DNA of 64,000 bases, from the NCBI RefSeq assembly GCF_900114455.1, contig NZ_FOTC01000002.1, positions 901,012-965,011 of the forward strand, written 5' to 3'. The notes under the pieces were generated by a model. The model saw nothing but the letters and a program-made list of their open reading frames with translations, had not been told where the DNA came from and did no database searches. Shown here piece by piece: positions 1 to 64,000 of this stretch. The translations under genes were made by a program, and so were the position numbers. Position 1 is the stretch's first letter, and each line of letters opens with the position of its first letter. Source of the stretch: Halogranum rubrum. GTDB lineage: Archaea > Halobacteriota > Halobacteria > Halobacteriales > Haloferacaceae.

Positions 1-2
1 AC

Positions 3-1067
3 CTCAGCTATCGACAGGGACTCGCCGTCGGTACGGTGGGCGTCTTCGTGCTCGTCGGGCTTCTCGGCGTCATATTCCCCGGGAGCATCGCCAACGACCT
101 GTTCCGAATCATCACGTCCCGAAGTACGCTGAGTTCGGCGCTTCGGCTGTCCGTCCCCATCGTCTTCGCGGCGCTGGGCGGTATCTTCGCCGAGAAGAGC
201 GGCGTCATCAACATCGGACTGGAGGGACTGCTCATCATCTCGGCGTTCACGGGCGTGCTCGTCACCGACCTCGTCGGCGCGTCGAGTTCGGTGTTCTTCG
301 TCCCGGCCGTCTGGGTCGGCTTCCTCGCCGGCATCCTCGCCAGCACGTTGTTCTCGCTGCTCTTTGCTATCGTCTGCATCGAGTTCCGTGCCGACCAGAT
401 TATCGCCGGACTTGCCGTCTGGCTCATCGCACTCGGTCTCGCGCCGTTCGCGGCGAACGTCAAGTACGGCAGTCCGAACTCGGACAACCTCGGCAGCGCG
501 GGCACGTTCGACCAGTGGACGATTCCGGTGCTCTCGGATATCCCGGTGCTCGGCGCAGTGTTCGACGCGACACCGGTCGTCTACCTGATGCTCCTCGCTG
601 TCCCGCTCACGTGGTTCGTGTTGAACCACACTTCGTTCGGGAAGTGGATTCAGGCGAGTGGTGAGAACCCGAAGGCGCTCGACACCGTCGGTGTCAACGT
701 CAACCGCGTACGCTACGCGGGTGTCCTCCTCTCGGGCGTCCTCTCGGGCGTCGGCGGCGCGGCGCTCTCGCTCAGTCTCGGGCAGTTCATCGGGAACGGT
801 CAGACGATGGTCAACGGAAAGGGGTTCATCGCCATCGTCGCGTTCCTGTTCGGCAACTACAACCCCATCGGCGCGTTCGGCGCGTCGTTCCTCTTCGCCG
901 GACTCGAAGCCGTCCAACTGCGTCTCCAGCAGGTGCCGGGCTACGCGATTCCGGACACGCTCATCCAGACGGTGCCTTACGTGACGGTCATCGTCGTGTT
1001 GGCGCTCGTCGGAAAGACGAAGATTCCCAAAGCGGCAGGCGAGCACTACGAGTCGGGCGACGACTGA
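3..1067 (+). CDS. ABC transporter permease, nucleoside/simple-sugar type (5' end outside window)
   Basis: Integral-membrane subunit of an ABC importer of the BPL_transp_2 (RbsC/YufQ-like) class, which takes up nucleosides or simple sugars together with a BMP-type binding lipoprotein and an ATPase. The frame is open from base 3 and the first GTG at base 36 falls inside hydrophobic sequence, so the true start lies upstream of the window. The protein has about eight to ten hydrophobic segments, and the motif EKSGVINIGLEG near residue 60 is typical of this permease family. The missing partners should lie to the left. The last 12 codons are repeated just downstream (see the repeat entry). The family is clear; the substrate is inferred only. 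Confidence 0.88.
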   Translation, partial: LSYRQGLAVGTVGVFVLVGLLGVIFPGSIANDLFRIITSRSTLSSALRLSVPIVFAALGGIFAEKSGVINIGLEGLLIISAFTGVLVTDLVGASSSVFFVPAVWVGFLAGILASTLFSLLFAIVCIEFRADQIIAGLAVWLIALGLAPFAANVKYGSPNSDNLGSAGTFDQWTIPVLSDIPVLGAVFDATPVVYLMLLAVPLTWFVLNHTSFGKWIQASGENPKALDTVGVNVNRVRYAGVLLSGVLSGVGGAALSLSLGQFIGNGQTMVNGKGFIAIVAFLFGNYNPIGAFGASFLFAGLEAVQLRLQQVPGYAIPDTLIQTVPYVTVIVVLALVGKTKIPKAAGEHYESGDD

Positions 1068-1125
1068 ACTCTCGGCTCGTTTTGGAAGAGCGGCAGGCGA
1101 GCACTACGAGTCGGGTGACGACTGA
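1031..1125. repeat. 37-bp direct repeat of the permease 3' end
   Basis: Bases 1031-1067, the last twelve codons and stop of the permease gene, recur at 1089-1125 with a single C-to-T difference. The copies are 58 bp apart. The second copy is followed by GAGCCGA, the reverse complement of TCGGCTC after the first copy (1073-1079), so a weak hairpin can form. It looks like a short tandem duplication of a gene tail. Confidence 0.85.
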
Positions 1126-1266
1126 GAGCCGACTTCAGAACACCCTCCCGAACAGACTCTCTTTCGAACAGAACTGTACATCTTCGAGAGGAAACCGCAC
1201 TCTTCTTGAAAATCGTAGTGAATCATTCAACGAAAAGTAATAAACGTTTGGGAACGTAGTCGTACT

Positions 1267-1950
1267 GTGATTTCTGAACTGTACGACTCTCTGGACGGGC
1301 AGGTCGTTCTTCTCGCGGGTGCCGACGGCGGTGTGGGTGCGGCCGTCGCAGACGAACTCCTCCGACGCGGAGCGACGCTCTACGTCGGGTCTGCCGACGG
1401 GACGGTGTTCTCTGGAGGTATTCCACTCGCCCTAGACCTGACCGACTCCGAGAGTATCGGCGCGGCGGTCGGCCGCGTCGTCGGCGACCGAGGCCGACTG
1501 GACGTACTCGTCCTCCTCCCTGCGGTCAGCGACCGACGCGACTGGAGCTTACTCGAAGCGTCCATCGACACCGTCGATGCGGGTATCGCCCGGACCTTCC
1601 GCGGACCGCTGCTCCTCGTCCGGGCGGCGCTCCCCTACCTGCTCGAACACGACGGCGGGCGCGTGGTGACGGTGTCAGCCGACGACACGACGAGTGCACA
1701 CCCGGCCGACGCCGCAGTACAAGTCTCGACGGCCGCCTTCGACGCGTTCGCCAGCTATCTCGACGCGACGTTCGCCCCTCGACTCATCGCCAACAACGCG
1801 ACGCCGGGACGCGCGCGTGCCGACGGCGGTCACTGCGGTCGAGGCGACCCGACGGAGTCGAGCGCCGAGACGGTCGGGACGCTCGCTCGACTCCGACCGG
1901 GGTCAGACGGTGGTGTCGACTGGTCTGACTGCCGCGCGGTCGGGAACTGA
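1267..1950 (+). CDS. SDR-like protein without the catalytic Tyr/Lys
   Basis: A 227-residue Rossmann-fold protein resembling short-chain dehydrogenases. Residues 12-25 carry a glycine-rich nucleotide loop (AGADGGVGAAVA) in place of the usual TGxxxGxG, followed by a conserved-looking DLTD and DVLVLLPA core. At the position of the family YxxxK the sequence reads VQVSTAAFDAF, so both catalytic residues are absent and the usual serine region is also altered. The C-terminal 45 residues are rich in Gly, Arg and Cys and unlike the family. The GTG start is supported by a TATA-like AGTAATAAAC at 1235-1244, the leaderless spacing. A redox reaction is unlikely; a binding or regulatory role is inferred. 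Confidence 0.65.
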   Translation: MISELYDSLDGQVVLLAGADGGVGAAVADELLRRGATLYVGSADGTVFSGGIPLALDLTDSESIGAAVGRVVGDRGRLDVLVLLPAVSDRRDWSLLEASIDTVDAGIARTFRGPLLLVRAALPYLLEHDGGRVVTVSADDTTSAHPADAAVQVSTAAFDAFASYLDATFAPRLIANNATPGRARADGGHCGRGDPTESSAETVGTLARLRPGSDGGVDWSDCRAVGN

Positions 1951-2033
1951 CGCTCGAACTTACGGATTCGTCGGAGGCCGAACGACGCATTCGGTGATAA
2001 AGAGTTTTGATTCCGCGATAAGGAGTGAGACGC

Positions 2034-3404
2034 ATGACTACTCACGAGTACGACGTCGCAATCGTCGGCGCAGGGACCGCCGGTTGTTACGCGTCGGCGA
2101 CCCTCGCCCGCGAGGGACTCGACGTCGTCGTCATCGAGCGCAAAGACGAGGAAGAGGCGGGTCACATCGCCTGCGGTGACGCGCTGAAGGGGGCCGACGC
2201 GTTCCCCGAGGCGATTCCGAAGTCGAAGATTCAGCCGGCCTTTACGAACACGAACGTCACGCACGGCCGCTTCGAGATTCCGAGCCACGATACGTCACTG
2301 GAGATTCCCATCCCGGGCGAACTCGCCGTCCTCGACCGCTGGGAGTACGGCCGACTCATCATCGAAGGCGCGAAAGAGGCGGGCGCGGAGTTCCACTACG
2401 ACACCGTCGTCCAAGACGTCGAACAGGAAGCCGACGGCCGAGTCACGGGCGTCCGCGGCAAACACAAAGGCGACGTCGTCGAGTACGAAGCCGAGATAAC
2501 CATCGACTCCGCCGGTGCGCTGTCGCTCCTGCAGGACAAAGCCGACCTCTCGCAGGCGACGTTCGACACCAACGTCTCGTACTCACAGTTCTGTTCGGCC
2601 TACCGCGAGGTACTGCACGTCGACGAACCCGTCGACTACGACGACGCACTCGTCTTCAAGCCGACGAAGCGCGCGGCGGGCTACATCTGGTACTTCCCGC
2701 GTACGCCCACCGAAATCAACGCTGGTCTCGGCTTCCAGATGAACGAACAGCCGATGAAACTCGTCGAGGACCTGAAACAGGACCTCCGGAACCGCCCCGA
2801 GTTCAAGGGCGCGAAAGTGACCGACAAACTCGGCGCGGCACTGCCGACGCGCCGCCCCTACGACTCGGCCGTCGCGCCGGGATTCATCGCCGCAGGTGAC
2901 GCTGCAGGCCACGTCAACCCGACCACCGGCGGCGGTATCGCCGGTGCCGCCTACGCAGGGAAGTACGCCGCCGAGCAGGCCATCGAGGCCATCGCCGCGG
3001 GCGACGTCAGCGAGGAGATGCTGTGGCGCTACAACCAGCGCGTCATGGACCACTTCGGCGGCCGCTACGCCGGACTCGACGTCTACAACATCCTCGTCAC
3101 CGCCGGCGAAGTCGACGACTTGGAGAGTCTTCTTGCAGTGCTGCCGGGTGAGAAACTGGCAGAGGGGCTCTACTCCGGAAAGACCAGTCTCGGCTGGAAG
3201 GTCAAGCTTCAGACGGCCATCCAGAGTCGCGACTACTGGGACGTCATCTACGACTTCTACAAGACGCGAAAGCTCGCCGACAAACTCATCGACCACTACG
3301 ACCGCTACCCCGGTCGACCGAGTGCGCTCGCTGGCTGGCAGAACTACCGTGACGACTTGATGGACCAGATTTACGAGACGACGGGCGCGGAAGCGAAGTA
3401 CTGA
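2034..3404 (+). CDS. Geranylgeranyl reductase family FAD protein
   Basis: FAD-dependent oxidoreductase of the digeranylgeranylglycerophospholipid reductase family, which saturates the isoprenoid chains of archaeal membrane lipids or of quinone side chains. The 456-residue protein opens with the dinucleotide-binding motif VGAGTAGCYAS (residues 11-21). It has the family segment HIACGDALKG near residue 45 and the second FAD motif FIAAGDAAGHVNPTTGGGI near residue 285. Its length fits the family. I chose ATG 2034 because a GGAG ribosome-binding site lies at 2022-2025; a GTG three codons earlier overlaps that site. It stands alone between an SDR-like gene and a surface-protein gene. Which of several paralogous reductases it is cannot be told from sequence alone. 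Confidence 0.88.
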   Translation: MTTHEYDVAIVGAGTAGCYASATLAREGLDVVVIERKDEEEAGHIACGDALKGADAFPEAIPKSKIQPAFTNTNVTHGRFEIPSHDTSLEIPIPGELAVLDRWEYGRLIIEGAKEAGAEFHYDTVVQDVEQEADGRVTGVRGKHKGDVVEYEAEITIDSAGALSLLQDKADLSQATFDTNVSYSQFCSAYREVLHVDEPVDYDDALVFKPTKRAAGYIWYFPRTPTEINAGLGFQMNEQPMKLVEDLKQDLRNRPEFKGAKVTDKLGAALPTRRPYDSAVAPGFIAAGDAAGHVNPTTGGGIAGAAYAGKYAAEQAIEAIAAGDVSEEMLWRYNQRVMDHFGGRYAGLDVYNILVTAGEVDDLESLLAVLPGEKLAEGLYSGKTSLGWKVKLQTAIQSRDYWDVIYDFYKTRKLADKLIDHYDRYPGRPSALAGWQNYRDDLMDQIYETTGAEAKY

Positions 3405-3683
3405 GCCACGAACTCTCTTCACGGACATCTCGGCCACTTCGTCGGCTTCGCCCCTCGCCGAAAACTGCGGTCCGTCGCTTTTTCTCCGAACGTATTTGGT
3501 GGAGACCCAGGAGGCGAACCGAGTCTCGTAGTACGGCCCGGAACCAGTATCGAAAGTCCAGTAGTCGGCAGACCGTCCCACGAAACAGAACGCCGATCAA
3601 ATGAGTCCTACTCGACAGGTTTGAATGTTTATTTTTACACACTTTCATTGCTCTTTATGTCTCACCGGGGTGGTGTTCGTCAC

Positions 3684-4553
3684 ATGACACAGAGCAGGCG
3701 GTCAGTTCTTGGACTCCTCGCATCAGTGGGTCTGCTCGGGGGCGTCCCGTCCCGCGTAGCCGAGGGACAGGTCGCACGCGCGGTCGAATCCGAACCCGGA
3801 GACGGAGACACAGACGCTGTAGAAGAGAACGACCTCTCACCTCCGTCGACCCCCGCACTCGACTTTCGCGACCAGAAATCCACTGGCGGAAGCGTCACCG
3901 TCGCCAGTGCCACGCTCGCCGAGGGTGGGTTCGTCGTCATCGTCCACGACGACGAAATCGTCGGCGTCTCGACGTACCTCTCTGCTGGCCGCTTCGAGGA
4001 TGTAACGATAGACCTCGACAGGCCGCTTTTCGAGTCCGGGACCCTCACTGCGACTATCCAGACCGACACGAACGGAAACCGAACGTTCGACGCGACGACG
4101 GTGAAACTCTCGTGTAGCCAGCGCGACGAGGAGAGCGCCGTCGTCTCCGACACGGCAACCGTCTCACTCCCTCAGTCTCAGGACGCGGAGCTCGTCTTCA
4201 GAGACCAAGTGGTCGACGAGGCTATCGTCGTCGAGTCCGCAACGTTCCCGGAAGGCGGGTTTATTGCGCTGTTCGCCCCCCAAGTCGGCGACCCAGATAT
4301 CGACGACTACGTCGAAATCGGTGTGTCGGACTACTTCGAACCGGGTCACTACGAAGACATCACGTTCGGCAGCGGCTTCCCCACCGAGTCCGGCGAGTGT
4401 TCGGCCGAGGTCAACGCTCTGCTCATTCGCGACAGGGACGACAACCGAGATTACGAGTTTAGCTACCACTTCCCCGGCACTCCCGACTATCCGTTCATCC
4501 CCCCGGGTGATGTGTCAGCAACCCTGACGAAGGCAGACTGTCAATCGGAGTAA
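3684..4553 (+). CDS. Tat-exported protein with two DUF7282-like domains
   Basis: A 289-residue exported protein. The N-terminus has a twin-arginine signal (QSRRSVLGLLASVG) and a cleavage-like region near residue 29. After a short acidic linker come two homologous beta-rich modules, about residues 55-145 and 160-270. Both carry a V-x-S-A-T-x-x-E-G-G-F-x-x-x-x motif (ASATLAEGGFVVIV and ESATFPEGGFIALF) and an F-E-x-V/I-T turn. This matches the haloarchaeal DUF7282 surface domain as I know it. ATG 3684 was preferred over earlier in-frame codons because it begins the signal peptide and a TATA-like CTTTATG lies at 3651-3657. The function is unknown, presumably cell-surface structural. Confidence 0.78.
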   Translation: MTQSRRSVLGLLASVGLLGGVPSRVAEGQVARAVESEPGDGDTDAVEENDLSPPSTPALDFRDQKSTGGSVTVASATLAEGGFVVIVHDDEIVGVSTYLSAGRFEDVTIDLDRPLFESGTLTATIQTDTNGNRTFDATTVKLSCSQRDEESAVVSDTATVSLPQSQDAELVFRDQVVDEAIVVESATFPEGGFIALFAPQVGDPDIDDYVEIGVSDYFEPGHYEDITFGSGFPTESGECSAEVNALLIRDRDDNRDYEFSYHFPGTPDYPFIPPGDVSATLTKADCQSE

Positions 4554-4634
4554 CGTCCTCTACCACGTGGAGTCTGAGGACGACCGAACCGCAGACGCGA
4601 ATACAGCCGAGATAACCAAGAGGCTCGAGCGGAC

Positions 4635-5909
4635 TCAGGGCCGCTCTTCGGCCACCCGCAGAATCGCCCCCGAGAGCACGTCGATACCGATACCGAGCGA
4701 CGCTTCGTCGACGTCGAACGTACTCGTGTGGTGGCCGCCGGGGTGGTTCGTGCCGACGCCGACGTAGGCGGCCTTCCCGCCGTTGTCTTGGACACGTTGC
4801 ATGAGGAACGTCGCGTCCTCGCTGCCGCCGAGAGCATCGCTCGGGAGGACGGAGGTCACGCCGTCGGTGTCGCTGGCGACGGCGGCGACGACGTTCCGAA
4901 TCTCGTCGTCGCTGCGGGCACTCGGAGCCATCCCCTCGGTGGAGAGGTCGACCTCACAGCCGTGCATGTCGGCGGCCGCTCGAAGGGTGCGCTCTGCCTT
5001 CTCACGCATGTACTCCATCAGTTCGGTCGTCTCGCCGCGTACTTCGCCCTCGATGAACGACTCCTCGGGGATGATGTTCGTCGCCGTCCCGCCGCCGACG
5101 AGTCCGGCGTTGATTCGGGTCGCGCCGTCGGAGTGTCGTGAGATGCCGTAGAGGTTCTGAATCGCCGTCGCCATCGCGAGGACGGCGTTGTCGCCCTCTT
5201 CGGGTTTGGCACCGGCGTGGGCCGGATGACCGTCGAACTCCGCGCGGAAGTGGTGGACAGCGAGGAAGCCGTCGATGCCCGCGACGACTTCGCCCGTCGG
5301 GTGGTCGAGACCGAGGTGCACGGCGAGGAGGTAGTCCACGTCGTCGAGATGGCCGCTCTCGGCCATCGGCTTGCCGCCGGAGATGAGTTCCTCGCTCGGT
5401 TGGAAGAACACCTTCAGCGTCCCGTCGAAGTCGCTGTCGGCGACGGCGTCGATGACGCCGAGACCGAGCGTCGCGTGACCGTCGTGGCCGCAGGCGTGCA
5501 TGTAGCCCTCGTGTTCCGAACGGAAGCCACCGGCCGAGGGTGCATGAGTCGACTCGTCGGACTCACGGATGGGGAGCGCGTCGATGTCGACGCGAAGCCC
5601 GACGGTCGGACCATCACCCTTCCGCAAGACAGCGACGGCGCCGGTGTAGCCGCCTTCGAGTTGGGCGAGGATGTCCTCGCGAGCGCCTGCCTCGCGGGCT
5701 TGGGCGAACCACCGGTCGAGTTCGTCGTCGTCGGGTACCGACAGTCGGTCCTCACCGAGCACCTCCGCGCCGACGTAGAGTTCGTCCAGCGGGCGCGTCT
5801 CCAGTTTGTCGACGATGCGCGCGGTCGTGTAGAACTCACGCCACGCGGGTTCGGGATGTCGGTGTAAGTCGCGGCGGAACTCGACGAGTTCCTCGGCAAT
5901 CTCGCTCAT
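4635..5909 (-). CDS. M20-family amidohydrolase (AbgA/AbgB-like)
   Basis: Cytoplasmic zinc peptidase/amidohydrolase of family M20D, 424 residues, which hydrolyses N-acyl amino acids or p-aminobenzoyl-glutamate-like amides. The N-terminal EFRRDLHRHPEPAW is the family opening. The metal site is visible as MHACGHDGH near residue 138, FQPSEE near 169 and HLGLDH near 198. The dimerisation domain carries HHFRAEFDGHPAHAG, and the final metal ligand region is TNHPGGHH near residue 390. An insertion at about residues 45-80 is longer than in simple IAA-amino-acid hydrolases. The start follows a TATA-like ACTTATCAC at the leaderless distance. It converges on the surface-protein gene. The substrate is not determinable. 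Confidence 0.88.
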   Translation of the reverse strand: MSEIAEELVEFRRDLHRHPEPAWREFYTTARIVDKLETRPLDELYVGAEVLGEDRLSVPDDDELDRWFAQAREAGAREDILAQLEGGYTGAVAVLRKGDGPTVGLRVDIDALPIRESDESTHAPSAGGFRSEHEGYMHACGHDGHATLGLGVIDAVADSDFDGTLKVFFQPSEELISGGKPMAESGHLDDVDYLLAVHLGLDHPTGEVVAGIDGFLAVHHFRAEFDGHPAHAGAKPEEGDNAVLAMATAIQNLYGISRHSDGATRINAGLVGGGTATNIIPEESFIEGEVRGETTELMEYMREKAERTLRAAADMHGCEVDLSTEGMAPSARSDDEIRNVVAAVASDTDGVTSVLPSDALGGSEDATFLMQRVQDNGGKAAYVGVGTNHPGGHHTSTFDVDEASLGIGIDVLSGAILRVAEERP

Positions 5910-6003
5910 ACGAGAGGGGATGAATCCCTCGGTGATAAGTGATGACTTCCCGTACAGCGGTGAGTAACCGCCGGTGTGCCCCGAAGATGCCCCGTGTGAC
6001 GAG

Positions 6004-6066
6004 TGTCTTAGGTGTCTTAGGTGTTCTATTGGATAGTGAGAGACTGATTCCGACCCATTTTATAGG
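6004..6066 (+). promoter_or_regulatory. nhaC-family gene promoter with 9-bp tandem repeats
   Basis: TTTTATAGG at 6058-6066 is a TATA box about 27 bases before the ATG at 6090. Upstream, TGTCTTAGG occurs twice in tandem (6004-6012 and 6013-6021), followed by an imperfect third copy. The repeats are a candidate activator or repressor site. Confidence 0.5.
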
Positions 6067-6089
6067 ATGCTTGGTATTGCCACGAATAG

Positions 6090-7628
6090 ATGAGCGACGT
6101 CGAAACCGATTCATCGACCGAAACGAAGCTCACGTTCCGTGGGGGCCGACTCGTCAGCGCCCTCCCGATTACCTTCTTCATCGCCTGGGCTATCGTCCAG
6201 TCCGGGCTGTTGGGAATCGGAGATACGACAGGGCTTGTCGCAGGGATGCTCGTCGGCCTCATCGTCGGGCTATTCTTCGTGAAGGGACCGTGGAAAAGCT
6301 ACGCAGACGTCATCTTCGACGGCATGACGCGTCGAGTGGCGGCGACGGCCATCGTCGCGTGGCTCTGGGCAGGGATGTTCGCCCAGACCATCCAAGTCGG
6401 CGGCTTCGTCGACGGCCTCGTGTGGGCCACGACGGCGCTGAACGTCGGTGCCGCGCTGTTCCCGGCGCTGACGTTCCTCTTCGCCGCACTGCTCGCGACG
6501 GGCATCGGGACGGGGTACGGGACGGCCATCGCCTTCACCGGTCTCGTCTTCCCGGCCGGTGTCCTCATCGGGGCCAACCCGGTGCTCCTCTTCGGAGCCA
6601 TCCTCTCGGGGGCCGTCTTCGGTGACAACCTCGCGCCCGTGAGTGACACGACCATCGTGAGTGCCGTGACGCAGAACGCCGACATCGGCGGCGTCGTCGC
6701 CTCGCGTATCAAGTACGCAATCGTCGCTGCAGCACTCGCCTTCGTCGCCTACCTCGTCGCCGGCGCACAGATGGCACAACAGCCGATGAACGTCGGCGGC
6801 GACGTCGCCGCGGGCGTCGGGCCGCTCGGACTCGTCCACCTCGTCTCCATCGGTGTCGTCATCGCGACGGCCGTCGCCGGACGGCACATCATCGAAGCCG
6901 TCTCGTGGGGACTCGTCGTCTCCGCGGTTCTCAACCTCGTGTTGGGGCTGGCGTCCCCGAGCGATATGATTGCGTTCAACGCACCCGAAAACGCCGCGTT
7001 GGCGGCAGAGCTGAACGCGGTCCCGCTCATCGGTGCGTTCATCCAACTCGTCCCGGCGGGCGAGGCTGGCGTCGGCGGTAGTCTCTACACGGGTGCGGCG
7101 GGGTTCTTCCCGCTCATCGTTCTTACAGTCCTGCTCGTCGCCAGCGCCGAAATCATGCGCGCCGGTGGTGGCTTCGACGCCCTACAGGAGTTCCTGCTGT
7201 CGAGCGTCGCCACGACGGTCAAGCGCGCCGAGATGACGATGGTGCTCGGAACTGCACTCGTCAACGCAACGGTCACCATCAACACCGCCGCCGAAATCGC
7301 CATCGCACCGTACATCCGCACGCTCGGTGAGAAGTTCAACATCAACAGCTACCGTCGGGCCAACATCCTCGACGCCAACACCTCCGCACTCGGATACATC
7401 TTCCCGTGGGGTGGTGGACTCCTCGCCGGATACGGCGCGATGCAAAACCTCGTGAACTCGCAGGCGACGCCGTGGTTCACCCAAGAGATGCTGGTGAACC
7501 CCGCCTCCGTCTTCCCGTACGTCTTCCACGGCTGGTTCCTCGTCGCCGTCTTCATCGTCGCCGCGTGGACCGGATTCGGTCGCGAGTACGTCTCTGACCG
7601 CCAGAGCGAGGAGGTGAGTCGCGTATGA
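6090..7628 (+). CDS. nhaC: NhaC-family Na+/H+ antiporter
   Basis: Membrane antiporter of the NhaC family, 512 residues with about 12 hydrophobic segments, exchanging sodium for protons or acting on an organic acid. The diagnostic motif GDNLAPVSDTTIVSA lies near residue 180, and a second family region, INTAAEIAIAPYIRTLGEKF, lies near residue 400. In haloarchaea such antiporters help keep cytoplasmic sodium low. The gene overlaps the next one by four bases (ATGA), so the two are translationally coupled. It has a good TATA box and upstream tandem repeats. Ion specificity is inferred from the family; some NhaC homologues exchange malate and lactate. Confidence 0.92.
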   Translation: MSDVETDSSTETKLTFRGGRLVSALPITFFIAWAIVQSGLLGIGDTTGLVAGMLVGLIVGLFFVKGPWKSYADVIFDGMTRRVAATAIVAWLWAGMFAQTIQVGGFVDGLVWATTALNVGAALFPALTFLFAALLATGIGTGYGTAIAFTGLVFPAGVLIGANPVLLFGAILSGAVFGDNLAPVSDTTIVSAVTQNADIGGVVASRIKYAIVAAALAFVAYLVAGAQMAQQPMNVGGDVAAGVGPLGLVHLVSIGVVIATAVAGRHIIEAVSWGLVVSAVLNLVLGLASPSDMIAFNAPENAALAAELNAVPLIGAFIQLVPAGEAGVGGSLYTGAAGFFPLIVLTVLLVASAEIMRAGGGFDALQEFLLSSVATTVKRAEMTMVLGTALVNATVTINTAAEIAIAPYIRTLGEKFNINSYRRANILDANTSALGYIFPWGGGLLAGYGAMQNLVNSQATPWFTQEMLVNPASVFPYVFHGWFLVAVFIVAAWTGFGREYVSDRQSEEVSRV

Positions 7629-7897
7629 ACCTGAACCTAGACAAGTTCCTCGCGGGATGGACGTTCCGAACGAGTAAGCCAGTCTACGAGGCTGGCGAGG
7701 AACTGACTGCGTTCGTCACCGGCACTAGCGGGTCGACGCCCGTCGTCCGCATCGGTGACACGATTATCACCCTCACCGGGACGGAGGGACACGGCCGTCT
7801 CGTCGACAGACGCGTCCGCTTCCGCGTCACGGAGTTCGACTCGCAGAACCACGAAGGGACGGGCGAACTGCTGAGCGTCTTCGAAGAAGAGGAGTAG
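7625..7897 (+). CDS. Small TRAM/OB-fold-like protein
   Basis: A 90-residue beta-rich protein that overlaps the antiporter gene by four bases and is probably translated with it. From residue 20 the pattern EAGEELTAFVTG, VVRIGDTIITL, GRLVDRRVRFRVTEF and GTGELLSV resembles a TRAM domain, a small nucleic-acid-binding OB barrel common as stand-alone proteins in haloarchaea. No cysteines or membrane segments are present. Pairing with an antiporter is not explained by an RNA-binding role, and a cytoplasmic regulatory partner is an alternative. The family resemblance is moderate. Confidence 0.7.
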   Translation: MNLNLDKFLAGWTFRTSKPVYEAGEELTAFVTGTSGSTPVVRIGDTIITLTGTEGHGRLVDRRVRFRVTEFDSQNHEGTGELLSVFEEEE

Positions 7898-7942
7898 CGG
7901 CGGCGGAACGCCGTCACACCGGTCGTTCTCTTTTCGACGACA

Positions 7943-8443
7943 CTACGGATACTGTCTGTCGGGTTCGGGAATCGCTTCGAGATTCGTCGCCGTCTCGAAG
8001 ATGACGCCGTTCAGCTGTTCGGCCGTATCGAAGTACCAGTACGGCGTCTCGCCGAAGACACCGCTCTGGATGACGGGGATGCCGTTCTCCTCGAACGTCT
8101 CGACGACTCCCTCTGTGTCCTCGAACGCGAAGCAGGCGACGTGATGAAGGCCCTCGCCGTGTTCGTCGAGATGTTCGGTGTAGAGGCTCTCACCCGCCTT
8201 CGGTTCGATGAGTTCGATCATCGTCTCGCCGAGATAGCTGAGTGCCAGGGTCATGCTGTAGTCGTGCGACTCACCGCGGAACGTCGTGTCGTGGAGCGTC
8301 GGCGGTTCGAACTCGAAGACGTCCCACGGGCCGATGCCGAGGAGACCATCGAACCGATTCATCCCGTCTTCGATGTCCTCGACGACGAACGCGATCTGGG
8401 TGATCTCCGGAATCTCGATGCCGAGGTCGGGTACTGCTGCCAT
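7943..8443 (-). CDS. VOC-family protein, methylmalonyl-CoA-epimerase-like
   Basis: A 166-residue protein of the vicinal oxygen chelate (glyoxalase) superfamily with two betaalphabetabetabeta modules, as in methylmalonyl-CoA epimerase. Ligand-like residues are visible in GLHHVACFAFED (His) and VIFETAT (Glu). The first-module ligand, normally His in a DHIAIAV-type strand, is Gln here (ITQIAFVVEDI). ATG 8443 is preferred over an in-frame start 20 codons earlier because a TATA-like GCAATATACGG (8466-8476 on the other strand) gives leaderless spacing. Its job could be the epimerase step feeding the mutase at 27 kb, but other VOC functions are possible. Confidence 0.72.
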   Translation of the reverse strand: MAAVPDLGIEIPEITQIAFVVEDIEDGMNRFDGLLGIGPWDVFEFEPPTLHDTTFRGESHDYSMTLALSYLGETMIELIEPKAGESLYTEHLDEHGEGLHHVACFAFEDTEGVVETFEENGIPVIQSGVFGETPYWYFDTAEQLNGVIFETATNLEAIPEPDRQYP

Positions 8444-8632
8444 GTATTGTACACGATTCCGAACGCAATATACGGGACTGACGAACGCGACGACAGTCCG
8501 CAAAATCGACTCGTCGTCGGGTTCTCACGGTCGACGTTACCGCGGGTGCGAGCAGTGACCTCGGCGCCGCACCGATGAGACGAGCAGAAAGCTCCCGTCA
8601 GAAACGCTGCTACGCCGTGAGAGCGTTCGTCG

Positions 8633-10036
8633 CTACCGAGCGGCGTCGACCAGCGCCGTCAAGTCGAGGTGACCCGCACCGTGGTACACCTCGCCTTCCT
8701 CTGGCGTACTGGCGGTTTCTTCGATGAGCGACTCGACTTCTTCGACGCTCGCGTCGGGTCGGAGCGAGCGGACTAGCGCGACGGCACCCGAGACCTGCGG
8801 GGCGGCCATCGACGTTCCGGCTTTCCAGCCGTAGCCACCCGGAATCGTCGAGTAGACGAGGTCAATCTGGGCGCCTTCGACTTCGGCGTCGAGCGCTTCG
8901 AGGTCAGCGTTGCCACCGGCGGCGCTGATGTCGACGGCGCTCCCGTAGTTCGTGTAGAACGCCGGTTGCGTCGTCGGTTCTTCGAGTCGGTTGCCGGTGA
9001 GCCACTTCGCCTCGTTGTCGCTGTGCTTACCTCCCCATCCACAGCCAATCGGACCGGTCGCACTCACACCGAAGACACCTTCCGCTTCCGTCGGCAGACT
9101 GAGCGTGCTCTCGGGTGACATATCGAGGCCGTCGTTTCCGGCGGAGTTGACGATGACCGTCCCCTGCGAGCGGACGTACTCGGCGACCTGTTCTGCGATT
9201 CGCAGTTCTTCGAGCAGACTCGGATACTGGTCGGGATAGACGAACGGTGCAGGGAAGCCGACGCTGTAGTTGATGGCGTCACAGCCAGCCTCGGCGGCCT
9301 TGACCCACCCCGCGTAGCCGTCGCCCTGTTTCCCCTCGACGCCGGAGAACATCCGGTAGGAGACGATTTCGGTGTCGGGTGCGGTTCCGAGTACACCGCC
9401 ACCTGGGGCGTCGTTGCTGTTCGTCGCCGCGATGGTGCCCGCGACGTGCGTCCCGTGACTTCCCGCGCCGTTCGGTCGGAAGTCGAACTCGTCTTCGGAG
9501 ACGTTCTCCGACAGGTCGTCGTTCACGACGCCCGCGAGGTCCGGATGGCTGTCGTCGACACCGCTGTCGACGACGGCGATGCGAGTGCCCGCTCCGGTCG
9601 TGACGTCGTGGACCGACTTGCCGCCGCCCGGTTTGTCGGTCAGGTCGTTGTTCAGGTCCTGGACGCGTTTGTCCCACTGATACTCCGAGTTCGTGGGAGC
9701 GCCGTCGTGGTTGTGACTCGAACCGTTCCCGTCCGTGCTGGGGCCGTCGCGGGATTCGACCGCACCCGTGGTGTCGTCGCTCAGGTCGATAGTCAGGTCG
9801 CTGACCGTCGTCCCGTTCACGCTGTCTTGGTCGCCCCGAGCGACCAAGACGTCCGCCTGCGAGAGGTCGTGGATGATTTCGACGTCGTCGGGAATCGCCG
9901 AGCGCTCGACGTCGCGGAGGTTGATGAAGAATCGTGACTCGGATTCTCGTGCTGTCGCGTTTCCAGCGCCCAGTGTCGCCGCACCGACCGCCGCACCAGT
10001 TAGCTGAAGGAACGTTCGTCGATTGTATTTCGACAC
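8633..10036 (-). CDS. Tat-exported subtilisin-like serine protease (halolysin type)
   Basis: Secreted S8 protease of 467 residues. The twin-arginine signal NRRTFLQLTG is at residues 5-14, followed by a propeptide rich in Asp and Ser. The triad is complete: Asp157 in VVDSGVDDSHPD, His194 in GSHGTHVAG and Ser409 in GTSMAAPQ. The oxyanion Asn301 is in NSAGND. It ends about 40 residues after the serine helix, so it lacks the cysteine-containing C-terminal extension of some halolysins. The promoter has a clear TATA box and an upstream direct repeat. Export through Tat and activity outside the cell follow from the family. Confidence 0.93.
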   Translation of the reverse strand: MSKYNRRTFLQLTGAAVGAATLGAGNATARESESRFFINLRDVERSAIPDDVEIIHDLSQADVLVARGDQDSVNGTTVSDLTIDLSDDTTGAVESRDGPSTDGNGSSHNHDGAPTNSEYQWDKRVQDLNNDLTDKPGGGKSVHDVTTGAGTRIAVVDSGVDDSHPDLAGVVNDDLSENVSEDEFDFRPNGAGSHGTHVAGTIAATNSNDAPGGGVLGTAPDTEIVSYRMFSGVEGKQGDGYAGWVKAAEAGCDAINYSVGFPAPFVYPDQYPSLLEELRIAEQVAEYVRSQGTVIVNSAGNDGLDMSPESTLSLPTEAEGVFGVSATGPIGCGWGGKHSDNEAKWLTGNRLEEPTTQPAFYTNYGSAVDISAAGGNADLEALDAEVEGAQIDLVYSTIPGGYGWKAGTSMAAPQVSGAVALVRSLRPDASVEEVESLIEETASTPEEGEVYHGAGHLDLTALVDAAR

Positions 10037-10060
10037 AGTAGTCTCACTGAGGTTGTGGCA

Positions 10061-10136
10061 TGTATAAATCTTGTTTCGCTATGAATACTTGAATTTCAGA
10101 GAAGACTAAATATTTTACAAATTGAGAAGACTAAAT
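10061..10136 (-). promoter_or_regulatory. Protease promoter: TATA box and 13-bp direct repeats
   Basis: On the minus strand GATTTATACA (10061-10070) is centred about 28 bases before the protease ATG. Upstream, GAGAAGACTAAAT occurs twice, at 10099-10111 and 10124-10136 (plus-strand reading), 25 bp apart in an AT-rich stretch. That period is roughly two and a half DNA turns, and the site may bind a regulator of the protease. Confidence 0.55.
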
Positions 10137-10291
10137 GGTGGATCGACGGAATCGGGTACGCCACTCGATAGTGAGAGTCGTCGCACGCGACAGTCGCTAC
10201 TCGCGACGCTGGACGTGGAGCTATCTGGAGCGGAACGGTCACAACCGCCGAGCGAGGCTCGTCGGGAGAGAACTGCAGAGAGAGTCGAGAA

Positions 10292-10624
10292 CTAGTTCTG
10301 TCGGTGGCCGAGCGGTTTCTTCTGTTCGACTTCGATTTCGACGTGGACGCTCGCGGGGAACTCCATGTGACCGACTTCTCGAGCGATGTGGTCTGCGCCG
10401 TGAATCTCCAGTTTGCGCGCGTAGACCGTGTAATCCCACGACGAGAACTCGTCGCCGATAGAGAGATTGCGATACTGTGGGACGCGAATTCGTTCGGGTG
10501 GTTCGGAGTGCGGTCCTTTGCACTCTGCGCCTTTGCGCTCTATCATCGCTTTCAGGTCGGTGACTACGTCGTCGAGGACGGCGCGGTCACCGCTCTGGAA
10601 GCTGAGTTTGGTGACGAAGGTCAT
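10292..10624 (-). CDS. uS10-like (uS10/mL48 family) protein
   Basis: A 110-residue protein with the fold signature of ribosomal protein uS10: MTFVTKLSFQSGDR, then a helix with ERKGAECKGPHSEPPERIRVPQYR, and the terminal strand REVGHMEFPASVHVEIEVEQK. It is not the canonical rpsJ, whose haloarchaeal form starts differently and sits beside the EF-1 alpha gene. Haloarchaea carry such divergent S10-like paralogues. ATG 10624 was chosen over an in-frame GTG six codons upstream because it begins the first conserved strand. Neighbours are a protease downstream and a divergent Nudix gene. A ribosome-associated or RNA-binding role is an inference. Confidence 0.75.
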   Translation of the reverse strand: MTFVTKLSFQSGDRAVLDDVVTDLKAMIERKGAECKGPHSEPPERIRVPQYRNLSIGDEFSSWDYTVYARKLEIHGADHIAREVGHMEFPASVHVEIEVEQKKPLGHRQN

Positions 10625-10872
10625 GAGATGGGTGGCTACCACGAACTGCGGGTACGCAGCACCAAAAACGCATCCATCGTCGCAGCGGTATCTGTCATAT
10701 TACCCGACCGTACACCACCGTGCGAGCGTGTGCGTGTCGACTCACAGAGACAGCGGAACATGGAAAATCCTGACATTACTGGGGCGTCTGTGGGACACGC
10801 TCACTGGATTCGACCTCTATCTCGGGTCTATAGTCCGATATTCTCTTAACGTCCCGTGGGTTACACCCGGTA

Positions 10873-11334
10873 ATGACGGTAGAAGCGGTCAGCGCTGGAG
10901 CCATCCTCTTCCGCGATACCCGTGGCCGACGGGAGTACCTGCTCCTGAAGAGCCGCCCGGGGGACTGGGAGTTCCCGAAAGGCGGGGTCGAGGGGGACGA
11001 GGAGCTTCAGCAGACGGCAATCAGAGAGGTCAAAGAGGAGGCCGGAATCGGCGATTTCCGCCTCATCGACGGCTTCCGGAAAGAGTACGACTACGTGTTC
11101 GAGGCGAACGGGAAGACCATCCACAAGACGGTCCATCTGTTCATCGCCCGCTCGTTCGAGGCCAGCGCAGAGCTCTCGAAGGAGCATCGCGACCTGCAGT
11201 GGCGCGACTACGAACAGGCCATCAACACCATCACACAGGACGGTCCGCGCGACATCCTGAAGCAGGCTCACAAGTATCTCGACGAACTCGTCGAAGAGGA
11301 CGAAGAGGACGGGAGCAAGACGTACCTCGGCTGA
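10873..11334 (+). CDS. Nudix hydrolase (diadenosine tetraphosphatase-like)
   Basis: Cytoplasmic pyrophosphohydrolase of 153 residues. The Nudix box is complete: GGVEGDEE starts it near residue 37 and REVKEEAGI ends it, fitting GX5EX7REUXEEXGU. The N-terminal AGAILFRD and the substrate segment LLKSRPGDWEFPKG resemble bis(5'-nucleosyl)-tetraphosphatases (Ap4A hydrolases), which remove stress dinucleotides. The C-terminus is acidic. A CTTAAC element at 10846-10851 lies near the leaderless TATA position. The exact substrate is inferred by similarity only. Confidence 0.88.
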   Translation: MTVEAVSAGAILFRDTRGRREYLLLKSRPGDWEFPKGGVEGDEELQQTAIREVKEEAGIGDFRLIDGFRKEYDYVFEANGKTIHKTVHLFIARSFEASAELSKEHRDLQWRDYEQAINTITQDGPRDILKQAHKYLDELVEEDEEDGSKTYLG

Positions 11335-11415
11335 CCGGCCGACGCGTCTCCGCTCTCGAACGCCCGTCGCCGTGAGCACCTGCGTTAGTCGTTCGCACAC
11401 CCCACGGAGGCGACG

Positions 11416-12411
11416 ATGACCTACGGCGACGCCGAGTTCGGCTTCGAACTGCTCACCTGCCGGTGGGCCGAGTTGGCGTGGCCGCCCGAGGAGCCACGCG
11501 ACTCGTCCGTCGTCGTCTCCAGACAGCTAGGGACGCAGAAGCGGCGTTGGGACACCATCGTCGTCGAAGCCGACCCGGAGGCGCTCGCCGCCCGCCGGAA
11601 ATTCGGGACGGACGCACTCGACTCGGACCTGCTGCACGTCGTCCGCAACGCGCCCGCTGACTGGACGTGGTACCGCGACGCGCTTCCGCATCCGGGCTAC
11701 CCGTGGCGGTACGTCCGCGAGGCGATTCACGAGGCGGCGGCCCGCGGCGTCGTCGAGAAACGGCGAAACGGAAACAGAATCGAGATTCGTCGCATCGCAC
11801 CCTACCCCGACTGGGTGAACCGAATCGTCGCCGTCGAGAACAAACCGGACCTCGACGCCAGCGCCGCCCGTGCGCTTCGCAGTCAACTCGACCACGACGT
11901 CGAGACGGCGCTCGCCGACGAGGTGTGGGTAGCGACGGCGGCGACGGAGTCGGCCGTCGAACCGGCGCTCATGGAGTCGATGCCCGTCCAGGTGGGTATC
12001 CTCACGCTCGACTTTTCCGACGGTGTGCACGCCGACGCGGGCGACGTCGCGTGGTATCCGAGTACAATGGACCCGACAGCAGACGGTGAGCGATTCACCG
12101 CCGTGGAGAAAGCCGAGAAACGACTCGCCATCGCCGAGCGAGCGTACGGCAAGGGCTGGCGCTCCTTCCACGACACGATGCGACCGGACTGCCGTCACTT
12201 CGAACTTCGACGCGAAGGACGCGCACTGGTTCCGTGGTGTGCGGCGAAAGAACGTGCGCAGACGGCCGCCGAGTGTTCGGGGTCCTGTCCAGAGTTCTCA
12301 CCCGAACCACCGCAGTGGCGAACGGGCGGGTGGCCCATCGAGGGTGGACCCGGCAAGGGAATCAAGCGGTTGTTGGACGGGCGACGCGAGTGGGTGCGAG
12401 AGAGGCAGTAG
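11416..12411 (+). CDS. DUF5787 protein with PD-(D/E)XK-like core and C-terminal cysteine cluster
   Basis: A conserved haloarchaeal protein of 331 residues. A strong GGAGG ribosome-binding site at 11406-11410 fixes the ATG. Residues 131-143 read PD, eight residues, then E-N-K (strand NRIVAVENK), which is the PD-(D/E)XK nuclease pattern. The following helix contains RALRSQLDHD and ends in DEVWVATA, reminiscent of RecB/VRR-type nucleases. Residues 85-125 look like a winged-helix segment (WRYVREAIHEAAARGVVEKRR). The C-terminus holds Cys259, Cys275, Cys287 and Cys291, with another Cys15 near the start, which could bind zinc or an Fe-S cluster. The nuclease assignment is my inference from motifs. 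Confidence 0.7.
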   Translation: MTYGDAEFGFELLTCRWAELAWPPEEPRDSSVVVSRQLGTQKRRWDTIVVEADPEALAARRKFGTDALDSDLLHVVRNAPADWTWYRDALPHPGYPWRYVREAIHEAAARGVVEKRRNGNRIEIRRIAPYPDWVNRIVAVENKPDLDASAARALRSQLDHDVETALADEVWVATAATESAVEPALMESMPVQVGILTLDFSDGVHADAGDVAWYPSTMDPTADGERFTAVEKAEKRLAIAERAYGKGWRSFHDTMRPDCRHFELRREGRALVPWCAAKERAQTAAECSGSCPEFSPEPPQWRTGGWPIEGGPGKGIKRLLDGRREWVRERQ

Positions 12412-12412
12412 T

Positions 12413-12919
12413 TCAGACGACTTCGACGTCCACAGCGTCGCGTTCGACGGCAAGTTTGAACGTCGGGACGGTTCGGTAGACGACTTCGACGACGCCCTTC
12501 CGGCGAAGGCTCTGGAGTGCGCTTCGTACGTCCTCGGCTTCCGGGTCGACGTCGAACTCCTCGCGGAGTTTGTTCAGGACGCTGACGACGCTCTCGGAGC
12601 GGTCCTTGGGACCGGCGACGACCTGGAAGACCTGCGCTTCGAGTTCGGGGACGCGGATGACGCTCGGGACGCCGCCGTCTTCGCCGTCTTCTTCGCCTTC
12701 GACGCCGGGGTCGATGCCGAGTAGTTCCGCCGCCTCCCCTGTCGCCCGAATCAGGCTGTTGTCGTCGCGGTAGTAGTAGTCTTTGAGGTGGTTTTCGAGG
12801 TACTGGTGCACCTCGCTGCCACTCTCTAACTCCCACCGCTTCTGGAGTTCCTTGTTCTTCGTCGGCTGTAGCCGGACGATGTCGGCGAGCCGTTCTTCCT
12901 CCTCCTCGGTGAGTGCCAT
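12413..12919 (-). CDS. DUF5797-like winged-helix protein
   Basis: A 168-residue cytoplasmic protein of a conserved haloarchaeal family. The N-terminal half begins MALTEEEEERLADIVRLQPTKNKELQKRW, a helix-turn-helix-like unit. The C-terminal half, LNKLREEFDVDP through SALQSLRRKGVVEVVYR, resembles a second winged helix. An acidic linker of about 15 residues separates them. ATG 12919 fits an AT-rich element (12942-12950) at the leaderless TATA distance. It ends one base from the DUF5787 gene in convergent orientation and is divergent from the next gene. A DNA-binding role is plausible but not shown. Confidence 0.72.
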   Translation of the reverse strand: MALTEEEEERLADIVRLQPTKNKELQKRWELESGSEVHQYLENHLKDYYYRDDNSLIRATGEAAELLGIDPGVEGEEDGEDGGVPSVIRVPELEAQVFQVVAGPKDRSESVVSVLNKLREEFDVDPEAEDVRSALQSLRRKGVVEVVYRTVPTFKLAVERDAVDVEVV

Positions 12920-12941
12920 TATCTCCGTGTCTGCGGCGCGG

Positions 12942-12950
12942 ACATATTTA
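12942..12950. promoter_or_regulatory. Shared divergent TATA-like element
   Basis: ACATATTTA lies about 27 bases from both the minus-strand start at 12919 and the plus-strand start at 12967. It may serve two leaderless divergent transcripts, so only one preinitiation complex could assemble at a time. Confidence 0.45.
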
Positions 12951-12966
12951 CGTTCTGGAACAGTCA

Positions 12967-13845
12967 ATGTGGCCGACGGCACTGCACCCGATGACCTCCC
13001 CATCGACTCCCTCCCCGACCCACCGACTCGTGTGGAACTCCGACGCACTCCAGTGTGACCACGGCGACCCGACCATCGCCGCCGAGAACGCCGTCGTCCG
13101 CGCCACCTTCGCGTATGCGACGACGGTTCACCTCGCGCTCGACGAGCGGACGTTTGAGAAGAATCACCCAGCAGGTCTGGACGCGTTTCGTCGACTCTCC
13201 CCCGTCGCCGACGACGAACGCCTGTTTCGGCACGACGGCGAACGTCGTGTGCGACTCCCCGAACACGCCGACGAACTCGCGACGATTCTCGACTTCGCCG
13301 GCGCGGGAAGCGACGGCGACGTCTGGGCGGCCCGCCTGTTCGGCCTCGACGAGTTCGCCGTCCTCGACGGTGAGCGGTGGCGATATCATTCGATACCGCA
13401 CGAGACGTGGTGTCGAGAACTGTACTGCGACGACGAGTCGACGCCGAGTCGATATCTCGCCGACGTGAAGCGCGCACTCGACGAGTTCCCCGGGGTCGCC
13501 GTCTTTCCGACCGACGAACCGCTGTGTTCGTGGCGTGCGGCGGGTATCGGGTACGAACTTACGCCGGAGGTGCTTCGACTCACGACCGAGGCGTCGACGA
13601 GTGCCTTTCGACTCCGGTCGCTCAACTACGTCTGTGCCGAACCGACGCGTCTCGAACTAGCCAGTCAGTGGCGACGTAGCAACTCGTCGTCGCTGCCGAG
13701 ACGACTCGTGCGACGCCTCGTCAGTCGCTTCACCGCCGACCCGCCGACGCGACTCCGCTTCGAGACACGGGCGGAGTTGGACGCCGCCGTCGACGCACTC
13801 CACACAGTACGGGAGAAACTCGACTACGCCTTCCGTGTCGAGTGA
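12967..13845 (+). CDS. Conserved haloarchaeal protein of unknown function
   Basis: A 292-residue soluble protein that I do not recognise. It has a mixed alpha/beta composition and no signal peptide or membrane segment. Possible landmarks are WNSDALQCDHGD near the N-terminus, WRYHSIPHETWCRELYCDD in the middle, and a basic segment LPRRLVRRLVSR near residue 245. ATG 12967 suits the shared TATA-like element; ATG 12991 is an alternative. Codon use and acidity match neighbours, so it is probably a real gene. Its 3' end lies 49 bases before the preferred start of the enoyl-CoA hydratase gene, so co-transcription is possible. Confidence 0.65.
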   Translation: MWPTALHPMTSPSTPSPTHRLVWNSDALQCDHGDPTIAAENAVVRATFAYATTVHLALDERTFEKNHPAGLDAFRRLSPVADDERLFRHDGERRVRLPEHADELATILDFAGAGSDGDVWAARLFGLDEFAVLDGERWRYHSIPHETWCRELYCDDESTPSRYLADVKRALDEFPGVAVFPTDEPLCSWRAAGIGYELTPEVLRLTTEASTSAFRLRSLNYVCAEPTRLELASQWRRSNSSSLPRRLVRRLVSRFTADPPTRLRFETRAELDAAVDALHTVREKLDYAFRVE

Positions 13846-13894
13846 CATCGCCGCCTGCCCAACGATTATCACGGTTCCCAACGACCGCTCGAAC

Positions 13895-14671
13895 GTGTCT
13901 TGGGATACCCTAACGCTCGACGTCGACGACGACGGCGTCGCTACACTGACCGTGAACCGTCCCGACAAGTTGAACGCGCTGAACGCGGAGACGCTCGAAG
14001 CGATGCTGGAGGCGCTCGACGAGGCCGAAGCGCAGGACGTGCGCGTGCTCGTCGTCACCGGTGCGGGTGACAAGGGGTTCATCGCTGGCGCGGACATCGG
14101 ACACATGCAGGAGCTCTCGACGCCGGAGGCACAGGAGTACGCCGAACTCGGCCACCGCGTCTGCGACGCCATCGAGTCGTTCCCGGCACCGGTCATCGCC
14201 GCCGTCAACGGCTACGCCTTCGGCGGTGGCTGCGAAGTCGCTCTCGCGTGTGACCTTCGCGTCGCCAGCGAACGCGCGGTCATCGGACAACCCGAAATCG
14301 ACCTCGGTATCGTCCCCGGGTGGGGCGGGACGCAGCGACTCTCGCGTCTCATCGGCGACGAGCGAGCGCGTCGACTCGTCTTCTTCGGCGACCGTATCGA
14401 CGCCAGCGACGCCTACGAGTACGGACTCGTCGGCGAAGTCGTCGCTCACGACCAACTCGAAGACCACGTCGCCGAGATGGCGAAAGAACTCGCCGAGAAA
14501 CCGAAACACGCGATGCAAGTCGCTAAAGAGTCGCTGAACATGGTCCACGAGGAACCACAGAACGCAGGCCTGGCCTTCGAACGGCGGGCGTGGAGCAGCC
14601 TGTTCGGGACGCACGACCAGCGAGAAGGGATGTCTGCATTTCTCGACAAGCGCGACCCCGAGTTCGAGTAA
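13895..14671 (+). CDS. Enoyl-CoA hydratase/isomerase (crotonase family)
   Basis: Crotonase-fold enzyme of 258 residues that hydrates trans-2-enoyl-CoA to 3-hydroxyacyl-CoA in fatty-acid degradation. The first oxyanion-hole region is FIAGADIGHM. Both catalytic glutamates of the rat enzyme have counterparts, in GGGCEVA and in GQPEIDLG. The family segment VPGWGGTQRLSR follows. The GTG at 13895 begins the conserved strand WDTLTLDVDDDG; an earlier in-frame GTG at 13835 would overlap the preceding gene and add an unrelated leader. A partner dehydrogenase lies at 58 kb. Chain-length specificity is unknown. Confidence 0.9.
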   Translation: MSWDTLTLDVDDDGVATLTVNRPDKLNALNAETLEAMLEALDEAEAQDVRVLVVTGAGDKGFIAGADIGHMQELSTPEAQEYAELGHRVCDAIESFPAPVIAAVNGYAFGGGCEVALACDLRVASERAVIGQPEIDLGIVPGWGGTQRLSRLIGDERARRLVFFGDRIDASDAYEYGLVGEVVAHDQLEDHVAEMAKELAEKPKHAMQVAKESLNMVHEEPQNAGLAFERRAWSSLFGTHDQREGMSAFLDKRDPEFE

Positions 14672-14771
14672 GCCGACGAGCGGCCGGTCCCGGACATATC
14701 GACTATTAGTTAGGTCCGAGAAGCCGACTTATCACGTCCATAACAAAGTCTAAACGCTCCAACGCATCGGT

Positions 14772-14951
14772 ATGAATCCCATCACGTTTCTCACACGACG
14801 ACTCGGGCGTGACGCGGGGACAGCGTACGAGTGTCGAAACTGTGCCACCCGGTATCGGATTCAGTACCACGTGTGTCCGACCTGTGAGAGCTTTTCTGTC
14901 GAAGCCGAGACACAGATGTGGGCCGAAGAGCGTCGCCAACCTGATAGCTGA
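14772..14951 (+). CDS. Small zinc-ribbon protein
   Basis: A 59-residue protein: MNPITFLTRRLGRDAG, then Cys21-x2-Cys24 and Cys35-x2-Cys38, a typical single zinc ribbon, then an acidic tail. A GTCTAAAC element about 26 bases upstream is TATA-like. Haloarchaea encode many such one-domain zinc-finger proteins, some affecting biofilm or gene expression, but I cannot assign this one. It precedes two other small genes in the same direction. Confidence 0.68.
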   Translation: MNPITFLTRRLGRDAGTAYECRNCATRYRIQYHVCPTCESFSVEAETQMWAEERRQPDS

Positions 14952-15032
14952 TTCTGACGGGGAGTCGAATCCTCTTACTACGCGGATAGTACCGGCGAAG
15001 CTAAGTAGTCACAACCCAAATGATAGTTCGTT

Positions 15033-15287
15033 ATGGATACAGTGAAGCTCAGCCGAGTCGAATCGCTCTTCGAGACCCTCCAGTTCCCCGTCTCGCGTAC
15101 CGAAGCGGCAGAGACTTTCTCGGATACCCGGGTTCAACTCGCCGACGGCGAAGCGAACCTCGGTGACCTCGTCTCGGACGCTCGTGCGGACTCCTTTCAC
15201 AGTTCGGACGAACTGTACGCCGAGTTGAACAACACCCTCCCCATCGAAGCGGTGGGTGAGCCAGGGCAGTCCGACGGCGACGCCTGA
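15033..15287 (+). CDS. DUF5789 family small protein
   Basis: An 84-residue acidic protein with the haloarchaeal DUF5789 pattern: MDTVKLSRVESLFETLQFPVSRTEA, followed by VQLADGEANLGDLVSD and a helical end. The opening resembles a small winged helix. A GCTAAGTA element at 15000-15007 provides leaderless promoter spacing. It lies just before the TFS gene on the same strand but each appears to have its own promoter. Function unknown. Confidence 0.75.
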   Translation: MDTVKLSRVESLFETLQFPVSRTEAAETFSDTRVQLADGEANLGDLVSDARADSFHSSDELYAELNNTLPIEAVGEPGQSDGDA

Positions 15288-15333
15288 GCCTGAGACTCTC
15301 CACTCGGACGACACCCTGACGACCGAAACCCGA

Positions 15334-15342
15334 GGTTTAAGT
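15334..15342 (+). promoter_or_regulatory. TATA box of the TFS gene
   Basis: GGTTTAAGT is centred about 30 bases before ATG 15368 and matches the haloarchaeal TTTAWA-type TATA element. Confidence 0.5.
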
Positions 15343-15367
15343 GCGAGAGGAGAGTGATTTGCCAAAT

Positions 15368-15688
15368 ATGGAATTCTGCGACGAGTGCGGTTCGATGATG
15401 AAGACGAACGACGACAAATGGGTCTGCGGGAGCTGTGGATTCGAGAAGCTCCGTGACAGTAGTAAGGAAGCGCAGATGGTTACGACGCAGGGCCAAGAGC
15501 AGAGCGAAATCGTCGACGTGAGCGACGCCGAGGACAAGGGACTGCCGACGACGAAAGTTCACTGTCCGAAGTGTGGCAACGACCGCGCCTACTGGTACAT
15601 GCAGCAGATTCGCTCGGCCGACGAGTCCGAGACGCGCTTTTTCGTCTGTACCGAGTGCGAACACAAGTGGCGCGAGGACGACCACTAG
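15368..15688 (+). CDS. tfs: Transcription factor S (TFIIS/RPB9-like)
   Basis: Archaeal transcript-cleavage factor of 106 residues that acts in the secondary channel of RNA polymerase to rescue stalled complexes. The N-terminal zinc ribbon uses Cys4, Cys7, Cys20 and Cys23. The C-terminal ribbon uses Cys66, Cys69, Cys94 and Cys97. The cleavage-stimulating acidic tip Asp-Glu is present in RSADESE (residues 82-88). The length is right for the family. Its stop codon is directly followed by the next ATG, so the two genes form an operon. Confidence 0.95.
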   Translation: MEFCDECGSMMKTNDDKWVCGSCGFEKLRDSSKEAQMVTTQGQEQSEIVDVSDAEDKGLPTTKVHCPKCGNDRAYWYMQQIRSADESETRFFVCTECEHKWREDDH

Positions 15689-16276
15689 ATGACCTCCGCA
15701 CCGGCCGTCCCCACCGAGCAGCTAGCCGGGTGGCGGCTGGTCGACGAGCGTGTCGATACCCCCTTCGACATCAAACTGATCACGGTCACGGCGCACACGA
15801 ACGTCTACGAGGACGCCGAGTTGAGCGCGGCTATCCAGGACTCGACCGGTATCGAAGGACCGGGGCGGTTCTTCCTCACCAGTCACGTCGTCCTCAAGCC
15901 ACAACCGCCGACGTCCGAAGCGCTTCGCCGCCTAGTGACCGACCGGGTCGCTCGTGACTTCGCACACCAACTTCGTGACCGGGGATTCACGCGCGTCGAG
16001 GAGACGGGGCGGCGAGCCTTTTCGGTATCCGGGGCCGACGCTCGACTCGTCTCCTACGAGTCGACGTACGCGTTCGGCACCATCACGCTCGACGTACAGG
16101 GGTGGCTCGCAGTCTGGCAAGTCGGCGGCGACTTCTTGCTCGCCGGCGGCGCATATCCGACGTCCGTCCGCGACGCGGCGAGCGAGGAGACGGCCGAAGC
16201 CGTCCAAGCGCTCCTCCATCCGAGTGAGTTCCGCGACGACCTGTTCTCGCTCGTTCGCGCCGTCGAACGACCCTGA
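15689..16276 (+). CDS. Unknown haloarchaeal protein in operon with TFS
   Basis: A 195-residue soluble alpha/beta protein whose ATG follows the TFS stop codon with no gap. I do not recognise the family. Visible features are the strands DTPFDIKLITVTAHTNVYED and GRFFLTSHVVLKPQ, a helix with RVARDFAHQLRDRGFTRVEE, and an RFEG-free C-terminal helix ending LVRAVERP. There are no cysteines and no membrane segments. The tight coupling suggests a role linked to transcription or to growth-rate-dependent functions, but that is only context. The beta-strand pattern could fit a small ligand-binding fold. Confidence 0.65.
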   Translation: MTSAPAVPTEQLAGWRLVDERVDTPFDIKLITVTAHTNVYEDAELSAAIQDSTGIEGPGRFFLTSHVVLKPQPPTSEALRRLVTDRVARDFAHQLRDRGFTRVEETGRRAFSVSGADARLVSYESTYAFGTITLDVQGWLAVWQVGGDFLLAGGAYPTSVRDAASEETAEAVQALLHPSEFRDDLFSLVRAVERP

Positions 16277-16348
16277 GACGTCGTCAGAAGCTTTACTGGC
16301 ATCTACGGGCGTAGATTCGCCGTGGACCCCGACCGAATCCTTTTTGGT

Positions 16349-16364
16349 TTTAGGCATACCTAAA
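16349..16364. promoter_or_regulatory. DtxR/SirR-type palindromic operator
   Basis: TTTAGG, spacer CATA, CCTAAA forms a perfect 6-bp inverted repeat ending eight bases before ATG 16372, thus over the likely transcription start. It matches the second site at 17945 in half-sites and in spacer length. It resembles the TTAGG...CCTAA sites of metal-responsive DtxR/IdeR-family regulators. Confidence 0.65.
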
Positions 16365-16371
16365 CTCAGTA

Positions 16372-16539
16372 ATGGCAGTGACTCCGCGGCCCGACGCGAC
16401 AGAAACGTTCGACGAGGAATCTGAGGACGCTCCCGATATCTCTGTCTGCGAGAGCACACCCGGAACGTCAGTGTTCACGGAAGCTGGCAACTCTGACGGA
16501 TGGATTGCGACGGATTTCGTCGTCGAACCCTGGGAATAA
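16372..16539 (+). CDS. Small acidic protein ahead of the DtxR-like gene
   Basis: A 55-residue acidic protein with one cysteine and the C-terminal pattern VFTEAGNSDGWIATDFVVEPWE. Several short haloarchaeal families end in a comparable GWIA-type strand, but I cannot name this one. The DtxR-type operator sits immediately before its ATG, so it is probably repressed or induced by metal status. The DtxR-like gene begins 36 bases after its stop codon and shares the direction, so the two are likely co-transcribed. Confidence 0.62.
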   Translation: MAVTPRPDATETFDEESEDAPDISVCESTPGTSVFTEAGNSDGWIATDFVVEPWE

Positions 16540-16575
16540 CTGGGTGAGAGTGCCGCACTCGACGCTCGACTGACG

Positions 16576-16929
16576 ATGGGGCAAATTCCGCGATATCTCG
16601 TCGCGATTAGCGAACTCGAACGATGTCACGGCAGTCCCGTCCCTACCGGCAGCGTCGCAACCGAACTCGGACGCTCGCCGTCGACGACGACAGAGATGAT
16701 TCAGCGGTTGGAGAACGAAGGACTCGTGGTGTACGAACGCTACGCCGGCGTCTCGTTGACGCCGGAGGGAGAACGAAAAGCCGCGGAACTCACGCACACT
16801 TTCGAGACGCTGTGTACATTTTGTCGCGATATTCTTCAGTTGGAGGACTACGAGGCAGAGGCGATGCGTTTGACCGGAAGCGTCAGTCCGGTCGTCGCCG
16901 ATCGACTCGAAGCGACGTTGTTGGAGTAG
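16576..16929 (+). CDS. DtxR-family-like winged-helix regulator with altered metal sites
   Basis: A 117-residue regulator whose first 65 residues match DtxR/SirR/IdeR: a recognition-helix region RSPSTTTEMIQRLENEGLV and the wing YERYAGVSLTPEGERKA. The following dimerisation segment keeps the family spacing but not the ligands. Where DtxR has HRLLERFL and ACRxEH, this protein has TFETLCTFC and AMRLTG. It gains a Cys80-x2-Cys83 pair and ends without the SH3/FeoA-like domain. It therefore may not sense iron or manganese by the classical site, and thiol or redox sensing is an inference. The operator before the upstream small gene suggests autoregulation. The dpsA gene converges on it. Confidence 0.75.
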   Translation: MGQIPRYLVAISELERCHGSPVPTGSVATELGRSPSTTTEMIQRLENEGLVVYERYAGVSLTPEGERKAAELTHTFETLCTFCRDILQLEDYEAEAMRLTGSVSPVVADRLEATLLE

Positions 16930-16938
16930 CGTCGCCGC

Positions 16939-17487
16939 TTAGTGCGTCGCTTCTTCGAGGACGAGCGTGTCGTCTTCGAGGTAGTGTTCGATGTGGTGTG
17001 CGTACTCTTCGAGTTCGAGGAGGTGGTGACGAAGCATCTCGGCGCTGGCGTGGTCACCGAGATTCGTCGTCAGTTCGATGTGCTCACGGACGGTTTCGAT
17101 GATGTCTCCGTACATCTCCATGTCGTTGGCCAGCGACGTGCGGACGTCGTAGACGTCGTTGTCCTCGGGGGTGACGGGTGCCGTCTCTTCGAGCGTCTTC
17201 ATCCCTGAGAGCGGGACGCCACCGAGCGCCTGCGCGCGCTCTGCGAGTTCGTCCGCTGCCTCTTCGGCCTCGTGGGCGGCCTCTCCGAGGAACTTGTGGA
17301 GTTCGAGGAACTCCGCTCCCTCGACGTTCCAGTGATGCTTCTTCAACTGGTGGTAGAGGACGTACGTCGCCGCGAGGTCGATGTTCAGTGCTTCGACGAT
17401 CTGCTCTGCTTTCCCCTGCTCGATACGGAGTGCGGGACTCGCTTCGACGGTGCCTGCCTGCTGACGAACGATTTCCTGTTTACTCAT
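16939..17487 (-). CDS. dpsA: DNA-protecting ferritin-like protein DpsA
   Basis: Dps/ferritin-like protein of 182 residues that oxidises and stores iron and protects DNA from peroxide. The Dps ferroxidase segment is seen in YHQLKKHHWNVEGAEFLELH (residues 45-65) and AADELAERAQALGGVPL near residue 80. A His-rich C-terminus (EEYAHHIEHYLEDD) is typical of halobacterial DpsA. ATG 17487 is preferred to the adjacent GTG one codon upstream. It ends nine bases from the DtxR-like gene in convergent orientation. An AT-rich TTATATAC at 17493-17500 (minus strand) lies too close to the start to be a normal TATA box. Confidence 0.93.
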   Translation of the reverse strand: MSKQEIVRQQAGTVEASPALRIEQGKAEQIVEALNIDLAATYVLYHQLKKHHWNVEGAEFLELHKFLGEAAHEAEEAADELAERAQALGGVPLSGMKTLEETAPVTPEDNDVYDVRTSLANDMEMYGDIIETVREHIELTTNLGDHASAEMLRHHLLELEEYAHHIEHYLEDDTLVLEEATH

Positions 17488-17731
17488 CACTTGTATATAA
17501 TGAGTCCCTCCCTCTTAGAACTTTGCAATCTACAAACAATTTTTCGTGCGACCTAAACCTCATGATTTGCTGCGTACGATACTCGTGAGGACGAGTCGAT
17601 AGGTTCGTTCACGCGAGCGGTGTGATTTCTGTCACATCTGAGGCAGGGCCAGTCGTCGACGCGTTCGGTCTCTCTCGCCGTGTCAGCTCCGACGCAGATA
17701 CAGCTAATACTGGTTGAGTGAGTGACCAGAC

Positions 17732-17890
17732 ATGGCCGAACCGAACGTGACGGTCGACCTGGAAGTAGAGGTCGAAGTCGACTCCGAAGAGCTCGAATTC
17801 GAGACGAGCGGAAAACACGAAGCCGAAGCCGAACTGGTCGTCGACGGTCTCACCATCGAAGTCGAAGTGGAGATTACGGTCGACGAGTGA
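17732..17890 (+). CDS. Highly acidic beta-repeat mini-protein
   Basis: A 52-residue protein made of alternating acidic and hydrophobic residues: VTVDLEVEVEVDSEELEFE, then AEAELVVDGLTIEVEVEITVDE. The pattern suggests edge-to-edge beta-strands, as in an amphipathic beta-sheet. There are no cysteines. About 40 percent of residues are Glu or Asp. I do not recognise a family. It sits between dpsA and the Rieske gene, both implicated in iron handling, so a metal- or protein-binding role is conceivable. No upstream DtxR-type site is seen. Confidence 0.55.
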   Translation: MAEPNVTVDLEVEVEVDSEELEFETSGKHEAEAELVVDGLTIEVEVEITVDE

Positions 17891-17944
17891 GGCGGCCCCT
17901 CGGCCGCTCGGCCGAGTGCTCGCACGAACCGACAACAACTTATT

Positions 17945-17960
17945 TTTAGGCCCACCTAAG
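17945..17960. promoter_or_regulatory. Second DtxR/SirR-type operator
   Basis: TTTAGG, spacer CCCA, CCTAAG: the same half-sites and four-base spacer as the site at 16349, with one mismatch at the outer base. It ends ten bases before the Rieske ATG at 17971 and overlaps the AT-rich core promoter TTATTTTTAGG. Confidence 0.6.
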
Positions 17961-17970
17961 AGTAGCAGCC

Positions 17971-18555
17971 ATGGACGACCCCGTTCGAGTGACGGTCGAA
18001 TCCAACGACGAAGAGCGAACTGTCCGTATCCACGACGACGAGGGTGAACTCAGCGTCGGCGACGCGACGTTTCGGTTCGACGTGACTGGTGTTCGTACGC
18101 GAAGCGCAGACGACGAGACGCACGAGACGCCAGACGAGACTGACGCCAACGGTGAGAGTGTCGATGCTGGGGACGACGAAGACGCAACAGCCGACCCACA
18201 CTACCTCGCAGCGGTCGACGACATCCCGGAACGCGGGACGCTCCGGTTCGAGGCACGGACGGGCCGATACGGTGTCGAGGGTATTCTCCAGCGAACCGAC
18301 GAGGGCGTACTCGCGTGGGAGAACGCCTGTCCGCACGAACCGGACGTCAAACTGGACAAGGGGTTCGGTGCGCTCGTCAACGGCGGCCAACTCGTCTGTC
18401 ACAAACACGGCGCGCGGTTCAACTGCGACGACGGGTTCTGCACGCGTGGGCCGTGTCGCGGGTCGGTGCTGGACGCAATCGGCGTGGAGGTGCGCGACGA
18501 CGAGGTGTACCTCGACGACGAGCGATTCGAGGCAGGCTACGCTCTCGATGGCTAG
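17971..18555 (+). CDS. Rieske [2Fe-2S] ferredoxin-like protein
   Basis: A 194-residue soluble Rieske protein for electron transfer. The cluster ligands are Cys120-Pro-His122 in ENACPHEPD and Cys143-His-Lys-His146 in LVCHKHGARF, with the normal spacing. Further cysteines follow in NCDDGFCTRGPC (residues 151-162). The first 75 residues are an unusual N-terminal extension: a small beta-rich domain and a Glu/Asp-rich linker. No membrane anchor or oxygenase domain is present, so it is not a bc1 subunit. A DtxR-type operator overlaps its promoter, suggesting control by metal status. The electron partner is unknown. Confidence 0.88.
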   Translation: MDDPVRVTVESNDEERTVRIHDDEGELSVGDATFRFDVTGVRTRSADDETHETPDETDANGESVDAGDDEDATADPHYLAAVDDIPERGTLRFEARTGRYGVEGILQRTDEGVLAWENACPHEPDVKLDKGFGALVNGGQLVCHKHGARFNCDDGFCTRGPCRGSVLDAIGVEVRDDEVYLDDERFEAGYALDG

Positions 18556-18603
18556 TCGCGGGGAGAAACGGAGACGAAAACGACCGACCGGAGTTTTCCG
18601 GCG

Positions 18604-19323
18604 CTACTCGTAGCGCGCGAACGTTAGGTAGGCCGTGTGGCCGACGCCCGCCGTCGAGGGACGAGAGCCACGTTCGCCGAAGTCCATATGTCGCTGGATG
18701 GTCTCGAACGTCTCGATATCCGTGAGTCCGGCCTCGCGGGCCGCCTGCACCGACGCCCGCGAGTTCTCGACGAACGGCGAGTAGACGGCGACGAACCCGC
18801 CGGAGACGAGTAGGTCGGGTGCGTGTTCGACGACGTCGGGTGCGTTCTCCGTGTCGAGCGTCAGTAGGTCGAATCCCGAGAGGTCGTCGAGGTGCTCCGT
18901 GATGTCGCCCGTCCGCACGTCGACGAGGTCGTCGACGCCGGCGAGTTCCATGTTCTCGCGAGCGACGTCGGCGAAGTCGGCCTTCCGCTCGTAGGTGGTC
19001 ACTTCGGCACCGAGGCGACCGAGATACGCCGAGAGGACGCCGGTTCCGGTTCCCGCGTCGAGGACGCGGTCACCCATCGCCGCGCCGGTGTGGCCGACGA
19101 CGAGACCCACGTCACGGGGCATCATCGGCGCGCCGGTGCGCTCGAAGTGGTTGAACAGGTCCGGTCCGCGCGGTTCGCGGACGACGAACTCGTCGCCCAG
19201 ATGTGACTCTAACACCTGTCCGGGTTCGACGTCGTCGGGGATGTCGACGATACCGAGGTCGGTGTGGAGTTCGCCACCCGGCGCTCGGAGATACTCTCGG
19301 TCGTCGTGGACGAGGAGGATCAC
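18604..19323 (-). CDS. tRNA (adenine-N1)-methyltransferase, TrmI family
   Basis: SAM-dependent methyltransferase of 239 residues that makes m1A at positions 57/58 of archaeal tRNA. The N-terminal domain has HTDLGIVDIPDDVEPGQVLESHLGDEF, and the linker motif is MMPRDVGLV. The SAM motif is VLDAGTGTGVLSAYLG near residue 88, with the acidic YERK after the second strand. TLDTENAPDVVEHAP matches the family catalytic Asp region. It overlaps the NAC gene by four bases and is translated after it, a coupling of tRNA modification with a ribosome-associated factor. Length is normal. Confidence 0.93.
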   Translation of the reverse strand: MILLVHDDREYLRAPGGELHTDLGIVDIPDDVEPGQVLESHLGDEFVVREPRGPDLFNHFERTGAPMMPRDVGLVVGHTGAAMGDRVLDAGTGTGVLSAYLGRLGAEVTTYERKADFADVARENMELAGVDDLVDVRTGDITEHLDDLSGFDLLTLDTENAPDVVEHAPDLLVSGGFVAVYSPFVENSRASVQAAREAGLTDIETFETIQRHMDFGERGSRPSTAGVGHTAYLTFARYE

Positions 19324-19727
19324 TCCAGCCGTGCGATGGCGGCCGCGAGGTCGCCGTTCTCGGCTTCGAGTGCCTCTCGTGCTTCGTCCTTGCCGACGCC
19401 CGCGCGCTGGGCGACGATCTGGATGTCCGAGTCGGGAATCTCCGCGCCTGCGGCCTCGCCCTCGACGTCCACTACCGCGTCGTCACCGGACTCGACGGCG
19501 CTCGCACTGCCACCCTCGCCACGCGGACGCGACTCGGGGTCACCGACGATCTGGTAAGTCTCCTGGCCCTGCGCGTCCATGCGTGTGACCTGCGCACCGG
19601 TGAACACGAGTTCCTCGTCGGCCGTTCGGATGATGACCTCCTCGGCTTCGAGCTCCGTGACGTCGATGCCCATCTGTTTCATCATCTGCTTCATCTTCCG
19701 TGGGTTCATACCGCCGCCTCCAAACAT
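19320..19727 (-). CDS. nac: Archaeal nascent polypeptide-associated complex protein
   Basis: A 135-residue homodimeric NAC subunit that binds nascent chains at the ribosome exit. The opening MFGGGGMNPRKMKQMMKQMGIDVTEL is the family N-terminus with the ribosome-binding basic segment. The NAC barrel continues with EEVIIRTADEELVFTG and VTRMDAQGQETYQIVGD. The C-terminal UBA domain is seen in DIQIVAQRAGVGKDEAREALEAENGDLAAAIARLE, given here only to mark residues 100-135. A haloarchaeal Gly/Asp-rich linker joins the two. It is the upstream gene of an operon with the TrmI-type enzyme. Confidence 0.93.
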   Translation of the reverse strand: MFGGGGMNPRKMKQMMKQMGIDVTELEAEEVIIRTADEELVFTGAQVTRMDAQGQETYQIVGDPESRPRGEGGSASAVESGDDAVVDVEGEAAGAEIPDSDIQIVAQRAGVGKDEAREALEAENGDLAAAIARLE

Positions 19728-19937
19728 ACTCGGAGAGTCGGGTGCCGGTACAAAAAGGGTGACGAACCAGTGGCTCTGTCCCGTGCGACGTCAGCCTCAC
19801 CTGTTCGTCGAGCGCTCGGCCGTGCACGTCGAGGCCCGAACGCCGTCGCAATCGTCGACACAGGGGACGACACCGCCGAACCCGGCGAACGAGTCTGACT
19901 GACGCAGTTTCTTCTCCCCACCCCGTGATGTGCGTGC

Positions 19938-20735
19938 ATGTACCTCGCCGACCAGACGTGGCCCGAACTCGGAGACTACGTCGCCGAGGAGTCAGTCGCA
20001 CTCGTCCCGCTCGGTTCGACCGAACAACACGGCCCGCATCTCCCACTCTCGACGGACCACACGATTGCGGAGTCGCTGGCGCGGGAAGCGGCCGACAGAA
20101 CCGGGTTCCTCTGTACCCCGACGGTCAACGTCGGCGTCAGTCCCCACCACCGGCAGTTCCACGGGACGATGTGGGTCGACCCGCCGCAGTTCCGTGACTA
20201 CGTCGAGTCGCTGACGCGCAACCTCACGTACCACGGCATCGACCGCGTCGTCTACGTCAACGCTCACGGCGGCAACATCCAGCACCTCCGCGAAGTCGGG
20301 CGTCGTCTCCGTGACGCTGGCGACGCCTACTGCATCGAGTGGATGTGGGACGAGTCGATCACGCCGCTAGTCGAGGAGCTGTTCGAGACGCCCGGACCGC
20401 ACGGCGGGCCGAAGGAGACGTCGATGATGCTCTATCTCGACCGCGAGAACGTCCGCGAGGACCGTATCGACGACGCCGCCGCAGATGGCTGTCGAAATTT
20501 CCCCGAGGACGTCGACACGGTTCGGCACGGCGCACGGACGTTCTACGACGCCGCCGACAACACCGACAACGGCGTCCTCGGCGACCAGAGGGACGCATCC
20601 GCCGAGAAAGGCGAGCAGTTGTTCGAGGCGGCGACAGAACAACTCGTCTTCCTCTTAGAGTGGCTGGACGGGCAGGCGTTCGCAGACCTCCTGCCGAAGC
20701 CACACGTCGACCCACAACCCGGTAGTCGACGCTGA
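19938..20735 (+). CDS. Creatininase-family amidohydrolase (ArfB-like)
   Basis: Metal-dependent formamide hydrolase of the creatininase family, 265 residues. The metal-binding motif GSTEQHGPHLPLSTDH lies at residues 27-42. The segment VNAHGGN near residue 112 and a late Glu in GGPKETSMM near residue 155 complete the site. Archaeal ArfB, of this family, removes the formyl group from a pyrimidine intermediate in riboflavin and F420 synthesis, and this is the most likely role. Creatininase proper is less likely in an archaeon. It is transcribed alone, and no other flavin genes are in view. Confidence 0.82.
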   Translation: MYLADQTWPELGDYVAEESVALVPLGSTEQHGPHLPLSTDHTIAESLAREAADRTGFLCTPTVNVGVSPHHRQFHGTMWVDPPQFRDYVESLTRNLTYHGIDRVVYVNAHGGNIQHLREVGRRLRDAGDAYCIEWMWDESITPLVEELFETPGPHGGPKETSMMLYLDRENVREDRIDDAAADGCRNFPEDVDTVRHGARTFYDAADNTDNGVLGDQRDASAEKGEQLFEAATEQLVFLLEWLDGQAFADLLPKPHVDPQPGSRR

Positions 20736-20848
20736 ACTTTCCAAATATTTCTGTATTATATTCTGAAATAGCGTACATATTGGTGAGTTAGGGGTCGAAT
20801 TTGGGAAAACATTCAGATTCACGTCGTCGCTATAATCGGTGTGACATT

Positions 20849-21676
20849 ATGAACACAGGAAGACGTGACGTGTTGAGAGCGACAGGGGGGCTGTTGGTAA
20901 TCGGCGGTCTCGCTGGCTGTACCGGCAGTGACGACGGGTCGACGGGCACAGACACCACGACCACAGAGACGATGGAAACAGAGACGTCGATGGGGACGGA
21001 GACGGCCACGTCGACCGAGACACCGATGGAGACGGAGACGGCGACGACGACGGACGACTCCGAGATGGGGATGGTTCGGGTCGCACACGCCTCGCCGGAC
21101 GCGCCGAACGTGGACGTCTACGTCGACGACTCCGTGGTACTCGAAGACGTCCCGTTCAGGACGGTGAGCGACTACCTCGATGTTCCGACCGGAACGCACA
21201 CGGTCAAGATTACCGCCGCAGGTGACGAAGAGACGGTCGCATTCGAGGGCGACGTCGACGTCGGCGCGGGAGCCTACACGGTCGCCGCCATCGGCGAACT
21301 CACGAGCGAGGACACGGAGTTCCAACCCCTCGTCGTCGAAGACGACCTGAGCGACCCCGGGTCCGATATGGCCCGGGTGACGCTGGTCCACGCATCCCCC
21401 GACGCACCCGCTGTCGACGTGACTGCAGGCGACGGCGAGACGGTCGTCTTCGACGGCGTCGCCTTCGGCGAGACAGAAACGGCAGAAGTCCCTGCTGGCG
21501 ACTACACCCTCGAAATCCGCGGTGACACCGACTCGAACGACGGAGAGGTCGTCACGACTGTCGACGTGACACTCGACGGCGGCGCGGTCTACAGCGTGTT
21601 CGCTCTCGGTTACCTCTCGCCCGACGACGAACCGGCCGACGAATCGTTCGGACTGGAACTCGTCCAGAACAACTGA
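20849..21676 (+). CDS. DUF4397 lipoprotein (two repeats)
   Basis: Tat-type lipoprotein of 275 residues: MNTGRRDVLRATGG, hydrophobic stretch and lipobox LAGC at about residues 22-25. A Thr/Glu/Met-rich low-complexity linker (repeats of ETxTxTET) follows to residue 70. Two DUF4397 domains then begin with VRVAHASPDAPNVDVYVDD and VTLVHASPDAPAVDV. This beta-rich domain is common on microbial surfaces and its ligand is not known. ATG 20849 starts the signal peptide; the earlier in-frame codons add a basic leader that would spoil it. Confidence 0.85.
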   Translation: MNTGRRDVLRATGGLLVIGGLAGCTGSDDGSTGTDTTTTETMETETSMGTETATSTETPMETETATTTDDSEMGMVRVAHASPDAPNVDVYVDDSVVLEDVPFRTVSDYLDVPTGTHTVKITAAGDEETVAFEGDVDVGAGAYTVAAIGELTSEDTEFQPLVVEDDLSDPGSDMARVTLVHASPDAPAVDVTAGDGETVVFDGVAFGETETAEVPAGDYTLEIRGDTDSNDGEVVTTVDVTLDGGAVYSVFALGYLSPDDEPADESFGLELVQNN

Positions 21677-21777
21677 GAGCGACTCGCGTTCGCTTCGACC
21701 CTCACGCGAACTTTTCGTTCGATGACAGAAATCTGCTTCTGAAAACACTAAACTGCCACCCGCCAGAGCATCTTCGC

Positions 21778-22869
21778 ATGGACCCTCGAATCGAACGACA
21801 GGCGGAGATTTTGGTCGACTACAGTATCGAAGCGGAGGCCGGTGACGAAGTCGTCGTCACCGCACCGCCAGAGGCGGAAGACCTCGTCGTGGCCGTTGCC
21901 GAGAAACTCGGCGAGCGCGGCGCGAACATCACGCACAAGCTTGCGTCTTCCCGCGCCACACGCGCGTACATGAACGCCCTGGACGAGGACGACATCGAAG
22001 AGAACGCCGTGTTCCGCGCGACGGCCGAAGCGATGGACGCCCACATCTACGTTCGGGCGAACCGTAACAGCCACGAACTGGGTGACGTCGACCCCGAGAA
22101 GATGGCCGAGAACCAGCGAGTCAACAAAGAGACGAGTTCCATCGCACACGAGAAGCGGTGGGTACTGACACAGTATCCCACCGAAGGCGACGCACAGAAG
22201 GCCGAGATGTCGACGGACGCCTACGCAGACTTCGTCTGGAACGCCATCAACCGCGACTGGCAAGAACAGTACGACCACCAAGAAGAGTTCACGGAGATGC
22301 TCGACGAGGCGTCCGAAGTCCGCATCGTCAGCGGCGACACGACGGACATCCGGATGAACGTCGAGGGAATGCGTGCGGTCAACGACCACGGGAAGAACAA
22401 CATGCCCGCAGGCGAGGTGTTCACCGCGCCGAACCCCGAGAGCGTCGAGGGCGAGGTGCTGTTCGACATGCCACTCGTGACCCGAGGTCGAGAAGTCGAG
22501 AACGTCCGACTCGTCTTCGAGGACGGGAAAGTCGTCGAACACAGCGCCGACCGAAACGAGGAACTGCTCACCTCGATGCTCGACACCGACGACGGTGCGC
22601 GTCGCCTCGGCGAACTCGGTATCGGGATGAACCGCGGCATCGACCGGTTCACGAAGAACATGCTGTTCGACGAGAAGATGGGCGACACCGTCCACATGGC
22701 CATCGGGCGCGCCATCGACGAGAACGTCCCCGAGGGCAAGGAGGGCAACGACAGCGCCATCCACACCGACATGATTCTCGACATGAGTGAGAATTCCTAC
22801 ATCGAACTCGACGGCGACGTCGTCCAGCGAAACGGTACGTTCTCGTTCGAGGACGGGTTCGAGGAGTAG
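21778..22869 (+). CDS. M29-family metallo-aminopeptidase
   Basis: Cytoplasmic aminopeptidase of 363 residues, family M29 (aminopeptidase T/S), which removes N-terminal residues from peptides and uses two metal ions. The conserved N-terminal part reads VDYSIEAEAGDEVVVTAPPEAE. The catalytic region NNMPAGEVFTAPNPESVEG is near residue 213, and metal ligands recur in HMAIGRA and SAIHTDMILD near residues 305-335. The length is a little below the roughly 400 of bacterial members. A TATA-like ACACTAAAC at 21746-21754 supports the start. It is monocistronic. Confidence 0.9.
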   Translation: MDPRIERQAEILVDYSIEAEAGDEVVVTAPPEAEDLVVAVAEKLGERGANITHKLASSRATRAYMNALDEDDIEENAVFRATAEAMDAHIYVRANRNSHELGDVDPEKMAENQRVNKETSSIAHEKRWVLTQYPTEGDAQKAEMSTDAYADFVWNAINRDWQEQYDHQEEFTEMLDEASEVRIVSGDTTDIRMNVEGMRAVNDHGKNNMPAGEVFTAPNPESVEGEVLFDMPLVTRGREVENVRLVFEDGKVVEHSADRNEELLTSMLDTDDGARRLGELGIGMNRGIDRFTKNMLFDEKMGDTVHMAIGRAIDENVPEGKEGNDSAIHTDMILDMSENSYIELDGDVVQRNGTFSFEDGFEE

Positions 22870-22947
22870 GTCGACGGGACCAACGTTCTTCTGCTCTTAG
22901 GTGTTACGGCCACAAGTGTTTCCCGACTCCACAGGAGACTCAACACG

Positions 22948-23193
22948 ATGGGTGTCATCCGCACCGTGTTCAGATTCTTCGGTCTCGCATTTTATCTCGC
23001 CGGGCTAGCGACCGGACTGTACGCGCTTACGCTCGGCTGGTCGGTGGTTCAATCGGGTGGTTCGAGCGTCCTCGAACTGGTCGCCGCCCTCTGTATGGCG
23101 GGGTTGTTCCTCCTTATCGGCCGCGCCCTCTCACAACGTGGGAAGGGACTGCTCGGCTACGGTAGCGGGGCCCGCGAACAACTGGACCAGTGA
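22948..23193 (+). CDS. Small two-TM membrane protein, first of a tandem pair
   Basis: An 81-residue membrane protein. Two hydrophobic segments lie at about residues 11-31 and 43-58. The C-terminus is cytoplasm-like and basic and ends with GLLGYGSGAREQ. It shares layout and signature residues with the next gene: GLYALTLGW in the first segment and LIGRALSQRG before the GYGSG end. The two genes are 55 bases apart and probably arose by duplication. Function unknown. Confidence 0.62.
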   Translation: MGVIRTVFRFFGLAFYLAGLATGLYALTLGWSVVQSGGSSVLELVAALCMAGLFLLIGRALSQRGKGLLGYGSGAREQLDQ

Positions 23194-23248
23194 GGGGCCC
23201 AAAATCGCACCGAGAGACCTTTGGTATCGGCGCGTCGACTCGACCCCG

Positions 23249-23503
23249 ATGGGGTTGACACGTGTCGCCGCCACGCTATTGGCACTGAGTCTGTATCTCG
23301 TGGCCGCAGTCGCGGGACTATACGCACTGCTGTTTCTCTGGACGTCGTCGCAGTCACCGACGCAGTCGAACCTCCTGACGGCGGGCGCACTGCTCGGAGC
23401 GACGGCGCTCTGTGTGGGCGTCGGAAAGTTACTGGCTCGACACGGCGGTCCGTTCACCGGGTACGGCGCGGGTGGCATGGGGAAGACGCAGGGACCGCGC
23501 TGA
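23249..23503 (+). CDS. Small two-TM membrane protein, second of a tandem pair
   Basis: An 84-residue membrane protein paralogous to the preceding gene: GLYALLFLW in the first hydrophobic segment, then VGKLLARHGG and the terminal FTGYGAGGMGK. Two hydrophobic segments lie at about residues 8-29 and 43-61. ATG 23249 aligns the N-termini of the pair; the reading frame is open further upstream but there overlaps the first gene in another frame. It ends nine bases before the convergent TauE/SafE gene. Function unknown. Confidence 0.58.
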   Translation: MGLTRVAATLLALSLYLVAAVAGLYALLFLWTSSQSPTQSNLLTAGALLGATALCVGVGKLLARHGGPFTGYGAGGMGKTQGPR

Positions 23504-23512
23504 GACGCGTTG

Positions 23513-24286
23513 TCACGAGAAGGCGATGTACGGCCCGACGACGACCAACACGGCTGCGAGCACCTGCTTCAGTCGCGTCTCGTCGACGTGGTGGGCGACC
23601 CACCAGCCGACGACGACGCCGGCGAGTTCCGGGACGCCGACCAACACCGCGAGTTCGACGGACACGGCGTCGCGAACCAGATAACCAGCGGTGGCGAACG
23701 CCGCGATGAAGACGGACTGCACCTGCGCCGCACCGACCGCGGCGAGGAGTGGAACGCCGCTCGCGACGAGGAGCGGCACAGCGAGGACGGGACCACCGAC
23801 ACCGAGGAGGCCGCCAGCAACCCCGACGAACAGGCCGAGACCCGCCGTGACGAGCGTGCCGCGGCGCGTCGTCGGGTCGAGTGTGACGTCGGTGCTCGTT
23901 CGTGTTCGCCACCAGATGAGCAGTCCCGTCGCCGAGACGAACACTCCCAAGAGGATACCGAACAGGTCGGTCGGGAGGATGTCGTTCAACCGAACACCGA
24001 GGAGTGCCCCGACGATACCCGTCGCCGAGAGGACGGCCGCCAGTCGCCACCCCGTCGCGTCCGAGAGTTCGCCGGAACGGACGTACGTCGCCGTTCCGAG
24101 GAGTCCCGTCGCGACGAACGTCGCGCTGGCGGTACCGACGACTGTCGCCGGTGCGACCGGTGTGAGCGCGAACAGCGCGACGGTGAGGAAGATACCACCG
24201 GGGCCGACTGCCGTGATGCCGATACCCGCGAAGAAGGCGACGAAGACGAGGACGGCGGCGAGACCGACGTCGAATCCAAGAATCAT
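23513..24286 (-). CDS. TauE/SafE-family sulfite/anion exporter
   Basis: Integral-membrane protein of 257 residues with about eight hydrophobic segments, of the TauE/SafE family that exports sulfite, sulfoacetate or related organosulfur anions. The family's paired repeats are visible: GIGITAVGPGGIFLTVALFALT in the first half and GVAGGLLGVGGPVLAVPLLV in the second. Length is normal. It follows the Nramp-like gene on the same strand with a 32-base gap, so the two may be co-transcribed. The substrate is not determinable from sequence. Confidence 0.88.
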   Translation of the reverse strand: MILGFDVGLAAVLVFVAFFAGIGITAVGPGGIFLTVALFALTPVAPATVVGTASATFVATGLLGTATYVRSGELSDATGWRLAAVLSATGIVGALLGVRLNDILPTDLFGILLGVFVSATGLLIWWRTRTSTDVTLDPTTRRGTLVTAGLGLFVGVAGGLLGVGGPVLAVPLLVASGVPLLAAVGAAQVQSVFIAAFATAGYLVRDAVSVELAVLVGVPELAGVVVGWWVAHHVDETRLKQVLAAVLVVVGPYIAFS

Positions 24287-24318
24287 CGTGAGATAGAGAG
24301 AAGAGTGAAGCCGGGGCG

Positions 24319-25599
24319 TTAGAAGCTTCCCGAGAAGATCGCCGAGAAGACGCCCTCCGCCGAGGAGATTGCGAGGTAGATGGACAAGAGGACGAGAAGG
24401 CTGTTGACGACGTTGAGCTTCCAGCCGTTCGCGTGTCCGTCCATCGTCTTACTGTCGTTGACTGCCCAGAGCAGCAAGACGGCCGTGATAGGCAGGCCGA
24501 CCACGCCGTTGTACGCCGGGAAGAGGATGATCATGTCCACGACGCTCAGCCCGAACGCGATGTGGACGAGCGGTGAGAGACTGCCGAGGGCGACGAGGCC
24601 CGCGTAGAGCAGTTTGAACACCCGGTCGTCGGCGGTGACGTCCATCCCGTAGGCGTGCGGAATCATGTAGGCCGGTGCCCACATGATGGGGACGATACTG
24701 TTGAACGCGGCGGCGACGGCGCCGACGATGAACGCGGCCATCGCCCAGTCGCCGAGGATGGTTGCGAGCGCTTCGCCGGGGGTGAGGAACGTCGCGAGTT
24801 CCGTCACGCCCGCCGGACGGAGCACGGCGGCGGCGACGACGACGATGGCGATGGTGGTCAGCCCACCGACGGCGTAGCCGATAGAGAGGTCGGTTCGCAT
24901 CGAGGAGACGGCCGACTCGTCGGTCCAGCCCTTCTGTTGGACGAGGTTCGATTCGAGGAAGAAGTTCGGCCAGAGAGCCGTCGTTCCAAGGATACCCGCG
25001 GCGAGCGTCACGGCACCGGCAGCGGGAATCGTGGGGACGAACCCGGCGGCCATATCCGTGAGCGACGGTCCTGCCGCACCGGCGACGGCGACGTAGGCGA
25101 CGAGCAGACCGAGCATCATCCCGGTCATCACCCGCTCGACCCAGCCGTAGCCGAGGATACCGACGACGATAGCGAGTCCGCCGGTGACGAGCGCGAGTGG
25201 TTGCCAACCGACGGCACCACCTAGCAGGACGGAGACGCCTTTCCCGACGGCGGCGGTCAGTTCGAGACACCACGCCACACAACCGACCGAGAGGAGGATG
25301 GCGACGGCGGTAGCGAGTGGTTTACCGAGTTTCCGTCTCGCGAAGACCATCAACGGTTCGCCGAAGATACCGAGACGGGCGCTCATGTCCTGTGCCATGA
25401 AGCCGAGTAAGACGGCACCGACGACGGCCCACAGCAGCCCGTAGCCGTACCGAACGCCAGCGGAACTCGCGATGAAGACGGAGCCCGAGCCGAAGTAGCT
25501 CGCGACCATCACGAAGGCGAGACCGTACCGCCGGAAGAACTCGGTGATCGAAAGATTCTGTACCGCAGAGACGACGCTATTGCGTGTGCTGTTGCTCAT
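24319..25599 (-). CDS. Nramp-family-like transporter with non-canonical metal-binding helices
   Basis: Membrane transporter of 426 residues, about 11 hydrophobic segments, related to Nramp divalent-metal carriers. The first helix reads SYFGSGSVFIASSAG where Mn/Fe Nramp proteins have DPGN, and helix 6 reads LWPNFFLESNLVQQKG where they have MPHN. The key Asp and Met ligands are therefore missing, although WPNF-LxS spacing is retained. It may carry magnesium or another substrate, as some Nramp-related subfamilies do, or it may have lost metal selectivity. The 5' region contains a small inverted repeat (CTGCCG...CGGCAG, 25634-25650). Confidence 0.8.
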   Translation of the reverse strand: MSNSTRNSVVSAVQNLSITEFFRRYGLAFVMVASYFGSGSVFIASSAGVRYGYGLLWAVVGAVLLGFMAQDMSARLGIFGEPLMVFARRKLGKPLATAVAILLSVGCVAWCLELTAAVGKGVSVLLGGAVGWQPLALVTGGLAIVVGILGYGWVERVMTGMMLGLLVAYVAVAGAAGPSLTDMAAGFVPTIPAAGAVTLAAGILGTTALWPNFFLESNLVQQKGWTDESAVSSMRTDLSIGYAVGGLTTIAIVVVAAAVLRPAGVTELATFLTPGEALATILGDWAMAAFIVGAVAAAFNSIVPIMWAPAYMIPHAYGMDVTADDRVFKLLYAGLVALGSLSPLVHIAFGLSVVDMIILFPAYNGVVGLPITAVLLLWAVNDSKTMDGHANGWKLNVVNSLLVLLSIYLAISSAEGVFSAIFSGSF

Positions 25600-25763
25600 A
25601 GTAAGCGACGACGCTGCCGACTACCGGCAGTGGTCGAATGGTCAAAATCGTCCGACAGTCGAAACCCGCGGGGCCCTGTCGAATTGAGACGAATAGGTCG
25701 ACTCACGCCTCACTGGTATAACTAATCGCTGTATTTACAAGCTGGGCCGAAGCCGTCTTCGGG

Positions 25764-26426
25764 TCACTCGACTCGCGTACTCACGGCGAGGCCCTGCCCG
25801 AGGGGCAACACCACCGTCTCGAAGGCGTCGTCGCGCTGGACGTGGTCGAGGTACGCCGCGATGCCGCGTGTCGACTCGTCGGCGTCGCCCATCTCACCGC
25901 CTTCGACGTGGATCAGCAGAGCGTCGAAGTCGACGGGGCCGGCCATCACGTTGTCGGCGACGACGACGCCACCGACGGGGACGTTGTCGCGTACGGATTC
26001 GAACGCCTCGACGTAGCGGTGTTTCTCGTTGTCGACGAGAACGACGTCGAACGGGCCGTCGTAGTCGTCGACGATATCGATGGCGTCGCCCTCCTCGAAC
26101 GTCGCTCGCTCGGAGAGGCCCGCCTGCTCGAAGAACTCGCGGGCCATCGCCAGTTCGTCGGCGTCGAACTCGGTCAGGACGATAGACCCATCTTCGGACA
26201 TCCCCTGCAGGAACCAGTACGCCGAGTAGCCGAATCCGGACCCGAACTCGAAAATCCGACGGGCGTCGGTCAAGCGTGCGAGGAGTCGAAGGAATCCGCC
26301 TGCGTCGGGGCCGATGATGGGAAACCCCCGTTCCTCGGCGTGTTCGGCCATCGCCGTCTGAATCTCGTCGTGTTCGGGACCACTCGCACGGACGAACCGT
26401 GCGACGTTTGCGGGGAGCACAGTCAT
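25764..26426 (-). CDS. Class I SAM O-methyltransferase (COMT-like)
   Basis: Cytoplasmic methyltransferase of 220 residues in the catechol/caffeoyl-CoA O-methyltransferase family. The SAM-binding motif IFEFGSGFGYSAYWF lies near residue 58. The second acidic strand is IVLTEFDAD, and the metal/catalytic region is VLVDNEKHRYVEAFESV near residue 140. The final strand VVLPLGQGLAVSTR resembles the family end. ATG 26426 starts the conserved part; the open frame upstream is basic and unrelated. Substrate unknown. It is followed on the other side by a DsrE-type lipoprotein gene on the same strand. Confidence 0.87.
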   Translation of the reverse strand: MTVLPANVARFVRASGPEHDEIQTAMAEHAEERGFPIIGPDAGGFLRLLARLTDARRIFEFGSGFGYSAYWFLQGMSEDGSIVLTEFDADELAMAREFFEQAGLSERATFEEGDAIDIVDDYDGPFDVVLVDNEKHRYVEAFESVRDNVPVGGVVVADNVMAGPVDFDALLIHVEGGEMGDADESTRGIAAYLDHVQRDDAFETVVLPLGQGLAVSTRVE

Positions 26427-26487
26427 GGCAATGCGTTCGCACGACACACGCTTGAATGTCGTGGCGGCTTTCACTTCCGCGTCCGGC

Positions 26488-27018
26488 CTACGGTGTCTCG
26501 ATGTACGCGTAGTCGTCGCGGACTTGGAGTTTCGTGAGTTCGCCGACACCGGCCGGGACGGTTTCGACGCCCTCGATGAGGTCCGCCTCGCTCACGTCGA
26601 GTGCGTCCATCGAGTTCTCGCAGGCGCGAAAGGAGACACCCTCGTCGAGGAGTTCTCGGACTCTGTCGGCCTGGTCGGACTCTTCTTCGACCAAGAGTTT
26701 GATTCCCGCGCCGTTGGCGACGAGGACGACGTTCTCGACGTCCGTCGAGTCGTCGGCCAAGAGGTTCGCCACGTTGGCGACGGCGTGGTTCTGTTCGTCG
26801 ATACCCTGTGCGAAGTGGAATACGGTGCTCATGGTTGGCTCTGGTGTGCTCGTTTCGGTCTCTGTCTCTGCGGATGTTGGCGGCGGTGTCTCCGTCCCCG
26901 ACTCGTCGGGAGGCGTCGGCGTGTCCGTCGAGCTCTCCGAGGAGCCCGTACAGCCAGCGACGACGAGGCCCGTCCCGACGCCGGCGAGTTCGAGGAACCG
27001 TCGGCGAGAACGACTCAT
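26488..27018 (-). CDS. DsrE-family protein with Tat lipoprotein signal
   Basis: A 176-residue protein. Residues 1-25 form a twin-arginine lipoprotein signal (SRSRRRFLELAG, lipobox VAGC). A Thr/Pro/Glu-rich linker follows to residue 62. The DsrE fold begins with MSTVFHFAQGIDEQNHAVANVANLL and includes the conserved cysteine in SFRACENSMDALD. DsrE proteins carry sulfane sulfur on that cysteine or act in sulfur relay; an extracellular lipid-anchored one is unusual. An internal ATG before STVFHF could also give a cytoplasmic form. It is divergent from the mutase gene. Confidence 0.85.
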   Translation of the reverse strand: MSRSRRRFLELAGVGTGLVVAGCTGSSESSTDTPTPPDESGTETPPPTSAETETETSTPEPTMSTVFHFAQGIDEQNHAVANVANLLADDSTDVENVVLVANGAGIKLLVEEESDQADRVRELLDEGVSFRACENSMDALDVSEADLIEGVETVPAGVGELTKLQVRDDYAYIETP

Positions 27019-27144
27019 CGACTGAACAGTCGGGTGAGAGAGATATTACTACGTGGGTCATAAGGTTCGTCACGTCCCCAGTTCGGAGGCAACTCCTGCA
27101 CTGTCGTTCAACACTTAAGTCGTGGCCAACCCTCATCTTCGACA

Positions 27145-28821
27145 ATGTTCGACCCCGACGATTTGGAGCGGATTCGCTCCGCGAAAGACGAGTGGGAGGA
27201 AGAGACACTCGAACCCACCCTAGAACGGTTCGGGGAGCGCGAAGACGAGTTCACCACCGACACTGGCGGGCAGGAAGTCGACCGACTCTACACGCCCGAC
27301 GACGTAGCCGACCTCGACTACCTCGACGACGTAGGCTTCCCGGGCGAGAAGCCGTACACACGCGGTGTCTATCCGACGATGCACCGTGGTCGCCTCTGGA
27401 CCATGCGTCAGTACGCCGGGATGGGTACCGCCGCGGAGACCAACGAGCGGTTCCGCTATCTCATCGACAACGGGTCGTCCGGCCTCTCGATGGCGTTCGA
27501 CCTCCCGACGCAGATGGGGTACGACTCCGACGCGGCGATGTCGGCCGGCGAAGTCGGGAAGTCCGGCGTCGCCATCGACACGCTGGAGGACATGGAACGC
27601 GTGTTCGAGGGCATCCCGCTCGACGAGGTGTCGACGAGTATGACCATCAACGCGCCCGCGTCGGTCCTGCTCGCGATGTACATCGCCGTCGGCGACAAGC
27701 AAGGCGTCGACCGCGAGCAACTCCGCGGCACGATTCAGAACGACGTGCTGAAAGAGTACGTCGCGCGCAACACCTACATCTACCCGCCCGAGGAGTCGAT
27801 GCGCATCATCACCGACATCTTCGAGTACTGCGCCGAGGAGACGCCGAAGTTCAACACCATCTCCATCTCGGGCTATCACATCCGCGAGGCCGGGTCGACG
27901 GCGGCCCAAGAGATCGCGTTCACACTCGGTAACGGCATCCAGTACGTCGAGGCGGCCATCGACGCCGGACTCGACGTCGACGAGTTCGCGCCCCAGTTGT
28001 CCTTCTTCTTCAACGCGCACAACAACATCCTCGAAGAGGTCGCCAAGTTCCGCGCCGCCCGCCGGATGTGGGCGAAGATTATGGAGGAGCGATTCGGCGC
28101 GGAGAACCCGAAGTCCAAACAACTCAAGTTCCACACGCAGACCGGCGGGTCGACGCTGACCGCCCAGCAGGTCGAGAACAACGTCGTCCGCGTCGGCTAT
28201 CAGGCGCTCGCGGCGGTGCTCGGCGGGACGCAGTCGCTGCACACCAACGGGAAGGACGAGGCGCTGTCGCTGCCGACGGAGCAGTCCGTCCGGACGGCGC
28301 TCCGAACCCAACAGATTCTCGCCCACGAGTCGGGCGCGGCCGACACCATCGACCCCCTCGCAGGCAGTTACTACGTCGAGTCGCTGACCGACGAGGTGGA
28401 GGCGGAGGCGTTCGAACTACTGGACGAAGTCGACGAACGCGGCGGGATGCTCGACGCCATCGAGAACCAGTGGGTACAGAAGCAGATTCAGGACGTCGCC
28501 TTCGACCGCCAGCGCGAAATCGAGGACGAAGAACGCGTCATCGTCGGCGTCAACAAGTACCAGGTCGACGAGGAAGAACAGATGGACGTCGAGGAAGTCG
28601 CCGAAGAGGAGGAACAGAAGCAAGTCGAGTCCGTCGAGGCCGTCCGTGAACGACGCGACGAGGAAGCGGTCGAGGAAGCACTCGCCTCACTCCGAGACGC
28701 TGCGCAGGGCAGTGCGAACCTCCTGCCGCACATCGTCGACGCGGTGAAAGCGTACGCGACGGTCGGCGAAATCTGTAACGTCATGCGCGACGAGTTCGGC
28801 GAGTACAAACAGGGGTACTGA
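27145..28821 (+). CDS. mcmA1: Methylmalonyl-CoA mutase large subunit (catalytic domain)
   Basis: A 558-residue acyl-CoA mutase alpha-type chain that converts methylmalonyl-CoA to succinyl-CoA with a separate B12-binding subunit. The TIM-barrel substrate region is [20 protein letters not shown] followed by [17 protein letters not shown]. Further landmarks are [14 protein letters not shown] and [14 protein letters not shown]. The B12-binding domain is absent, as is normal for archaeal two-gene enzymes, and its gene is not in this window. A CACTTAAGT element gives leaderless promoter spacing. It connects with propionyl-CoA carboxylation (PccB at 54-56 kb). Confidence 0.93.
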
Positions 28822-28840
28822 GACTCTTCCCCGGTCACTC

Positions 28841-29866
28841 CTACCGACGAATCCAGAGCGACGCCCCATACCACTTTCCCTGGAACGAGAAGAGCGCGCC
28901 GTTCAGCGTGGTACGGTCGTCGACTTCTTCAGGGATATGCGGAGTCATTCCGAGTCGGTCGGCGACTTGCGCCAAGCCCTCAGACATCTCCCCGTGTTCG
29001 GTGTACAGTCGTCCGTCCGGACGGTCAGTCGCGGCACGAACGACATTGACGACGGCAGCGTCGTCGCTCGTGTCGAACTCCGCGTCGACGACGTTCGATT
29101 CGACGTGTCGCTCTAGCTTCTCTCTCGACGACGCGACTTCTTCGATGGTGAACGTGTAGCGCGTCAGGTTGACCGGTCCCTTCTCTGCTCGCGGAACGAG
29201 ATATTCCGGATACTCGTCGCCCAGTTTCAGATAGTCGAACGGCGGCGACGGGACGAGTTCGCTCGCCTCGGGGTCCATCTCGTGGTGAAAGTTTGGGCCA
29301 CGACCCTGCAGTGCTCGGTCGTCAACGTCGAACACACTGTGCCCCCGTACCGTCTCTATTGCCCGCTTGACGACGAGTTGGTCTGTCTCAGAGAGCGACG
29401 ATGGTGGTTCTGAGACGACGGTGTCAGAACTGTGTGGCTCTTTGTCGACCAAATCGAGGTAGAACACCCAGCGCTCTTCGGTGAACTCGGTTTGAGCTGT
29501 CTCGGTGATGGAGTAGTAGGTTCCATCTCGCTCGACGAACACTGGCCTCGGCCGAGTCGTCGTCCCGAACGAGCGATTGTACGCGAGTTGCCACTGGACA
29601 GATTCGGCAGTTCCCGTCTCGAAGAGCGTGTCGACGACTGATTGTTTGTATGCATCAGAGTAGTCGATAGCTGCTTGGGCGCGAATGGTCGTTGGGTCAA
29701 CCAGTACGAAATCGTCGGTCAAGTCTGTGAGCGATTCAGCAGTAGGTGTAGTGGAGAGTCGATACTGTAGACCGTCGTAGTCGTCGATGCAACCAGCCAG
29801 TCCGACGAGACTCGTCGCTGCGAGGCTCGACAGAAACCGTCGGCGGGGGACCAACCCGGAGTGCAT
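28841..29866 (-). CDS. Tat-type lipoprotein of unknown function
   Basis: A 341-residue exported protein. The N-terminus PRRRFLSSLAATSLVGLAGC has twin arginines and a lipobox ending at Cys26. The rest is soluble, alternating strands and helices, with tyrosine- and proline-rich segments such as ERWVFYLDLVDKEPHSSDTV and SPPFDYLKLGDEYPEYLVPR and the C-terminal GALFSFQGKWYGASLWIRR. No domain is recognised. ATG 29866 starts the signal; longer in-frame starts run antisense through menF and are artefacts. It lies 19 bases from the mutase gene (convergent) and downstream of menF. Confidence 0.72.
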   Translation of the reverse strand: MHSGLVPRRRFLSSLAATSLVGLAGCIDDYDGLQYRLSTTPTAESLTDLTDDFVLVDPTTIRAQAAIDYSDAYKQSVVDTLFETGTAESVQWQLAYNRSFGTTTRPRPVFVERDGTYYSITETAQTEFTEERWVFYLDLVDKEPHSSDTVVSEPPSSLSETDQLVVKRAIETVRGHSVFDVDDRALQGRGPNFHHEMDPEASELVPSPPFDYLKLGDEYPEYLVPRAEKGPVNLTRYTFTIEEVASSREKLERHVESNVVDAEFDTSDDAAVVNVVRAATDRPDGRLYTEHGEMSEGLAQVADRLGMTPHIPEEVDDRTTLNGALFSFQGKWYGASLWIRR

Positions 29867-29937
29867 ACGCTGTCTGCTGGTGGGGTCAGTATAGGTCTTG
29901 TCACTCTGCAGAAACGAGTGTCGGTCGACTCGCCGAG

Positions 29938-31278
29938 TCAGTTCTCCAACTCGTCCAGAATCGGCCGGTACTTCAACTGCACTTCGTCCCACTCTCTGTC
30001 CGGGTCGCTGTCGGCGACGACGCCGACGCCCGCGAAGAGCGTCGCCACGTCGCCCGTCGACACCGCAGAGCGGAGCGCAACGGCAAAGGAGCCGTTTCCG
30101 GCGGCGTCTATCCAGCCGACGGGAGCGGCGTACCAGCCACGGTCGAACGGTTCGGTGTCGCGAATCGTGTCGAGCGCCTTCTCGGGCGGGAGGCCGCCGA
30201 CGGCGGGTGTCGGGTGGAGTGCCTCCACGAGGTCCAAGACGTGTTCGTCGCGGGCGAGTTCGGCCGTGATGGGCGTCCAGAGATGTTGGACCGTCGCCAG
30301 TCGGCGGACGGTTCGCTCGCCCGTCGACATCGACGCCGCGAAGGGGGCGAGTTGGTCGCGGATGGCGTCGGCGACGAGTTCGTGCTCGTGGACGTTCTTC
30401 TCCGAGTCCATCAGTTCCTCGGCCAGCCACTCGTCTTCGGCGGGCGTCTCGCCGCGACCGGTCGTCCCAGCGAGTGCGCCCGTCTCGACGGTTCGCCCGT
30501 GGCGGGTGACGAGTCGCTCGGGGGTCGCGCCGAAGAAACTCGCGTCGCCGGACGCGGGTTCGACGAGGAAGCGATGGCAGTCGGGGTACTTCTCGGCGAG
30601 GCGAGCGAGGATGTCCGGAATCGACAGTCGCTCTTCGAGCGAGCACTCCAGCGCCTGCGCGAGGACGACCTTCTGTAACTCGCCGGAGCGGATTCGGTCG
30701 ACGGCGGCGTTCACGCCGGTACACCAGTCGTCGAGGTCGGTCGTCCGGGTTCGGTCGGTGACGCCCGGCGGGTCACCGACGGGGCCGGGGTCGGGCAGGT
30801 TCGCGAGGCGTTCGCGTTCCTCTTCGAGTCGCGTCTCGACTGCCTCCGGCGTCGCGTCGGGGCCGACGGCGTTGACCGTCAGCCACGTCCCGTTGTCGGC
30901 GTAGGTCACCTGCACGCGAGGAAAGACGAAGCGTGCACCGGGGAAGTCGGTCCACGGCGGGCGCTCGGCCCCGTCGTCGTGGAAGGCGAACCCGCCGAAG
31001 AGTCGCGGGCAGGCAGCCTCGGTACCGGCGTGGACGTCGCCAGTTTCGAACAGTGCCTCCGCTCTGTCGCGGATTCGTCGAAACCGGTCGGGGCCGTTCG
31101 CCGTCAGTGTCGCCGCTGCGTCGCTGCCGACGACAGTCGCCTCTCCGGGTGCGCTCCAGACGGTTCGAGGCGTCGTTGCATCGGCGAGAACTGCGCGAAA
31201 CGGCGGCGTCGGAATCTGCACGGCCCGACTGACCAGTCCCTCTCCGACGGCCACCGGGTCGCGTTGCGGCGCTCCCAT
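29938..31278 (-). CDS. menF: Isochorismate synthase (MenF)
   Basis: Chorismate-utilising enzyme of 446 residues that makes isochorismate, the first step to menaquinone. The N-terminal half contains LFGGFAFHDDG. The catalytic C-terminal half carries the Mg-binding and substrate motifs GATPERLVTRHGRTVETGALAGT, TVQHLWTPITA and TPAVGGLPPEKALD, ending with GWYAAPVGWIDAAGNGSFAVALRSA, all family hallmarks. Other men genes are not adjacent, which is less usual. It follows a sulfite-oxidase-like gene on the same strand with a 32-base gap, so the two may share a transcript. Confidence 0.93.
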   Translation of the reverse strand: MGAPQRDPVAVGEGLVSRAVQIPTPPFRAVLADATTPRTVWSAPGEATVVGSDAAATLTANGPDRFRRIRDRAEALFETGDVHAGTEAACPRLFGGFAFHDDGAERPPWTDFPGARFVFPRVQVTYADNGTWLTVNAVGPDATPEAVETRLEEERERLANLPDPGPVGDPPGVTDRTRTTDLDDWCTGVNAAVDRIRSGELQKVVLAQALECSLEERLSIPDILARLAEKYPDCHRFLVEPASGDASFFGATPERLVTRHGRTVETGALAGTTGRGETPAEDEWLAEELMDSEKNVHEHELVADAIRDQLAPFAASMSTGERTVRRLATVQHLWTPITAELARDEHVLDLVEALHPTPAVGGLPPEKALDTIRDTEPFDRGWYAAPVGWIDAAGNGSFAVALRSAVSTGDVATLFAGVGVVADSDPDREWDEVQLKYRPILDELEN

Positions 31279-31310
31279 TAAAAAGCTGTCAGGGCCGCGT
31301 GCCCTTTACC

Positions 31311-31904
31311 CTAACTATACCGCTCCTCGTTCCACGGGTTCGCCGTGTCGGAGTAGCCGCGTTTCTCCCAGTAGCCCAGTTCGTGCTCGGTGAGGAACTC
31401 GACGCCCGAGACCCACTTCGCACCCTTGTAGGCGTACTTGTGCGGCGTGACGACGCGGAGCGGACCACCGTGGTCGGCGGGGAGCGGTTCGCCGTCGTAC
31501 TCGTAGACGAACAGCACGTCGTCGCGCATGCACTCTTCGAGCGTCAAGTCGGTCGTGTAGCCGTCGAGCGAGTGGAACATGACGTGCACCGCGTCGTCGG
31601 TGACGCCTGCGGCCTCCGCCAGTGTCGGGAAAGAGACGCCGGTGAACTCGCAGTCGAACTTGCTCCACCCGGTGACGCAGTGGAAGTCCTGAATCTGCGT
31701 CTCGCTCGGGAGGTCGGTGAACTCCTCGAAGGTGAGCGTCAGGTCGTCGTCGACGGCACCCCACACCTCGAAGCGCCACGTCTCGCGGTCCCACGAAGGG
31801 GTGCCGCTCTTCGAGAGGACGGGGAATCGGTCGGTCTTCCGCTGTCCCGGTGGGAGTCGGTCCTCGCCAAATGATTGATAGATGTCGGTGACGTCCTCGG
31901 CCAT
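31311..31904 (-). CDS. Sulfite-oxidase-like molybdopterin oxidoreductase
   Basis: A 197-residue molybdenum oxidoreductase catalytic domain of the SUOX/YuiH type. The Mo-ligand cysteine is in DFHCVTGWSKFDCEF near residue 80. Further family segments are FEVWGAVDDDLTLTFEEF, SLDGYTTDLTLEE and GGPLRVVTPHKYAYKGAKWV. It lacks a haem domain and a Tat signal, so it is presumably cytoplasmic with an unknown partner. The C-terminal YWEKRGYSDTANPWNEERY is typical. The neighbour menF suggests a quinone-related context, but no direct link is shown. Confidence 0.9.
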   Translation of the reverse strand: MAEDVTDIYQSFGEDRLPPGQRKTDRFPVLSKSGTPSWDRETWRFEVWGAVDDDLTLTFEEFTDLPSETQIQDFHCVTGWSKFDCEFTGVSFPTLAEAAGVTDDAVHVMFHSLDGYTTDLTLEECMRDDVLFVYEYDGEPLPADHGGPLRVVTPHKYAYKGAKWVSGVEFLTEHELGYWEKRGYSDTANPWNEERYS

Positions 31905-31994
31905 AGTCGACTGTTCTCCTCGATTTACCTATGGTTACCGACTTCGTCCGAAGTTTTCCCATTCGGTGTGTAAATCACTGTAAAACGAGAATAT

Positions 31995-32006
31995 TCGTTC
32001 GAACGA
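31995..32006. promoter_or_regulatory. 12-bp perfect palindrome upstream of the RHH gene
   Basis: TCGTTCGAACGA is a perfect palindrome in the 190-base gap between the sulfite-oxidase-like and RHH genes. A TATA-like GTTTAAATG at 32058-32066 follows. The palindrome lies about 90 bases before the RHH start and could be an operator. Confidence 0.4.
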
Positions 32007-32094
32007 GCGAAAGATTCCTTTTCGCTAGAGGCACTCATATGGCCGATGCCCCGTCAGGTTTAAATGCTCCCTATCCAAAGCGTCGGACGTTCAG

Positions 32095-32307
32095 ATGCCG
32101 AAAGTAGAGTTAAACATCCCCGAACATCTCGAAATGCAGATCGCCCAGATGGTCGAACAGGGCGAGTTCTTGAACCGTGAAGAGGCCATCGAGGACCTCC
32201 TGTCGACCGGGATGAAGGCGTACAAGACGAGTGGCCCGATGGACGACAACGAACCGGGCTTCGAAGACGACGGCATGATGGGTCACGAAGACGAGTACGT
32301 CTTCTGA
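32095..32307 (+). CDS. Ribbon-helix-helix protein
   Basis: A 70-residue protein. Residues 1-43 are a CopG/Arc-type ribbon-helix-helix unit: strand PKVELNIPEHL, helix EMQIAQMVEQGEFLNREEAIEDLLSTGM. The C-terminal 25 residues are acidic and methionine-rich (DDNEPGFEDDGMMGHEDEY). Such proteins bind DNA as dimers. The ATG follows a TATA-like GTTTAAATG. The target is unknown; the nearby palindrome may be an autoregulatory site. Confidence 0.8.
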   Translation: MPKVELNIPEHLEMQIAQMVEQGEFLNREEAIEDLLSTGMKAYKTSGPMDDNEPGFEDDGMMGHEDEYVF

Positions 32308-32394
32308 CTGGTCACGTCGACGTCCACGACACTCCCCGTAGCATGGCAGGGGGACGCAATAATTCTTAAAACAGCGACGTGCGTATCACAACAC

Positions 32395-32673
32395 ATGCAT
32401 AAAGACGACCTGCTTGAACTGCACGAGCAGATGGTAACGATTATGGAGTATTTCAGGGCGCAAGAACACGTCGACAGTTCGCTGTTCGACCCGTACGAGG
32501 AACTCAGCGTCGACCCTTCGCACGTCCACAAATCGAAGAGTGAACACAAACACGCCGTCTTCGTCCTCGGCAACGCGCTCGCCAGTGCGATGAGCGAAGA
32601 CGAGTTCTCCAGCGCCGGCCGCGTCGGCAAGCGCATGGAAGAACTCGCCGAAGACGCCGAGTCGAAACTCTAG
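32395..32673 (+). CDS. UPF0058 family protein
   Basis: A 92-residue helical protein with the archaeal UPF0058 signature: MHKDDLLELHEQMVTIMEYF, SVDPSHVHKSKSEHKHAVFVLGNAL, and a C-terminal helix ending in EELAEDAESKL. The His-rich middle could bind metal. A TCTTAAAAC element at 32363-32371 gives leaderless promoter spacing. The family has no agreed function. Confidence 0.88.
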   Translation: MHKDDLLELHEQMVTIMEYFRAQEHVDSSLFDPYEELSVDPSHVHKSKSEHKHAVFVLGNALASAMSEDEFSSAGRVGKRMEELAEDAESKL

Positions 32674-32783
32674 TCTGTACTCTTTGCGCTCTGTGATCGC
32701 TGACAGCACTGTGACGCGGCTATCGGCAGATGTGTCGTTTTCTCTACCGCGACATTCAAGCACGGCGGCACGTAGTGTCAGCT

Positions 32784-34472
32784 ATGGTCCCGACGTTCGA
32801 AACCCTCCCCGTCCAGCGGGCTGCCGTCGTGCTGGCCGCGCTGCTGGCCGTGGGCCTCGTCTGGTGGGTCGACCGACCGGCGGGACGGTGGGGCCAACAG
32901 CTCCGTCGCCGGTTCGTCGCTGGCGTCCCGTGGGGGACAGTCGTCTCCATCTGTTTCGTCCTCGCCGTCTATCTGTTCGTCCAGGGTGGACTCGCCCACT
33001 GGTTCACGCCCATCGTCATCCCGTTCACCGCGTGGTCGTACACCTATCCGCTCGGGATGGTGACTGCGGCGTTCTCTCACTCCGGCCCGAACCATCTCGT
33101 CGGCAACCTCGTCGGCACGCTCACCTACGCCCCACTCGTCGAGTACGCGTGGGGACACTACCCACGTAACCGCGGGTCGACCTCGTTCTCGTCGTGGCGG
33201 ACGAACCCCTACGTGCGCGCGTTCGTCCTCTTTCCCGTCGCCGTCGTCGTCGTCGGATTCGCGACGTCCTTCTTCGGCCTCGGTCCCGTCATCGGCTTCT
33301 CCGGCGTCGTCTTCGCGTTCGCTGGTTTCGCACTCGTCTACTACCCACTCGGCACCGTCTTGGCGCTCGTCGCTGGACAGGTGATTCGGCTCGTGTACGG
33401 TGCGTTCTTGACGCCCATCTCCCGCGTGTCGAGTCGAGAGGTCTTCTCGACGCCGTGGTTCGCCGACATCGCGCTGCAGGGACACGCCCTCGGGTTCCTC
33501 CTCGGTGTCCTCCTCGGCCTGTGGGTCTCCGAGCGTCGTCGCGACGACCATCCGTCCGCACTTCGGTTGTGGACCGGTGTGCTGTTGTTCTCGGTCGCTC
33601 AGTCGCTGTGGGCCGTCTACTGGTTCCGCGGCAACGGTCAGTTCATCCTGTATCGGGCTGGCGGACTCGCTCTCGTCACACTCTTGGCGACGCTCGTGAC
33701 CGCCGCCGTCCGTACCGACGACAGCCGAATGTCCGCCCACTGGGATGCAGCGGGTGCTGGACGAGCAGAGACGCTCCGTGGGTCACTCACGAGACTCTCG
33801 CGCCCCCAAGTGGCGTTTCTCACCCTCTTGCTCGTCACGGCGTTGCTGGCGGGGCCAGGAGCCGGTGTCAACCTCCTCACCGCGGCCGACGACGAACTCG
33901 ATGGTCCCACCGTCTCGGTCCGTGACTACGAGGTGACGTACGCCGAGAACGTCCAGAACCAGATGGTCGCCGTCGCCAACGTGGAGGCGTTCGGCGAGAC
34001 GACGACGGTGCAGACGTCGGGCGTCATCGTCCAGAGTTCCGAGCGAAATCTCTGGATTACGGCCGTCTCGAAGTCACAACTCGCGTTCGACGGCAGCGTC
34101 CCCGTCCGCCTCGGCGACGTCGGATGGCGCGAGACAGTCGTCGCCACTCGCGACGGGTGGGAAGTCGAGGGCAACAGGTCGGTCTATCGCGTGACACTCC
34201 GCGTCGGCGACGAACGAACCCCCGTCTTCGCGTCGGACCCCGTCCGCGCAGAGCCAGTACTCGCCGGGCAGAACGTCTCGCTCGCGGCCGACCGAGACGG
34301 GTACGCACTCGTCGTCGGAAACGGGACGCAGCGCGCTCGTGCGCCACTTCCGGTCAAGAACGAGTCGGTGGCACTCGGCGGAATCGAGTTCACCAACGAG
34401 GGCAGAAAACTCGTCGCGCGGACGGACGACGGGACGGTCGTCCGGGTGGCGACGAGAGAGACGTACAGTTAG
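32784..34472 (+). CDS. Rhomboid-family intramembrane serine protease with large C-terminal domain
   Basis: A 562-residue membrane protein. Residues 50-400 contain about seven hydrophobic segments. The rhomboid site is visible: HSGPNHLVGN (His99-Asn108), catalytic Ser173 in GFSGVVF, and His234 in LQGHALGF. After a last hydrophobic segment near residue 370 comes a domain of about 180 residues rich in beta-strands (YEVTYAENVQNQMVAVANVEA, VSLAADRDGYALVVGNGTQ). Hydropathy suggests it lies outside the membrane, side not certain. Such a tail could present or bind substrates. ATG 32784 precedes the first hydrophobic segment. It overlaps the convergent METTL5-like gene by four bases. Confidence 0.87.
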   Translation: MVPTFETLPVQRAAVVLAALLAVGLVWWVDRPAGRWGQQLRRRFVAGVPWGTVVSICFVLAVYLFVQGGLAHWFTPIVIPFTAWSYTYPLGMVTAAFSHSGPNHLVGNLVGTLTYAPLVEYAWGHYPRNRGSTSFSSWRTNPYVRAFVLFPVAVVVVGFATSFFGLGPVIGFSGVVFAFAGFALVYYPLGTVLALVAGQVIRLVYGAFLTPISRVSSREVFSTPWFADIALQGHALGFLLGVLLGLWVSERRRDDHPSALRLWTGVLLFSVAQSLWAVYWFRGNGQFILYRAGGLALVTLLATLVTAAVRTDDSRMSAHWDAAGAGRAETLRGSLTRLSRPQVAFLTLLLVTALLAGPGAGVNLLTAADDELDGPTVSVRDYEVTYAENVQNQMVAVANVEAFGETTTVQTSGVIVQSSERNLWITAVSKSQLAFDGSVPVRLGDVGWRETVVATRDGWEVEGNRSVYRVTLRVGDERTPVFASDPVRAEPVLAGQNVSLAADRDGYALVVGNGTQRARAPLPVKNESVALGGIEFTNEGRKLVARTDDGTVVRVATRETYS

Positions 34473-35095
34473 TTACGCCACTCGATACGGTAGACTTCGG
34501 TCTCTATCTCTCGCTTCACCTTCTCGTGGAAGTCGAACTGCCGGTCCAGGTCGAACGTCGCCTGAAACGCGTGTGTGACCTCGCCAGCGTTGTCGGCGGC
34601 GAACGCCTCGACGAACTCCTGGCTCCCGGCGTTGTGGACGGAGTACGAGACGTCGGCGATGTCGGCAGCAGTCACGAGAAACGCCCGGTCTGCACCCTCG
34701 TGGCCGTCCTGTGCCCCGAACGGGGGGTTCATCACGACGGTTACGGGTTCTTCGATACAGAGTGGCGCGCGCGTCGCGTCGCCGTGGAGCCAGTGAATCG
34801 GCGTCGTCGTCCCGACGCGCTTCTGGTTCGCACGGGCCGTGTCGAGCGCCGCGCGGTCGAGTTCGAGACCGACGACGCGGGCCGGACCGCGGAGCGCCGC
34901 ACCGAGCGCGAGCATCCCCGTCCCGGTGCCGAGGTCGACCACCGTTCGGCCCTGGATGTCGCCTTGGAGGTCGGCGATGTGGACGACGTGCGCGGCCAGT
35001 CCCGGTGGCGTCGGATACTGTTCGAGCGACGCCTGTGGATTCTCGAAGCCAGCGACGACGGCGAGTTTTCCTTCGAGCGCGCGCTTCGTCGCCAT
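34469..35095 (-). CDS. METTL5-type RNA/DNA N6-adenine methyltransferase
   Basis: A 208-residue SAM methyltransferase. The SAM motif VVDLGTGTGMLALGAAL is near residue 50, the acidic end of strand 2 is VVGLELDRAALD, and the catalytic NPPFGAQ tetrad (NPPF) near residue 120 marks N6-adenine methyltransferases. The N-terminal LEQYPTPPGLAAHVVH is typical of METTL5, which methylates small-subunit rRNA in eukaryotes. The ATG overlaps the upstream stop codon as ATGA, so it is translationally coupled with the next gene upstream. It converges on the rhomboid gene. Confidence 0.88.
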   Translation of the reverse strand: MATKRALEGKLAVVAGFENPQASLEQYPTPPGLAAHVVHIADLQGDIQGRTVVDLGTGTGMLALGAALRGPARVVGLELDRAALDTARANQKRVGTTTPIHWLHGDATRAPLCIEEPVTVVMNPPFGAQDGHEGADRAFLVTAADIADVSYSVHNAGSQEFVEAFAADNAGEVTHAFQATFDLDRQFDFHEKVKREIETEVYRIEWRN

Positions 35096-35505
35096 CAGTT
35101 GACGGGAAGCGTCAGTTCGGCGTCGCCCGCGAGTGTGAGTTGGACGCCCTCTCGGTCGGCCCGTTCTGCGAGTGCGGCGAGCGCAGGACGGACCTTCTCG
35201 GGTGCGGCGACAGTGTCGACGGTGACCGTGAGTCGACTCGCACCGAGGAACGACGCCGCCTCGACGTACTCGCGGAGGGAGTCTATCTCTGTCTGCGTGG
35301 CGAGCGAGCAGTTCTCGTCGAAGCGGGCGGTGACGGCGAGAGTCGCAGCCTGATACCCTTCGTCGGCGAGTTCCGCCTTGACTTCCCGAAGATACGACGA
35401 CGCGGTCGAATCGAGGGCCGCAGCGTCCAGTTCGACCGAGGTGACGTCTGCCGGACGGCACGTCGAGACCGCTCGTTGAACGTTCGGAGAGTGGGTCGTG
35501 CTCAT
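35095..35505 (-). CDS. Unknown protein coupled to METTL5-like gene; TIM-barrel-half-like
   Basis: A 136-residue acidic protein with alternating strands and helices: ELADEGYQAATLAVTARFDEN, LREYVEAASFLGASRLTVTVD, then LAALAERADREGVQLTLAGDAELT. The pattern looks like the second half of an AP-endonuclease-2/xylose-isomerase-type TIM barrel, but with no clear metal ligands. ATG 35505 is chosen because TTTTGTATAACC at 35526-35537 (minus strand) then falls at the leaderless TATA distance; ATG 35514 is an alternative. Translation is coupled to the methyltransferase by an ATGA overlap, suggesting a shared task. Confidence 0.6.
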   Translation of the reverse strand: MSTTHSPNVQRAVSTCRPADVTSVELDAAALDSTASSYLREVKAELADEGYQAATLAVTARFDENCSLATQTEIDSLREYVEAASFLGASRLTVTVDTVAAPEKVRPALAALAERADREGVQLTLAGDAELTLPVN

Positions 35506-35621
35506 GTTACTCATACATATTTCGAGGTTATACAAAAATCTTTGTGAATGCGTGGTAGTTATTCTTCGTGGCGAAATGTCCCGTTGTCAGATACCGTCTG
35601 TAGCAGTCGAGCTAGTGACTC

Positions 35622-35659
35622 ATGTGACCTCGTCACATAGTACGTGTGGGGAGCACACG
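35622..35659. repeat. Two tandem hairpins between genes
   Basis: ATGTGAC, three bases, GTCACAT (35622-35638) and CGTGTG, five bases, CACACG (35643-35659) are two perfect inverted repeats four bases apart. They follow the 3' end of the nuclease gene and precede the next minus-strand promoter. They may end transcription or mark a regulatory site; no T-run follows directly. Confidence 0.5.
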
Positions 35660-35735
35660 CTCCCTCCCCCTTACGCACGAGACTCGACTCGCTCGTCAGT
35701 CTCGCTCATTCGGCCCACTGTTCGTCGTACTGTCG

Positions 35736-36752
35736 CTATCCGCTTCGGTGGACAGCGACAGTCGTCCCCGTCTCGTCGCGGACGGTCACCGTATCGCCGT
35801 CGTTGTTCCACACCGGCGAGTTTCGACCCCAGTAGTAGTCGGTGTCGCTGTCGCGGCCACTCCCGGTGTGAATCACCAACGATTCGCCCGACTCGAGTGT
35901 GGTCCCGGTCCGAACGGTGTAGACGTGGTCGGCGGCGTCGGCGACGGTCCATCCGCCGAGTGCCAGCGACTCCGACCCCGTGTTGGTGAGCGTGACGTAC
36001 TCGTCGTTCAGGTTGTCGCCGTCCGCTCCCGCCGCGTCGGCGTGGAGCGAGAGACGGAGGGGTCCGTCTTCGCTCTCAGATTCAGTCTCAGTCTCAGTCG
36101 CTGCCGACCCACCGTCGGCAGCGGCCGTCGCGCAGTTCCACACACCACGATTGGCCTCCTGCGCTGCGCGCTCGGCGGCGGCGTACCGCGTTCGTTCGAC
36201 GAACTGACTGTCGTACATCCGAGCGTGGCCCTCGGCGACGAGGCGATAGTTGAACTGCTCACCGTCGAGATAGACGTAGGCGAGGAGGCGGTCGTAGTAG
36301 CCGCGTCGACCCTCGTTCTCGTCGAATCCGAGACGAACCGTCCGACCGTCAAGCGTGTCGGTCGCGAACTCGCTGGCCTGCTCTCCGTACCGACGGAGAC
36401 ACTGTCGTCCGGCGTCGGTCTCCGGAACACCCTCGAACTCGTCTGGGGTGTTCTCGCCGTACGTCTCGGGCGTGTCGACACCGAGGAGACGAACCGTGTC
36501 TCGTGTCCCGTTCTCGTAGCGAACTTTCACCGTGTCACCGTCGACGACGTCGACGACGGTCACCGTGACGACGGGGGCCGTCGACGCCACGGGTGTCCCG
36601 ACCGAGTTCGGTGTCTGTGCCGACGCCCCGCTCGTCCCGTCCGAGGCATCCATCGGGGTCGACTGCTCGGGAGTCACCGGTGCGACACATCCACTCAGAA
36701 CGAGTAAGATAGAAAGAAAGACAAGAACGTCGAAACGACGCGCGCGAACCAT
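35736..36752 (-). CDS. Thermonuclease lipoprotein with lamin-tail domain
   Basis: A 338-residue exported nuclease. The signal peptide ends in a lipobox LSGC at about residues 19-22. Residues 60-215 form a staphylococcal-nuclease domain: VDGDTVKVR, the RLLGVDTPETYG loop with Arg and Asp, and EGRRGYYDRLLAYVYLDGEQ, so the Asp-Arg-Asp-Glu-Arg site appears intact. A Glu/Ser/Thr linker precedes a lamin-tail-like domain (LNDEYVTLTNTGSESLALGGWTV), which often accompanies extracellular nucleases. Its TATA box TTTATATA (36778-36786) stands 27 bases before ATG 36752. It probably degrades external DNA for phosphate or nucleotides. It is divergent from TFB. Confidence 0.9.
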   Translation of the reverse strand: MVRARRFDVLVFLSILLVLSGCVAPVTPEQSTPMDASDGTSGASAQTPNSVGTPVASTAPVVTVTVVDVVDGDTVKVRYENGTRDTVRLLGVDTPETYGENTPDEFEGVPETDAGRQCLRRYGEQASEFATDTLDGRTVRLGFDENEGRRGYYDRLLAYVYLDGEQFNYRLVAEGHARMYDSQFVERTRYAAAERAAQEANRGVWNCATAAADGGSAATETETESESEDGPLRLSLHADAAGADGDNLNDEYVTLTNTGSESLALGGWTVADAADHVYTVRTGTTLESGESLVIHTGSGRDSDTDYYWGRNSPVWNNDGDTVTVRDETGTTVAVHRSG

Positions 36753-36777
36753 CGTTCGGATTGATTGACTGTATGGG

Positions 36778-36888
36778 TATATAAATCTACAGTTGAATAC
36801 CGATAGATTTCTATTCTCTGAGCGAGTTTGCGGCAACAACTTCCTATTATCCGGGGGAATCGCTTCTACTGGCACAAAGCTTTAAATT
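36778..36888. promoter_or_regulatory. Divergent nuclease/TFB promoters
   Basis: Two clear TATA boxes lie between divergent genes: ATTTATATA (36778-36786, minus strand) for the thermonuclease gene and CTTTAAATT (36880-36888) for TFB. Both are about 27 bases from their start codons. Confidence 0.65.
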
Positions 36889-36911
36889 CGTCCTCGTCCA
36901 CAAACCTTATA

Positions 36912-37865
36912 ATGGAGCGTCCAACCCGACAGCGTCAGCAAGCGCAAGAGGTCGAACAGGAAGCGGACGAGACAGTACAATGTCCGGAGTGTGATTCGAC
37001 CGACATCATCACGGACGCCGACCAGGGAGAACTCGTCTGCAACGACTGTGGTCTCGTCATCGACGAACGCTCTATCGACCGCGGTCCCGAGTGGCGCGCG
37101 TTCAACCACTCCGAACGCCAGTCGAAGTCGCGCGTCGGCGCACCCATCACCGAGACGATGCACGACCGCGGGCTGACGACGACCATCGACTGGAAGGACA
37201 AAGACGCCTACGGACGCTCACTCTCCTCCGAGAAACGCTCCCAGATGCACCGACTCCGCAAGTGGCAGGAGCGCATCCGCACGAAAGACGCGGGCGAGCG
37301 CAACCTCCAGTTCGCACTCAGTGAAATCGACCGCATGGCTTCCGCATTGGGTGTTCCACGCTCCGTTCGAGAAGTCGCGTCTGTCATCTATCGGCGCGCA
37401 CTCAACGAGGACCTCATCCGCGGCCGCTCCATCGAGGGTGTCGCTACGAGCGCGCTCTACGCCGCGTGCCGACAGGAAGGCATCCCGCGGAGCCTCGACG
37501 AAGTCGCGGAAGTCTCGCGCGTACCACAGAAGGAAATCGGCCGGACGTATCGCTACATCTCTCAGGAACTCGGTCTCGAACTCAAACCCGTCGACCCCAA
37601 GCAGTTCGTCCCACGGTTCGCCTCTGCGCTCGAACTGAGCGAAGAGGTGCAGGCGAAAGCGGTCGAGATTATCGACGTCTCCGCCGAACAGGGGCTACTG
37701 TCGGGGAAGTCGCCGACAGGGTTCGCCGCCGCCGCCATCTACGCCGCGTCGCTGCTCTGCAACGAGAAGAAGACGCAGCGTGAAGTCGCCGACGTCGCGC
37801 AAGTCACCGAAGTCACCATCCGAAACCGATACCAAGAACAGATCGAAGCGATGGGCTTCCGCTGA
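36912..37865 (+). CDS. tfb: Transcription initiation factor IIB
   Basis: Archaeal TFB of 317 residues, which bridges TBP-bound promoter DNA to RNA polymerase. The zinc ribbon uses Cys24, Cys27, Cys43 and Cys46 (VQCPECDS and LVCNDCGLVI). The B-reader/linker follows in DRGPEWRAFNHSER. Two cyclin-like repeats cover residues 115-210 and 215-310 (VREVASVIYRRALNEDLIRGRS and KAVEIIDVSAEQGLLSGKSP). The protein ends with TEVTIRNRYQEQIEAMGFR, the usual end. Haloarchaea have many TFB paralogues; which one this is cannot be told here. Confidence 0.96.
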   Translation: MERPTRQRQQAQEVEQEADETVQCPECDSTDIITDADQGELVCNDCGLVIDERSIDRGPEWRAFNHSERQSKSRVGAPITETMHDRGLTTTIDWKDKDAYGRSLSSEKRSQMHRLRKWQERIRTKDAGERNLQFALSEIDRMASALGVPRSVREVASVIYRRALNEDLIRGRSIEGVATSALYAACRQEGIPRSLDEVAEVSRVPQKEIGRTYRYISQELGLELKPVDPKQFVPRFASALELSEEVQAKAVEIIDVSAEQGLLSGKSPTGFAAAAIYAASLLCNEKKTQREVADVAQVTEVTIRNRYQEQIEAMGFR

Positions 37866-37925
37866 GACGAGGCGCGTCCGACTCCTACACGACACAGCCT
37901 TTCTCCGCTTGTTACGGGTTTCGAC

Positions 37926-39560
37926 TTACTGACGAGTGTAGACCACGACGTTGCGGTTCCACAGCGCCAGTTCGTACTCGTCGACTCGGTAGCCCGTGAG
38001 TCGCTCGTCCAGCGCCGCCCTGTACTGCGGTTGGGCGACGACGACGGGCGGCGTCTCGTCGAGCGTGTCGAGTCGCGTCGCGTTCGAGACGCTCGTCGTC
38101 TCGGCGTCCATCCGCTCGAAGTACCACGGAAGCGGGAGGCGGTTGCCCCACGATTCGGGGACAGGTGGGTAGTCTTCGTCGCTGTCGTCGGCGAGGTAGT
38201 ATCGGTCACCGACGTAGACGACGTCGATGCCCTCGTTTCCGGCCATCGCCGTTGAGGCGTTGGTCGCCATCGCGTCCAGGTCGCCGGCGGGTTGGCCGTA
38301 CTGTGCCATCCGGTTGTCCCAGTCGCTCGGGCCGTAGACGTTCGAGGCGGCGAGCGCGCCGGCCTGTGCGACGACGGCGAGTATCAACAGTGCGGCGATG
38401 CCCGTTCTGGCAGCGTTTCGGTCGGAGACGCCCTGTCGGGCGAAGCGAACGAGTTTCGCGCCGCCGACTGCCGCGAGGAGACTCGTCGGCGCGAGCGTGT
38501 GGACGATAACCCACGGAGCGGTCAGTTCGGTGATGACCGGGAAGAACAACAGTGAGGCCCCGGCCCAGTAGCTCGCGAAGGCGACGACAGACCGGTTCCG
38601 TCCGGCGTAGCGTTCGGCCGCGAAGCCGAACAGGCCGAGGAGGAAGAGCGGCGCGGCGAGGACGACGAGCAGTTCGACGTGCGCAGCGATGTACGCGAGG
38701 AACTCGTGTCCGTCTCGGTACTCTACCCAGACACCGACGTACTTCCGGAGCGACCCGTAGAGCGCCTCTTCTAGCACGGCCGGGAACGTCAGTGGGTTCC
38801 AGAGGTCAGGACCACTTCCGTCGGCACTCCGCGGTGCGTAGAAGAAGATGAAGACGGCGACGAAGAGGAGAAACGCCCGTGCGAGCGGCGTCACCCAGTC
38901 GTGAAGGGTTCGCCCGTAACCCGAGACACGGTCGAGTGCTGTCTGTCGGGCGTCGCCGTAGACCCGAACGTGGTCGAAGACGAGTGCGCCCGCGACGAGC
39001 CAACAGGCGACGTAGCCGACGATGAACCCCGACGTGGTGAACGCGAGCGCCCCGGCGAGTGCCGCCCCGTAGAGATACCGGCGGCGACCAGTGTCGACGA
39101 GGCTGACCAGACAACCGAGTGCGACGAGCGAGAAGGCGGCGAGCGGGAGGTCACCTCGGAGGAATCGGGAGTAGTAGACGAGCGTCGGACTGAGCGCGAG
39201 GATGGCGGCGAAGACGACTGTCTCGTCGGCGGCGAGTCGACGGCGGAAGAGGAGTGCGACGAGAGGGAGCAAGCCGCCGACGAGTGCCACGACGAGGCGA
39301 GCGGAGAAGTCCGAGGGACCGAGGAGTGCGAAGACGGGTTGGTCGACCAGATAGAGGAACGGACCGCCGGCGACGGGTCGATACTCGAACGCACCGGTCT
39401 TCAGAAAGCGGAGCGTCCAGTATCCGACGCGGCCTTCGTCCCAGTGAAACGACCGGGTTCCGAGGCCGACGAGGCGGACGACCACCGCGAGGAGCGTGAG
39501 GGCGACGACGGGGAGGATGACTCGCCCGTCGTGGTCGGCCGAGTCGTCAGCGTGCGACAT
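37926..39560 (-). CDS. Agl23-like flippase-associated membrane protein (GT-C fold)
   Basis: A 544-residue membrane protein with about 11-12 hydrophobic segments and a soluble C-terminal part. It belongs to the PMT/ArnT-like GT-C group called Agl23 (TIGR03663) in haloarchaea: the first loop has TRSFHWDEGRVGYWTLRFLKTG with the catalytic-type Asp-Glu, then PVAGGPFLYL. Agl23 is proposed to help move lipid-linked sugars for S-layer glycosylation. The C-terminal part (VDVVYVGDRYYLADDSD) lies on the outer face by topology inference. It converges on TFB. Confidence 0.85.
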   Translation of the reverse strand: MSHADDSADHDGRVILPVVALTLLAVVVRLVGLGTRSFHWDEGRVGYWTLRFLKTGAFEYRPVAGGPFLYLVDQPVFALLGPSDFSARLVVALVGGLLPLVALLFRRRLAADETVVFAAILALSPTLVYYSRFLRGDLPLAAFSLVALGCLVSLVDTGRRRYLYGAALAGALAFTTSGFIVGYVACWLVAGALVFDHVRVYGDARQTALDRVSGYGRTLHDWVTPLARAFLLFVAVFIFFYAPRSADGSGPDLWNPLTFPAVLEEALYGSLRKYVGVWVEYRDGHEFLAYIAAHVELLVVLAAPLFLLGLFGFAAERYAGRNRSVVAFASYWAGASLLFFPVITELTAPWVIVHTLAPTSLLAAVGGAKLVRFARQGVSDRNAARTGIAALLILAVVAQAGALAASNVYGPSDWDNRMAQYGQPAGDLDAMATNASTAMAGNEGIDVVYVGDRYYLADDSDEDYPPVPESWGNRLPLPWYFERMDAETTSVSNATRLDTLDETPPVVVAQPQYRAALDERLTGYRVDEYELALWNRNVVVYTRQ

Positions 39561-39684
39561 GTGCGGTCATCCACTGCCTCACGGCAGAAAGCTTTCGACT
39601 TCGCGGGCGAGGCTCCGTCTGTCTGATTGTCGGAGTTCACAAGAGTTCGCAAGCGTCAACACGCTCGCCGCCACTCTGTCGACT

Positions 39685-39960
39685 ATGACGCTCGTAGATT
39701 CGCTCCCGACCAGACCGCTCGACGACGGTGAAGTGGCCGCACTGAATCGCTCGGACGCCGTCGAACTCGCAATCGCCGTCGACGACGACGACACGCCCAC
39801 CGACGCGGTACTACTCGCCACCGCCTCGTGGGTGAAGGCGCTTCTCCTCACCGACGACGGCTGGGAAGTCGTCGAGACCGTCTCGCTCGACGACGTCGAG
39901 CGCTACGAGGCGCTGCGCGTCTGTGAGGAGACGGTGCGGGACGCTCGTACCGACGAATAG
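39685..39960 (+). CDS. Small acidic protein of unknown function
   Basis: A 91-residue acidic cytoplasmic protein: PLDDGEVAALNRSDAVELAIAVDDDDTPTDAVLLAT, then ASWVKALLLTDDGWEVVETVSLDDVERYEALRVCEETV. The strand pattern suggests a small alpha/beta fold. No family is recognised. Codon use and acidity match neighbours. It precedes the universal stress protein gene with a 65-base gap, but that gene has its own TATA box. Confidence 0.6.
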   Translation: MTLVDSLPTRPLDDGEVAALNRSDAVELAIAVDDDDTPTDAVLLATASWVKALLLTDDGWEVVETVSLDDVERYEALRVCEETVRDARTDE

Positions 39961-40025
39961 GGAGAGGGGGAGAACCCAACCGAGACCGGCGCACGGCTAT
40001 ATCCGCTGCGAACGTATCTCTCTCG

Positions 40026-40532
40026 ATGTACGACGAGATACTCCTCCCGAGTGACGGCAGTCCGGCGGCGACGGGTGCGCTCGACCACGCACTGGACTTG
40101 GCTGCGACCTACGGGTCTCGGCTCCACGTGCTCTACGTCGTCGACCAGTCGGCAGTCGACAGTATCGTCAGTGAATCGGAACTGGTCGCCGTCGCGCTCG
40201 AAGGTGAAGGCACAGAAGCAGTCGATGCAATCGAACGGCGAGCGGCCGAGCGAGGTGTCGACGTCGTCACCGACGTGTTGACCGGCCACCCCGCTCGCAC
40301 GATTCTGGACTACGCCACCGGCCACGACATCGACCTCCTCGTGATGGGGACGAACGGCCGAACGGGCCTCGACCGGTATCTGTTGGGCAGTGTGACCGAG
40401 CGCGTCGTTCGAAACGCGGACGTGCCGGTGTTGGTCGTGCGACGGCCAGAGGCGTCCGAAGCACCAGAAGCACCCGAAGCGTCTGAGTCATCGACGGTGT
40501 CGGAAACGTCGACGTACGAGATGGTGGAATGA
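40026..40532 (+). CDS. Universal stress protein (UspA family)
   Basis: A 168-residue Usp-fold protein. The start MYDEILLPSDGSPAATGALDHALDLA and the ATP-binding signature MGTNGRTGLDRYLLGSVTERV (here split as Gly-x2-Gly-x8-Gly-Ser) are family hallmarks, so it probably binds ATP. The last 30 residues are a low-complexity tail of Glu-Ala-Ser/Pro repeats. A GGCTATATCC element at 39994-40003 gives leaderless promoter spacing. Its role in salt or starvation stress is known only at family level. Confidence 0.92.
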   Translation: MYDEILLPSDGSPAATGALDHALDLAATYGSRLHVLYVVDQSAVDSIVSESELVAVALEGEGTEAVDAIERRAAERGVDVVTDVLTGHPARTILDYATGHDIDLLVMGTNGRTGLDRYLLGSVTERVVRNADVPVLVVRRPEASEAPEAPEASESSTVSETSTYEMVE

Positions 40533-40659
40533 GGCAATCGGCAGGGATACGGTCGTCGAGAAACCCCCGAGGCACCGCCGCCGAATCGAACGTACGAACT
40601 ACCGAAGCGGTGGCTACGCCGTGTTCGTTCGTGTCGGGAAAAAGTCGGACCGGGTCGAG

Positions 40660-40869
40660 TTAGAGGATGATCGAGACGATCGCGAAGATGATGAAGAGCA
40701 CCACGAAGACCCGGGCAATCTCCATCGAGATACCGGCGACCCCTCGCATGCCGACCACGGCCGCGATAATCGCCAGCACGAAGAAGATTAGCGCGTACTG
40801 GATGAAGTCGCCACTGAACTGTAGCGGAGTCAGGAACGTCACGAGGTCTGTGACGGTGAGGTAAGTCAT
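40660..40869 (-). CDS. DUF1328-type small membrane protein
   Basis: A 69-residue membrane protein with two hydrophobic segments. FFVLAIIAAVVGMRGVAG (residues 28-45) is the DUF1328 (YtjA-like) signature, followed by a second helix ending at the C-terminus. It starts eight bases after the PRC-barrel gene, so they form a small operon. Function is unknown; many relatives are stress-induced. Confidence 0.85.
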   Translation of the reverse strand: MTYLTVTDLVTFLTPLQFSGDFIQYALIFFVLAIIAAVVGMRGVAGISMEIARVFVVLFIIFAIVSIIL

Positions 40870-40877
40870 CGACTCAC

Positions 40878-41123
40878 CTACATCCGGCGGAGACGTATCT
40901 CGTCGTCCGTGATGGTCTCGATCTCAGACTTCTGGAGCGGATACGCGTCGTCGTCGGTGTGTTCCCAGCCCAGTTTCGACATCAGTTTGTCTGTCAGGCT
41001 TGGGTCGGCGTCGACGTAGGCGGTTCCGTGTCGTACCTCTGTCACCAGTCCGATTTCGTCACCGTCCGCGGCGATGACTTTCTTCCCGACTTCGTCGTCA
41101 GTTATGTTGAACGTTTGTGCCAT
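40878..41123 (-). CDS. PRC-barrel domain protein
   Basis: An 81-residue PRC-barrel: MAQTFNITDDEVGKKVIAADGDEIGLVTEVRHG is the family opening, then AYVDADPSLTDKLMSKLGW and PLQKSEIETITDDEIRLRR. PRC-barrels occur in RNA metabolism (RimM) and photosynthetic reaction centres, and stand-alone haloarchaeal ones are uncharacterised or bind partner proteins. It is upstream in an operon with the DUF1328 gene. Confidence 0.88.
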   Translation of the reverse strand: MAQTFNITDDEVGKKVIAADGDEIGLVTEVRHGTAYVDADPSLTDKLMSKLGWEHTDDDAYPLQKSEIETITDDEIRLRRM

Positions 41124-41330
41124 AGTGTTTCACGCATTCCTGTTGGAGAGCGACGTGCTCCTGGTTCAGTTGCCCGGAGGACTGAGTCGCTTCTCAACAC
41201 CCTACAGTCGGGGGCTGAGCTATTGAATAGATATGGGGTATTCGGCGTAGTATCACTCTTGTTGTGACGCGACACGGTCGGTGGCGATGGCTCCACAACC
41301 CACTTGTGCTCCCCCCGAGAGGTGAGACCA

Positions 41331-42047
41331 ATGACGCGTGTCACCGTCTGGAACGAGTTCCGACACGAGAAGCACAACGACGACGTCGCCGACATCTACC
41401 CCGATGGTATCCACACGGCCATCGCCAACGGACTGGAAGAACACGGCTTCGAGACGCACACGGCGACGCTCGACGACCCCGAACACGGTCTGACGCAAGG
41501 CGTCCTCGACGACACCGACGTGCTGACGTGGTGGGGCCACCGCGCCCACGACGAAGTCGCAGACCACATCGTCGAACGTGTCCACGAACGCGTCCTCGAC
41601 GGGATGGGCCTGCTCGTCCTCCACTCGGGTCACTACTCGAAGATTTTCAAGAAGCTGATGGGCACCTCCTGTTCGCTGAAGTGGCGCGAGGCGGGCGAGA
41701 AAGAACGACTCTGGACGGTCGAACCGAGTCACCCCATCACCGCCGGTCTGGAGGAGTCCTTCGAGGTTCCGAAGGCGGAGATGTACGGCGAACGGTTCGA
41801 CGTGCCCGCACCGGAGACGCTCGTGTTCAACTCGTGGTTCGAGGGCGGCGAAGTGTTCCGCTCCGGATGCTGTTACACGCGCGGGTCGGGACGTATCTTC
41901 TACTTCCGACCGGGCCACGAGACGTACCCCATCTACTACCAAGACGAGATCAAACAGGTGCTCGCCAACGCCGCCGAGTGGGCCGCACCCGTCGACGGAC
42001 CGACGCCGTCGTTCGACAACGCTGACCCACTCGAAGACCTGCGTTAA
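41331..42047 (+). CDS. ThuA-like protein
   Basis: A 238-residue class-I glutamine-amidotransferase-like protein of the ThuA (trehalose utilisation) family. It has the start [50 protein letters not shown] and the end [31 protein letters not shown] 41331 is preceded by a GAGAGGTGAGACC stretch that can act as a ribosome-binding site. ThuA-type proteins act in sugar-lactone or disaccharide use. Here a nucleoside hydrolase follows in convergent orientation with six bases between. Confidence 0.88.
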
Positions 42048-42054
42048 AACTCCC

Positions 42055-43017
42055 CTACAGCACCGACTCGGGCGTCTCGCCTCGCAACATCGCCAGCGAC
42101 ATCTCGGCGAAGCGGTCTGCATCGAGCGACTCGACGACGTGCGTGTTCGGCTCCTCGTCGAGCACGCCGTTCTCGTCGACGAGGCTGTGGCCGCGAGTCA
42201 TCCCCTCGCGTTCGTCGACGTCGACGTAGTAGTGGCCTACCTCGCCGCGGAGTTCGGGTGCAATCATGAGCGCCGCCGCCAGCGAGTCCGGTTGCGTGAC
42301 GGCGTCGATACCCTGCTGTTCGCGGGTGAACTCGCGGACGTGACTGGTGATGGTGCGGTAGAACTCGGCGAACGGGGTGTCGATGTCGTCGATACGGTCG
42401 AGAATCTCCGGGCCGAACGCGCCGTACTCCATGCAGACGCCCCAGTCGACGAGCGTGACGTCGAGTTCGTCGACGACGACTTTCGCCGCATCTGGGTCGA
42501 CCCAGAAGTTGTACTCGGCGCTCGGCGTGTCGTTACCGAGGGTGTTGACCGCGCCGCCCATCACCCACACCTCGTCGAGCAACTCGCCCAGTTCGGGTTC
42601 CTGCCGACAGGCGAGTGCGACGTTCGTCAGCGGGCCGATACAGAGCAGGGTGAGTTCACCGGGATTGTCCCTGGCCATCTGGACGATGGCGTCCGGCCCG
42701 TAGCCGTCGGCCGACTCGATGCCCGTGTCGGGAAAGAGGTCGCCACCGAGTCCACCTTCGCCGTGGACGTAGTCGGCGAACTCGTGGTCTTTCACGAGCG
42801 GGTTTCGTGCGCCTTCGTAGACCGGGACGTCCTCGGCGTCGGCGAGTTGCAGCGTATACTTGGCGTTCTCGACTTCGTACTCGAACTCGACGTTGCCACC
42901 CACGATGGTCACTGCCTCGACCGAGACGCGGTCGGAGGCGACGGCCATCAGGAGCGCTTGGGTGTCGTCGCCGGCGGTGTCGGTGTCGACCACGACGCGA
43001 CGTGACTCGTCACTCAT
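42055..43017 (-). CDS. Nucleoside hydrolase (inosine-uridine preferring type)
   Basis: A 320-residue N-ribohydrolase that cleaves nucleosides to base and ribose. The calcium/ribose-binding DTDTAGDDTQALLMA lies near residue 9, TIVGGNVEFEYEVENA near 38 and WVDPDAAKVV near 170, with a C-terminal Asp region DPxx replaced by ERxxMTRGHSLVDENG. ATG 43017 starts the conserved part; the open frame upstream is basic. With the nucleoside/sugar ABC permease at the left edge, it suggests nucleoside salvage, although they are 41 kb apart. Confidence 0.92.
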   Translation of the reverse strand: MSDESRRVVVDTDTAGDDTQALLMAVASDRVSVEAVTIVGGNVEFEYEVENAKYTLQLADAEDVPVYEGARNPLVKDHEFADYVHGEGGLGGDLFPDTGIESADGYGPDAIVQMARDNPGELTLLCIGPLTNVALACRQEPELGELLDEVWVMGGAVNTLGNDTPSAEYNFWVDPDAAKVVVDELDVTLVDWGVCMEYGAFGPEILDRIDDIDTPFAEFYRTITSHVREFTREQQGIDAVTQPDSLAAALMIAPELRGEVGHYYVDVDEREGMTRGHSLVDENGVLDEEPNTHVVESLDADRFAEMSLAMLRGETPESVL

Positions 43018-43132
43018 GTAGGTGGGGTCACAGCGGTGAAAGAAGTGGGTTACGCCCCGCGGCCGACTCGGCGCTCGTCCCGTCGTCGCGTTCGCACGCG
43101 TGTTTCTCGTGTTCTCCGTCCTCTGTGTCACC

Positions 43133-43294
43133 TCACCTTCCGCTGAGAACGTTCGTCGACCCGCAGTCCGGACAGCGCGTCATCCGGCCGAGCGGTGGCG
43201 AGTCGACATGGTCCCACTCGCTGCCGCCAGCAGGAGCGGTGAACCGACAGTTCAGGCATCGCGACAGGTTCGGAGCAGTAGCCTCGGTTGCCAT
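43133..43294 (-). CDS. Small zinc-finger protein
   Basis: A 53-residue protein with Cys-x2-Cys pairs in SRCLNCRFTAP and TRCPDCGSTNVL, about 30 residues apart: a zinc ribbon with a long loop, EWDHVDSPPLGRM, between. ATG 43294 begins it; longer starts add unrelated sequence. Haloarchaeal mini-zinc-fingers of this size are common but this one is unassigned. Confidence 0.65.
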   Translation of the reverse strand: MATEATAPNLSRCLNCRFTAPAGGSEWDHVDSPPLGRMTRCPDCGSTNVLSGR

Positions 43295-43410
43295 GTGAGA
43301 ACAATCGACACGATTCTTCATAGTCGTTTCGTCGAGCGGAGAGGCGTCACGGCGACAGAAGCGATGGCCGCCACCGCACGAACTAAGCGCGTCGCGTCCT
43401 TGGAACGGAC

Positions 43411-43524
43411 ATGGCCCAACCGACAACCGGCCAGCGCCGACTGCTGTACGGCCTGTTCGCCATCGCCATCTTCATGACGATACTCGGCATCGTCGTCATC
43501 TGGTTTCTCTCGGGCGGCGCGTAG
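43411..43524 (+). CDS. Single-TM mini-protein
   Basis: A 37-residue protein: a basic start AQPTTGQRR and one hydrophobic helix (LLYGLFAIAIFMTILGIVVI) followed by WFLSGG. It fits a membrane micropeptide. It lies between a zinc-finger gene and a convergent unknown gene, ending 16 bases from the latter. Coding potential is plausible, but expression is not shown. Confidence 0.5.
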   Translation: MAQPTTGQRRLLYGLFAIAIFMTILGIVVIWFLSGGA

Positions 43525-43539
43525 CAACGAGTCCCGAAT

Positions 43540-44400
43540 TTACGACTCGCCGCCGAACGTCTTCCCCTCTTGCTCGTCGGCTTTCATCCGTCGGAGCGTC
43601 GCCGCCGCGTTGCTCGCGTCGTAACCGAAGAAGACGTCCTTCGCGTAGGCGTCGGCGACCTCTGTCGCGTGAATCAGGTCGTCGATGTCGACGTCGACGG
43701 CGTAGAGTTCGATGGAGAATGGCGTTCCCTCGGCATCCGGGTCGTCCGGAGACCAGTTCAGGAGGCTGTTGAACCCTTTCGCGATGGTTTCGAGCCAGTA
43801 GGTCGTCCCGTAGTTGATGTCGTAGAGCGGCACGACAAACTCGTCGACGTGCTCGGAGAGTGCCTCGATGTCGAGTCCGGCACGCCGGTAGAGATGGCCC
43901 GGATAGGGGTCGGGGTAGAGCGTGAGGTAGGTCCGACCGGGGATTCGCTCGGCCGCCTCGGCGACGAACTCGGTGATGACCGAGGCGCGCCACGCAAAGC
44001 GGTCCTCGTACCCGCTCTCCTCGAAGCGTCGAGTACACCGCTCACAGTAACAGTACTCCTCGCGAGGGAAGCCGACGTCGTCGAGGCGCACGTCGCCGTT
44101 CTCGGCGGCGCAGTCCTCGACGATTTCGAGCAGACCGGCACGATACTTCTCGTTGGTCGGGCAGATGTACGCCCAGTCGAAGAAGGTCCGGTCGCGGGTG
44201 GCCAGTTCGCCGTCGTCGTTGACGGGGACGAGTTCGGGATTCTCGTTGGCGGCGGCGTTGTCGCCGAAACACGAGATCATGTTGACGGCGTTCGAGAGTG
44301 GCGCGGCCGCGCGGCCGGTGACGTCTTTGACCTCGTAGAACCCACGGTCGAACTCGGGCCAGTCGACCTCCGGTGCGTTTCGCGTGACGACCCCGTACAT
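43540..44400 (-). CDS. Uncharacterised TIM-barrel-like protein with CxCxxC motif
   Basis: A 286-residue soluble protein. A strand-helix alternation and motifs such as DDVGFPREEYCYCERCTRRF (CxCxxC near residue 120) and TYLTLYPDPYPGHL recall hypothetical glycosidase TIM barrels that carry a Cys-x-Cys-x2-Cys loop. The remaining core has IPVxF-free sequence DEFVVPLYDINYGTTYWLETIAKGF and DLIHATEVADAYAKDVFFGYDAS. A sugar substrate is a guess; no family is firmly recognised. ATG 44400 is supported by a CTTAGGCAC-like element upstream. Confidence 0.7.
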   Translation of the reverse strand: MYGVVTRNAPEVDWPEFDRGFYEVKDVTGRAAAPLSNAVNMISCFGDNAAANENPELVPVNDDGELATRDRTFFDWAYICPTNEKYRAGLLEIVEDCAAENGDVRLDDVGFPREEYCYCERCTRRFEESGYEDRFAWRASVITEFVAEAAERIPGRTYLTLYPDPYPGHLYRRAGLDIEALSEHVDEFVVPLYDINYGTTYWLETIAKGFNSLLNWSPDDPDAEGTPFSIELYAVDVDIDDLIHATEVADAYAKDVFFGYDASNAAATLRRMKADEQEGKTFGGES

Positions 44401-44495
44401 GTTTCGGGGTTTGGGCGCCCCGTGCCTAAGTCGTTCGTTCCGACGGTGCGTTCGTCAGTCGGAGCGCACGCGAGAAGCAGCGACCGAGCGTCGAC

Positions 44496-44600
44496 TTACG
44501 CCTCGACTTCGACTTCGACCGGTTCGGCATTGGCCGAGGTGAACACGTACATCATCGCGACGAGTATCAGCACGAATACGAACTTCGCTTTTTTGGACAT
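44496..44600 (-). CDS. Single-TM mini-protein with acidic tail
   Basis: A 34-residue protein: MSKKAKF, one helix VFVLILVAMMYVFTSA, and the acidic tail EPVEVEVEA. It is shaped as a membrane micropeptide. It lies downstream of pyrI with a 112-base gap and upstream of the TIM-barrel-like gene, all on the minus strand. No family is recognised; expression is not shown. Confidence 0.5.
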   Translation of the reverse strand: MSKKAKFVFVLILVAMMYVFTSANAEPVEVEVEA

Positions 44601-44712
44601 GTGCTGGTGAAAGGAAGACACGCTCAAAAGCGTTTCTGGAGGGCGTTAGACGACCGTCAGTGTCGGTTCGTCGACTCCGAAGAGACACCGGAGAGACCCG
44701 AACCGGGAGCGC

Positions 44713-45174
44713 TCAGTCGACGTCGAGGTGGTCGGCGATGTCCTCGCGGACGATAGTGCTACAGTAGGTACAACGGACGCCGTCGTCGACGACGTCGAAC
44801 TTCGAGACGACGGGTTCGTTCGCCTGCGTGATGCAGTTACGGTTCGGACACGAGAGGACGCCCGTGACGAAGTCCGGGCGTTCGACGCGGAGTTTGTCGG
44901 CGACTTCGTAGTCCCGGACGATGTTGATGGTCGCCTCGGGCGCGATGAGCGAGAGCACGTCGACTTCGGACTGACTCAACTCGCGGTCTTCGACCTTCAC
45001 GATGTCCTTCTTGCCGAGGCGGTCCGAGGGGACGTTTATCCCGAGACTCACCGACTCGCCTGCCTCCCCGTCGATACCGAGGATGGCGAGGACGTTGAGC
45101 GCCTGCCCGCCGCTGACGTGGTCGATGACGGTGCCGTTGCGAATCTTCGAGACGCGGAGTTCGTGTTCACTCAT
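44713..45174 (-). CDS. pyrI: Aspartate carbamoyltransferase regulatory chain
   Basis: A 153-residue PyrI that carries nucleotide allostery to PyrB. The N-terminus [21 protein letters not shown] is the nucleotide-binding domain start. The zinc-binding C-terminal domain has CPNRNC and CTYC cysteine pairs ([10 protein letters not shown] and VRCTYCST). It overlaps the pyrB 3' end by eight bases, so the two are translated together as in other archaea. Confidence 0.96.
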
Positions 45175-46078
45175 GGGTCAGAAGGGAGTCGAGCAGCGCC
45201 ATCCGGACCGGGACGCCGTTGTGTGCCTGTTCGAAGTACGTCGCGTACGCCGTCTCGTCTATCTCGGGCGCGATTTCGTCGACGCGCGGTAGCGGGTGCA
45301 TCACGGTCAAGTCGTCGCTCGCGGCGTCGAGTGTGTCGAGGTCTATCTGGTACTCGCCGGCGACCTTGTGGTACTCGTTCTCGTCGGGGAACCGCTCGCG
45401 CTGAATGCGAGTGACGTAGAGGACGTCGAGTTCCGAGAGCACCTCGTCGAGGTCGGTGTGTTCGCGAACTTGGGCACCCTCCTCGTGGAGGTCGAATCGG
45501 ACGCTTCGAGGCAGTCGCAGACTCTCGGGGCTGATGAAGTGCTGGCGCGCGTCGAAGTTCGTGAGCGCACTGGCCAGCGAGTGGACCGTCCGCCCGTACT
45601 TCAGGTCGCCCATGATGCCGATGGTGAGGTCGTCGAGGCCGGCGTTCTCACGGATGGTGAAGAGGTCCAAGAGCGTCTGCGACGGATGCTGGCCCGCCCC
45701 GTCGCCGGCGTTGACGATGGGGACGTCGGCGAACTCCGAGGCCATCTTCGCGGCACCTTCGCTCGGATGTCGGAGGACGATGGCGTCGGCGTAGCCCTGG
45801 ATGACGCGGACGGTGTCGGCGAGGCTCTCGCCTTTCTTCACGGAGGAGGATTCGACCGAACCCATGTCGGTGGTGTCGCCACCGAGACGTTTCATGGCCG
45901 TGTCGAAACTCATCTTAGTTCGGGTACTCGGCTCGAAGAAACAGAGTGCGAGCACCGACCCGGCCTGCTGTTCCCGGAACGCGGCGGGATTCTCGGCGAT
46001 GTCGGCCGCCCGGTCGAGCACCGCCTCGATGTCCTCCCGCGTGAGTTGGTTCGCGGAGATGAGGTGGTCGTGGCGCAT
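45167..46078 (-). CDS. pyrB: Aspartate carbamoyltransferase catalytic chain
   Basis: A 303-residue PyrB that makes carbamoyl-aspartate, the first committed pyrimidine step. The carbamoyl-phosphate motif is [20 protein letters not shown] (STRT near residue 50). Active-site [12 protein letters not shown] and the later HPLPRVDEI complete it. ATG 46078 begins the conserved [15 protein letters not shown] 46093 would add five residues. It overlaps pyrI. The promoter lies in the gap to a divergent gene. Confidence 0.96.
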
Positions 46079-46206
46079 CGTTTGGTGTGGCATCGTGCAG
46101 GGGCTTGAATCAATCGGGTCTCGGTGTACCCCCAGGTATGCGTACCTGTGCGTATCGTCACCGACGAAAACAGCTATGCGAGACGGACTCTTGGCCACGT
46201 GTACGA

Positions 46207-46662
46207 ATGCCCTCCACACACCGCTGGCTCTCGGAGCGATGGCGACGCGTGCTTTTCGTCGTCGCGCTCGCGGTGACCCTCGGGTCGCTCGTCGCGCCGA
46301 TGGTCGTCCCGGCGGAGCGGACGTACACGCTCACCTCCGTCGGCACCGACTACGAGGCGGGCGCAGTACAGGACACCGCCTACTTCTGGAACACTCTCGA
46401 CGACGACGAACAGACCGCATTGACCCAAGCGCGGCGTACGGGGTCGGTGACGTTCTCGGAATCACCGGATTACCTCGACGGCGACGAAGACACGCGATTC
46501 TCTATCGTCGACGACGAACGGGTGTACCAGTACAGACTCGACCACGAGACAGACCCGTGGTGGTTCGACTACCGAACGGAGGCCGGACTGTCCGGATTCG
46601 TGCTCACTCTTGGTACGGTCGGGGTGGGCGTAATTCGGCGTCTGGAGAGTGTGTGGGACTGA
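46207..46662 (+). CDS. Two-TM membrane protein of unknown function
   Basis: A 151-residue protein. Hydrophobic segments lie at residues 13-35 and about 125-142. Between them is an extracytoplasmic-looking acidic region, [37 protein letters not shown] and [10 protein letters not shown], that resembles similar two-TM haloarchaeal proteins. ATG 46207 starts just before the basic leader SERWRR. It is divergent from pyrB. I do not recognise the family. Confidence 0.62.
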
Positions 46663-46683
46663 AAGGACAGCAGCGTCGTCGAG

Positions 46684-47637
46684 TTACCCTTTCAGATTCT
46701 CGTCCAAGAACCGCAACGTCTTCTCCCACGCGTCTTCCGTCGCCTCGGGATGGAACCGCTCGCCGCTCGGGTTGGCGAAAGCGTGCGGTGCGCCCTCGTA
46801 GACGTAGATTTCGTGTTCGACACCGAGGTCGTCGAGCGTCTGATTGAACGCCTCGACCGTCTCGACGGGAATCGAACTGTCCTCGGCCCCGAAGATGCCC
46901 AGTACGGGCGCGTCGATGTGCTGTAACTCTTGCTCGTCAGTCGTGAGCGACCCGTAGTAGATGACTGTCGCGTCCAGGTCGGCGTCACTGAGACTCAACT
47001 GGAGGCTCTGACCGCCGCCGAAACACCACCCGAGGCTGGCGACTTGGTCCGTCGTGTACGACTCTGCGCGGAGTGCGTCGACGGCGCGACTCATCTTGGC
47101 GACTGCTTCGTCGGGGTTGCTCCGGACCGACCCGGCGAGTTCACCGGCGCGCGAGGAGTTCGTCGCCACCTCCCCGTCGTAGAGGTCGACGGCGAAGACG
47201 ACGTAGCCGTGGCCCGCGAGAATCTCGGCCATATGCTCGATGTTCTCGTTGAGGCCCCACCACTCGTGAATGAGGACTACGGTCGGGTAGGTGCCGTCGT
47301 CTGCTGGACGGACGAGGTAGCCGGGCGTTCCGTCGATGGTCGTCCGCTCGGCCGTGATGGGGGTGAGATTCTCGGCGCTGAAGATTTCGGCGTTCTGTCC
47401 CGAGACGGCCACCTCGCAGGTCCCGTCTTTCTCGACTTCACCGGGTTGACAGCCCATATGGGCGGCCTGTTCGTCAGTCGTCTCCGGTGTCGACGTTGCA
47501 TCCGACGCAGTGGTCGTCGCCGTCGACCCGTCAGACTCGCTCGTCGACGTCGCGGAGTTCGGTCCTTCGAAGGACGCACACCCGCTGAGAAGCACGCTCA
47601 CGGCAACCACGAGTGGGACAAGTCGACGAAAGTTCAT
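46684..47637 (-). CDS. Dienelactone-hydrolase-like lipoprotein
   Basis: A 317-residue exported alpha/beta hydrolase. The signal ends in a lipobox LSGC near residue 20, followed by a Ser/Thr linker and a short Cys-bearing region CQPGEVEKDGTCEVA. The hydrolase core shows a nucleophile Cys in GWCFGGGQS, Asp in IFGAEDSSIP and His in GAPHAFANPS, the dienelactone-hydrolase triad. It probably hydrolyses esters at the cell surface. Another Cys-based member could be intracellular, but the signal argues against that. It lies 21 bases from a convergent membrane-protein gene. Confidence 0.88.
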   Translation of the reverse strand: MNFRRLVPLVVAVSVLLSGCASFEGPNSATSTSESDGSTATTTASDATSTPETTDEQAAHMGCQPGEVEKDGTCEVAVSGQNAEIFSAENLTPITAERTTIDGTPGYLVRPADDGTYPTVVLIHEWWGLNENIEHMAEILAGHGYVVFAVDLYDGEVATNSSRAGELAGSVRSNPDEAVAKMSRAVDALRAESYTTDQVASLGWCFGGGQSLQLSLSDADLDATVIYYGSLTTDEQELQHIDAPVLGIFGAEDSSIPVETVEAFNQTLDDLGVEHEIYVYEGAPHAFANPSGERFHPEATEDAWEKTLRFLDENLKG

Positions 47638-47732
47638 GCCGCCAGGGCGCTCTCAGACGAGAAAACAGTTGTGTCAGATTCGACACCGACCGAAACGAAG
47701 AGAAGAGAAGGGAATCGAGGAGCGTCGACGCG

Positions 47733-48989
47733 TTACGGCCAGTTGCCGCTCTGTTGGTAAGCCTTCGCGACGCGCTCGATGGCGACGACGTACGCCGCGG
47801 TTCGGAAGTTCGGGAGGTCCTTCGACTCGTAGGCGTCGACGATGTTCTCGAAGGCGTCGACGATGATTCGTTCCAGTTCGTCGTTGACGCGTTCCTCGGT
47901 CCAGTAGAAGCGCTGGCGGTTCTGGACCCACTCGAAGTACGAGACGGTGACGCCACCGGCGTTCGCGAGTATGTCCGGAAAGACGGTGACCTCACGTTCG
48001 GTCAGCACGTCGTCGGCGTCGGGGGTCAGCGGGCCGTTCGCGGCTTCGACGACGACGTCGGCCTGTACGTCTTGTGCGAGGTCACCGTCGATGGCGTTTT
48101 CGAGGGCCGCAGGAACGAGGAGGTCGACGTCGAGCGTCAGTAGCTCTTCGTTCGAGAGTTCCTCGTCGTAGTCGTCGTAACTCGTAACGCTGCCGGACTC
48201 GTTTTTCGCCTCTTTGACGGCCTTGGGGTCGAAGCCGCCTTCCTTGTAGATGCCGCCGCTGGAGTCGGAGACGGCGACGACGTTCGCGCCGAGTTCGTCG
48301 ATGAGGTTCGCCGCAATCCAGCCAGCGTTCCCGTAGCCTTGGACGGCGACTGTCGCGCCGTCGATGTCCTTGTCGAGATAGTCGAACGCCTCGCGGGCGG
48401 TGATTGCCGTCGAGCGACCCGTCGCCTCGACACGGCCCGCACTCCCGCCGGAGTCGGGGGCCTTCCCCGTGATGACACCCGGTGCCGTGGTTCCTTCCAG
48501 CGTCTCGTAGGTGTCTTTGATCCAGTTCATCTCACGCTGGCCCGTGTTGACGTCGGGGGCCGGGATGTCGCGGTCCTCGCCGATGAACGGACGGAGTTCT
48601 GTCGCAAACGCGCGGGTGATGCGTTCGAGTTCGGATTCGCTGTGCTCGGAGGGGTCGATGACGATGCCACCTTTCCCGCCGCCGTACGGGATGTCGACGA
48701 CGGCGCACTTGTACACCATCCACCCCGAGAGTGCCTTCACTTCGTCACGGGAGACGTTGGGGTGATAGCGAATACCACCTTTGTAGGGTCCACGGTCGCC
48801 GTTGAACTGCGAACGGAACGCTTGAAACACGTCGACGGTCCCGTCGTCCATCTCGACCGAGAGGTTCGTCTCCAAGATACGCTGTGGATATTTCAGACGG
48901 TTGATGACGTCCGGCGCGACGTCGAGATACGCCGCAGCGTCGTCGATCTGCTCCTGCAGGGACTCGAACGGATTAGCATCGTCCGACAT
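47733..48989 (-). CDS. gdhB: Glutamate dehydrogenase (canonical paralogue)
   Basis: A 418-residue hexameric-type GDH that interconverts glutamate and 2-oxoglutarate plus ammonia. The substrate lysine region is [10 protein letters not shown] and [10 protein letters not shown], the catalytic Asp is in [14 protein letters not shown]. The family glycine motif [13 protein letters not shown] is intact, unlike in the next two paralogues. The nucleotide fold has [17 protein letters not shown] at about 49015-49023 (minus strand) gives leaderless promoter spacing. The choice of NAD or NADP is not clear from sequence. Confidence 0.94.
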
Positions 48990-49129
48990 AATCGAGATAC
49001 CACGCGGAGATTGGTTAAGTGTGCCGAAACAATATCATAGTGAATAATTAAGAATCATTGTATGTGTTCTGTTCACACGGCTCTCTCCGAGACATATCTG
49101 CGTCAGACGCGACGCCGACGGTTGGACGG

Positions 49130-49978
49130 TCACCACTCGTCGGCGGCACGAGCACGTTCGCGGACGCGCTCGGCCTGTGTGATGAGTGGGGCGTCTATCA
49201 TCTCTCCCTCGACGCGGAACACGCCGCGGCCCGCAGACTCGGCTTCGTCGCGTGCGTCGAGCACCGCTCGTGCCCACTCGATGCGCTCGGCGTCGGGTGT
49301 GAACGCTTCGTTGATAACGTCGACCTGTGTCGGATGAATCGCCATCTTTCCGTCGTAGCCAAGCGTGAGTGCGAACTCCGTCTCGTCGCGTAGCCCGTCG
49401 CTGTCTTCGAAGTCGGTGTAGACCGTATCGATGGCGTCGACCCCGGCCGCGCTGGCTGCGAGGACGACGTGTTCGCGAGCGTAGAGTACCTCGGTCCCCT
49501 CGTCGGTTCGCGTCGCACCGATGTCCGCCGCGAGGTCTTCCGCTCCGAAGACGAGCGCGTCTGTCGCACTCGCCGTCGCAATCGAACTGGCGTTCAGTAC
49601 GCCGGCGGCACTCTCGACGAGTGCAAGCACCGGCAGGTCGAACCCCGCTTGCGTCGTCCGCTCTTCGACGCGGACGACGTCGTCGAGTCCACTCACTTTC
49701 GGCACCATCACGGCGTCGAGTCGAAGATTGTCGTCGAGAATCACGTCGAAGTCGGCGGCGGCGGCCTGACCCATATTCACTCGAACGCACACCTCGGCGT
49801 CGGGGTCGAACTCGGGGTCAGAGAGCACCTCGTGGACCGCGTCGCGAGCCTCCTCTTTTCGTGCGGGTGCGACGGCGTCTTCGAGGTCGAAGACGACGGT
49901 GTCTGCACCGGTACTCGGGGCTTTTCGCATCAGGTCCGGGCGGTCGCCCGGCGAGAACATCACACTACGTCGAGACAT
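49130..49978 (-). CDS. HpcH/HpaI-CitE family lyase (malyl/methylmalyl-CoA type)
   Basis: A 282-residue TIM-barrel Mg-dependent lyase. The opening RRSVMFSPGDRPDLMRKA, the metal-site DLEDAVAPARK, VESAAGVLNA and the GYDGKMAIHPTQVDVINEAF end are family marks. Haloarchaeal members include beta-methylmalyl-CoA lyase of the methylaspartate cycle and citramalyl-CoA lyase-like proteins. Its place between two GDH genes suggests a glutamate-linked path, but the exact CoA thioester is an inference. ATG 49978 starts the family N-terminus; a longer frame is basic and shadow-like. Confidence 0.88.
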   Translation of the reverse strand: MSRRSVMFSPGDRPDLMRKAPSTGADTVVFDLEDAVAPARKEEARDAVHEVLSDPEFDPDAEVCVRVNMGQAAAADFDVILDDNLRLDAVMVPKVSGLDDVVRVEERTTQAGFDLPVLALVESAAGVLNASSIATASATDALVFGAEDLAADIGATRTDEGTEVLYAREHVVLAASAAGVDAIDTVYTDFEDSDGLRDETEFALTLGYDGKMAIHPTQVDVINEAFTPDAERIEWARAVLDARDEAESAGRGVFRVEGEMIDAPLITQAERVRERARAADEW

Positions 49979-50034
49979 ACCACGTCCAACGTCCGCAACC
50001 GATTTGAAACCGCAGGTGCCAGTGCGGTCGAGAG

Positions 50035-50151
50035 TCAGACCTTTTCGTCTGCGAGTTCGCCGCCACCGTGTATACTCGGGGAACACCACCAGCGTGACAC
50101 CAAACCGAGTACCCCGACGAGACCAAATCCGGAACGCTTCGTATCGTCCAT
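50035..50151 (-). CDS. Possible 38-residue mini-protein (weak)
   Basis: A short frame starting MDDTKRSGFGLVGVLGLVSRWW with one hydrophobic stretch and a His/Gly/Glu tail. It fits a membrane micropeptide in shape but has no clear promoter at the right distance, and a longer frame is open upstream. I list it only as a possibility. Confidence 0.25.
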   Translation of the reverse strand: MDDTKRSGFGLVGVLGLVSRWWCSPSIHGGGELADEKV

Positions 50152-50271
50152 CTCCGTCGTCGAGTGTGTGCGTCCGGAGACGACGGCGGTCGATGCTCGT
50201 CTCTGGTCTCTCGTGGCTCGACCGAAGCTTAAACACGGAGAACGCAGCCAGAGTCCTCGTGACCTGAGCGT

Positions 50272-50316
50272 ACCCACAGCGCGGGTCGCGGGTGTGTGTC
50301 ACGTCGCGCTGTGGGT
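50272..50316. terminator. 12-bp perfect inverted repeat after the second GDH gene
   Basis: ACCCACAGCGCG (50272-50283) and CGCGCTGTGGGT (50305-50316) are exact reverse complements with a 21-base loop. It lies 47-91 bases past the stop codon of the minus-strand GDH gene. A termination, processing or protein-binding role is possible; no T-run follows on that strand. Confidence 0.45.
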
Positions 50317-50362
50317 TCGAGATTGTGACACCTGTTTGCCCACTGTGGAACGCGTTTCTCTT

Positions 50363-51667
50363 TCAGAGAGACGTCTCTACCATCTCGTGTGCATCGACGA
50401 CGCGCGAGAGCGCAACGACGTAGGCTGCTTCGCGCCACGAGCAGTCACGCCGCTCGCGTTCGGTACTGACAGCGTTCCACGCGTCGACGACGCGGCCATC
50501 GAGCGCTTCGAGAACCCGTGACTCGGACCATCGTTCGTCGGTTCGGTTCTGTAGCCACTCGAAGTACGAGACGGTGACGCCACCGGCGTTGGCGAGGATG
50601 TCGGGGATGACGGGTATGCCTCGCTCTTCGAACAGCGTGTCGGCCGCAGGCGTGGTCGGACCGTTCGCCCCTTCGACGACGAGTTCGGCCCGAACGTCTA
50701 GAGCGGTGTCGGCGGTTAACACGTCGCCGACGGCGGCCGGGACGAGAATGTCTACGTCCAGTGCCAACAGTTCTGCGTTCGTCAGTATCGCCGCCTCGTC
50801 GTAGTCCGCCACGACCGAGGGATGTGGGCCGGACGCCGTGACCGCAGCGACGTCGAGTCCGTCAGCGTCGTAGATTGCACCGTCGACGTCGGAGACGGCG
50901 ACGACTGTCGCGCCCCACTCGTCGAGCAGTCGGGCAGCGTTCCCACCGACGTTGCCGAATCCCTGGACGGCGACGGTCGCACCGTCGAGTTCGATACCTT
51001 CGTGTGCGCAGGCTTCGCGTGCCGTCACGGCGACACTCCGTCCCGGTGCTGCCGCCCGGCCGTAGCAACCGCCTGCAGAGATCGGCTTTCCCGTCACGGC
51101 GGCCGGTGTCGGTTCGCCGTACTGTGCACTGTAGGCGTCGACGAACCACGTCATCGTTCGTTCGTCAGTACCGATGTCGGGTGCGACGATGTCTTGTGCC
51201 GGCCCGACGACGTCCGAGAGTTCCATCGCGAAGCGACGAGTGAGACGTTCCAACTCGGCGTCGCTCAGCGTCGCAGGGTCGACGACGATACCGCCCTTGC
51301 CGCCGCCGAACGGCAGATCGAGGAGGGCACACTTCCACGTCATCAGCATCGAGAGCGAGATGCATTCGGCTTCGGTGACGCCTGGGTGATAGCGGATACC
51401 ACCTTTGAACGGGCCGCGGGCGTCGTCGTGCTGTGACCGATAGCCAGTGAAGAGGTCCACCTCACCATCGTCGCGGACCAGCGGTACCGAGACTCGATGC
51501 ACTCGTTTGGGTCGTCTCAGTCTGTCGACGACCGACGCGTCCAGTTCGAGGAGCGCCGCCGCCCGTCCGAGATAGTCGTCGACATCCTCTGCAGGGGCGG
51601 GGGAGTTGTCGTGGTGTAAATCGAGAGCGCTCGCGGAGTCCGTATTCGACGAAATGTGCGATGACAT
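50363..51667 (-). CDS. gdhA: Glutamate dehydrogenase paralogue (divergent motif)
   Basis: A 434-residue GDH-family protein with an N-terminal extension of about 35 residues. [20 protein letters not shown] and [14 protein letters not shown] are kept. The glycine motif that reads GGSxGRxEATG in canonical GDH is [13 protein letters not shown], and the nucleotide loop is [12 protein letters not shown]. The change at the EATG segment, which lines the active-site cleft, may alter substrate or cofactor use. ATG 51667 is chosen as the first start after the low-complexity leader. It is the middle of three paralogues; the third starts on the same strand to the right. Confidence 0.9.
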
Positions 51668-51901
51668 GGGGTGAGTACTTCGTCGCGGTTGTCCGAAACG
51701 CGACGACGATTCGTCGTTCACTACGAGAGTAGATAGTTTCGAAGCAGCTAACAACTCCGCTCTTCGTGTGTTATTATCGTCCTAACACGCGGAATATATG
51801 GCCAGCTGTGCTTAAAGTAGAGACATTACGCACATATTGTCAACTACAACTGTTCGAAGCGGCGTGTGGGTTGTGAATCGGTCGTATGGGCTACGAACTG
51901 G

Positions 51902-53185
51902 TCAGGGCCACAGCCCACGTGCCTCGTGTGCCTCTGCGACCCGAGAGAGTGCGACGATGTACGCAGCCTCACGCCACGTCACGTCGCGCGACTCGAACTC
52001 GCGGCGAACCGCACTCCACGCTTTCAGCATCTCCGTCTCTAACTCGTCGTTGACGCGTTCGAGCGACCACTGTCGGCGGTTGATGTCTTGGAGCCACTCG
52101 AAGTACGAGACGGTGACACCGCCGGCGTTGGCGAGGATGTCTGGGATAACCGGGATGTCGTTCCCCTCGAAGATGACGCCGGCCGCCGTCGTTGTCGGAC
52201 CGTTCGCCCCTTCGACGATCATCCGCGCCTGCACGTCGTTGGCGTTGTCGGCCGTGAGGACGTTCCCGATAGCTGCAGGGATGAGGATGTCGACGTCGAG
52301 TTCGAGCAGTTCGCTGTTGCCGAGTTTCTTCGGGGCGTCGTAGCCCGAGACCATGCCGGGACGCTCGTCGTGACCCTGCACGTCTTTCGTGTCGAGACCA
52401 TCGGGGTCGTAGATAGCCCCGTTGACGTCGGAGACGGCGACGACTGTCGCACCCCAGTCGTCGAGCGAACGGGCGGCGTTGGCACCGACACTCCCGAACC
52501 CTTGGACGGCGACGGTGGTGTCCTCGATGTCCCAGCCGTAGTAGTCGATTGCTTCGCGGGTGATGATTGCGACGGAGTGGCCAGGTGACTCTTCGCGGCC
52601 GTAGGATCCGCCGATGACCGGCGGCTTTCCGGTGACGACACCGGGTTGCGTCTCGCCTTCCTGCATCGAGTAAGCGTCCATGAACCACGCCATCGTCTGG
52701 GGGTCCGTCCCCATGTCGGGAGCAGGGATATCCTTCATCGGACCGACGAAGTCACGCATCTCCTCTGCGAACCGTCGGGTGAGTCGCTCTTTCTCCTCGT
52801 TGCTGAGGTCTTTCGGGTTGACGACGATGCCACCTTTCCCGCCGCCGAACGGGAGGTCCATGACGGCACACTTCCACGACATCCACATCGAGAGGCCGAT
52901 ACATTCGTCGGCGCTGACCTCCGGGTGGTATCGGAGTCCACCTTTGAACGGTCCGCGAACGCTGTCGTGTTGCGCGCGGAAGCCAGTGTAAATCTCCGTC
53001 TCGCCGCTGTCGCGCTTCAGCGGAACCGACACCTGATGAACCTTGTCGGGGTGCTTGAGACGCTCGACGATACCCGGGTCGACGTCGAGATGTGCCGCAG
53101 CGCGTTCGAGCTGTCGACGGGCGGTTTCGACAGCGGTCTCCTGTGCGTCTGCCTCTGGTTCGGCTGAACTCGTTTCTTGCGTCAT
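51902..53185 (-). CDS. gdhA: Glutamate dehydrogenase paralogue (third copy)
   Basis: A 427-residue GDH-family protein. [20 protein letters not shown] and [13 protein letters not shown] are kept. The glycine motif is [13 protein letters not shown], and the nucleotide loop [12 protein letters not shown] has Ser where the other two have Asn. These shared deviations place it with the middle copy rather than with gdhB. A 14-bp palindrome overlaps its promoter. It is divergent from the MaoC gene. Confidence 0.9.
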
Positions 53186-53212
53186 AGGTGGGTGTGTGAG
53201 CCACGCTTCACA

Positions 53213-53239
53213 GGTACACAGTGCACTGTGAGAAGTACC
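53213..53239. promoter_or_regulatory. Nested palindrome upstream of the third GDH gene
   Basis: CACAGTGCACTGTG (53217-53230) is a perfect 14-bp palindrome, nested in GGTAC...GTACC (53213-53217 and 53235-53239). It lies about 28-54 bases before the GDH ATG at 53185, over the expected core promoter, and faces the divergent MaoC gene. It is a good operator candidate. Confidence 0.55.
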
Positions 53240-53346
53240 CGGCGAGTGGGCTGCATCCGGTCACTCGTAGGCATTTGCGGACGATTCCCGCGCACAGTTG
53301 ATAATAGTTCTTAATCAGTTTGGATGGTGCCACATCTTGCCAATCG

Positions 53347-53362
53347 TCACGGTTTTCCGTGA
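53347..53362. promoter_or_regulatory. Inverted repeat upstream of the MaoC gene
   Basis: TCACGG, TTTT, CCGTGA is a perfect 6-bp inverted repeat ending 20 bases before ATG 53382. It may be an operator or a leader hairpin. Confidence 0.4.
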
Positions 53363-53381
53363 TACGCGTGCACGAGCAGTC

Positions 53382-53852
53382 ATGTCTGGACTGTACTACG
53401 AGGAGTTCGAAGTCGGCGAGACCATCGAACACGAGAAGCGCCGTACCGTCAGCGAGAGCGACAACCAGCGGTTCTGTGATATGACGATGAACCAGCAACC
53501 GCTCCACCTCGACGCCGAGTTCGCCGCCGACACACAGTTCGGCGAGCGACTCGTCAACGGGATCTACACGCTCGCACTCGCCGTCGGCATCTCGATTCCC
53601 GAGACCACGGACGGTACCATCGTCGCCAACCTCTCCTACGACGACGTCTCACACCCGAACCCGGTGTTTCACGGCGACACGCTTCGAGCCCAGTCGACGG
53701 TGACGGAGAAACGTGAGACCTCGGACGGAGAGCGAGGCGTCGTCACGATGCGCGTCGAGGTGTTCAACCAAAACGACACGCTCGTCTGTGAGTTCGAGCG
53801 GACGGTGCTCTCGTTGAAGCGAGAGAGTGAGACGACGCGAGAAGAGCGTTAG
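53382..53852 (+). CDS. MaoC-family hotdog hydratase
   Basis: A 156-residue single-hotdog protein related to (R)-enoyl-CoA hydratases. The active-site region is MNQQPLHLDAEFA near residue 42: the His is present, but the usual Asp two residues before the Asn-Pro is Asn/Gln. That NxQPLH form is seen in beta-methylmalyl-CoA dehydratase-like members as I know them. A second conserved strand is VFHGDTLRAQSTV. Its position across from GDH and near a CitE-type lyase would suit mesaconyl-CoA chemistry; this is inference. ATG 53382 starts the conserved domain. Confidence 0.83.
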   Translation: MSGLYYEEFEVGETIEHEKRRTVSESDNQRFCDMTMNQQPLHLDAEFAADTQFGERLVNGIYTLALAVGISIPETTDGTIVANLSYDDVSHPNPVFHGDTLRAQSTVTEKRETSDGERGVVTMRVEVFNQNDTLVCEFERTVLSLKRESETTREER

Positions 53853-54238
53853 AGGTGGATGCCGGCGAGTAACACCGTGTTGCTCACCGCGGCGATACCC
53901 CACGGGAGTGCGAGTCCGAGCGGGACGACGCCACGGACCTTCGACGGCATCGTCCACCACGCTGCAACGCCGACGAGGAGTGCAAAACTCTTGAGAACGA
54001 CGAACGTGCCGGCGAGTCCGAGCGTCGGGAGAAGATAGTTCACAAAGGGGTTCATTTCGGCCAGTCCGACTTCGAGACCGTACGTCGTCGTGACGACGTC
54101 GAGGGCGAGCGTGACGAGGGCGAGTGCCCAAAGTGTCACTTCGTACGACGTCGCTCGCTCTGCACCGCGAACGATGCGTGCGTGTAGCATCGCTCCGGTC
54201 GATGGGGGGCTGGCTCCGGGTCGAGATGGGGTTGCCAC
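53849..54238 (-). CDS. DUF5658-type membrane protein
   Basis: A 129-residue membrane protein with three or four hydrophobic segments. The pattern ALDVVTTTYGLEVGLAEMNPFVNYLL is that of DUF5658-like haloarchaeal proteins. The GTG at 54238 is chosen because GGAGG lies eight bases upstream in the message; ATG 54190 is an alternative. It overlaps the convergent MaoC 3' end by four bases. Function unknown. Confidence 0.72.
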   Translation of the reverse strand: MATPSRPGASPPSTGAMLHARIVRGAERATSYEVTLWALALVTLALDVVTTTYGLEVGLAEMNPFVNYLLPTLGLAGTFVVLKSFALLVGVAAWWTMPSKVRGVVPLGLALPWGIAAVSNTVLLAGIHL

Positions 54239-54372
54239 GTTAGATACCTCCGGGGGCGAGAGACGCCCACGTGGTTCTACATTCGGACGGGACCGTTGTT
54301 AGTAGAGTCCACCTAATACCCGCCAGCAGTCCCTACTCAGCAGTTAACGAGGTGAAAAAGAGGCGTACGCCC

Positions 54373-56130
54373 TCAGAGAATCGTTCCGTGTTTCTTGTCC
54401 GGCAGCGACTTCTCGACCGTCTCGTAGAACGCGAAGCGGTTGGCCAGTTCCTGCCGGAGCGAACTCGGTGGGACGATTTCGTCGATGACGACTTCGCTCG
54501 CCATGCGGTGGATGTCGATGTCGCGACGGTACTCTTCGCGGAGTTCCTGTTCTCGCTTCGCTCGCTCCTCGGGGTCGTCGATAGCGTTCAGCTTGTTCGC
54601 GTAGACGGCGTTGATGGCGGCTTCCGGACCCATGATGCCGATCTCGCCCGAGGGGAGACCGATGACACTCTCGGGGTCGTAGGCGGGACCGCCCATCGCA
54701 TAGATGCCTGCACCGTACGCCTTGCGGACGACGACGGTCTGCTTCGGCACCGTCGCCGACGACGTGGCGTAGATGAACTTCTTGCCCTTCTCCAAGATAG
54801 CGTCTTTCTCGACTTGCGACCCGGCCATGAACCCCGGCGTGTCACAGAGGTAGAGCAGCGGAATCTCGTAGGCGTCACAGGTCCAGATGAACTCGGCAGC
54901 CTTCTCGGCGGCATCGGGGAAGATGGCTCCCGACCGCTGCGTCGGTTGGTTGGCGACGACGCCGACCGGTCGGCCGTCGATACGGCAGAAGGCGGTGACG
55001 ATCTCCGGGCCGTACTCGGGTTTCAACTCGAAGACCGACTCGGCGTCGGCGATGCGGTCCAGCAAGTCGAAGACGTCGTAGGGGCGGTTCGGTGCTTCGG
55101 GGATGAGTTCGTCGATACCGTCTGGAGAGTATTTCGGGGGTTTGGGCTCCGACTTCGGCGGTTTCTCGCCTGCCTTGTCGGGGAGGTAGGTGACGAGTTG
55201 TTCGACGAGTTCGCGAGCGTGGGCCTCGTCACGGGCGACGAGGTCCGCACTGCCAGAGTACTTGGCGTGGACCGACGGCCCGCCGAGGTCCTGCATGTCG
55301 ATGTCTTCGCCGGTGACCATCTTGACCATCCGTGGCGAGGCGATGGCCATCGCGCTCATCCCTTCGACCATGATGGTGAAGTCTGCGAAGACGGGCGTGT
55401 AGGCCGCACCGGCGATACACGGCCCGTAGAGCACGCAAATCTGCGGGACGCGACCCGAGAGCATCGAGTGGTTGTAGTAGTATTTACCAATCCCTTCGCG
55501 GTTGGCGAAGAACCCGCTCTGTTCGTCGATTCTGCCGCCGGACGAGTCCATCAGGTAGAGTACCGGCTTACCGTTCTTCAGCGCGCGCTGCTGCATCCGG
55601 AGGAACTTCTCGACGCCGCGTCCGGCCATACTCCCCGCCTTGACGGTGAAGTCGTTGGCCATGAAGTGAAGCTCTCGGCCTTCGAACTCGGCCGCGCCGG
55701 TGATGAGACCGTCTGCGGGGAGTCGGTTACCCGAGTCGTCTTCGTCGACGTCGGGCGACTCCGGATGCCAGCCGTCGAAGTGCGCGAACTTCCCGTCCTC
55801 GAAGAGCAGGCCGTCGTCCTCGCCGTCGCCGAACCACAGGTCGAGTCGGTCGCGGACGAACAGTTTCCCCTGCTCGGGCAGTCGCTGTTTGTACTTCTCG
55901 GGGCCACCCGAGAGGATGTCGTCGATTTCGTCGCGGAGGGCGGCCTCGCGGTCGGTCGGACCGAGGTCGTCGTCGAGCGGGTAGTCTATCTCGGGCGGTT
56001 CGGCCGTGGCGGCCGGGTCGGCGTCGTCACCGACGTGGACCTCGATATCGACGCCGAGATGTTCGGCCAGTGCGCTCGCGATGGCACTGGCTTCGTCCTC
56101 GGTCGCACCTTGGCCGACGTGGACTTTCAT
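54373..56130 (-). CDS. pccB: Acyl-CoA (propionyl-CoA) carboxylase beta chain with epsilon-like N-terminus
   Basis: A 585-residue carboxyltransferase. The core has FMANDFTVKAGSMAGRGVEKF, LMDSSGGRIDEQSGFFAN, GPCIAGAAYTPVFADF and GAGIYAMGGPAYDPE, all typical of PccB/AccD. Residues 1-35, MKVHVGQGATEDEASAIASAL onward, look like the small epsilon subunit of actinobacterial carboxylases or the haloarchaeal PccX, here fused. A linker to residue 65 joins them. The biotin and biotin-carboxylase parts are not in this window. It probably feeds methylmalonyl-CoA to the mutase at 27 kb. The chain is longer than usual 515-residue PccB because of the fusion. Confidence 0.9.
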   Translation of the reverse strand: MKVHVGQGATEDEASAIASALAEHLGVDIEVHVGDDADPAATAEPPEIDYPLDDDLGPTDREAALRDEIDDILSGGPEKYKQRLPEQGKLFVRDRLDLWFGDGEDDGLLFEDGKFAHFDGWHPESPDVDEDDSGNRLPADGLITGAAEFEGRELHFMANDFTVKAGSMAGRGVEKFLRMQQRALKNGKPVLYLMDSSGGRIDEQSGFFANREGIGKYYYNHSMLSGRVPQICVLYGPCIAGAAYTPVFADFTIMVEGMSAMAIASPRMVKMVTGEDIDMQDLGGPSVHAKYSGSADLVARDEAHARELVEQLVTYLPDKAGEKPPKSEPKPPKYSPDGIDELIPEAPNRPYDVFDLLDRIADAESVFELKPEYGPEIVTAFCRIDGRPVGVVANQPTQRSGAIFPDAAEKAAEFIWTCDAYEIPLLYLCDTPGFMAGSQVEKDAILEKGKKFIYATSSATVPKQTVVVRKAYGAGIYAMGGPAYDPESVIGLPSGEIGIMGPEAAINAVYANKLNAIDDPEERAKREQELREEYRRDIDIHRMASEVVIDEIVPPSSLRQELANRFAFYETVEKSLPDKKHGTIL

Positions 56131-56250
56131 ATCTCGGTGTGCGAGAGGCTATTCAAAATTGTTTTCCATGTGAGATTGTGGGAGTGGTCGACCGCGACAG
56201 CGACGTCGAGAAGTCGAGAAAAAGCGTTCCGTGTGTGGCGCGTCGGAGAC

Positions 56251-57132
56251 TCAGTCGAGCGCCGCTTCCAACTGCTCGATGAGTTCGTCGTTGCCCACGT
56301 AGACGGGCACGCGCTGGTGGACGTCGTTCGGTTCGACGTCGAGCAGTGACTGAGTGCCGTCCGAGGAGCGTCCACCCGCCGACTCGATGATGAAGCCGAT
56401 TGGGTTGCCTTCGAACTGGAGACGGAGTTTCCCGTTGGGGGCGGATTCGAGCGCCGGGTACGCGAAGACGCCGCCGTAGATGAGCACCTGGTTGATGTCG
56501 CCGATCATCGCCCCGCCGTAGCGGAGTTTCATGCTGTCGTCGGACTCGATATCTTCGGTGTACGCGGTGAAGTCGTCCGGCCAGTCGGGGACGCGCCCGC
56601 CGAACCCGTAGACCGACGGGTCGTCGGGGAGTTGCACGTCCTCGGTGATGACCTCTCGAACGCCGTCGTCGACGAGGTACTCCGTGACGCCGTCGCCGTC
56701 GGCGGTAATCATCGTCGTGATGGGGCCGAACAGCACGTACGCCGCGGCGACGAGGTCCGACCCGGCGGCCGGAAGGGGGGCGTCGTAGACGGCGACGATG
56801 GTTCCCATCGTGTTGTTGGATTTGAGGTTCGACGACCCGTCGAGCGGGTCGATAGCGACGGAGAGTCCGGTTTCCTCCTCGCCGTCCGTCGGGACGATCT
56901 TCGTCCGCTCCTCGCTGGCGTACTCGACGACGCTGTCGAGTGCGCCGAGGTGGTCGAGGAACAACTCGTCGGCGTAGGCGTCGGCCGCGAGTTGCGTCTC
57001 GCCGCTCGGGTTGGTCTCGTCGTTCTGTACTCGTCGGCCCGGCAGCGCGTCGCGGATGTCGGGTGCGAGGGCGGCGACCGTGGTGAATATCTCCTCGATA
57101 GCGTCGGCGTGAGGGTCGGCCTGCGTCGCCAT
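56251..57132 (-). CDS. fbp: Class 1 fructose-1,6-bisphosphatase
   Basis: A 293-residue FBPase of gluconeogenesis. The metal motif [17 protein letters not shown] lies near residue 98, and the substrate/active-site region near residue 225 reads [22 protein letters not shown]. The end [20 protein letters not shown] is typical. It overlaps the aldolase stop codon by one base, forming a two-gene operon with it. Haloarchaea use this pair to run glycolysis backward. Length is slightly below the 330 of bacterial enzymes. Confidence 0.94.
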
Positions 57133-57944
57133 CAGTTGGAAGTCGTCTCCGCCGACGTCGCGGCGAGCGCCTCGTCGGTGGTCTTCTCTTGGAAGATGAC
57201 CTGTTCGAGCGCGTCGAGCAGCGCCGTCGGGTCCTCGCGCTGGAAGACGTTGCGGCCGACGGCGAGTCCGGAGGCACCGGCGTCCATCGCCGTCTCGACG
57301 GTTTCGAGGAACTCTCGGTCGCTCGTCTTCGACCCGCCAGACATGACGACTTTTGTCTTCCCGGAGACGTCACAGGCCCACTTCATCGCGTCGGCGGAGC
57401 CCGGATACTTGATCTTCGTGATGTCGGCGCCGAGTTCGAGGCCGAGTCGGGCGGCGTAGGCGATGGTGCTCCCACTGGTGTCGTTCTTGAGTCCCTGTCC
57501 GCGCGGGTAGGACCACATCACGACGCCCATATCGTGGTCGCGAGCGGCCTCCTGTGCGTCGCGGAACTCTTCGGCCATCTCGACTTCGTTGTTCGCGCCA
57601 CCGTAGAGCGTGAAGCCGATTGCGTCTGCGCCGAGGTCGGCGGCGTTCTCGACGGACCAGTTGACCGCCGAGTCGGGTTCGCCCATCCAGAGGTTGGACG
57701 TGCCGTTGAGTTTGGCGAGGAGGGTGACGTCGTCCTCGTACGACGGGTAGTACGCCTCTGCGAGACCCTTCTGGACGGCGAAGGCCGTGACGGCGTCGTG
57801 CGTCGCGACGTCGAACACCGTCTCGGGGTCCGCCGACGCGGGGACGTCCGCGAAGTCGACGGGACCGTGTTCTAGGCCGTGGTCGTAGGCGAGAATCAAT
57901 GCCTTCTCGTCACGCGTGATTGCGTCGTCGGCAAGCGGGATCAT
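57132..57944 (-). CDS. fba: Class I archaeal fructose-bisphosphate aldolase (DhnA type)
   Basis: A 270-residue TIM-barrel aldolase of the archaeal class I (DhnA/LsrF) family. [15 protein letters not shown] near residue 16, [12 protein letters not shown] near residue 140, and the Schiff-base lysine region [14 protein letters not shown] near residue 175 are family marks, followed by [15 protein letters not shown] related enzyme in this family makes ADH for aromatic amino acids, but the adjacent fbp favours the aldolase. A TATA box TTTTATACTC lies at the leaderless distance. ATG 57944 starts the domain. Confidence 0.9.
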
Positions 57945-57965
57945 CTGGTACAAAATCCGGTAACA

Positions 57966-57977
57966 GAGTATAAAAAT
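57966..57977 (-). promoter_or_regulatory. TATA box of the fba-fbp operon
   Basis: Minus-strand TTTTTATACTCT is centred about 27 bases before ATG 57944, the leaderless arrangement. Confidence 0.55.
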
Positions 57978-58177
57978 CATTTGTCCGTAACCGAGACTGA
58001 CAGTATGCCACAAACGACGGCCAGAGCGCTTATACGTCCATCTCGTACCATCGTTGCGGGCACACAGAGTTACTACTCAAATAGTAAATTCTCCAAGCCG
58101 AGTGGATGTAGAGAACGTTCGTGAACGATGCCGCTAGCCTTACGTTCCTACCCAGTGCAGAGCCAGCCATGCGTGGT

Positions 58178-59026
58178 ATGGACGACATTCAGCGAATCGG
58201 TGTCATCGGCGCGGGAACGATGGGCAACGGTATCGCCCAAGTCGCGGCGACGGCCGGATACGACGTCGTGATGCGCGACATCGAACAGGAGTTCGTCGAC
58301 CGTGGCCTCTCCAGCATCGAAGACAGTCTCTCTCGGTTCGTCTCGAAAGACAAGATGGGGGAAGACGAAGCCGACGCAGTGCAGGGGCGAATTTCGGGGA
58401 CGACCGAACTCGACGACCTCACCGACTGCGACTTCGTCGTCGAGGCGGCCGTCGAGAACATGGACATCAAACAGGACATCTTCGCCGACCTCGACGAACT
58501 GATGCCCGAAGACGTCGTCCTCGCGACGAACACCTCGACACTCTCCATCACGACCATCGCGAGCGTCACGGAGCGACCCGAGCAGATCGTCGGCCTGCAC
58601 TTCATGAACCCCGTCCCCATCATGAAGGGCGTCGAACTCGTCGTCGGCGAGAAGACCGACCCCGAAGTGACGCAACTCGCTCACGACCTCGCAGAAGAGA
58701 TGGGCAAGGAGACGTGGGAGTCCGACGACAAACCGGGGTTCGTCACGAACCGCATCCTCATGCCGTGGATCAACGAGGGCATCCGCGCCTACGACGAGGG
58801 CGTCGCCTCGAAGGACGACATCGACCGCGGGATGACCCTCGGCACCAACGTCCCGATGGGGCCGCTCACCCTCGCCGACCACATCGGTCTCGACATCTGT
58901 CTCGACGCCTCCGAGACGCTCTTCGAAGAACTCGGCGACCGGTACAAACCGGCCTACCTCCTGAAGCGCAAAGTCGACGCCGGCGACCTCGGCAAGAAGA
59001 CTGGGAAAGGCTTCTACGAGTACTAA
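58178..59026 (+). CDS. hbd: 3-hydroxyacyl-CoA dehydrogenase
   Basis: A 282-residue NAD-dependent dehydrogenase of fatty-acid oxidation. The NAD loop [14 protein letters not shown] is at residues 8-21. The catalytic His is in [11 protein letters not shown] and the substrate Asn in [13 protein letters not shown]. The C-terminal domain ends with KTGKGFYEY, a family mark. Length is typical of the single-function HBD type. ATG 58178 begins the domain; ATG 58169 is three codons earlier. It complements the hydratase at 13.9 kb. Confidence 0.93.
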
Positions 59027-59159
59027 CTCTGAGTCGGCGAAGCGCGACGGTCCCTCGTGAAGGCGGGACGTTTTCGAGAAAGTAGAAAAGTCAGAAAGTC
59101 AAACGGTCGAAACGGTCGCACGGTTCGACCGGGTCGACCGTCGAGGACTGTGCGTCGCG

Positions 59160-59957
59160 TTACTGGATGCTGTGAATCGTGTGTTTCGCGCTGCGGTTCT
59201 GTAACCACTGACGGTGGTCGAGCGTCTCACTGTTCTTTCCGAACTCGTCGACGTACTCGTCGAACGCTTCACGGTGCTCTTGGAACGCCTCGCGGTGCTC
59301 GCTGTACTTCTCTTGGTGTCGCTCCCACGCCTCGTCGTCGGCGTTGTTCTGTTCGAGACGGTCGTGCTCGGCGACGAGTCGCTCGTGTGCTTCGCTGAGC
59401 GACTGCCGCTCCTCTTGAAGTCGCTCGAACGCTCGTTCCTCGCCGACGTCGTCGAGGTCCGAACCGTTGGAGGCGTTCGATGCGTTCGACGCGTTGCCGA
59501 CCGACGAGTTGCCGACCGACACGTTGCCAGCCGACGAGTTGTCGACCGATGCGTTGGCAGCAGCGCCGACCCCGTCGTCGGACTGGTCGTCGCTATCTTC
59601 CTCGCTTTCGGCCGCGTCGTCGCCGCCACCATCTGTCTCGTCACTCGACGTTTCGGTCGCGGCCGCATCGTCCGTGGCGGCCGCCGTCGCCGTCGAGTCG
59701 GCGGCAGGTTGATCGGTGGCCGGGTCGGCCGCGGCCTCACTACCGGCAGACTGTTGGTCGCTGTCGTCTGCATCGACTGCTGGCTGTGGTGAGATAGGGT
59801 CGATGGGACCGACAGCGATGACGATTGCCGCGACGAAGAACAGCGCCCCGGCGACGGTGAGTGCAAGCTGCAGATACTGTTGTGAGCCGCCGGAGAGCAA
59901 CGACCGCGGCTCCGGTCGTCGCCGTCGTGTGTGCCCGGCGCTCAGCGTAGACTCCAT
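59160..59957 (-). CDS. Single-TM surface protein with dense N-glycosylation sequons and coiled coil
   Basis: A 265-residue protein. A basic N-terminus (RRRR) and one helix at residues 29-51 place the rest outside the cell by the positive-inside rule. Residues 60-130 are low-complexity Ala/Asp/Thr/Glu. Residues 135-166 hold eight Asn-x-Ser sequons, spaced 5,5,5,5,3,3,3. A charged helical stretch (residues 175-240, EERAFERLQEERQSLSEAHERL and EHREAFQEHREAFDEYVDEF) is likely coiled coil. Another sequon, NRS, is near the end. ATG 59957 follows a GTAATAAT-like TATA element. Function unknown; surface spacer or S-layer contact is conceivable. Confidence 0.72.
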   Translation of the reverse strand: MESTLSAGHTRRRRPEPRSLLSGGSQQYLQLALTVAGALFFVAAIVIAVGPIDPISPQPAVDADDSDQQSAGSEAAADPATDQPAADSTATAAATDDAAATETSSDETDGGGDDAAESEEDSDDQSDDGVGAAANASVDNSSAGNVSVGNSSVGNASNASNASNGSDLDDVGEERAFERLQEERQSLSEAHERLVAEHDRLEQNNADDEAWERHQEKYSEHREAFQEHREAFDEYVDEFGKNSETLDHRQWLQNRSAKHTIHSIQ

Positions 59958-60107
59958 AGGGGACACAGCCAGTGAAGCACCATTATTACAAACCGATTAA
60001 TATCACCCTACTGTCACGAAACGTTCCACTAGAGTCAGCTTGGACGACAGGACGGACGGCTACTCGCATCCAGCACGCTTAACCCGACACCACACAGCAA
60101 CGACAGT

Positions 60108-61085
60108 ATGAAAGCGACCGCACGTGCCCACCCCATCCAGGGCCTCGTGAAGTACCACGGGATGCGAGACGAGGAGCTTCGACTCCCGTACCACGACAGT
60201 ATCAGTGTCTGTACCGCGCCGTCGAACACGACGACGACGGTCGAGTGGTTGCCGGAGTCCGACGAAGACACCTACGTCATCGACGGCGAGGAAGTCGACG
60301 GACGCGGCGCAGAACGCATCGCGATGGTGCTCGACTACGTCCGCGAACTCGCGGAGTTCGACCACGGCGTCCGCATGGAGAGCGAGAACTCGTTCCCGTC
60401 GAACGTCGGGTTCGGGTCGTCCTCGTCCGGGTTCGCGGCCTTGGCGATGGCAGCCGTCGAATCCGCCGGCCTCGACATGACGCGCCCGGACATCTCCACC
60501 GTCGCTCGCCGCGGGTCTTCCTCGGCCGCTCGTGCCGTCACGGGTGCCTACTCACATCTCTACACCGGCTTGAACGACGACGACTGCCGCTCGAAGCGCA
60601 TCGAGACTGGCGGCGACTTAGAAGAGAACATTCGCATCGTCGCCGGTCTCGTCCCCGCGTACAAAGAGACCGAACAGGCGCACAAGGAGGCCGCCGAGAG
60701 CCACATGTTCGAGGCGCGAATGGCCCACATCCACGGCCAGATTGCGGAGATGCGCGACGCCCTCCACGAGGGCGACTTCCACCGCGTCTTCGAGACGGCC
60801 GAACACGACTCGCTCTCGCTGACGGCGACGACGATGACCGGCCCCTCGGGATGGGTCTACTGGCAACCCGAGACCATCGCTATCTTCAACGCAGTTCGTG
60901 AGCTTCGTGACGAGGGCGTTCCGGTCTACTTCTCGACGGACACCGGCGCGTCGGTGTACGTGAACACGACGAAAGAGTACGTCGACGAAGTCGAACAGGC
61001 GATTGCCGACTGCGACGTCGAGACGATGGTCTGGGAAGTCGGTGGTCCGGCCGAAGTGCTGGACGAATCCGAGTCACTGTTCTGA
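60108..61085 (+). CDS. mvaD: Phosphomevalonate decarboxylase
   Basis: A 325-residue GHMP-fold decarboxylase of the mevalonate pathway for archaeal isoprenoid lipids. The start KATARAHPIQGLVKYHGMRDEELRLPYHDS matches the family; the phosphate loop is NVGFGSSSSGFAALA near residue 100, and YFSTDTGASVYV near residue 275 holds the catalytic Asp. In Haloferax this enzyme works on mevalonate monophosphate, followed by isopentenyl phosphate kinase; that variant is assumed here from the lineage. A CGCTTAACC TATA-like element precedes the ATG. Confidence 0.93.
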   Translation: MKATARAHPIQGLVKYHGMRDEELRLPYHDSISVCTAPSNTTTTVEWLPESDEDTYVIDGEEVDGRGAERIAMVLDYVRELAEFDHGVRMESENSFPSNVGFGSSSSGFAALAMAAVESAGLDMTRPDISTVARRGSSSAARAVTGAYSHLYTGLNDDDCRSKRIETGGDLEENIRIVAGLVPAYKETEQAHKEAAESHMFEARMAHIHGQIAEMRDALHEGDFHRVFETAEHDSLSLTATTMTGPSGWVYWQPETIAIFNAVRELRDEGVPVYFSTDTGASVYVNTTKEYVDEVEQAIADCDVETMVWEVGGPAEVLDESESLF

Positions 61086-61277
61086 ACGAGCGTCTCTCGT
61101 CTCTTCTCCGCTACTGTCGACGAGTGCGACGGACGGCCGAACGACTTTCCCGAGCGGAGCGAGAAGACGCTACGAAGAGAACCGACCGAGAGTCTCCGTC
61201 GTGCACTCGTTCGTCGCAGACGACGCGGCGCGCACGACGTGGCTCACGGTCGAGTATTTTCGAACGGAGCGAAGACA

Positions 61278-62780
61278 ATGACAACAACACTCTGTGACGC
61301 GTGTGGCGAAGTCGTTCCCACAGCGCGTCACTGCGAAGCGTGTCGGGAACCGCTGCAGACGGACGTCGTCCCGCCGTTCGACGACTACAGACGCGACTTC
61401 ACGGCCCGGATGAGCGACGCCGCACTCGACGCGGACCACGACAGCGTCTCGTTCGAGGCACTTCGGTCGAGACACGACAGCTACGAGCGTCCGCTCGGCG
61501 GCTACCTCGTCGAGGGCGAGCAGCCGGAGATTGTCTGCGAACTCTCGTCGGCGCACGTCGCCGACGACGGGTCGTACGACTTCGAACTCGACACTGGTTT
61601 CCTGAAGAGCGGCCACCTCGTCGTGACCAGCGAGCGACTGGTGACGGTGTTGCCCGGGTCGGGCGAGCCACAGGTCTTCGAAGTCGGGATGACGGACGTC
61701 GTCGGCGTGGAGACCGATTCGAAACTGCTCGGTGCGTCGCTCGTCGTCTCGCTGGCGAGCGGGTTCACCGTGACGTACGACGTCGACGCCGACGACACAC
61801 TGCTGACCGAGTTGGCCGACGCCGTCCGGCGGGTGGAAGCACGCCACGACTCTACGGAGTCGCGGGCGGCGAAGTTCGTGCAAGCCGTCGACGACGAGGT
61901 CGAGGCGGCTGACGACGCAGAGACGGTGCTCCGGAACGTCGCAGACCTGTTCGCGGCGCGAGACGAGGTGTCCTACGTCGACCACGCCGTCGCCGACGCT
62001 GACTCGGTCGACGAGTTACTCGACGCAATCGGCGACGCCAGACGCGGTGGCGACGACGAACGCGGTGACGACACCGACGACAGTTCGACGCTCCCGGTGA
62101 CGGACCGCGACGCCGACAGAGGGCGACTCACGCTCCCCAAGCGCCCGACGCCGGGGTCGATTCGAACACGAGTCACCGGGACACTCAAGGACGCCGACCC
62201 GCGGGAAGTAGGGAAGTACACCATGGCCGCGACACTGGGGCTGGGAGCCTACGCCATCTCTGCGCCGTTCTCGACGACGGCCGGATTGGCTGCGCTCGCG
62301 GCCGGCGGGACGGCGACCGGCCTCTACGCGAGTGCCAACCCAGAGTCGGTCGTCGGCCAAGTCGACCCGATGATGCTCGTGACGACGATGAACCAGCGTG
62401 GCCGCCACGTCCACAACAGTCCGATTGCCGGCTCCGCCAACGTCGGCCGAACGCTCGGCGTCGCCGAGTACCTCGGGGGACTGGAGTACGATTCGGCGTA
62501 CGCACAGTGGCTCGTCGAGGCCGACATCGACTCGGTCGTCGACGCAGCGGAAGTGGCCCAGCGACGCGCCGAACAGAACCCTGCTCTCGGCGGCCCACGC
62601 GAGGCGTCGCTGCTCGGTGCGCTCGGCGGACTCGCGCACGGCTACACGGACTTCGACGGCGATGTCGGCTCGCTCTTCGACCGCGAGACGTCTGATGTGG
62701 ACGCGGACGATGCAGTAGACATCCCTACAGTCGACGCACTGCCAGAGGACACCTCCGAAGCGCAGCAGTCGGACGAGTAG
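61278..62780 (+). CDS. Zinc-ribbon and PH-like domain protein
   Basis: A 500-residue protein. Residues 6-22 form a zinc ribbon (Cys6, Cys9, Cys19, Cys22). Residues about 75-185 look like a bacterial PH-type beta barrel: VEGEQPEIVCEL, LVVTSERLVTVLPG, SLVVSLASGFTVTYD. A middle helical acidic region leads to a glycine/alanine-rich stretch near residues 310-355 that may be membrane-associated (TMAATLGLGAYAISAPFS). No enzyme motif is seen. ATG 61278 is preceded by a TATTTTCG-like element. Function unknown. Confidence 0.72.
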   Translation: MTTTLCDACGEVVPTARHCEACREPLQTDVVPPFDDYRRDFTARMSDAALDADHDSVSFEALRSRHDSYERPLGGYLVEGEQPEIVCELSSAHVADDGSYDFELDTGFLKSGHLVVTSERLVTVLPGSGEPQVFEVGMTDVVGVETDSKLLGASLVVSLASGFTVTYDVDADDTLLTELADAVRRVEARHDSTESRAAKFVQAVDDEVEAADDAETVLRNVADLFAARDEVSYVDHAVADADSVDELLDAIGDARRGGDDERGDDTDDSSTLPVTDRDADRGRLTLPKRPTPGSIRTRVTGTLKDADPREVGKYTMAATLGLGAYAISAPFSTTAGLAALAAGGTATGLYASANPESVVGQVDPMMLVTTMNQRGRHVHNSPIAGSANVGRTLGVAEYLGGLEYDSAYAQWLVEADIDSVVDAAEVAQRRAEQNPALGGPREASLLGALGGLAHGYTDFDGDVGSLFDRETSDVDADDAVDIPTVDALPEDTSEAQQSDE

Positions 62781-62847
62781 GGTCGGCCGTGCTGTCGCGT
62801 TCTCCCCCGCCCACACGCTCTTTGTCTTGCGGTCCTACGCCATGACC

Positions 62848-63996
62848 ATGCAGATAGCCGTCCTCGGCGCAGGCTACGCGGGACTGACCCTCGCCCGCCG
62901 ACTCGAAGACCGACTGCCCAGCGACGTCGACATCGTCGTCGTCGACGAGTCGCCGACCCACCTCGTCCAACACGAGGTCCATCGCGTCGTCCGCCGCCCC
63001 TCTATCGTCGAGGCCATCACCGTCCCGCTGACCGACGTTCTCGACCGTGCAGAAGTCGTCACGGCTCGCGTCGAGAACGTCGACGCCGACGCCCAGACCG
63101 TCGAACTGGACTACGGCGAGACCATCCACTACGACTACGCCGCAGTCTGTCTCGGGGCCGAGACGGCCTACTACGGCCTCCCCGGCGTCGAAGAGCACAG
63201 CACACCGTTGAAACGCGTCGCCGACGCCGAGCAGATTCGAGCGGACTTCCTCGACGTGTGTGACTTCGGTGGCACCGTCGTCGTCGGTGGCGCGGGCCTC
63301 TCGGGCGTGCAAGTCGCAGGCGAACTCGCCGCGCTCGCCGCGGAACAGGACGTCGCCGACGCTGTCGACGTGATGCTGCTCGAACAGATGGACAGCGTCG
63401 CGCCGAACTTCCGCGAGGACTTTCAGGAGGCCGTCCACGACGAGTTGCTCGCCCGCGGTGTGGAGATTCGAACCGGCGCGACGGTCACTCGCGCGACGGC
63501 CGACGAACTCGAACTCGAATCGGGGACCATCGCCTGTGACCAGTTCGTCTGGACGGGCGGTATCAGCGGGTCCGACGCGATGCACGGCGACCGACCCATG
63601 GTTCGAAACGACCTCCGACTGAACGACTCGACGTTCGTCGTCGGCGACGCCGCTCGAATCGTCGACAGCGACGGCCAGGCCGTCCCCGCCAGCGCATCCG
63701 CGGCCATCCGCGAGGCTGGAACCGTCGCCGGCAACATCGAGAAACTCGTCGAGCACGACCTGTTCGACGACGACGACTTCGCACCACGGATGGAGCCGTA
63801 CCGCTTCGAGGTGCCCGGGTGGGTCGTCTCCATCGGTGACGGCGCGGTGGCACAGGTCGGCCCGACTGTCGTCCGCGGTGCGGCGGCGAAAGCCATGAAG
63901 ACGAGCATCGGCGCGGGCTATCTCGGGTCGGTGAAAGCGGTCACGCAGGCGACGGAGTTGGTGCGAGAAGAACTCGGCCACGGCGACGACGACTGA
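62848..63996 (+). CDS. ndh: Type II NADH dehydrogenase-like FAD oxidoreductase
   Basis: A 382-residue two-Rossmann flavoprotein of the NDH-2/sulfide-quinone reductase group, which passes electrons from NADH to quinone at the membrane face. The FAD motif AVLGAGYAGLTLARRL is at residues 4-19 and the NAD motif VVVGGAGLSGVQVAGEL near residue 148. The later FAD segment FVVGDAARIVDSDG near residue 268 is conserved. It lacks the CxxC of sulfide reductases. ATG 62848 begins the strand; ATG 62842 is two codons earlier. The stop is four bases before the window end. Confidence 0.88.
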   Translation: MQIAVLGAGYAGLTLARRLEDRLPSDVDIVVVDESPTHLVQHEVHRVVRRPSIVEAITVPLTDVLDRAEVVTARVENVDADAQTVELDYGETIHYDYAAVCLGAETAYYGLPGVEEHSTPLKRVADAEQIRADFLDVCDFGGTVVVGGAGLSGVQVAGELAALAAEQDVADAVDVMLLEQMDSVAPNFREDFQEAVHDELLARGVEIRTGATVTRATADELELESGTIACDQFVWTGGISGSDAMHGDRPMVRNDLRLNDSTFVVGDAARIVDSDGQAVPASASAAIREAGTVAGNIEKLVEHDLFDDDDFAPRMEPYRFEVPGWVVSIGDGAVAQVGPTVVRGAAAKAMKTSIGAGYLGSVKAVTQATELVREELGHGDDD

Positions 63997-64000
63997 GATT

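Follow-up and report, generated by a model that had tools for sequence, protein, structure and literature searches.

Results

Two DtxR-type boxes precede genes of an iron-storage and Rieske locus

The genes described here lie in a 64,000-nucleotide stretch of the Halogranum rubrum genome (the window, in whose coordinates all features are given). A box of the DtxR/IdeR type, TTTAGG-CATA-CCTAAA (TTTAGGCATACCTAAA; 16349..16364, unstranded), lies upstream of an operon that codes for a 55-amino-acid protein of a conserved haloarchaeal family with a weak match to DUF7331 (16372..16539, + strand) and for a short DtxR-like regulator of the Idr type (117 amino acids; 16576..16929, + strand), which has lost its metal ligands and contains Cys80-x2-Cys83. 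Convergent with the regulator gene is dpsA (16939..17490, - strand), encoding a DpsA ferritin-like iron-storage protein (NF041388); its longest frame begins with GTG, and the ATG at 17487 is the more likely start. Further downstream are a gene for a 52-amino-acid acidic protein with a very weak amphi-Trp-like match (17732..17890, + strand), whose place next to the Rieske gene is conserved, a second box of the same type, TTTAGG-CCCA-CCTAAG (TTTAGGCCCACCTAAG; 17945..17960, unstranded), and the gene for a Rieske [2Fe-2S] protein (PF00355; 17971..18555, + strand) with the CPH ... CHKH ligands present in its sequence. A short acidic protein adjoins this Rieske gene in other genera too (L175-L179). 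The gene order bears out the first-pass annotation of this DNA, which had placed the DtxR-like gene in an operon with the 55-residue protein next to dpsA, and both the dpsA and the Rieske assignments are real.

Both window boxes are perfect TTAGG-N4-CCTAA repeats, and they were found where they had been reported, with the same spacer length and 8-10 bases before the starts of the small protein/regulator operon and of the Rieske gene. The first follows a T-rich TATA-like stretch (CCTTTTTGG) and precedes the operon's ATG at 16372, from which its CCTAA core is separated by 8 bases, and the DUF7331 genes of other haloarchaea have the same box geometry. The second lies 10 bases before the Rieske ATG at 17971 and overlaps the end of the TATA-like sequence TTATTTTT; among five close Rieske orthologues the box has one mismatch in four, and it is perfect in the congener G074. 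A third element, absent from the earlier account, is a variant box (TTTAGGTCGCACGAA; 17543..17557, - strand) at about -56 to -70 from the dpsA ATG, and this is conserved in orthologous dpsA promoters. When the dpsA promoters of the window and of L144-L173 are compared, the variant boxes lie upstream of the TATA region and read TTAGGYNNNACGAA next to Idr genes and TTTTGG-N4-CCAAAA-like elsewhere.

The 55-amino-acid family has the motif P-[DE]-x-S-V-C-E-x2-P-G-x-S-V-F-x-E-x-G-N-[ST]-D-G-W-I. Its SVCE...GN[ST]DGWI core is strongly conserved between the window protein and those encoded at L038:5276-5443, L214:1870-2037 and L258:11125-11292, and a perfect box usually stands a few bases ahead of each gene of this family. 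In G074 the locus is syntenic (L219 compared with window positions 16277-16938), but the box-DUF7331-Idr cassette of about 660 bp is absent, which suggests that it was inserted or lost as a unit. In both G074 and a second congener, G075, DUF7331 genes at other sites are preceded, at about 8 bp from their start, by a perfect box.

The boxes recur in promoters throughout the genome and the order

A genome-wide search for the motif, as the first-pass annotation had advised, gave 16 exact sites for TTAGGNNNNCCTAA in the 4.57-Mb genome and none in the reversed control, and all of the sites examined were within promoter regions. The boxed genes encode siderophore-type binding proteins (Peripla_BP_2, PF01497), a class-III aminotransferase, an FAD oxidoreductase and DUF7522, and a further boxed operon encodes a solute-binding protein and parts of an ABC transporter. 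L213 (G000:C6:1335457), probably a ferric-iron uptake operon, has one perfect box in front of its reversibly-glycosylated-polypeptide-like gene, behind which lie genes for a solute-binding protein and an ABC transporter. The IdeR protein of Saccharopolyspora binds the 14-bp element TTAGGNNNNCCTAA as a single dimer, and the authors of that work proposed it as a redefined consensus (PMC8464063). The window boxes match this 14-bp single-dimer form.

Every one of the 44 good-quality genomes that were sampled from the order has boxes; 12 of them encode the short DtxR and 32 do not. The mean number of boxes was 16.8 in genomes with the short protein and 8.9 in those without, a roughly twofold excess that would fit the short protein also acting on boxes, with phylogeny and the boxes of its own operon as confounding factors. 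Close pairs of boxes (at named loci L038-L089, for example L048, L054 and L061, and at L001, L011 and L212 of the H. rubrum genome) were spaced by exactly 36 bp in 33 of 41 cases. These 36-bp pairs bracket a CCGAAA BRE and a TTTAAT-like TATA element, and a leaderless ATG follows a few nucleotides past the second box.

A chance origin of the boxes is ruled out by the order-wide occurrence, by the reversed control, which leaves no room for the random frequency against which the first-pass annotation had guarded, and by dinucleotide shuffles of the window, none of which reached the observed number of matches. We conclude that comparison of these sequences supports the boxes as genuine DtxR-type operators of an iron regulon.

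The window regulator belongs to a family that has lost the DtxR metal ligands

The window regulator was matched by the winged-helix N-terminal domain profile PF01325 (E=1.3e-11; 44.9 bits against a cut-off of 26), and the metal-binding and dimerisation domain profile PF02742 gave 20.9 bits, below its cut-off of 27. Alignment with canonical DtxR places Phe76 at His79, Cys80 at Glu83, Met97 at Cys102, Thr100 at Glu105 and Gly101 at His106, so that by its sequence the protein is a DtxR homologue and not a metal-dependent DtxR. The earlier reading, that the DNA-reading half is kept and the ligands are replaced by Phe, Cys, Met and Thr-Gly, is correct by this alignment. Structure prediction, which had also been proposed, returned a DtxR fold without the metal ligands over the full length of the protein (pLDDT 94.7), and the model superposes on DtxR, IdeR and MntR at TM scores of mostly 0.8-0.86.

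The loss is not peculiar to H. rubrum. None of 53 aligned short proteins has retained His79 or Glu83, and Met97, Ala100 and Gly101 are found in 49, 48 and 49 rows, respectively. BLAST and alignment gave 91 sequences including a few TroR-like outliers, hence about 85 orthologues, spread across many families; ligand loss is common to these and many residues are invariant. We therefore regard the loss as real biology, and local decay as its source is ruled out. The literature that we searched, to which the main TroR/Idr papers did not belong, contained no statement that Idr lacks metal ligands.

The Cys80-x2-Cys83 pair is present in the window protein as described, and from it the first-pass annotation had drawn a thiol- or Fe-S-sensing regulator. 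In its full form this reading has both operators bound chiefly by the window protein, which would sense through these cysteines and control itself, the 55-amino-acid protein and the Rieske protein. It can point to the replacement of the ligand Glu83 by Cys80, to redox-linked neighbours (dpsA and the Rieske gene), and to the recurrence of the pair in an orthologue from another genus (G082), which is 52% identical and has the same operon order, box-DUF7331-regulator-dpsA. However, these are the only two of about 85 orthologues that have both cysteines, most having Ser and Phe there, so that the pair is ruled out as a family feature and general thiol or Fe-S sensing through it is unlikely. Two cysteines per subunit, both on one helix, would moreover need the help of a second subunit to hold an Fe-S cluster, and boxes exist in genomes where the window protein was not found. 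Taken as a whole, the reading is improbable; a lineage-specific use of Cys80 and Cys83 is possible. Within the short family the window copy has the longest branch.

DtxR homologues of the order fall into three types

In a profile search of 59 genomes of the order, DtxR homologues fell into three score tiers: the short type (180-210 bits), found in 12 genomes, a near-universal middle type of 140-160 amino acids (about 85-119 bits), and a third type of 225-250 amino acids (about 50-85 bits). The short proteins form a clade with support of 100/98. The congeners G074 and G075 gave no short type in a single-sequence search (E<=1e-22), which a divergent copy could escape, and G074 is 11% contaminated. 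This patchy occurrence, the missing copies in the two congeners and the lost metal site are what would be expected if the short protein were a decaying pseudo-regulator with neither a DNA nor a signal function. We think that there is very little chance of this, as about 85 orthologues across many families share many invariant residues and an intact predicted fold, and the promoter boxes and neighbouring genes are likewise conserved.

The middle type could be tied to TroR of Haloferax volcanii (HVO_0863) through the primer for the upstream flank of that gene, taken from PMC6801745. The forward primer matches exactly just before a ferritin-like gene and a 150-amino-acid DtxR gene in three Haloferax genomes; the reverse primer was not found in these three, so the mapping of TroR to the near-universal middle type rests on the forward primer. 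The TroR clade has support of 99/97, and the H. rubrum copy lies at G000:C8:455662-456015 (L017:1492-1926). Four cysteines are common to all 26 distinct TroR-type proteins, namely Cys77 and those of a CPxCF-x6-9-C motif close to the C-terminus, and all 26 have lost His79 and His106. As judged from the sequences, the four cysteines likely form a Cys-based metal or Fe-S site.

In G063, one of the three Haloferax genomes with the primer match, TroR is separated from the SirR type by about 41 kb and from the short type by about 361 kb, and both the side and, roughly, the distances agree with the numbers HVO_0819 and HVO_0538. Two boxes with 36-bp spacing precede the short gene there; after it come a DUF7331 gene with a box and, in convergent orientation, dpsA with a variant box. 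Among the four DtxR genes of H. larsenii boxes are found only at the short one. The window protein falls into the same clade as the Haloferax protein and shares its DUF7331, dpsA and box synteny. Synteny and elimination point to the window protein as the orthologue of Haloferax Idr (HVO_0538), the HVO number being assigned from distance and gene order and not from annotation.

Two observations were made alongside this survey. A contig filed as a Salinivenus MAG (L046) encodes a haloarchaeal Idr locus and is probably misbinned. In addition, two bacterial MAGs (L090 and L093) code for DtxR proteins in which the Glu-His ligand pair is partly lost, with a TTCGG-N4-CCGAA palindrome just upstream.

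The near-universal TroR type is the best-supported candidate reader of the boxes

The first-pass annotation had suggested the window protein as the possible regulator of both operators. As main reader it is not supported, because boxes occur in all 32 good genomes that lack it, and boxes at the Rieske, dpsA and DUF7331 genes persist in relatives in which no Idr was found. In G031 and G055, both without the short DtxR, a variant box is kept in the dpsA promoter of the former, and the Rieske orthologue of the latter has its box in place with one mismatch. Both window operators are thus independent of the window protein. Promoter boxes kept independently of Idr would be expected of a TroR regulon, and on these comparisons the near-universal TroR-type paralogue is the best-supported candidate for the main box reader and the probable main iron regulator. 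The earlier account had allowed that the operators might be bound only by another DtxR paralogue; a paralogue does appear to be the better candidate, whereas exclusive binding is a matter that goes beyond sequence.

We also considered reading of the boxes by canonical paralogues of the SirR/MntR type (L018 or L021 type), which are widespread and keep both the metal ligands and the DtxR fold. Their recognition helix differs, however (T-P-P-T-V-T-S-M, compared with the S-P-A-x-x-[TN]-E-M common to the Idr and TroR types), and their own neighbourhoods are boxless and look manganese-related. Four small f2 genomes gave no TroR-type match and had no boxes, and three of these four have a SirR-sized paralogue (225-250 amino acids). 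SirR-type proteins are accordingly disfavoured as box readers, and we regard this explanation as unlikely.

Discussion

We consider it probable that the locus is an Idr-dpsA iron island, with TroR as main reader and Idr as a metal-blind feedback component on the same boxes. In iron-replete cells TroR would sit on boxes between the TATA element and the start codon and repress the DUF7331-Idr operon and the Rieske gene, as it would the siderophore and ferric-iron uptake genes. The variant box of dpsA lies ahead of the TATA region, and through it the same network would activate iron storage. When iron runs short the promoters would open and Idr would be made, and Idr would then most likely bind the same boxes in metal-free form and modulate TroR control as feedback, as either competitor or co-repressor. 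We infer this promoter logic from box position: each of the two window boxes is present once, on the downstream side, and this would suit a repressor that blocks the core promoter; the dpsA box upstream of the TATA region fits activation. A study of H. volcanii TroR reportedly describes it as the main iron regulator, which represses idr and induces iron storage.

The action of Idr itself is the least certain step. An intact predicted fold, a TroR-like recognition helix and the absence of a metal site make metal-independent binding to the same boxes the most likely behaviour, as judged from the sequence and the structural model. One of the two feedback roles open to Idr in the island model is that of a metal-independent antagonist, which would be induced by iron starvation, occupy the boxes in its apo form, keep TroR off and so give switch-like derepression. 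Conserved ligand loss with an intact fold and a shared recognition helix would suit such a role, as would the boxes that stand over idr at most of the 54 named loci and the greater number of boxes in genomes with Idr. This support is only indirect, however, a protein on the core promoter would normally repress rather than derepress, and a co-repressor or heterodimer role fits equally well; the antagonist is possible but on balance doubtful.

The result shifts the focus from one odd protein to a network, and to how haloarchaea sense iron with two of their main DtxR proteins lacking the classical metal site. The order also gains a set of concrete candidate operators, the Rieske box and the variant dpsA box among them, together with a promoter rule in which boxes bracket the BRE/TATA element. 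We tentatively suggest, at somewhat less than even chances, that the Idr family is a permanently metal-blind modulator sharing operators with a four-cysteine TroR, so that the iron sensing of the order rests on a non-canonical pair, one member probably Cys-based (Fe-S or Fe-thiolate) and the other ligand-free.

Most of this belongs to a known system, of which the locus is a new member: the TroR/Idr/SirR iron network of H. volcanii. What stands out is the metal-blind Idr family, and two further leads are the placing of the Rieske gene in the regulon and a TroR with four cysteines. Like the window protein, H. volcanii Idr (HVO_0538) is a short DtxR without a C-terminal domain, near DUF7331 and dpsA and under TTAGG-N4-CCTAA boxes. 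The window protein shares about 50% identity with the putative Haloferax Idr (G063:C11) and differs in its extra Cys80 and in operon order, box-DUF7331-regulator as against regulator-box-DUF7331 in Haloferax. TroR (HVO_0863), the primary iron regulator of H. volcanii, is of the same superfamily with a similar recognition helix, has also lost His79 and is likely a reader of the same boxes. Unlike the window protein, it keeps the equivalents of Glu83 and Glu105, has four conserved cysteines (77, 121, 124 and 132), is near-universal and adjoins suf and ferritin-like genes.

Outside the haloarchaea, actinobacterial DtxR and IdeR resemble the window system in fold (TM about 0.8-0.86) and in the 14-bp box TTAGGNNNNCCTAA, but the SH3-like domain and the two metal sites of those proteins have no counterpart in the window protein. 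MntR of Bacillus and DR2539 of Deinococcus, which are among the best structural matches, are two-domain proteins of similar length without the SH3-like domain, as the window protein also appears to be; unlike it, both have kept their manganese ligands.
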